Source: Globomyces pollinis-pini (lineage: Eukaryota > Chytridiomycota > Chytridiomycetes > Rhizophydiales > Globomycetaceae). Taken from it: a stretch of 17,575 nucleotides of DNA. The translations under genes and the position numbers were made by a program. The stretch is taken from the NCBI GenBank assembly GCA_025399215.1, contig MU621431.1, forward strand, positions 1 to 17,575, given 5' to 3'. Below the pieces are notes generated by a model, which was not told the origin of the DNA, did no database searches, and saw nothing but the letters and a program-made list of their open reading frames with translations. Positions within the stretch are counted from its first letter, which is position 1. Every line of letters starts with the position of its first letter. Below are positions 1-17,575 of the stretch, piece by piece.

Positions 1-1
1 A

Positions 2-160
2 ATGCAATCCAACAATTACCAATCTTTTGTCCACAATAACACTGTTGAAGACAACGCGTCCTGTACGTCCAGCACTGGTTCTGTTAACTCGATTGCTATT
101 GCTCCAAAGAAATCAAATTCCCCAGCCGCTTTTATGCCTGCTACCCTTTCCTTCATATAA
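2..160 (+). CDS. Possible 3' end of a Ser/Asn-rich protein (partial)
   Basis: One frame is open from the left edge to a TAA at 158-160 and encodes about 52 residues rich in Ser, Asn, Thr and Ala. This is typical of the disordered tail of a eukaryotic regulatory protein. An AATAAA lies 16 bases after the stop (177-182), which fits a gene end. There is no domain to identify. The ATG at 2-4 need not be the start, because the frame can continue leftward outside the window. It could also be chance open sequence; the polyadenylation motif and composition are the only support. Confidence 0.35.
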   Translation: MQSNNYQSFVHNNTVEDNASCTSSTGSVNSIAIAPKKSNSPAAFMPATLSFI

Positions 161-176
161 ATACCATCAATTTGTT

Positions 177-182
177 AATAAA
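177..182 (+). terminator. AATAAA polyadenylation signal
   Basis: Canonical hexamer 16 bases downstream of the TAA that closes the partial frame at 2-160. Confidence 0.35.
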
Positions 183-881
183 ATTTTACCCGAAAATGTA
201 TCTCTCAATTGCTGAAATTTTGTTTGAGAAAGCGTTTGATATCAGTTGGATCTAGTTTATTGAATATTGACAAAAGATGAGATGAGGTGTACAGTATCAT
301 TGTATCCTTTTTGACTGTTGCTCAGATTATTAAAACTCCTACTGCTGAAGTAAATGTTTAAGAGTATCGAGTAATTCCTTCGTTTAGTTCCAACCTTAGT
401 TGAGGTGTTAAGATCCAAAATTTTAGATTTGGCGCGATAGCATTTCAAGTCCTAGACATTACACGTTCTGAAATCAACCAGCAAGAACAAACAGATGATT
501 TAGTATATTTGCTGGTTATGTTTATGTGAGAGTCAAGGAATTTGTATTAGCTTACCAACCTCTTAAAAATGGTTAATCGGGTTAAGGGTTAGTTCACTAA
601 CCATAACTGATGAATAGGGGAAATCATGGTGGTCACAAACGTCTAGTCAGACTTTTTGAATAATAAATGGGCTATCGCCACGTAAATTTATATGAATAAT
701 TTACAGATACGTGATACTATCATTGATACTTTTAATCATGTAAGTCCATCACTCTTAGTTACTATTATTGAGACGCCTATAGAATGGGCGTCATTATTTT
801 TTCCACATCAGGTTTAATTTTCCTCTCAATTCCGATTACAAAATTCGATACAAATCCTAATTTTTTTTCTATATTAATTTA
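183..881. other. Intergenic region upstream of the RIB7-like gene
   Basis: About 700 AT-rich bases with no coding frame I can support on either strand and no tRNA-like structure. It contains a lone TTTGGCGC (428-435), a short stretch resembling two degenerate TTAGGG units (579-592) and a 6-bp hairpin GACGCC/GGCGTC (772-777 with 787-792) followed by a T-run. A T-rich tract lies directly before the ATG at 882. Confidence 0.5.
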
Positions 882-1796
882 ATGAAAATAAAACCAAGAT
901 TAGCAGAATTCGAACATTCCTTGATCCCTATTAAAGATATTCAACAATTTTATACTCTGGATGACATACAAGTTCCCTCAGATAGACCATATACTTGGTC
1001 AGATACAATAACAAGTTTAGATGGTGTCATTCATTTTCTAGAGGAAAAAGATAATGTTGGGTAAAATTCATTGAAATCATTTATCAATAGTTCCATTGGT
1101 TTTAAAAATATTCCACATTTGGCTGATTATCAGAAAGCAGATTATCGTTTATTAAATGCAAGTTGGTGTTATGCTGATGCAGTATTGATATCAGGACAAA
1201 ATTTACGTGATGAAACTGATTCAGATTGTATCATTAAATTTCCAGATTTAATTCAATTTCGAAAAGAAATTCTATTAAAGAAGACTAATCAACCTATCAC
1301 ATGTATTGTATCAACCCATTGTGATTTCCCTTTAATAGCTCCAGTTTTTCATGATTCTGATATTGAAGTTTGGATATTTACGAGTCAGATTGGTAAAACC
1401 AACTTTGAAAAGAATAGAAATCAGTACGGAGATATAAATGTAAAATGGTCAAATATAACTATATTTGATGTATCAGAAAATGGACAAGTTGACATTAAAG
1501 CAATGTTTAAACAGTTGAAGGCTGCAAATATAAATTATCTGGATATATGTTCCGGTGGAAGTTTTAAACGACAATGTTTGGATTTAGGTATTTTAGATGA
1601 AATTCGAATGACTCAGGCTGGTCAAATTGCTGGATTTTATAATTCTCAAGGTGAAAAGAGACCGACAGTATTTCCTGATAATCCTGCTGCCATGAATTTC
1701 ATACCCCAAAATGCACCTTTGGTTGCTTGGAAAGGTATTAGAACAATTGGGGAGCATTTGATATTTTATCGGGGTTTAGTAACATATCGTCATTAA
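882..1796 (+). CDS. RIB7: RibD C-terminal-domain reductase, RIB7-like
   Basis: Two exons, 882-1060 and 1091-1796, join across a 30-nt intron (1061-1090) into 294 residues; the intron would put an in-frame TAA into unspliced message. The protein fits the RibD_C/DHFR-like fold: an N-terminal strand with RPYTWSDTITSLDG (like the RPxVTLxxAxSLDG motif), then a helix ending in ADAVLISGQNLRDE, and near the C-terminus CSGGSF followed by LGILDEIRMTQAG (the GG...GLVDEL motif). Members reduce the ribosylaminopyrimidine intermediate of riboflavin synthesis with NADPH. There is no deaminase domain, as in fungal Rib7. At 294 residues it is longer than yeast Rib7, so it may belong to the wider RibD_C family with another substrate. 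AATAAA directly follows the stop (1797-1802). The gene converges on the B56 gene, 122 bases between stops. Confidence 0.75.
1061..1090 (+). other. Ultrashort intron (30 nt) in the RIB7-like gene
   Basis: GT...AG segment splitting codon 60 (GG|T). Removing it joins two frames of the same RibD_C domain with no frame slip. Confidence 0.8.
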
Positions 1797-1918
1797 AATA
1801 AACTTGCCAATTAAGGCCTCTTTAATACAATTTTTAGCTTATAGCTGAATATAACGAGAAAAAGAAATCCAAACATAGACTCAACAATGTAACCGTAATT
1901 AAAAGAAAGTTCTACCAT

Positions 1919-4310
1919 TTATTGTTCGGGTTTGGTACCGCCTTTAGAAGCAATCAAATCTTCTAGAGATTTGTGTCGACTAAGTTCGGTCATGACATCG
2001 GCATCCACTGGTAACACGGATTTTCGTCTAAATCTTTGTGGTTGTGGTCGTTCCTCAAATTGTTGCTATTTAGAGTTAAACGTTTTTTGATTATTACCAA
2101 TTCCTTTGTTAGCGAATCATCTTCTTCCAATCCACTTGGAGAGTCAACCATTTCTTCATCCTGATCAACATCTATATCCATTGCAACATCTTTTGGAGTG
2201 GTATTGAGCGCAAGCTTTTGAGCTAAAAAATTAGAAATACCAATTGGGTTACTCAAGGTTGGAGCACGAACTGGTACTGTGGTAACTCGCTTGGAAGAAT
2301 TATCGGCCGCCAATTGCTCAATTTTTAACCATGCATCTTCACGATCCTTTAGTTTTTTTCGTTCTCTATGTATAAGAAACCGAAAGAAAAAACGTACACT
2401 TGACGGCTCTGCTTGTATTTGTTGGTACATTCATCAAAAAGCTTTGGGCTCATTTCCATAAAGAGTTTTAAGGCATTGTACACTAAGCCATGTATAGTTC
2501 TACAGAATGAAAAATCAACAAAATACCTGTTCCAGTGTGATTTTGAGTTGCGATACAGAGCAGGAAACATTATCGGCAAGATTACATTAACATTTTCACT
2601 TATCAAATTATTAATATATTCATTATTCCAATAGTACAGAGCTCGTTCAGCCACCTAACAGTTACCATTGATGATTTTTACTTGAAAGTGAGGACTGGAT
2701 ACAGATCGTGAAATCTGTTGGAAAATTGGTGTCTGAACTTTAACAAATTCGGTCGGCTCCATTATATCCAAAATCTCTTCCAATTCATTCAAGAACATGA
2801 CTTCTTTTGGAGAATTCACTTTTGGCCAAAATCGCAAGAGTCCCATTATAACCTGGAAATCAAAGACAAATCTTTTTTTACCTCTTCAGTCAAAGTAGGA
2901 TCCTTTTCCAAAAATTGCACTACACAGTAGGCTAGTTGTGGATGATATAATGTGAGCGATTTAGCTTTATGCAATGGCAATAATACACGAATCAAAAACA
3001 CTTTATGTTCCTCTTTTAATGGTAATGCGAAACCGTTGATAATACTAGGGGAAATAAGATAAATAAAACTCCATACCTAGATTATTAATTACTATTAGTC
3101 AATGTACCTATTAATTAATATAAAAGCAAATAAAAACCTTCCTAAAATTTCCAACATTTCTGCTATTCCACTGTGTCTTTCGTCTTCGTAGATGAACAAA
3201 AAGAATGCATTATTAATGGATCGACGAATGAAAGCACGCAAGTTCAAAAACTTCCCATATATACGATGAAGGGTTGTTTTGAGAAAGTCTCTTTCACGCG
3301 GATCTTCACTGTCGAATAATTCGAGTAACTGAAATAATCAAATCTAAGAAGTCATACCTAAAAAAATCCATCAATTAGTCATGTTTACCTGAAGAACAAA
3401 GTGTTGATCAATATACTTTTTAGCAATGTTTGTGTTAAAGTCTGGTGATTCTATAAAACGTAACAGGAATTCATAAACAATTTGAAGATGCGGCCATGCA
3501 GTTTCCAATACAGGCTCATCTTCTTCTGGATCAAAAGCATCTCCGGCAGGATTCACTTGTGGGGGTAAAGTTCGAAATAAATTGTTGGAAAACTGACATT
3601 AAAAAAGGATACTATCAAACCATTTTCATTAACTCTGGATATACATTTTCAGTGATAACCCCTCTATTATTCGAGACGTAATCAACCAATTCTGTCAGTG
3701 TTTGTCGTTTTATTTCTTTTCCCTTCAAATCCGAAAGACTGTCTGTGAAATCGAAAATAACACCACATTGACCAATTTTTTTGATGAGTAAATCAGGTCT
3801 TTCCAGTACAGGGACGTCTGAAAATTAATAGAATCTAAAGCACCTTTTAAATTTGACAGTTTCTCTAATTCCACCTTTTCAGTCACATGAAATCTAGATG
3901 ATTTTTGTCGTTTAGGAGTTTTAGAGATTGGTAGAGTATCTTTTTGAGATTTAATTTTGCCTATAGGGCCAGTTTTGCTCGCTGAATTAGACGAGACCCC
4001 TGGCGAAGCACTAACTGCAATTGCAGGAGCTTCATCTTTTGATTTAGGAGCTAATTTTTCTTTAGAGTTTTTCATTTGAGCAGATAATTGAGTCAAATCA
4101 GTAGCAGGAGGAGCGGCAGGAGTGGGAGTTCTCGTATCTTTTTTTTGTTGCTGCTGCAATGGTTTAGTGATATTTGCAGGTACTTTTGGCTGGTTTTGGT
4201 TCTGCGGCTGTTGCTGTTCTGGCTGTTTCTTAGTGAGTTGTGGGATGATACTCTGGTGTTTTAGTAAAAAGTGAAAATGAAAATACAGTCCGGGGTTTAA
4301 GCGATTTCAT
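1919..4310 (-). CDS. RTS1: PP2A regulatory subunit B' (B56), Rts1-like
   Basis: Eleven exons give 667 residues. Introns (plus coordinates) are 4253-4286, 3818-3843, 3593-3620, 3329-3388, 3045-3137, 2853-2881, 2655-2681, 2500-2526, 2366-2397 and 2066-2097. Residues 1-120 are disordered and rich in Gln, Pro and Ser. The B56 HEAT-like core runs from [19 protein letters not shown] (about 125) to [10 protein letters not shown] (about 550). It includes LHRIYGKF at 298-305; His299, Arg300 and Arg309 match the pocket that binds LxxIxE motifs in substrates. The acidic tail ends with the conserved FRRKSVLP stretch. The protein directs PP2A to its substrates. The ATG at 4310 is chosen because an upstream stop closes its frame and the first 34-nt intron joins it in phase. 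Two introns are unusually built (see findings). I saw no AATAAA after the stop. Confidence 0.96.
3045..3137 (-). other. Composite intron, three GT-AG units (30 + 31 + 32 nt)
   Basis: This 93-nt phase-2 intron of the B56 gene interrupts the conserved [14 protein letters not shown] stretch (GGA AG|T ATT). It divides without remainder into 3137-3108 (30 nt), 3107-3077 (31 nt) and 3076-3045 (32 nt). Each unit begins with GT and ends with TAG, and both internal junctions are AG|GT. The first two units share a TAATTAATA stretch close to their 3' ends; the third differs in sequence. Confidence 0.8.
3329..3388 (-). other. Composite intron, two GT-AG units (31 + 29 nt)
   Basis: This 60-nt phase-0 intron of the B56 gene must be removed as a whole to give FVLQ|LLELFD. 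It consists of 3388-3358 (31 nt, GTAAAC...TTTTTTTAG, with a CTAAT branch-like motif) followed directly by 3357-3329 (29 nt, GTATGA...TTTCAG). The junction is AG|GT with no exon base between the units. Both units fall in the 23-35 nt range of ordinary introns here. Confidence 0.8.
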
Positions 4311-4669
4311 TCAAGAAAAGCAGGAAGTAACTAGCAGGGAGAGTGGAGGAGGGGATGGGACTGAATATTTTCCACCCCTTTGTCTTGTATTGTTTGTTCC
4401 TTCATTCGCGATCTGGGCATTGTATCTTATTAAAAAATTGGTGCCAATTTTTATAATTTTATAATTATTGAATTAATAAGATGATGTTGGTTTTTTATTT
4501 GGTCTGTTATTAATAAAACATAATAGAGTATTAAAACTATCATTGGTAATACTTCCTTAAACAATTCAAAGACTCGGTCTTGGAATACGCTATTCATTGC
4601 TCGTTCTACTCAATCTTTTCTGTCTTTTCATCTTGGTTTTCTGTCGTTTTTCACTTTTGAGTTTTTTTG
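4311..4669. promoter_or_regulatory. Shared divergent promoter region of B56 and NDUFB9 genes
   Basis: The two genes are transcribed away from each other from this 359-base AT-rich stretch, so it should hold both promoters. I see T/A-rich tracts but no defined element. Confidence 0.45.
4331..4420 (-). other. Possible upstream ORF in the B56 leader
   Basis: A 29-codon ATG-to-TAG frame lies 20 bases upstream of the B56 start, out of frame with it. If the transcript starts beyond 4420 it could dampen translation of B56. The transcription start is unknown, so this is only a possibility. Confidence 0.25.
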
Positions 4670-5129
4670 ATGTCAGTTCAGAAATTCATAAAGAACCCAA
4701 CAATCACTCATCAGGTATTAGAGGCATCTGTCTTACCAAAATAGCTGACCTCTCAAGCGCACAACCTGTATGTTAGAAGACTGTATAAGCGCTCCTTACG
4801 TTTGGCTATGGATTGGTACTGGAGAAGGGAAGAATATAGAGAAAAGGCTATCTTAATTCGAAGAGAATTCGAAAGAAACAAATCATTATCAAATGTCAAG
4901 TTGGTGGAACGTACCATTGGTTATACCGAATATATGTTGGGTATGAATTGAATTGCCTCATCATAGACATGTATGCTCACCCTCAACCTTACAAATCAAT
5001 GGATGCTCCAGGTGGTACTAAATATGAACGAAATGCTCCCTTCCCAGAATGGGTAATTTTACTTTCTTTTATTCATTCTCTCATTAGGCTGCCAAACAAG
5101 GTGTTGAACCTGTTGATACTTATTCATAA
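4670..5129 (+). CDS. NDUFB9: Complex I subunit NDUFB9/B22, LYR family
   Basis: Four exons (4670-4714, 4745-4940, 4967-5052, 5088-5129) joined across introns of 30, 26 and 35 nt give 122 residues. The LYR-type helix LYVRRLYKRSLRLAMDW stands near residues 22-38, followed by a charged helix with RREEYREKAILIRREFE, then the B22 signature HPQPYKSMDAPGGTKYERN (animal versions read HPQPYIFPDSPGGTSYER). The C-terminus is shorter than the human protein. It is an accessory subunit of the membrane arm of mitochondrial NADH dehydrogenase, and its presence implies a complex I-containing respiratory chain. AATAAA at 5154-5159 lies 24 bases past the stop. Confidence 0.92.
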
Positions 5130-5153
5130 TCTAAATTCTGGACGTTATTGGCG

Positions 5154-5159
5154 AATAAA
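5154..5159 (+). terminator. AATAAA polyadenylation signal (NDUFB9)
   Basis: Canonical hexamer 24 bases downstream of the NDUFB9 stop. Confidence 0.5.
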
Positions 5160-5292
5160 ATGCAAATTGGTCACCATTCAACTTGTTTTTTTGTAGATAC
5201 CTTATTGTTTGCCGTTCATAGTGCATTCTTTTTTATTGTCGAGATTATATCCCACTTCTGAAATTGGCAGATTATAGGAATCATAATCTCCT

Positions 5293-5343
5293 ATACTATT
5301 TCGACTTTATGAGCAATCTCTCATACTATTTCGGCTTATTGAC
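5293..5343 (+). repeat. Two-copy direct repeat, 30-base period
   Basis: ATACTATTTCG followed by a variable base and CTT occurs at about 5293 and again at about 5323. Similarity extends a few bases on either side with mismatches. It directly follows a short inverted repeat. Confidence 0.5.
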
Positions 5344-5628
5344 TCTGATAACTATTATTTTTGCATAAGTACTACTGGGTAACAACACAATCACTATAAA
5401 TATTTGGCGATCTAGCAAGTAAATGGTTGGGCAATGTTAATGCTATTAGCCGTTAGCGTATTCTAATCGCCAAAAACAAATAAAATTTCAAACAATTCAT
5501 GCTTTGAATTACTTGAAGTTTCTAAATTTACAAAATTAGAGAAAGACTTGATTGACCAATAGAAATCCAACCTGTGCCAATCAATACTAAGGGTTATAAT
5601 CGCGTCTTTATGTTTGTAAAAAAGACTT

Positions 5629-8145
5629 ATGAATCTTCTGTTGTTATTCATTTCACTAACTATATGTCACTGCTTAAGTCCAAATGGTGCAAAGAAACTC
5701 AAGATTGGTATTAGTTTAGGGTTTACTTCTGAAGGAGGTAATACGATAGATGGCACACAAGCAATTTATTTGAGAATCAAACAACTGAATGAAGAATCAT
5801 CTCTGATAGGAAATGATGTAGCATTAGAACCTTTGTTCCTGAATCATGAAATTGCTCGTGATAAGACTATCATCAATGCTCTTGAATTTCAACGTCAAGG
5901 AGTGGTTGCTGTAATTGGTTCAGGATACAGCACATTAACAATTCTCACATCGTTGGTATTACAAAATTACAATATTCCACAATGTTGTGGGGCATCCACC
6001 AACCCGTCACTCTCTGACAAGAAACAATACCCAAACTTCTTTCGTGTCATCCCCACGGATGCCAGTCAGGCGAAAGCAATTATAGGATGTGTAATTGCAT
6101 CTGGTTGGAAAAAAATCGCGATTGTATATACAAATGAAGACTATGGAAGTGGTTTGGCAAATTATCTCACCAACTATGCTCGCCAAAATTCCATTGAAAT
6201 ATTGGCCAAGGTAAATATTGAGCTTGGAATTACAGCTGTGGGTGCCACACCTGCTTTGCAAACCGTTCAAGAATCTGAAGCTAGAATAATTATCTATTGT
6301 GGTTACTTTCTTGAATATCTCACGGTGGTCGAAGTTGCAAAGACTTTGGGGATATACGGGAAAGATTACGTGTGGCTAGCAAGTGAAGATGTGTATTCAC
6401 TTCATCCTGATGATGCAAAAGCTGTTAGTGGTACACTGGTATTTTATCCTCGAGAAGCAGCTGGGCCAGCGTCAAAATCATTCGCCAATTACTGGCTGGA
6501 ACACAGGTTGCAGAGTCAATTTATAAACAAGACATATAGTGCTATTGATGCCTCTCAGCCCTATGTATACTACTTTGCAAGTTGTGTTGATTTATTGGTA
6601 CATGGTTTTGATGTACTTTTGAAATCGAACAATTCATATACTATTGATGATCTGGTAGCTGGTAGACTAAACAATTTGATGAGTCGAGGAGATTTTTTCA
6701 ACTTTCCTGAAGTAACAACACCGAGTGGCAATGTCAAACTGGAAGAAAATGGTGATCGGAAAGGTGACTTTAATATGTACAATTTTGTTGTAGATGGATC
6801 AAAGGTACTTGTTGGTGGTTGGATCGATGAGAAAAAGGTTTTGGTTGCTGGTGAATCTATTCTATATCCTGGAGGCAGTTTTATTCAACCAAAAGACGGA
6901 ATTGATCCTGAAGACGTGGCCGAATATGCGAATCCATCAAGCATGCTTGCTATAATTTCCTACCTTTTCACAATCATTGTTATAGCGACAACCTTTTTAT
7001 CATTAGTGGGAATGATAAAGTATAGAGACAAAAAGATAGTCCGAGTTTCAGGACTAACAATTAGTTTGATCATGCATGTATGTATCATCTTTGGTAGTAT
7101 GCAGTTCTTGATCATGGTCGATAAACCACTGGAATGGAAATGCAAATTGGATAGTTTTGTCATCCCTATATCATTTTCGCTTTATTATGGTTTGCTCTTT
7201 GCCAAAAATTATCAAATATATAGAATATTCTATCATCCAACCACTTCCAAGCATATTACCAAAACAACAATGGTGCTGCTTATCGCTGTTTTATTTACAA
7301 TCCCATCACTTGTGATATCTACAGTTTGGATTACAATTGATGCTCCTCTACCTACTATCGCAAAGTTATCACAGAGTCAATTTTATCGAACGTGTAAAAG
7401 TGATATTGGATTTGGTGCAAAATCAATCAATGCTTTACTGGTGGTGAATTCACTAGTATTACTAGCAAATCTACTGATGGCAGTATTGACGAGAAATGTA
7501 GTATCCACACACAATGAAACAAAGATGATTGGATTATCAGTTTACAATACGTCTGTTATATCATTGTTTACAATTGTCACGGTGAATTCTGGTAGTCTCA
7601 GTTTCAGTGCAAAATATTTGATCAAAGCCATTGCCATATTTTATGTGTTGATGTTCAATTTAGCGTCTCGATTTTTATACAAACTACGTCAAATAATACT
7701 TAATAGTGAAAACAATGCTACTCAAACAAGCTCATATGCATCGAAAGGGGATGGCAAAGTTTCCAAGAAAGAGGGAGAAGAGGAGGAGTCATTAGTTACA
7801 GTCAAAAAGTATGGAACATTTACTACTGAAACTAATGATGCTCATATGAGAGTAATATCATCCGAATGTGTGGTACTATTCAAACGCAAAAAAGTTTCTC
7901 TGGAATCCAAAGATATTAAAGATGATGGAACTGGTACAGCATGGTTTGTATCCAAACTGAAACATTTCTCAATGACTACTAGAGGTAATCTCACATGCCG
8001 GTTCCAGGTTGACGATATTGTGTATGATATTTCGTTTTCAGATGAAGATTCAATAACATTTTGGACAAAGTACTTTGCATCATGGAGTTATAGAGTACTT
8101 AATTGTGGGACACAATCCGACTATATCAAATCTTCACTGGCATGA
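5629..8145 (+). CDS. Class C (GABA-B-like) G protein-coupled receptor
   Basis: A single uninterrupted frame of 838 residues. Residues 1-16 form a signal peptide (MNLLLLFISLTICHC). Residues 23 to about 395 are a periplasmic-binding-protein (Venus flytrap) domain, shown by IGSGYSTLT, then IPQCCGASTNPSLSDK and FFRVIPTDASQA. No cysteine-rich linker follows, as in GABA-B and Dictyostelium Grl receptors. Seven hydrophobic segments lie near 437-462, 474-497, 508-530, 547-569, 597-622, 635-655 and 660-683. Cys505 and Cys589 stand where the TM3-loop 2 disulfide of the family sits. The cytoplasmic tail (684-838) has a Glu-rich patch and then a strand-rich, Trp-ending segment at about 725-815 that could be PH-like (inference). 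Ligand unknown. It has no intron although most neighbours are intron-dense. Confidence 0.93.
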   Translation: MNLLLLFISLTICHCLSPNGAKKLKIGISLGFTSEGGNTIDGTQAIYLRIKQLNEESSLIGNDVALEPLFLNHEIARDKTIINALEFQRQGVVAVIGSGYSTLTILTSLVLQNYNIPQCCGASTNPSLSDKKQYPNFFRVIPTDASQAKAIIGCVIASGWKKIAIVYTNEDYGSGLANYLTNYARQNSIEILAKVNIELGITAVGATPALQTVQESEARIIIYCGYFLEYLTVVEVAKTLGIYGKDYVWLASEDVYSLHPDDAKAVSGTLVFYPREAAGPASKSFANYWLEHRLQSQFINKTYSAIDASQPYVYYFASCVDLLVHGFDVLLKSNNSYTIDDLVAGRLNNLMSRGDFFNFPEVTTPSGNVKLEENGDRKGDFNMYNFVVDGSKVLVGGWIDEKKVLVAGESILYPGGSFIQPKDGIDPEDVAEYANPSSMLAIISYLFTIIVIATTFLSLVGMIKYRDKKIVRVSGLTISLIMHVCIIFGSMQFLIMVDKPLEWKCKLDSFVIPISFSLYYGLLFAKNYQIYRIFYHPTTSKHITKTTMVLLIAVLFTIPSLVISTVWITIDAPLPTIAKLSQSQFYRTCKSDIGFGAKSINALLVVNSLVLLANLLMAVLTRNVVSTHNETKMIGLSVYNTSVISLFTIVTVNSGSLSFSAKYLIKAIAIFYVLMFNLASRFLYKLRQIILNSENNATQTSSYASKGDGKVSKKEGEEEESLVTVKKYGTFTTETNDAHMRVISSECVVLFKRKKVSLESKDIKDDGTGTAWFVSKLKHFSMTTRGNLTCRFQVDDIVYDISFSDEDSITFWTKYFASWSYRVLNCGTQSDYIKSSLA

Positions 8146-8733
8146 CCCTGTTCTAACCAAATGGCCAGTATTTGGAAACTAAAAGATTATTATCTATATT
8201 AATAGAATCAATTACCAACCAATTAGCATGAATGTGTCACTTTCTATAATTATAGTCTATTGATTTAGCGATTCAATTCAACCAAAGTCCGGTCTGATTG
8301 GGAAACAATCGAATGCTGATTTGAAGAAGGATCGTTTGATGTGATTATACACGAGACTAGCAATCTCAATTTTACTGAGACAACTGATCAATTACTTATG
8401 AGATACGTTAGACCTTAAGTCAGTGTATTTAATAATCGTTGGGTATACAAACTGATATTTAGATGTAGGATCTACAAGCCCATTATTCAATATAATCTTT
8501 CACCTGAAGACACCACAAGCCATCTACTACAATTGTTGAGAACTTAACATTGGTCCAAAGTTCTCAAGCATAGTCTTCACTCCTATGATAGTTTGTATTT
8601 GCTTTAATTTTAACAAGACAAACCAGCTACTAGTATTTTCTCCATTTTTCCACAATCTTGGATTCTGATCCGTAGTTTTTTTTTCTACCGTGTTGATTTA
8701 CCAAAACTACACACAGTGATAACCAAACTTCTT

Positions 8734-8931
8734 TCATGCTAGTCTCAAGAACTCGACAAAGCCTGCAAGAAGTTCGGATATTGCTTCTTGTACTAGAGGC
8801 TAATACAGTTCCTTTTTCCGTATACTTACCAGAATGTGGTATTCGGTTGAACACCAATTGATGGTGGTGTCATCAAACCTTGAATGGGTGGTAAAGTCGC
8901 TTATGTACTTTATAGTTATATTTTGATCACT
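8734..8931 (-). CDS. Possible 3' end of an unrecognised minus-strand gene
   Basis: Two in-phase pieces, 8931-8830 (34 codons) and 8799-8734 (21 codons plus TGA), flank a 30-nt GTAAGT...TTAG segment (8829-8800) of exactly the local intron type. The 55 residues look protein-like: the first piece contains DFTTHSRFDDTTINWCSTEY, the second is an amphipathic helix with QEAISELLAGFVEFLRLA. No ATG opens the first piece and a TAG stands directly before it, so an upstream exon would be needed. The minus frame 9200-9015 could supply it only through a 98-nt intron. I do not recognise the family; it may be a pseudogene. Confidence 0.3.
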
Positions 8932-9444
8932 CTATTATATTTCGGGAAATAGCTATGAGTGGATTTCTAATTATATCAACCACTATAGCGGCATGTTATT
9001 CATCCTATCAAATATTAATAAAACCAGACAATATAATCCAAGTAAGGATCTTTGCTGATGGTGATCTGATCATCTGAATTACACACTCGCAGTATTTTGT
9101 AATCAACAAAAACTTGGCAACAAAAGTACAACGCAATTGGAATGAGATTCAAGGACGGAACCGGATGAGATCCAGGAGTGTACAGTTTACTAAAAGACAA
9201 ATGATTAATAATCTACGGCATTATTGTCATGTTACAAAGGAAATTCACCACGATAGAAAGCAAGTAGAAAAATCCGATGAATACCTTGAATCTATTTGGT
9301 AAACCGGTAAAACTAAAACGATAACCTCAACAGAGCATTGAAATACCAAGAGGATATATAAGTTGTTAAAACTATATTGACCAAATGTTAGTCATCGAAT
9401 TTGAACAACAGTTTCTTTGAAAGTTAGTCTAATTTGAATAAGGG

Positions 9445-9450
9445 TTTATT
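9445..9450 (-). terminator. AATAAA polyadenylation signal (DHFR)
   Basis: Canonical hexamer on the minus strand, 25 bases after the DHFR stop. Confidence 0.5.
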
Positions 9451-9475
9451 TGAAAATTAAGTCTTAACAAAGTAG

Positions 9476-10087
9476 TTATGGATCAGATTGTTTCTTCCAT
9501 AGTTGAAACTGACACTGAAAAGTTCCTTCGTTGAATGGCATTGTTTCCACAAATGGTAGTAACTCTTTAAACTGGCCATCATCGACTCGTTGAAATTGCT
9601 CCATGTTTATATCCAAGAATACATCGCACTGAATGGCTTGTGGACTTTCTACACGTGTAATAAAGAGCAGATCGGTATAGGGGAGTGCTAAACTGTAAAT
9701 CTGACCACCTCCAATCACAAAAACACTGTCAATTTCATTTCGTTCGCACCAAACTATAGCATCCTCCATTGTTGTAAAATACTTCACGTTGTCTAACTGA
9801 GATTCTGGAATGGTTCTTGATAGGACTATATTCATTCTTCCAGATAATGGCTTGAAAGCGCTGGGGATAGAATCCCATGTCTTTCTTCCCATGATACACG
9901 CATTCATTAACTTCGTTGAACTTGATGAAGTTGTTGATTTGGAGTCACTCGGATTCACAAAGCTCGTAGTTACTTTCTTGAAATATGCCATATCCTTCCT
10001 TAGTCTCCATGGCATATCTCCATTAAATCCAATCCCACCCTCCTTCGTTGCAGCAACAATCAAATGCACTTTCTTGCTTGTAGTCAT
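9476..10087 (-). CDS. DFR1: Dihydrofolate reductase
   Basis: One uninterrupted frame of 203 residues from the ATG at 10087. It reduces dihydrofolate to tetrahydrofolate with NADPH, supporting thymidylate and purine synthesis. Visible motifs are LIVAATKEGGIGFNGDMPWR with MAYFKK following (substrate loop; Asp32 is the catalytic acid position), CIMGRKTWDSIP (NADPH binding), PLSGRMNIVLSR, and VFVIGGGQIY with the conserved Gly-Gly pair. A Ser/Thr-rich insertion separates the first two blocks. Length matches stand-alone fungal DHFRs, and no thymidylate synthase domain is fused. It has no intron. It is divergent from VPS1 with 166 bases between start codons. Confidence 0.98.
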   Translation of the reverse strand: MTTSKKVHLIVAATKEGGIGFNGDMPWRLRKDMAYFKKVTTSFVNPSDSKSTTSSSSTKLMNACIMGRKTWDSIPSAFKPLSGRMNIVLSRTIPESQLDNVKYFTTMEDAIVWCERNEIDSVFVIGGGQIYSLALPYTDLLFITRVESPQAIQCDVFLDINMEQFQRVDDGQFKELLPFVETMPFNEGTFQCQFQLWKKQSDP

Positions 10088-10253
10088 GATCAAAAAAAGG
10101 AAAATCTGTTGGATGATGATATCAATCCACTGAGATATTGATGAATGCCAAATTTAAAGACATCTATCTATACATTTTATTATCTTTTGGTTACTTTTCA
10201 CCCTTGTCTGTTTCCTTCAACCATGTGAAATTTTCTTGTCATTGAGATATACG
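10088..10253. promoter_or_regulatory. Bidirectional promoter region of DHFR and VPS1
   Basis: The 166 bases between the two start codons must serve both genes. The stretch is AT-rich, with a TATACATTTTATTATC-like run in its middle and a pyrimidine-rich part nearer VPS1. I identify no defined factor site. Confidence 0.5.
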
Positions 10254-12595
10254 ATGGATTCGCATTTGATTAAAACCAGTATGAATCAATATCTTAATCA
10301 TTAGTAAATGCATTGCAGGAAGCTTTCAGTGCTGTAGGCGTTCAAAATCCTATCGATCTTCCTCAAGTACAGAATTAAAACTGATTTGTAGATTGCGGTG
10401 GTCGGATCCCAAAGTTCAGGAAAGAGTTCTGTATTGGAAAATATTGTCGGTCAAGACTTTTTACCAAGAGGTTGTATTCTCTTTGTCTGATTCTTTAGGA
10501 TCTGGAATTGTGACAAGACGTCCCCTTGTCCTACAATTAATTAACAAACCGCTACCAGATGGCGCAACAGGTTTGCTAAGTTGAGCTCATCTTAGCTGGC
10601 CCTAATGATGAATTTGGTGAATTTTTACATGTCCCTGGAAAGAAGTTCACCAATTTTGATGAAGTTCGAGCTGAAATTGAAGCAGAAACAGAACGAACCA
10701 CTGGAAAGAAAGGGGGTGTTTCACCAGACCCTATTTTCTTAAGAGTCACATCCCCAAAAGTGCTAACTTTAACCCTTATCGATTTACCTGGTTTAACTAA
10801 AGTTCCTGTTGGTGATCAACCAAAAGATATCGAGAAGCAGATTAAAGACATGATTTTAAAGTTCATTACCAAGCAGAACGCGATTGTTTTAGCTGTGACC
10901 AGTGCTAATACAGATTTAGCCAATTCTGATGGTTTGAAACTCGCTCGTGAAGTGGATCCTGACGGTCTTCGCACTATTGGGGTTCTTACAAAAGTGGATT
11001 TGATGGATCAAGGAACAGACGTTGTTGATATTTTGGCTGGAAGAGTAATTCCATTGCGTTTGGGATATGTTGCAGTTGTTAATCGTGGTCAACGTGATAT
11101 TGAAAACAAGAAAAAGATTACAGCAGCGTTGGATGCCGAAAGAAATTTCTTTGAAAACCATCCTTCCTACAGCTCTAAAGCACAGTTTTGTGGAACTCCA
11201 TATTTGGCCAGAAAGTTAAACTTGGTAATTATTTCTCATTAACCATCTTAGTTACTAATGCATCATATTAAATTAGCATTGCCTGAAATTAAGGCAAAAG
11301 TTTCTGCAAGTTTGTTGAAATATAACCAAGAACTTCAACAACTTGGTGACCCGTTAGTTGAAGACAATGGGCTTCAGGTAAATGATTATAATCTTAATAT
11401 TAATCATTCTAGTCAAACATCATTTTAAACGTTATCACGGAATTCACCAGTGATTATGGAAATATTATTGCTGGTACGTCCAACGACGTTTCAAGTGACG
11501 AATTGAGTGGAGGAGCTCGTATTAGTTTTGTATTTCATGAAATCTTTGGAAATGCAATCAGAGGAATGGATCCATTCGACCAGATCAAAGATGTGGATAT
11601 TCGAACAATTCTTTACAACTCTTCGGTAAAAGCTCGGAAATTTAATTCTAGGGATCTTCACCAGGTTTATTTGTTGCCACCGCAGCATTTGAAATTCTTA
11701 TCAAACAACAAATCAAAAGACTAGATGATCCTGCAGTCAAGTGTTGTAACATGATTTATGACGAATTGGTTCGTATCTTAAATGCTTTGCTACAAAAACC
11801 TGTGTTTAAGCGATTCCCACAGCTTCGTGATAAGTTTTACAGCGTTGTGATCAAGTTCTTCCAACGTTGCATGGACCCAACCACCAAACTATGCCAAGAC
11901 ATTGTTGCGTAATAGTAGTTTCAGCTCAATCTTAGTGCAGAAGCTTGTTATATCAACACCGCTCACCCAGAATTTATCAGTGGTCATCGAGTAAACTGAA
12001 TTTTATTGACCCTATGTAGGCGTTGGCAGTTGTGTCTGACCGTATTCAGCAAAAGAAGAATCCACCTCCAATTATGGACACCTTGAAGGGAAATGATCCA
12101 AGTAAGAGACCCACCCCACCTGCCCCAACTCTACAACAAGCTGCCGCCTTGAACAAAGACCATAACCAAGAATTGATTGATCAACAAAACCAAGGATTTT
12201 TTGGAAGTTTTTTCAAACAAAAATCCACTCCAGGAGTTCTTTCTCAGGTATTGAAGGCATCTATCTAATTTCTTTAGCCTCCTAGTGTTTTGAAAGCATC
12301 AGGAAATCTTTCTGAAAGAGAGCAAATGGAAACCGAGGTTATTAAATTACTGTTACTGTCATATTTCAATATTGTAAAGCGAACGACCGCAGATCTCGTC
12401 CCAAAAGCCATTATGTTCAACTTGGTACAATATTCCAGAGAGAACCTCCAGCGAGAGCTTTTGTCAGAATTGTATAAGAAAGACAGTTTCACAGAAGAAT
12501 TAAAAGAATCTGAATTCACTGTTACACGTCGTCAAGAATGCAAGAAGATGATTTCAGCTCTCAAGAAGGCTGATGAGATCATTGCTACCGTCTAA
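10254..12595 (+). CDS. VPS1: Dynamin-related GTPase Vps1
   Basis: Eleven exons (10254-10278, 10305-10366, 10392-10470, 10499-10570, 10596-11224, 11252-11377, 11413-11625, 11652-11908, 11936-11990, 12020-12247, 12278-12595) separated by introns of 25-35 nt join into 687 residues; yeast Vps1 has 704. The GTPase domain shows the P-loop GSQSSGKSS (34-42), switch Thr in the TRRP segment, DLPG (142-145) and TKVD (211-214). The stalk has [16 protein letters not shown] and [18 protein letters not shown] Pro-rich insert then leads to GFFGSFF (yeast GFFGGFF), and the GTPase effector domain starts near METEVIKLL. It constricts membranes in vacuolar/endosomal sorting and peroxisome fission. The first exon has only 25 bases, but [13 protein letters not shown] matches the yeast start. 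AATAAA at 12623-12628. Confidence 0.98.
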
Positions 12596-12622
12596 TGATT
12601 TTCGTTTTTGATAATCCAATTT

Positions 12623-12628
12623 AATAAA
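12623..12628 (+). terminator. AATAAA polyadenylation signal (VPS1)
   Basis: Canonical hexamer 27 bases after the VPS1 stop and 64 bases before the next start codon. Confidence 0.5.
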
Positions 12629-12692
12629 TCAATCGAGTATTGAAATTTTAGCATTTGTTTGAAAGTTTGTCTGCACCTTTTGTCCATATTTG

Positions 12693-14515
12693 ATGAAAAA
12701 CACAACACTTATCTTATACAAGAATGAGCTTGAAGGAACTCGATATAGACGTAAGATTGATAAATTGATAAGTATGAACTAGCTTCAACTAGAAGTATTT
12801 TTAAAACATATCAAAGTCCATCAAAAAGTTTATGGAATACAAGTACCAATTCACCACCATTTATAAGCAAATTCAACCATTGTAATTAAGGAACTAGAAG
12901 ATACTGAATATTTAGTTGGAACTAGGTTGCTGGTTTGTGATGAGAATGGAATGATTACAATACTCAATTCAACTTCATCTACAGATTATCTTTCTCCTTT
13001 GACCCAAATTACAGCACATTCCAACGCAATCTTTGATGCTACTTGGAATCATGATAATACAATGGTGGTAAAGATTGCATTTTGGTTCAAAATGTTTCAT
13101 AGGCTACTGCTTCAGCTGATAATTCAATTAGATTATGGGATATAGAATCCAAGAAATTGATTGCTTCGTTGAATGGTCATCAGGTATAGTTTACTATCTA
13201 ACTAAGTTGTACAGGGAAGTGTAAAAAGCGTTTCCTATTCTGACCATCCTGGTAATAATAGAGTCTTATTGTAGGGATACTATTATCATGTTCTAGAGAT
13301 AACTCTATCATACTATGGGATACCAGAATGAATAGCGGTAAAAAGAATGTTATGTTTCAAATCAAAAATGCACATAGTTTAAAGATTCCAACAAAAAAAG
13401 CAAGATCCAAAGCTGTAAACTCTAATATTTTGCTTACAATTTTGTTTAGTCATTGGGTGCAGGTGATAGTGTGACTGATGTGAAGTATATATATGGGACA
13501 AACAGTTTGTTGGCTTCATGTGGTGCTACTGACGGGTAAAAATTATGGAACTCATTTCAGGCTAATTAAATTTTGGGATGTGAGGTATATGGATAAACAT
13601 AAGAAAGATCCTGTTGCATTATGCAATCCATTCTCAAATGCTAGACGAACTTTTGGTATCACTTTTAATTAACAATTAGGTTTTAGCTCATTGTCATGCC
13701 ATCCTACCGGTAGAAAAGTCTATGTATCTTGTCTGAACGGATGGTAGAATCGCACATACTTAAATTTTTTAGTATTTATGAAATTGATGGCATATCTTTT
13801 ATGGAGCGTAAATCATTCAGCCATCCTGACTTCATCAATTCATCTTTTTACATAAAAAACGCTGTATCTTCATGTGGTGACTACCTTGCAAGTGGGTCAA
13901 AATCTGGCGATGTGTTTGTGTTTCAGATAGACCACCATCAACTACCACCGCTATTACTAAAAGGACACGAAGAAGAGAGTACAGGAGTGAATTGGTGTGA
14001 TACTGATCAGAAGGTATTATGGGTCTTGATTTAATCCATGATAGTTTACATCATGTGCTGACGATAAAACAGTAAGAATATGGCAACTACAACAATCACC
14101 CCCAAACACATCACAAAGAGACTTTCGCCAAGGCTTTGTGGAAGAGGCAGCTACTGTAGTAGTTTCTCAAGCGGATCAACTGTCCACTAAAAATGCTACT
14201 GACCAGAAAGAAAACTGTAGTCCGTCAACCTTAAGAGTTGCCGAAGAAGACCAGAATGTAGATACTACAGTTCAACCAACAACAAAAAAAATCGAATCCA
14301 TCAGATCATTTTTCAATAGCCCAATAAACAAAGTAAAGGAATCATCTTCAAATGTACTCACACCATCCTCCAGTTCATCATCCAATTCATCATCTAATGC
14401 AATTCCTCGAAAGAGACCATCGGAGAATATTGTAAAGGTCAATAATTCCATCAAACGATCTGGGTCAATTAAAGATTTTTTCAAACCACTTAACCAGAAA
14501 CAGAACGATTCGTGA
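12693..14515 (+). CDS. CDT2: Cdt2/DTL-like WD40 substrate receptor of CRL4
   Basis: Eleven exons (12693-12750, 12783-12881, 12916-13067, 13103-13183, 13215-13251, 13275-13414, 13450-13535, 13561-13655, 13680-13743, 13773-14013, 14045-14515) with introns of 23-35 nt give 507 residues. The start is set by phase: only the ATG at 12693 joins the second exon in frame. WD repeats span about 55-370, with LWDIES, WDTR (157-160) and WDVR (223-226). The last two fit the WDxR motif by which CRL4 receptors bind DDB1. The Lys-rich insert before SLGAGDSVTDVKY and the CGATDGLIKFWDVR strand resemble Cdt2. The disordered tail has two FF motifs like PIP boxes (434-441, 490-497) around a Ser/Asn run. Cdt2 marks PCNA-bound Cdt1 and similar proteins for destruction in S phase. 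Another CRL4 WD40 receptor is the alternative. Confidence 0.85.
13252..13274 (+). other. Shortest intron of the window (23 nt)
   Basis: GTAATA...GTAG within the Cdt2-like gene, splitting a Gly codon (G|GG) between DHP and ILLSCSRD. Flanking WD40 sequence requires its removal. Confidence 0.85.
14291..14314 (+). other. PIP-box-like motif 1 in the Cdt2-like tail
   Basis: Residues 434-441 read I-E-S-I-R-S-F-F, matching the PCNA-interacting pattern QxxIxxFF except for Ile instead of Gln at position 1. Confidence 0.5.
14459..14482 (+). other. PIP-box-like motif 2 near the C-terminus
   Basis: Residues 490-497 read S-G-S-I-K-D-F-F followed by KPL, ten residues from the end. The pattern fits a Gln-less PIP box. 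Human Cdt2 also carries a PIP box close to its C-terminus. Confidence 0.6.
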
Positions 14516-14528
14516 TGTTTCTATAGTA

Positions 14529-14534
14529 AATAAA
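14529..14534 (+). terminator. AATAAA polyadenylation signal (Cdt2-like)
   Basis: Canonical hexamer 13 bases after the stop of the Cdt2-like gene. Confidence 0.5.
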
Positions 14535-14656
14535 CACCCTATTTAATGATCAACCAGTCATTCAACTTTATTTAATGTTAAATTCTTGTATCTGATGGGG
14601 TAAAGAGATGAAAATCACTTAAATTCATCTCATCCATTTCACTCCAAAATTTTCCT

Positions 14657-15615
14657 ATGGAAGTTGCTTCCACCACAATCGATACACCTCCAGGATACAC
14701 TCTTCCAAGACATAAGCTGAAAACTAAACTGAAAGACTCGACCAAAACACCCTTGGTCGTGGTTGGTTGTGGGTCATATTCACCCGTTACATATCTTCAC
14801 TTACGAATGTTTGAGATGGGATTCGATTATATTGGAGATACTGATGAATTTGAAATAATTGGAGGATATTTTAGTCCAGTTTCTGATGCATATGCCAAAC
14901 CAGGCTTAGCTCCATGGTTTGCTTGAAGGAAGAGTTGATGTTAGGTATCATAGAGTTACAATGTGTGAATTAGCAACGCATGATAGTACCTGGATCATGG
15001 TGGATACCTGGGAACCAAGTCAAACAACTTATACTCGAACTGCTCGCGTATTAGAACATTTTGAATTCGAACTGAATGGAAAAGACGGCGATGGGGGATT
15101 CTTATTGGAAGATGGTACAATATTATAAATTTGATCAATCGTTTATAGGTACTAAAAAGAAAATTCGTATTGTTTTATTGGCTGGTATGATAGGTTTAGC
15201 AAGATCTAATGTATATAGGAGGGGATTTAATTCAATCATTTGCAGTACCAAACTTATGGAAAGAAGCAGATGTATGATTTTATTATACTTTAACATTAGT
15301 TAAATACCATACTGGGACGGTTTGGATGCTTAATCATAGAAAGAACAGGAGCTAATGTACATGACTTTTTATTGACAAACGATTCTTTACATATTCATAA
15401 AGTATTTTCTTATTTTCAGTTAATTTAAAACAGAAATCCGTATGGGTGGTGAAACAGTATATTCATAACGATATCAGCTCAACAAAAATCAGGTATATTA
15501 CATTGGCAACTTACAACTCAGATTGTTTATAAAGCGAGGCATGTCCATTAGATACTTGTTACCAGACCCTGTAGTAGACTACATTCATCAAAATTTACTG
15601 TATGGCCTTGAATAA
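14657..15615 (+). CDS. NMA1: Nicotinamide mononucleotide adenylyltransferase
   Basis: Seven exons (14657-14916, 14945-15114, 15149-15184, 15219-15271, 15300-15401, 15434-15492, 15522-15615) with introns of 28-34 nt give 257 residues. The enzyme joins NMN (or nicotinate mononucleotide) and ATP to form NAD. The nucleotidyltransferase signature is GCGSYSPVTYLHLRMFE (37-53), with His48 in the HxxH-like position. Then come FEIIGGYFSPVSDAY, YHRVTMCELA, WEPSQTTYTRTARVLEHF, LLAGGDLI, GRFGCLIIERTG and the ATP-binding ISSTKIR (221-227), ending YLLPDPVVDYI. Length matches human NMNAT3; yeast Nma1 has a longer N-terminus. AATAAA overlaps the stop (15611-15616). A Ser/Asn-rich frame downstream could be an alternative tail exon. 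The third intron contains a second possible donor. Confidence 0.95.
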
Positions 15616-15682
15616 AGTACAAAATACCAATCTTAAATTACCCATTGTACAATGTGCTTGAATTAGTTAATATTTCTTAGAT

Positions 15683-15811
15683 ATGTCATTTAGGTTAATA
15701 TGCTGGGATTTGACACAAGCATCCTCAAAGACTTCCAGCAATTCTCCAAGAGCAGCTAACAACTACTCAAATAATAAACGTAGTATTTCTGGCACTCAAC
15801 GATTGAATTAA
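15683..15811 (+). other. 42-codon Ser/Asn-rich ORF after NMNAT
   Basis: ATG at 15683 to TAA at 15809-15811, rich in Ser, Asn and basic residues like a disordered tail. It can be joined in phase to the NMNAT frame by a 94-nt intron (15600-15693, GTATGG...TTTAG), replacing the last five residues. That intron would be far longer than its neighbours and has no internal AG|GT, so this remains uncertain. It may equally be chance sequence. Confidence 0.25.
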
Positions 15812-15904
15812 GTAATAGTCGTGAACTAAAATCACAATCTACTAAGTCTACTTATTGATTTGGTAAGAACTGCTAAAGGAAATAATTTAAAGTGATTATG
15901 TATA

Positions 15905-15910
15905 TTTATT
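15905..15910 (-). terminator. AATAAA polyadenylation signal (right-edge gene)
   Basis: Minus-strand hexamer 18 bases downstream of the TAG of the right-edge gene. Confidence 0.45.
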
Positions 15911-15928
15911 TTAAAATAAAACATTAAA

Positions 15929-17575
15929 CTACTTTATATGTTCAACCAATGCTTTAATCCTTCTTGGCTGTTTGTTCAAACGGGGGATTCTCTTGATTTC
16001 ATCATCAATAAAAGTATTCAATTCAGGTTTGTTTATCGCTGAGTTTGCTTTGATAAGATTGACAATTGCAGTCAAGGCTTCAATATGTGGGGAAGTAAAG
16101 CAACCAATTGTGAAATTAATCAGTTTTTCTTGGTTGGTGATAATCACACCATTGAGTTCATCGTAGAATTTCTGAGCATATAATGTAAACTGCTTGGTCC
16201 TTGCTTTTCCAGAGCCACCAGATACTGCTGCATCATACTCTGGAGTCCACCCACAAGGACCTGGATACTGCAAAGAAATGCTGTGTCCGTGACGATTTGG
16301 CAACTCCCTGGTCGCTAATGCTTGAGCGGAACAATCTTTTTTAATTTCTTCTTGAACTTCTGGTAATGCACTGAAGAAAGGCGAAATATCAGTGATATAT
16401 CGTCTCAATTGACTTGGAGGTTCAGAAGTCCACGATCCCAAGACAATTTCACGACCTAGAGTAAGAATTTTTTCTGTTCCAACTCGTTCCAACATAGGAA
16501 TAGCATCCATTCGTGAGAGCTTGTAGGTTTTGCCTAATAATACCATCTGACACTCGGACAAAAGCTTATTGTACCCTTCAGCATGTTCAGCAGCGAATTT
16601 AGATACTTCGTCCAGCAATTGATTCTTGGCGTGAGAGGCTCGCGCTTCATTCCAATTCCCAATATTACTTCTGAACTCATCAAGTAAGAACTTTTTGCAC
16701 TGGTCAGACATTTGCTTGTATACTTCCTTTTCATCAAGTCTATTCCATACTTCTCCTTCAAGGCTATAACGACCAGTACGCTTCTTCAATATTATACTTT
16801 CAGTAAAGCTTTGCTGCATAACATCAATAGAAAGTGGATTATGAGTTCCCAAGTCATCCATAGATGGCTTTTGGACATCAGTGAATAAACAATCAACCAA
16901 AACCGTCCACGAGTGTACCAATTTCTTGAATACTTTAGTCTTCCCAAACAATTGTGCAACCGATTTAAAACCCGTTTCTGGAATCAAAAAGGCTTCATCT
17001 TCCAACATTAATTCAATATCATGCTTCATTTCGGTAGGAGCGAATCCATCAACATTGGTGTTGACAATGAGTTCAAGAATATCCAAATTGTATGGTAAAT
17101 CACATTCATAATCTGGATTTTTTCGGAGTCTTTCAATCATTGCGACGAAACTTCCAGACATTTCATCAAACAATGCTTTCAAGAGGTTGTGTGACAATTC
17201 ATCGGATAGTGGATTGAACTTTTTGTATCTGATAAGCCCAGTGACAAGTTTCGTGAGACTATCAGCAGGATTGAACTGACTTTTGTTTTTCAAATCATGA
17301 ATGACATCTTTGGCGATTGATCCAATTGAAATCTGTAGAGAATTGATAATCTGTCTGGAAAAATTCCATTCCGCCTCATTCAATGAACATCCAATGGCAG
17401 AATTGTTTGTAATTCGTAATAATGTTCCAGCTTGTAGTCCTACGTTTAAACTTGGAAAGACTTTCATTCCCCCTGAAGCCAAATATCCCTGGATCAATCC
17501 TTGTAGAGTCGGTAAAGAACTCAATACTTTGTAGACTAATGAGAGACCAGTGTCATTTGGGTGTGCAACAATCAA
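15929..17575 (-). CDS. Large intronless protein of unknown family (5' partial)
   Basis: The minus frame is open from the right edge to a TAG at 15929-15931, giving at least 548 residues; the true start lies outside. Composition and continuity leave little doubt that it is coding, but I do not recognise the family. It is a soluble, mostly helical-looking protein with no clear membrane segment. Near the C-terminus stands the conserved-looking block LQYPGPCGWTPEYDAAVSGG followed by SGKARTKQF; this is not a Walker A motif, because the Gly at the right spacing is missing. Further in, a segment around KKRTGRYSLEGEVWNRLDEK precedes a charged helical part. No intron interrupts 1.6 kb, unlike VPS1, Cdt2 or B56. 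A regulatory or structural protein, or one acquired by retroposition or transfer, are all possible. Confidence 0.75.
   Translation of the reverse strand: MIVAHPNDTGLSLVYKVLSSLPTLQGLIQGYLASGGMKVFPSLNVGLQAGTLLRITNNSAIGCSLNEAEWNFSRQIINSLQISIGSIAKDVIHDLKNKSQFNPADSLTKLVTGLIRYKKFNPLSDELSHNLLKALFDEMSGSFVAMIERLRKNPDYECDLPYNLDILELIVNTNVDGFAPTEMKHDIELMLEDEAFLIPETGFKSVAQLFGKTKVFKKLVHSWTVLVDCLFTDVQKPSMDDLGTHNPLSIDVMQQSFTESIILKKRTGRYSLEGEVWNRLDEKEVYKQMSDQCKKFLLDEFRSNIGNWNEARASHAKNQLLDEVSKFAAEHAEGYNKLLSECQMVLLGKTYKLSRMDAIPMLERVGTEKILTLGREIVLGSWTSEPPSQLRRYITDISPFFSALPEVQEEIKKDCSAQALATRELPNRHGHSISLQYPGPCGWTPEYDAAVSGGSGKARTKQFTLYAQKFYDELNGVIITNQEKLINFTIGCFTSPHIEALTAIVNLIKANSAINKPELNTFIDDEIKRIPRLNKQPRRIKALVEHIK

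Follow-up and report, generated by a model that had tools for sequence, protein, structure and literature searches.

The 93-nt intron of a PP2A B56 regulatory subunit gene in the chytrid Globomyces pollinis-pini (order Rhizophydiales) is best explained as a tandem array of three complete U2-type mini-introns, probably duplicated locally, that could be spliced out one at a time in any order or jointly (probability of this reading, about 0.74). Each unit would carry a full set of splice signals of its own (5′ splice site, branch point, and 3′ splice site), the intervening exons having zero length, and the array would belong to a genome-wide class of 2 to at least 10 units. The original prediction, miniature introns arrayed with zero-length exons between them, is thereby supported, both by the exact partition of this intron and by the genome-wide class. 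It is the genome-wide counts, not the single 93-nt case, that make the class certain.

Two intron arrays in the B56 gene

The window is the whole of contig C342, 17,575 bases long; the genome comprises 459 contigs with 18,547,825 bases in total. Its B56 gene was modeled with nine introns, comprising seven single introns of 26 to 32 nt, which were placed by hand, and two arrays of 93 and 60 nt. The features of the gene are given below in the direction of transcription. "Paralog" refers to the B56 paralog on contig C312, and motif scores refer to the branch motif described under the splice signals.

1919..4075, minus strand: PP2A B56 regulatory subunit gene, 600 amino acids in the working model
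3818..3843, minus strand: 26-nt single intron, phase 1, with a 26-nt counterpart at this position in the paralog
3593..3620, minus strand: 28-nt single intron, phase 0, with a 27-nt counterpart at this position in the paralog
3329..3388, minus strand: two-unit array, 60 nt, phase 0, at FVLQ|LLELF
3045..3137, minus strand: three-unit array, 93 nt, phase 2, inside the Ser codon of ...LEILG-S-IINGF
3108..3137, minus strand: unit 1 of the 93-nt array, 30 nt; donor GTTTTT, ATTAAT 6 nt from the end, TAG end; motif score 5.1
3077..3107, minus strand: unit 2 of the 93-nt array, 31 nt; donor GTACAT, ATTAAT 7 nt from the end, TAG end; motif score 4.6
3045..3076, minus strand: unit 3 of the 93-nt array, 32 nt; donor GTATGG, TCTTAT 9 nt from the end, TAG end; motif score 3.4
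2853..2881, minus strand: 29-nt single intron, phase 0, with a 28-nt counterpart at this position in the paralog
2655..2681, minus strand: 27-nt single intron, phase 0, for which no counterpart was found in the paralog
2500..2526, minus strand: 27-nt single intron, phase 2, with a 28-nt counterpart at this position in the paralog
2366..2397, minus strand: single intron, 32 nt, phase 2; alignment with the paralog unreliable there
2223..2252, minus strand: probable tenth intron, 30 nt, open in frame, read as coding in the model used
2066..2097, minus strand: single intron, 32 nt, towards the 3′ end of the gene and outside the aligned domain

The best match to the gene is P0001, a deposited Globomyces pollinis-pini protein (98% identity), with which the spliced B56 protein agrees at both array sites. 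At these sites the spliced protein also matches P0003 (Globomyces sp. JEL0801), P0037 (Kappamyces), and P0005 (Entophlyctis), and the Pfam B56 match extends over both arrays. The stretch at 2223..2252 is a probable intron, since the 10 residues it would encode are missing from P0001 and P0003.

Read on the minus strand, the 93 nt consist of three GT...AG units in the order GTTTTTATTTGCTTTTATATTAATTAATAG, GTACATTGACTAATAGTAATTAATAATCTAG, GTATGGAGTTTTATTTATCTTATTTCCCCTAG. The exact partition into 30, 31, and 32 nt, with AG|GT at both joints, had been predicted correctly. The original prediction also held that the intron must be removed whole, which is upheld by homology and frame in combination, but frame alone is insufficient for this claim. 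When the seven unit-retention combinations of the intron were read, six led to stops or a changed frame, whereas retention of unit 1 alone added 10 residues and kept the frame. The 60-nt array, which was absent from the original prediction, is divided into units of 31 nt (3358-3388) and 29 nt (3329-3357) with motif scores of 3.5 and 4.2. GT...AG ends are thus present on all five units, three in the 93-nt array and two in the 60-nt array.

When the window gene was compared with the C312 paralog, eight of its introns could be aligned, and the paralog shares six of these in both column and phase. All six shared introns are single in the paralog (26, 27, 32, 31, 28, and 28 nt), including a 31-nt intron at the site of the 93-nt array and a 32-nt intron at the site of the 60-nt array. 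Unit number also varies at one Rho-family site, where five paralogs carry introns of 26, 31, 32, 68 (31 + 37), and 97 nt, the 97-nt intron being unsplittable. We infer that the direction of change at such shared sites was growth, not shrinkage.

Joints and intron lengths across the genome

In 200 kb of the genome, AGGT has a frequency of one per 328 bases on each strand; inside single introns it is depleted, with only 2 occurrences in 147 introns. The original prediction described AGGT as a rare tetramer, two of which at the right spacings would be unlikely by chance; a full partition arose in 365 of 60,000 dinucleotide-preserving shuffles of the 93 nt (0.6%). Across the whole genome, in counts that take in matches outside introns and to which one array may contribute several matches, AGGT triples with a spacing of 28 to 36 nt numbered 287 and 298 on the two strands, compared with 51 and 50 at a control spacing of 44 to 52 nt. 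Triples of the reversed tetramer, in contrast, changed little between the two spacings (541 and 622 versus 505 and 536). The more stringent TAGGTA triples at 27 to 35 nt numbered 32 and 41 (73 in total, at 48 separate places) versus 4 and 0 for the reversed-TAGGTA control, and none was found in the whole genome at a spacing of 43 to 51 nt. Likewise, no triples with a 1-nt spacer inside each joint were found genome-wide, and those with a 3-nt spacer per joint (spacing, 30 to 38 nt) numbered 2, versus 5 in the corresponding reversed control. From the spacing and spacer counts, it follows that the arrays have a unit length and zero-length exons. The expected genome-wide enrichment of AGGT at unit spacing, and with it the existence of zero-length-exon arrays, was therefore borne out by 73 stringent triples compared with 0 at the control spacing.

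Twenty array stretches, chosen by eye from the first-listed places of AGGT triples, contained chains of up to 10 joints. Several of the arrays lie in conserved genes, where exon ends were set by homology and gene names finer than the Pfam level were assigned by eye. These include a Rab8-like gene (160 nt = 32 + 31 + 35 + 28 + 34), a PhyH gene (285 nt = 29 + 28 + 28 + 28 + 28 + 27 + 29 + 29 + 28 + 31), CoaE (129 nt = 31 + 32 + 32 + 34), a protein kinase that is LAMMER-like by eye (138 nt = 25 + 27 + 29 + 28 + 29), and a Rieske protein (62 nt = 32 + 30). Pfam matches cross the array junctions in all five genes, and arrays of 5 and 10 units interrupt the conserved Ras-family and PhyH domains, respectively. 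A mitochondrial carrier gene has a 64-nt array (32 + 32) at which the best Pfam stretch shown stops before the junction, so that this array is without Pfam confirmation.

Intron lengths were examined in the window and in two larger samples. In the window, a conservative ab initio model gave 25 introns, of which 22 measured 23 to 36 nt and 3 were doubtful (17, 18, and 20 nt); it called neither of the B56 arrays. The count of 38 single introns of 23 to 35 nt previously given for the window was thus not reproduced. The unselected sample covered 217 kb, made up of the window plus twenty 10-kb stretches, and was analyzed using a gene finder with a flat length prior; a first flat-prior gene finder was discarded because it bridged genes by false introns of 200 to 700 nt. 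The flank filter was passed by 143 of the 298 predicted introns, with 114 shorter than 38 nt and 29 of at least 38 nt (38 nt, 40 nt, seven of 41 to 70 nt, and twenty of 71 to 315 nt). Four of the seven in the 41- to 70-nt band are zero-exon doubles (58, 59, 62, and 64 nt). The other three, of 50, 52, and 63 nt, were rejected as introns on inspection, each having a short exon hidden inside; from family consensus we take these exons to be kinesin HIPYR and GYNG, and HKFAGNII. The 63-nt prediction formally equals 26 + 37, yet it was excluded from the arrays. None of the 20 introns above 70 nt in this sample split, and several of these are model errors; by eye, a 76-nt prediction at locus L020 has a coding stretch hidden within it. 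With a penalized gene model, just seven introns above 40 nt remained: the 62-nt double and six unitary ones measuring 74 to 106 nt.

The second sample was a Ras-family alignment of 21 loci, namely, L031 and 20 stretches chosen from 50 Ras matches in favor of exon-split genes. Three of its six introns of 41 to 70 nt split exactly (53, 59, and 68 nt). The calls of 55 and 69 nt were rejected as single introns (28 and 27 nt, respectively) to which misread neighboring sequence had been added, and a 54-nt intron lies beyond the domain. The 160-nt array of the Rab8-like gene had been chosen for its array and was left out of the unselected count. Across both samples, 7 of the 13 unselected introns of 41 to 70 nt split at AG|GT, 5 are model errors by reading, and 1 (54 nt) lies past the domain. 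With a chance of exact splitting of 1.4 to 12% per intron, seven splits are far above expectation. All arrays in the unselected samples have two units. Of the lengths near 60 and 90 nt to which the original prediction pointed, introns near 60 nt that split exactly in two exist, but no peak near 90 nt appears in the unselected samples.

Above 70 nt, none of the three credible Ras-family introns split; these are unitary introns of 97, 106, and 169 nt in Rho- and Rab11-like genes. A further Ras-family call of 211 nt was set aside because it extends off the gene. These three introns, credible in conserved genes, and the six unitary ones kept by the penalized model contradict the notion of a spliceosome limited to about 23 to 35 nt; splicing in this genome extends to longer introns.

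Splice signals and similarity of the units

Splice signals were scored in 94 units of 24 arrays. Selection of the arrays relied on visual inspection and AGGT spacing and made no use of the features tested; some chance chains in coding sequence are included. The branch motif, a YTNAY-like hexamer lying mostly 5 to 9 nt from the 3′ end, was trained on 111 single introns only. Its mean score in the 94 units was 3.87, compared with 2.04 in dinucleotide shuffles (z = 10.2), and scores above 2.5 were reached by 87% of units versus 41% of shuffles. Because some chains (CoaE, kinase) end at an exon, the test was repeated with the last unit of each chain dropped, and the signal persisted (70 units, z = 9.3; 0 of 300 shuffles reached the observed value). 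It also persisted when L033, L035, and L036, whose units are visibly repeated, were dropped as well (56 non-terminal units in 20 arrays, z = 8.3; 0 of 300 shuffles), and among units that are neither first nor last in their chain (36 units, z = 7.0; 0 of 300 shuffles reached the observed value).

The splice sites themselves carry similar signals. An A at position +3 was found in 65% of the 94 array units versus 33% after 1,219 sampled AGGT tetramers, and a T at position −3 was found in 68% versus 23%. Among the 56 non-terminal units of heterogeneous arrays, T precedes AG in 40, and A is at +3 in 29 of 56, compared with 94% of single introns. The weaker donors of the arrays would fit redundancy among units, but they would fit relaxed constraint as well. 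The genome contains a canonical U2 snRNA gene (C213:1166-1358, 135 bits) with GTAGTATC; a search for U1 snRNA gave no match in this genome or in any control genome.

Similarity between units was compared within and across arrays. In 21 of the 24 arrays, no adjacent pair of units exceeded the 99% level of cross-array pairs, and the signals are therefore not just those of recent copies. The 7 of 70 adjacent pairs that did exceed this level all lie in L036, L033, and L035. With these three repeated loci included, and on a scale where an identical 30-nt pair scores 30, mean pair scores were 4.9 for adjacent, 4.2 for non-adjacent, and 3.05 for cross-array pairs; the slightly higher similarity within arrays may in part be a remainder of inherited likeness. 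The pattern argues that signals of non-terminal units were kept by selection and not merely copied, most units having apparently diverged beyond recognition. Several units of the PhyH array, in contrast to this majority, are near-identical, and further near-identical arrays were seen on contigs C68, C152, C168, C194, and C225. One 28-nt unit that occurs twice in the PhyH array was searched, and no other copy with up to 3 mismatches was found in the genome. The near-identical units of PhyH and the other arrays, together with the lack of a copy of the searched unit elsewhere, make local tandem duplication the likely source of the units.

Removal of the units and alternative explanations

Under the preferred reading, one ancestral ultrashort intron would have been duplicated locally in tandem, and its units would then have diverged. 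Any unit's donor, joined to its own acceptor or to that of a later unit, would lead to the same final mRNA. Because every excision restores an AG|GT joint, units could be removed in any order or together with the protein unaffected; with no order imposed and such pairings harmless, extra units would be nearly neutral, and arrays would thus be able to grow. That each unit is removable appears well supported by sequence, and we infer that the spliceosome of these cells does remove units stepwise.

A minority reading, to which we give a real but distinctly smaller share of belief, is that the arrays arose by tandem intron duplication but are now excised as a single block that begins at the first donor and ends at the last acceptor, leaving the inner joints as remnants without a role. 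The unitary introns of 97, 106, and 169 nt indicate that a 93-nt block could in principle leave in this manner, the donors of arrays are weaker than those of single introns, and some arrays are young and near-identical, so that their signals may simply be copied. However, the 56 non-terminal units of heterogeneous arrays keep both the branch motif (z = 8.3) and the T before AG (40 of 56), and the 41- to 70-nt introns that survived inspection all split, whereas decaying remnants should give joint-free introns of 50 to 70 nt. An ordinary intron of about 90 nt containing two AGGT tetramers by chance is an explanation close to refuted. Considered singly, the case would be unremarkable, since 0.6% of shuffles partition, introns are many, and long unitary introns exist in this genome; yet chance does not account for 73 stringent triples against 0 at the control spacing, for the depletion of AGGT within single introns (2 in 147), or for the single introns of the paralog at the same sites and a second exact array in the same gene.

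Two further readings draw on known systems. Stwintrons and complex intervening sequences of Hypoxylaceae, Lipomyces, and Aspergillus share with the present arrays the occurrence of more than one U2 intron at a position in a fungal gene. Fungi, to which chytrids belong, are the group in which stwintrons have been described, with a nested structure (PMC7138796; PMC5639578). Stwintrons are removed from the inside out; the complex intron of L. starkeyi can leave in one step or two (PMC7138796). Nesting of this kind, with one unit lying inside the splice signal of another and obligatorily removed first, is nevertheless very improbable here. Every unit has its own GT donor and its own AG, so that none depends on the prior removal of another; the joint is exactly zero-length, chains reach 10 units, and in neither window array does an inner intron break up a splice signal belonging to an outer one. 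Unlike stwintrons, the units stand complete and side by side, their order of removal should not matter, and their number runs from 2 to at least 10. Insertion of mobile intron copies is also improbable, although somewhat less so. Introners use sites of the AG|GT kind, and the boundary of an existing intron after an exonic AG would be a suitable one, so that copies inserted there could form an array. Against this, the searched 28-nt PhyH unit has no copy outside its own array at up to 3 mismatches, and cross-array unit pairs align poorly (mean score, 3.05, versus 30 for an identical 30-nt pair). Introners and the present arrays would have an intron-multiplying mechanism in common, but introners copy themselves into many genes (PMC9860276), whereas copies here pile up at one site (the one unit searched having no copy elsewhere).

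Zero-nucleotide recursive splicing in Drosophila and vertebrates shares with the arrays the AG|GT juxtaposition, the re-creation of a donor, and the absence of any remainder in the mRNA. Its ratchet points lie in long introns, and those of Drosophila need a cryptic downstream RS-exon (PMC8605326; PMC5126111). In contrast, the whole intron here measures 93 nt, and the units that follow the joints measure 31 and 32 nt; an exon defined across a joint of units of about 30 nt seems implausible. Also unlike ratchet points, up to 10 units are consecutive, each of the usual intron size of this genome.

In the potato RdRp gene, a duplicated AGGT-bearing stretch reportedly makes one new intron. The present case is unlike that model in that a whole intron would have been duplicated and no new site arises. 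Tandem duplication is proposed as the intron-creating event in that gene (PMC4974935).

Ultrashort spliceosomal introns of a few tens of nucleotides occur in ciliates, nucleomorphs, and dicyemids, and no tandem arrays of these were found in the literature searched. The same search, in which subscription journals were thinly covered so that it is weak evidence of absence, yielded no account of side-by-side arrays of ultrashort introns.

On the preferred reading of duplicated, individually removable units, introns would multiply in place instead of inserting at new sites, and the implication is that extra introns may accumulate at one spot of a gene while its protein stays unchanged. The arrays would form a natural test bed for the minimal size at which a spliceosomal intron is still recognized as a unit. 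Paralogs with multi-unit and single-unit introns at one codon offer a test for removal one at a time and for its order, and the same comparison could ask whether arrays feed the origin of longer introns. A broader proposal, to which we assign slightly less than even odds, is that the arrays behave genome-wide as "intron satellites," the number of units growing and shrinking by tandem duplication and loss of an inner joint producing one longer intron. Unit number could be free to vary because, with AG|GT joints, every productive pairing would give the same mRNA. If true, this would provide a length-quantized, stepwise route from introns of about 30 nt to conventional ones.

The arrays also pose a hazard for annotation, as they may be annotated as single long introns or taken for coding sequence. 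Ab initio models of the 20 array loci contained 22 introns above 40 nt, of which 10 split fully; among the 12 that did not, two or more (at L031) are misread gene models. At L032, the chain of units is followed by 71 nt that resist splitting.

Internal AGGT and unitary introns

Single introns are depleted of internal AGGT (2 in 147 introns of the 217-kb sample, comprising the window and 20 stretches of 10 kb), which fits the expectation that splicing would treat an internal AG|GT as a joint between units. Unitary introns, those not divisible into tandem GT...AG units of about 30 nt, occur in Rho- and Rab11-like genes:

L054, unitary intron, 106 nt
L055, unitary intron, 169 nt
L057, unitary intron, 97 nt

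Strong donors and CTAAC-like branch sites are present in two of the three (GTAAGT...TACTAAC and GTATGT...TTTCTAAC), and these introns may belong to a separate, second class marked by stronger splice signals. The U2 snRNA gene was located as follows:

C213:1166-1358, U2 snRNA gene, branch-binding sequence GTAGTATC

Near-identical arrays and a counting pitfall

In five arrays of AG|GT-joined mini-introns, the units are near-identical:

C68:15928
C152:40559
C168:4851
C194:3382
C225:6566

These arrays are probably young, and they are suitable loci in which to seek between-strain variation in unit number. A pitfall for automated array counts was encountered in a kinesin-like gene:

L013 (C10:10001-20000), about 482-545, minus strand, putative 9-nt microexon encoding part of GYNG

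Here, introns of 26 and 28 nt seem to flank the microexon, and the whole stretch would formally count as an AG|GT double.

Genes of the window

The B56 gene contains a 30-nt stretch that is open in frame and missing from both the deposited G. pollinis-pini protein (P0001) and that of Globomyces sp. JEL0801 (P0003):

2223-2252, minus strand, either an intron or an intron retained in frame

A long receptor-like gene has long, uninterrupted coding runs; the remaining gene set is intron-rich:

5609-8145, plus strand, putative class C GPCR whose ligand-binding region seems to be of ANF type, both judged by eye
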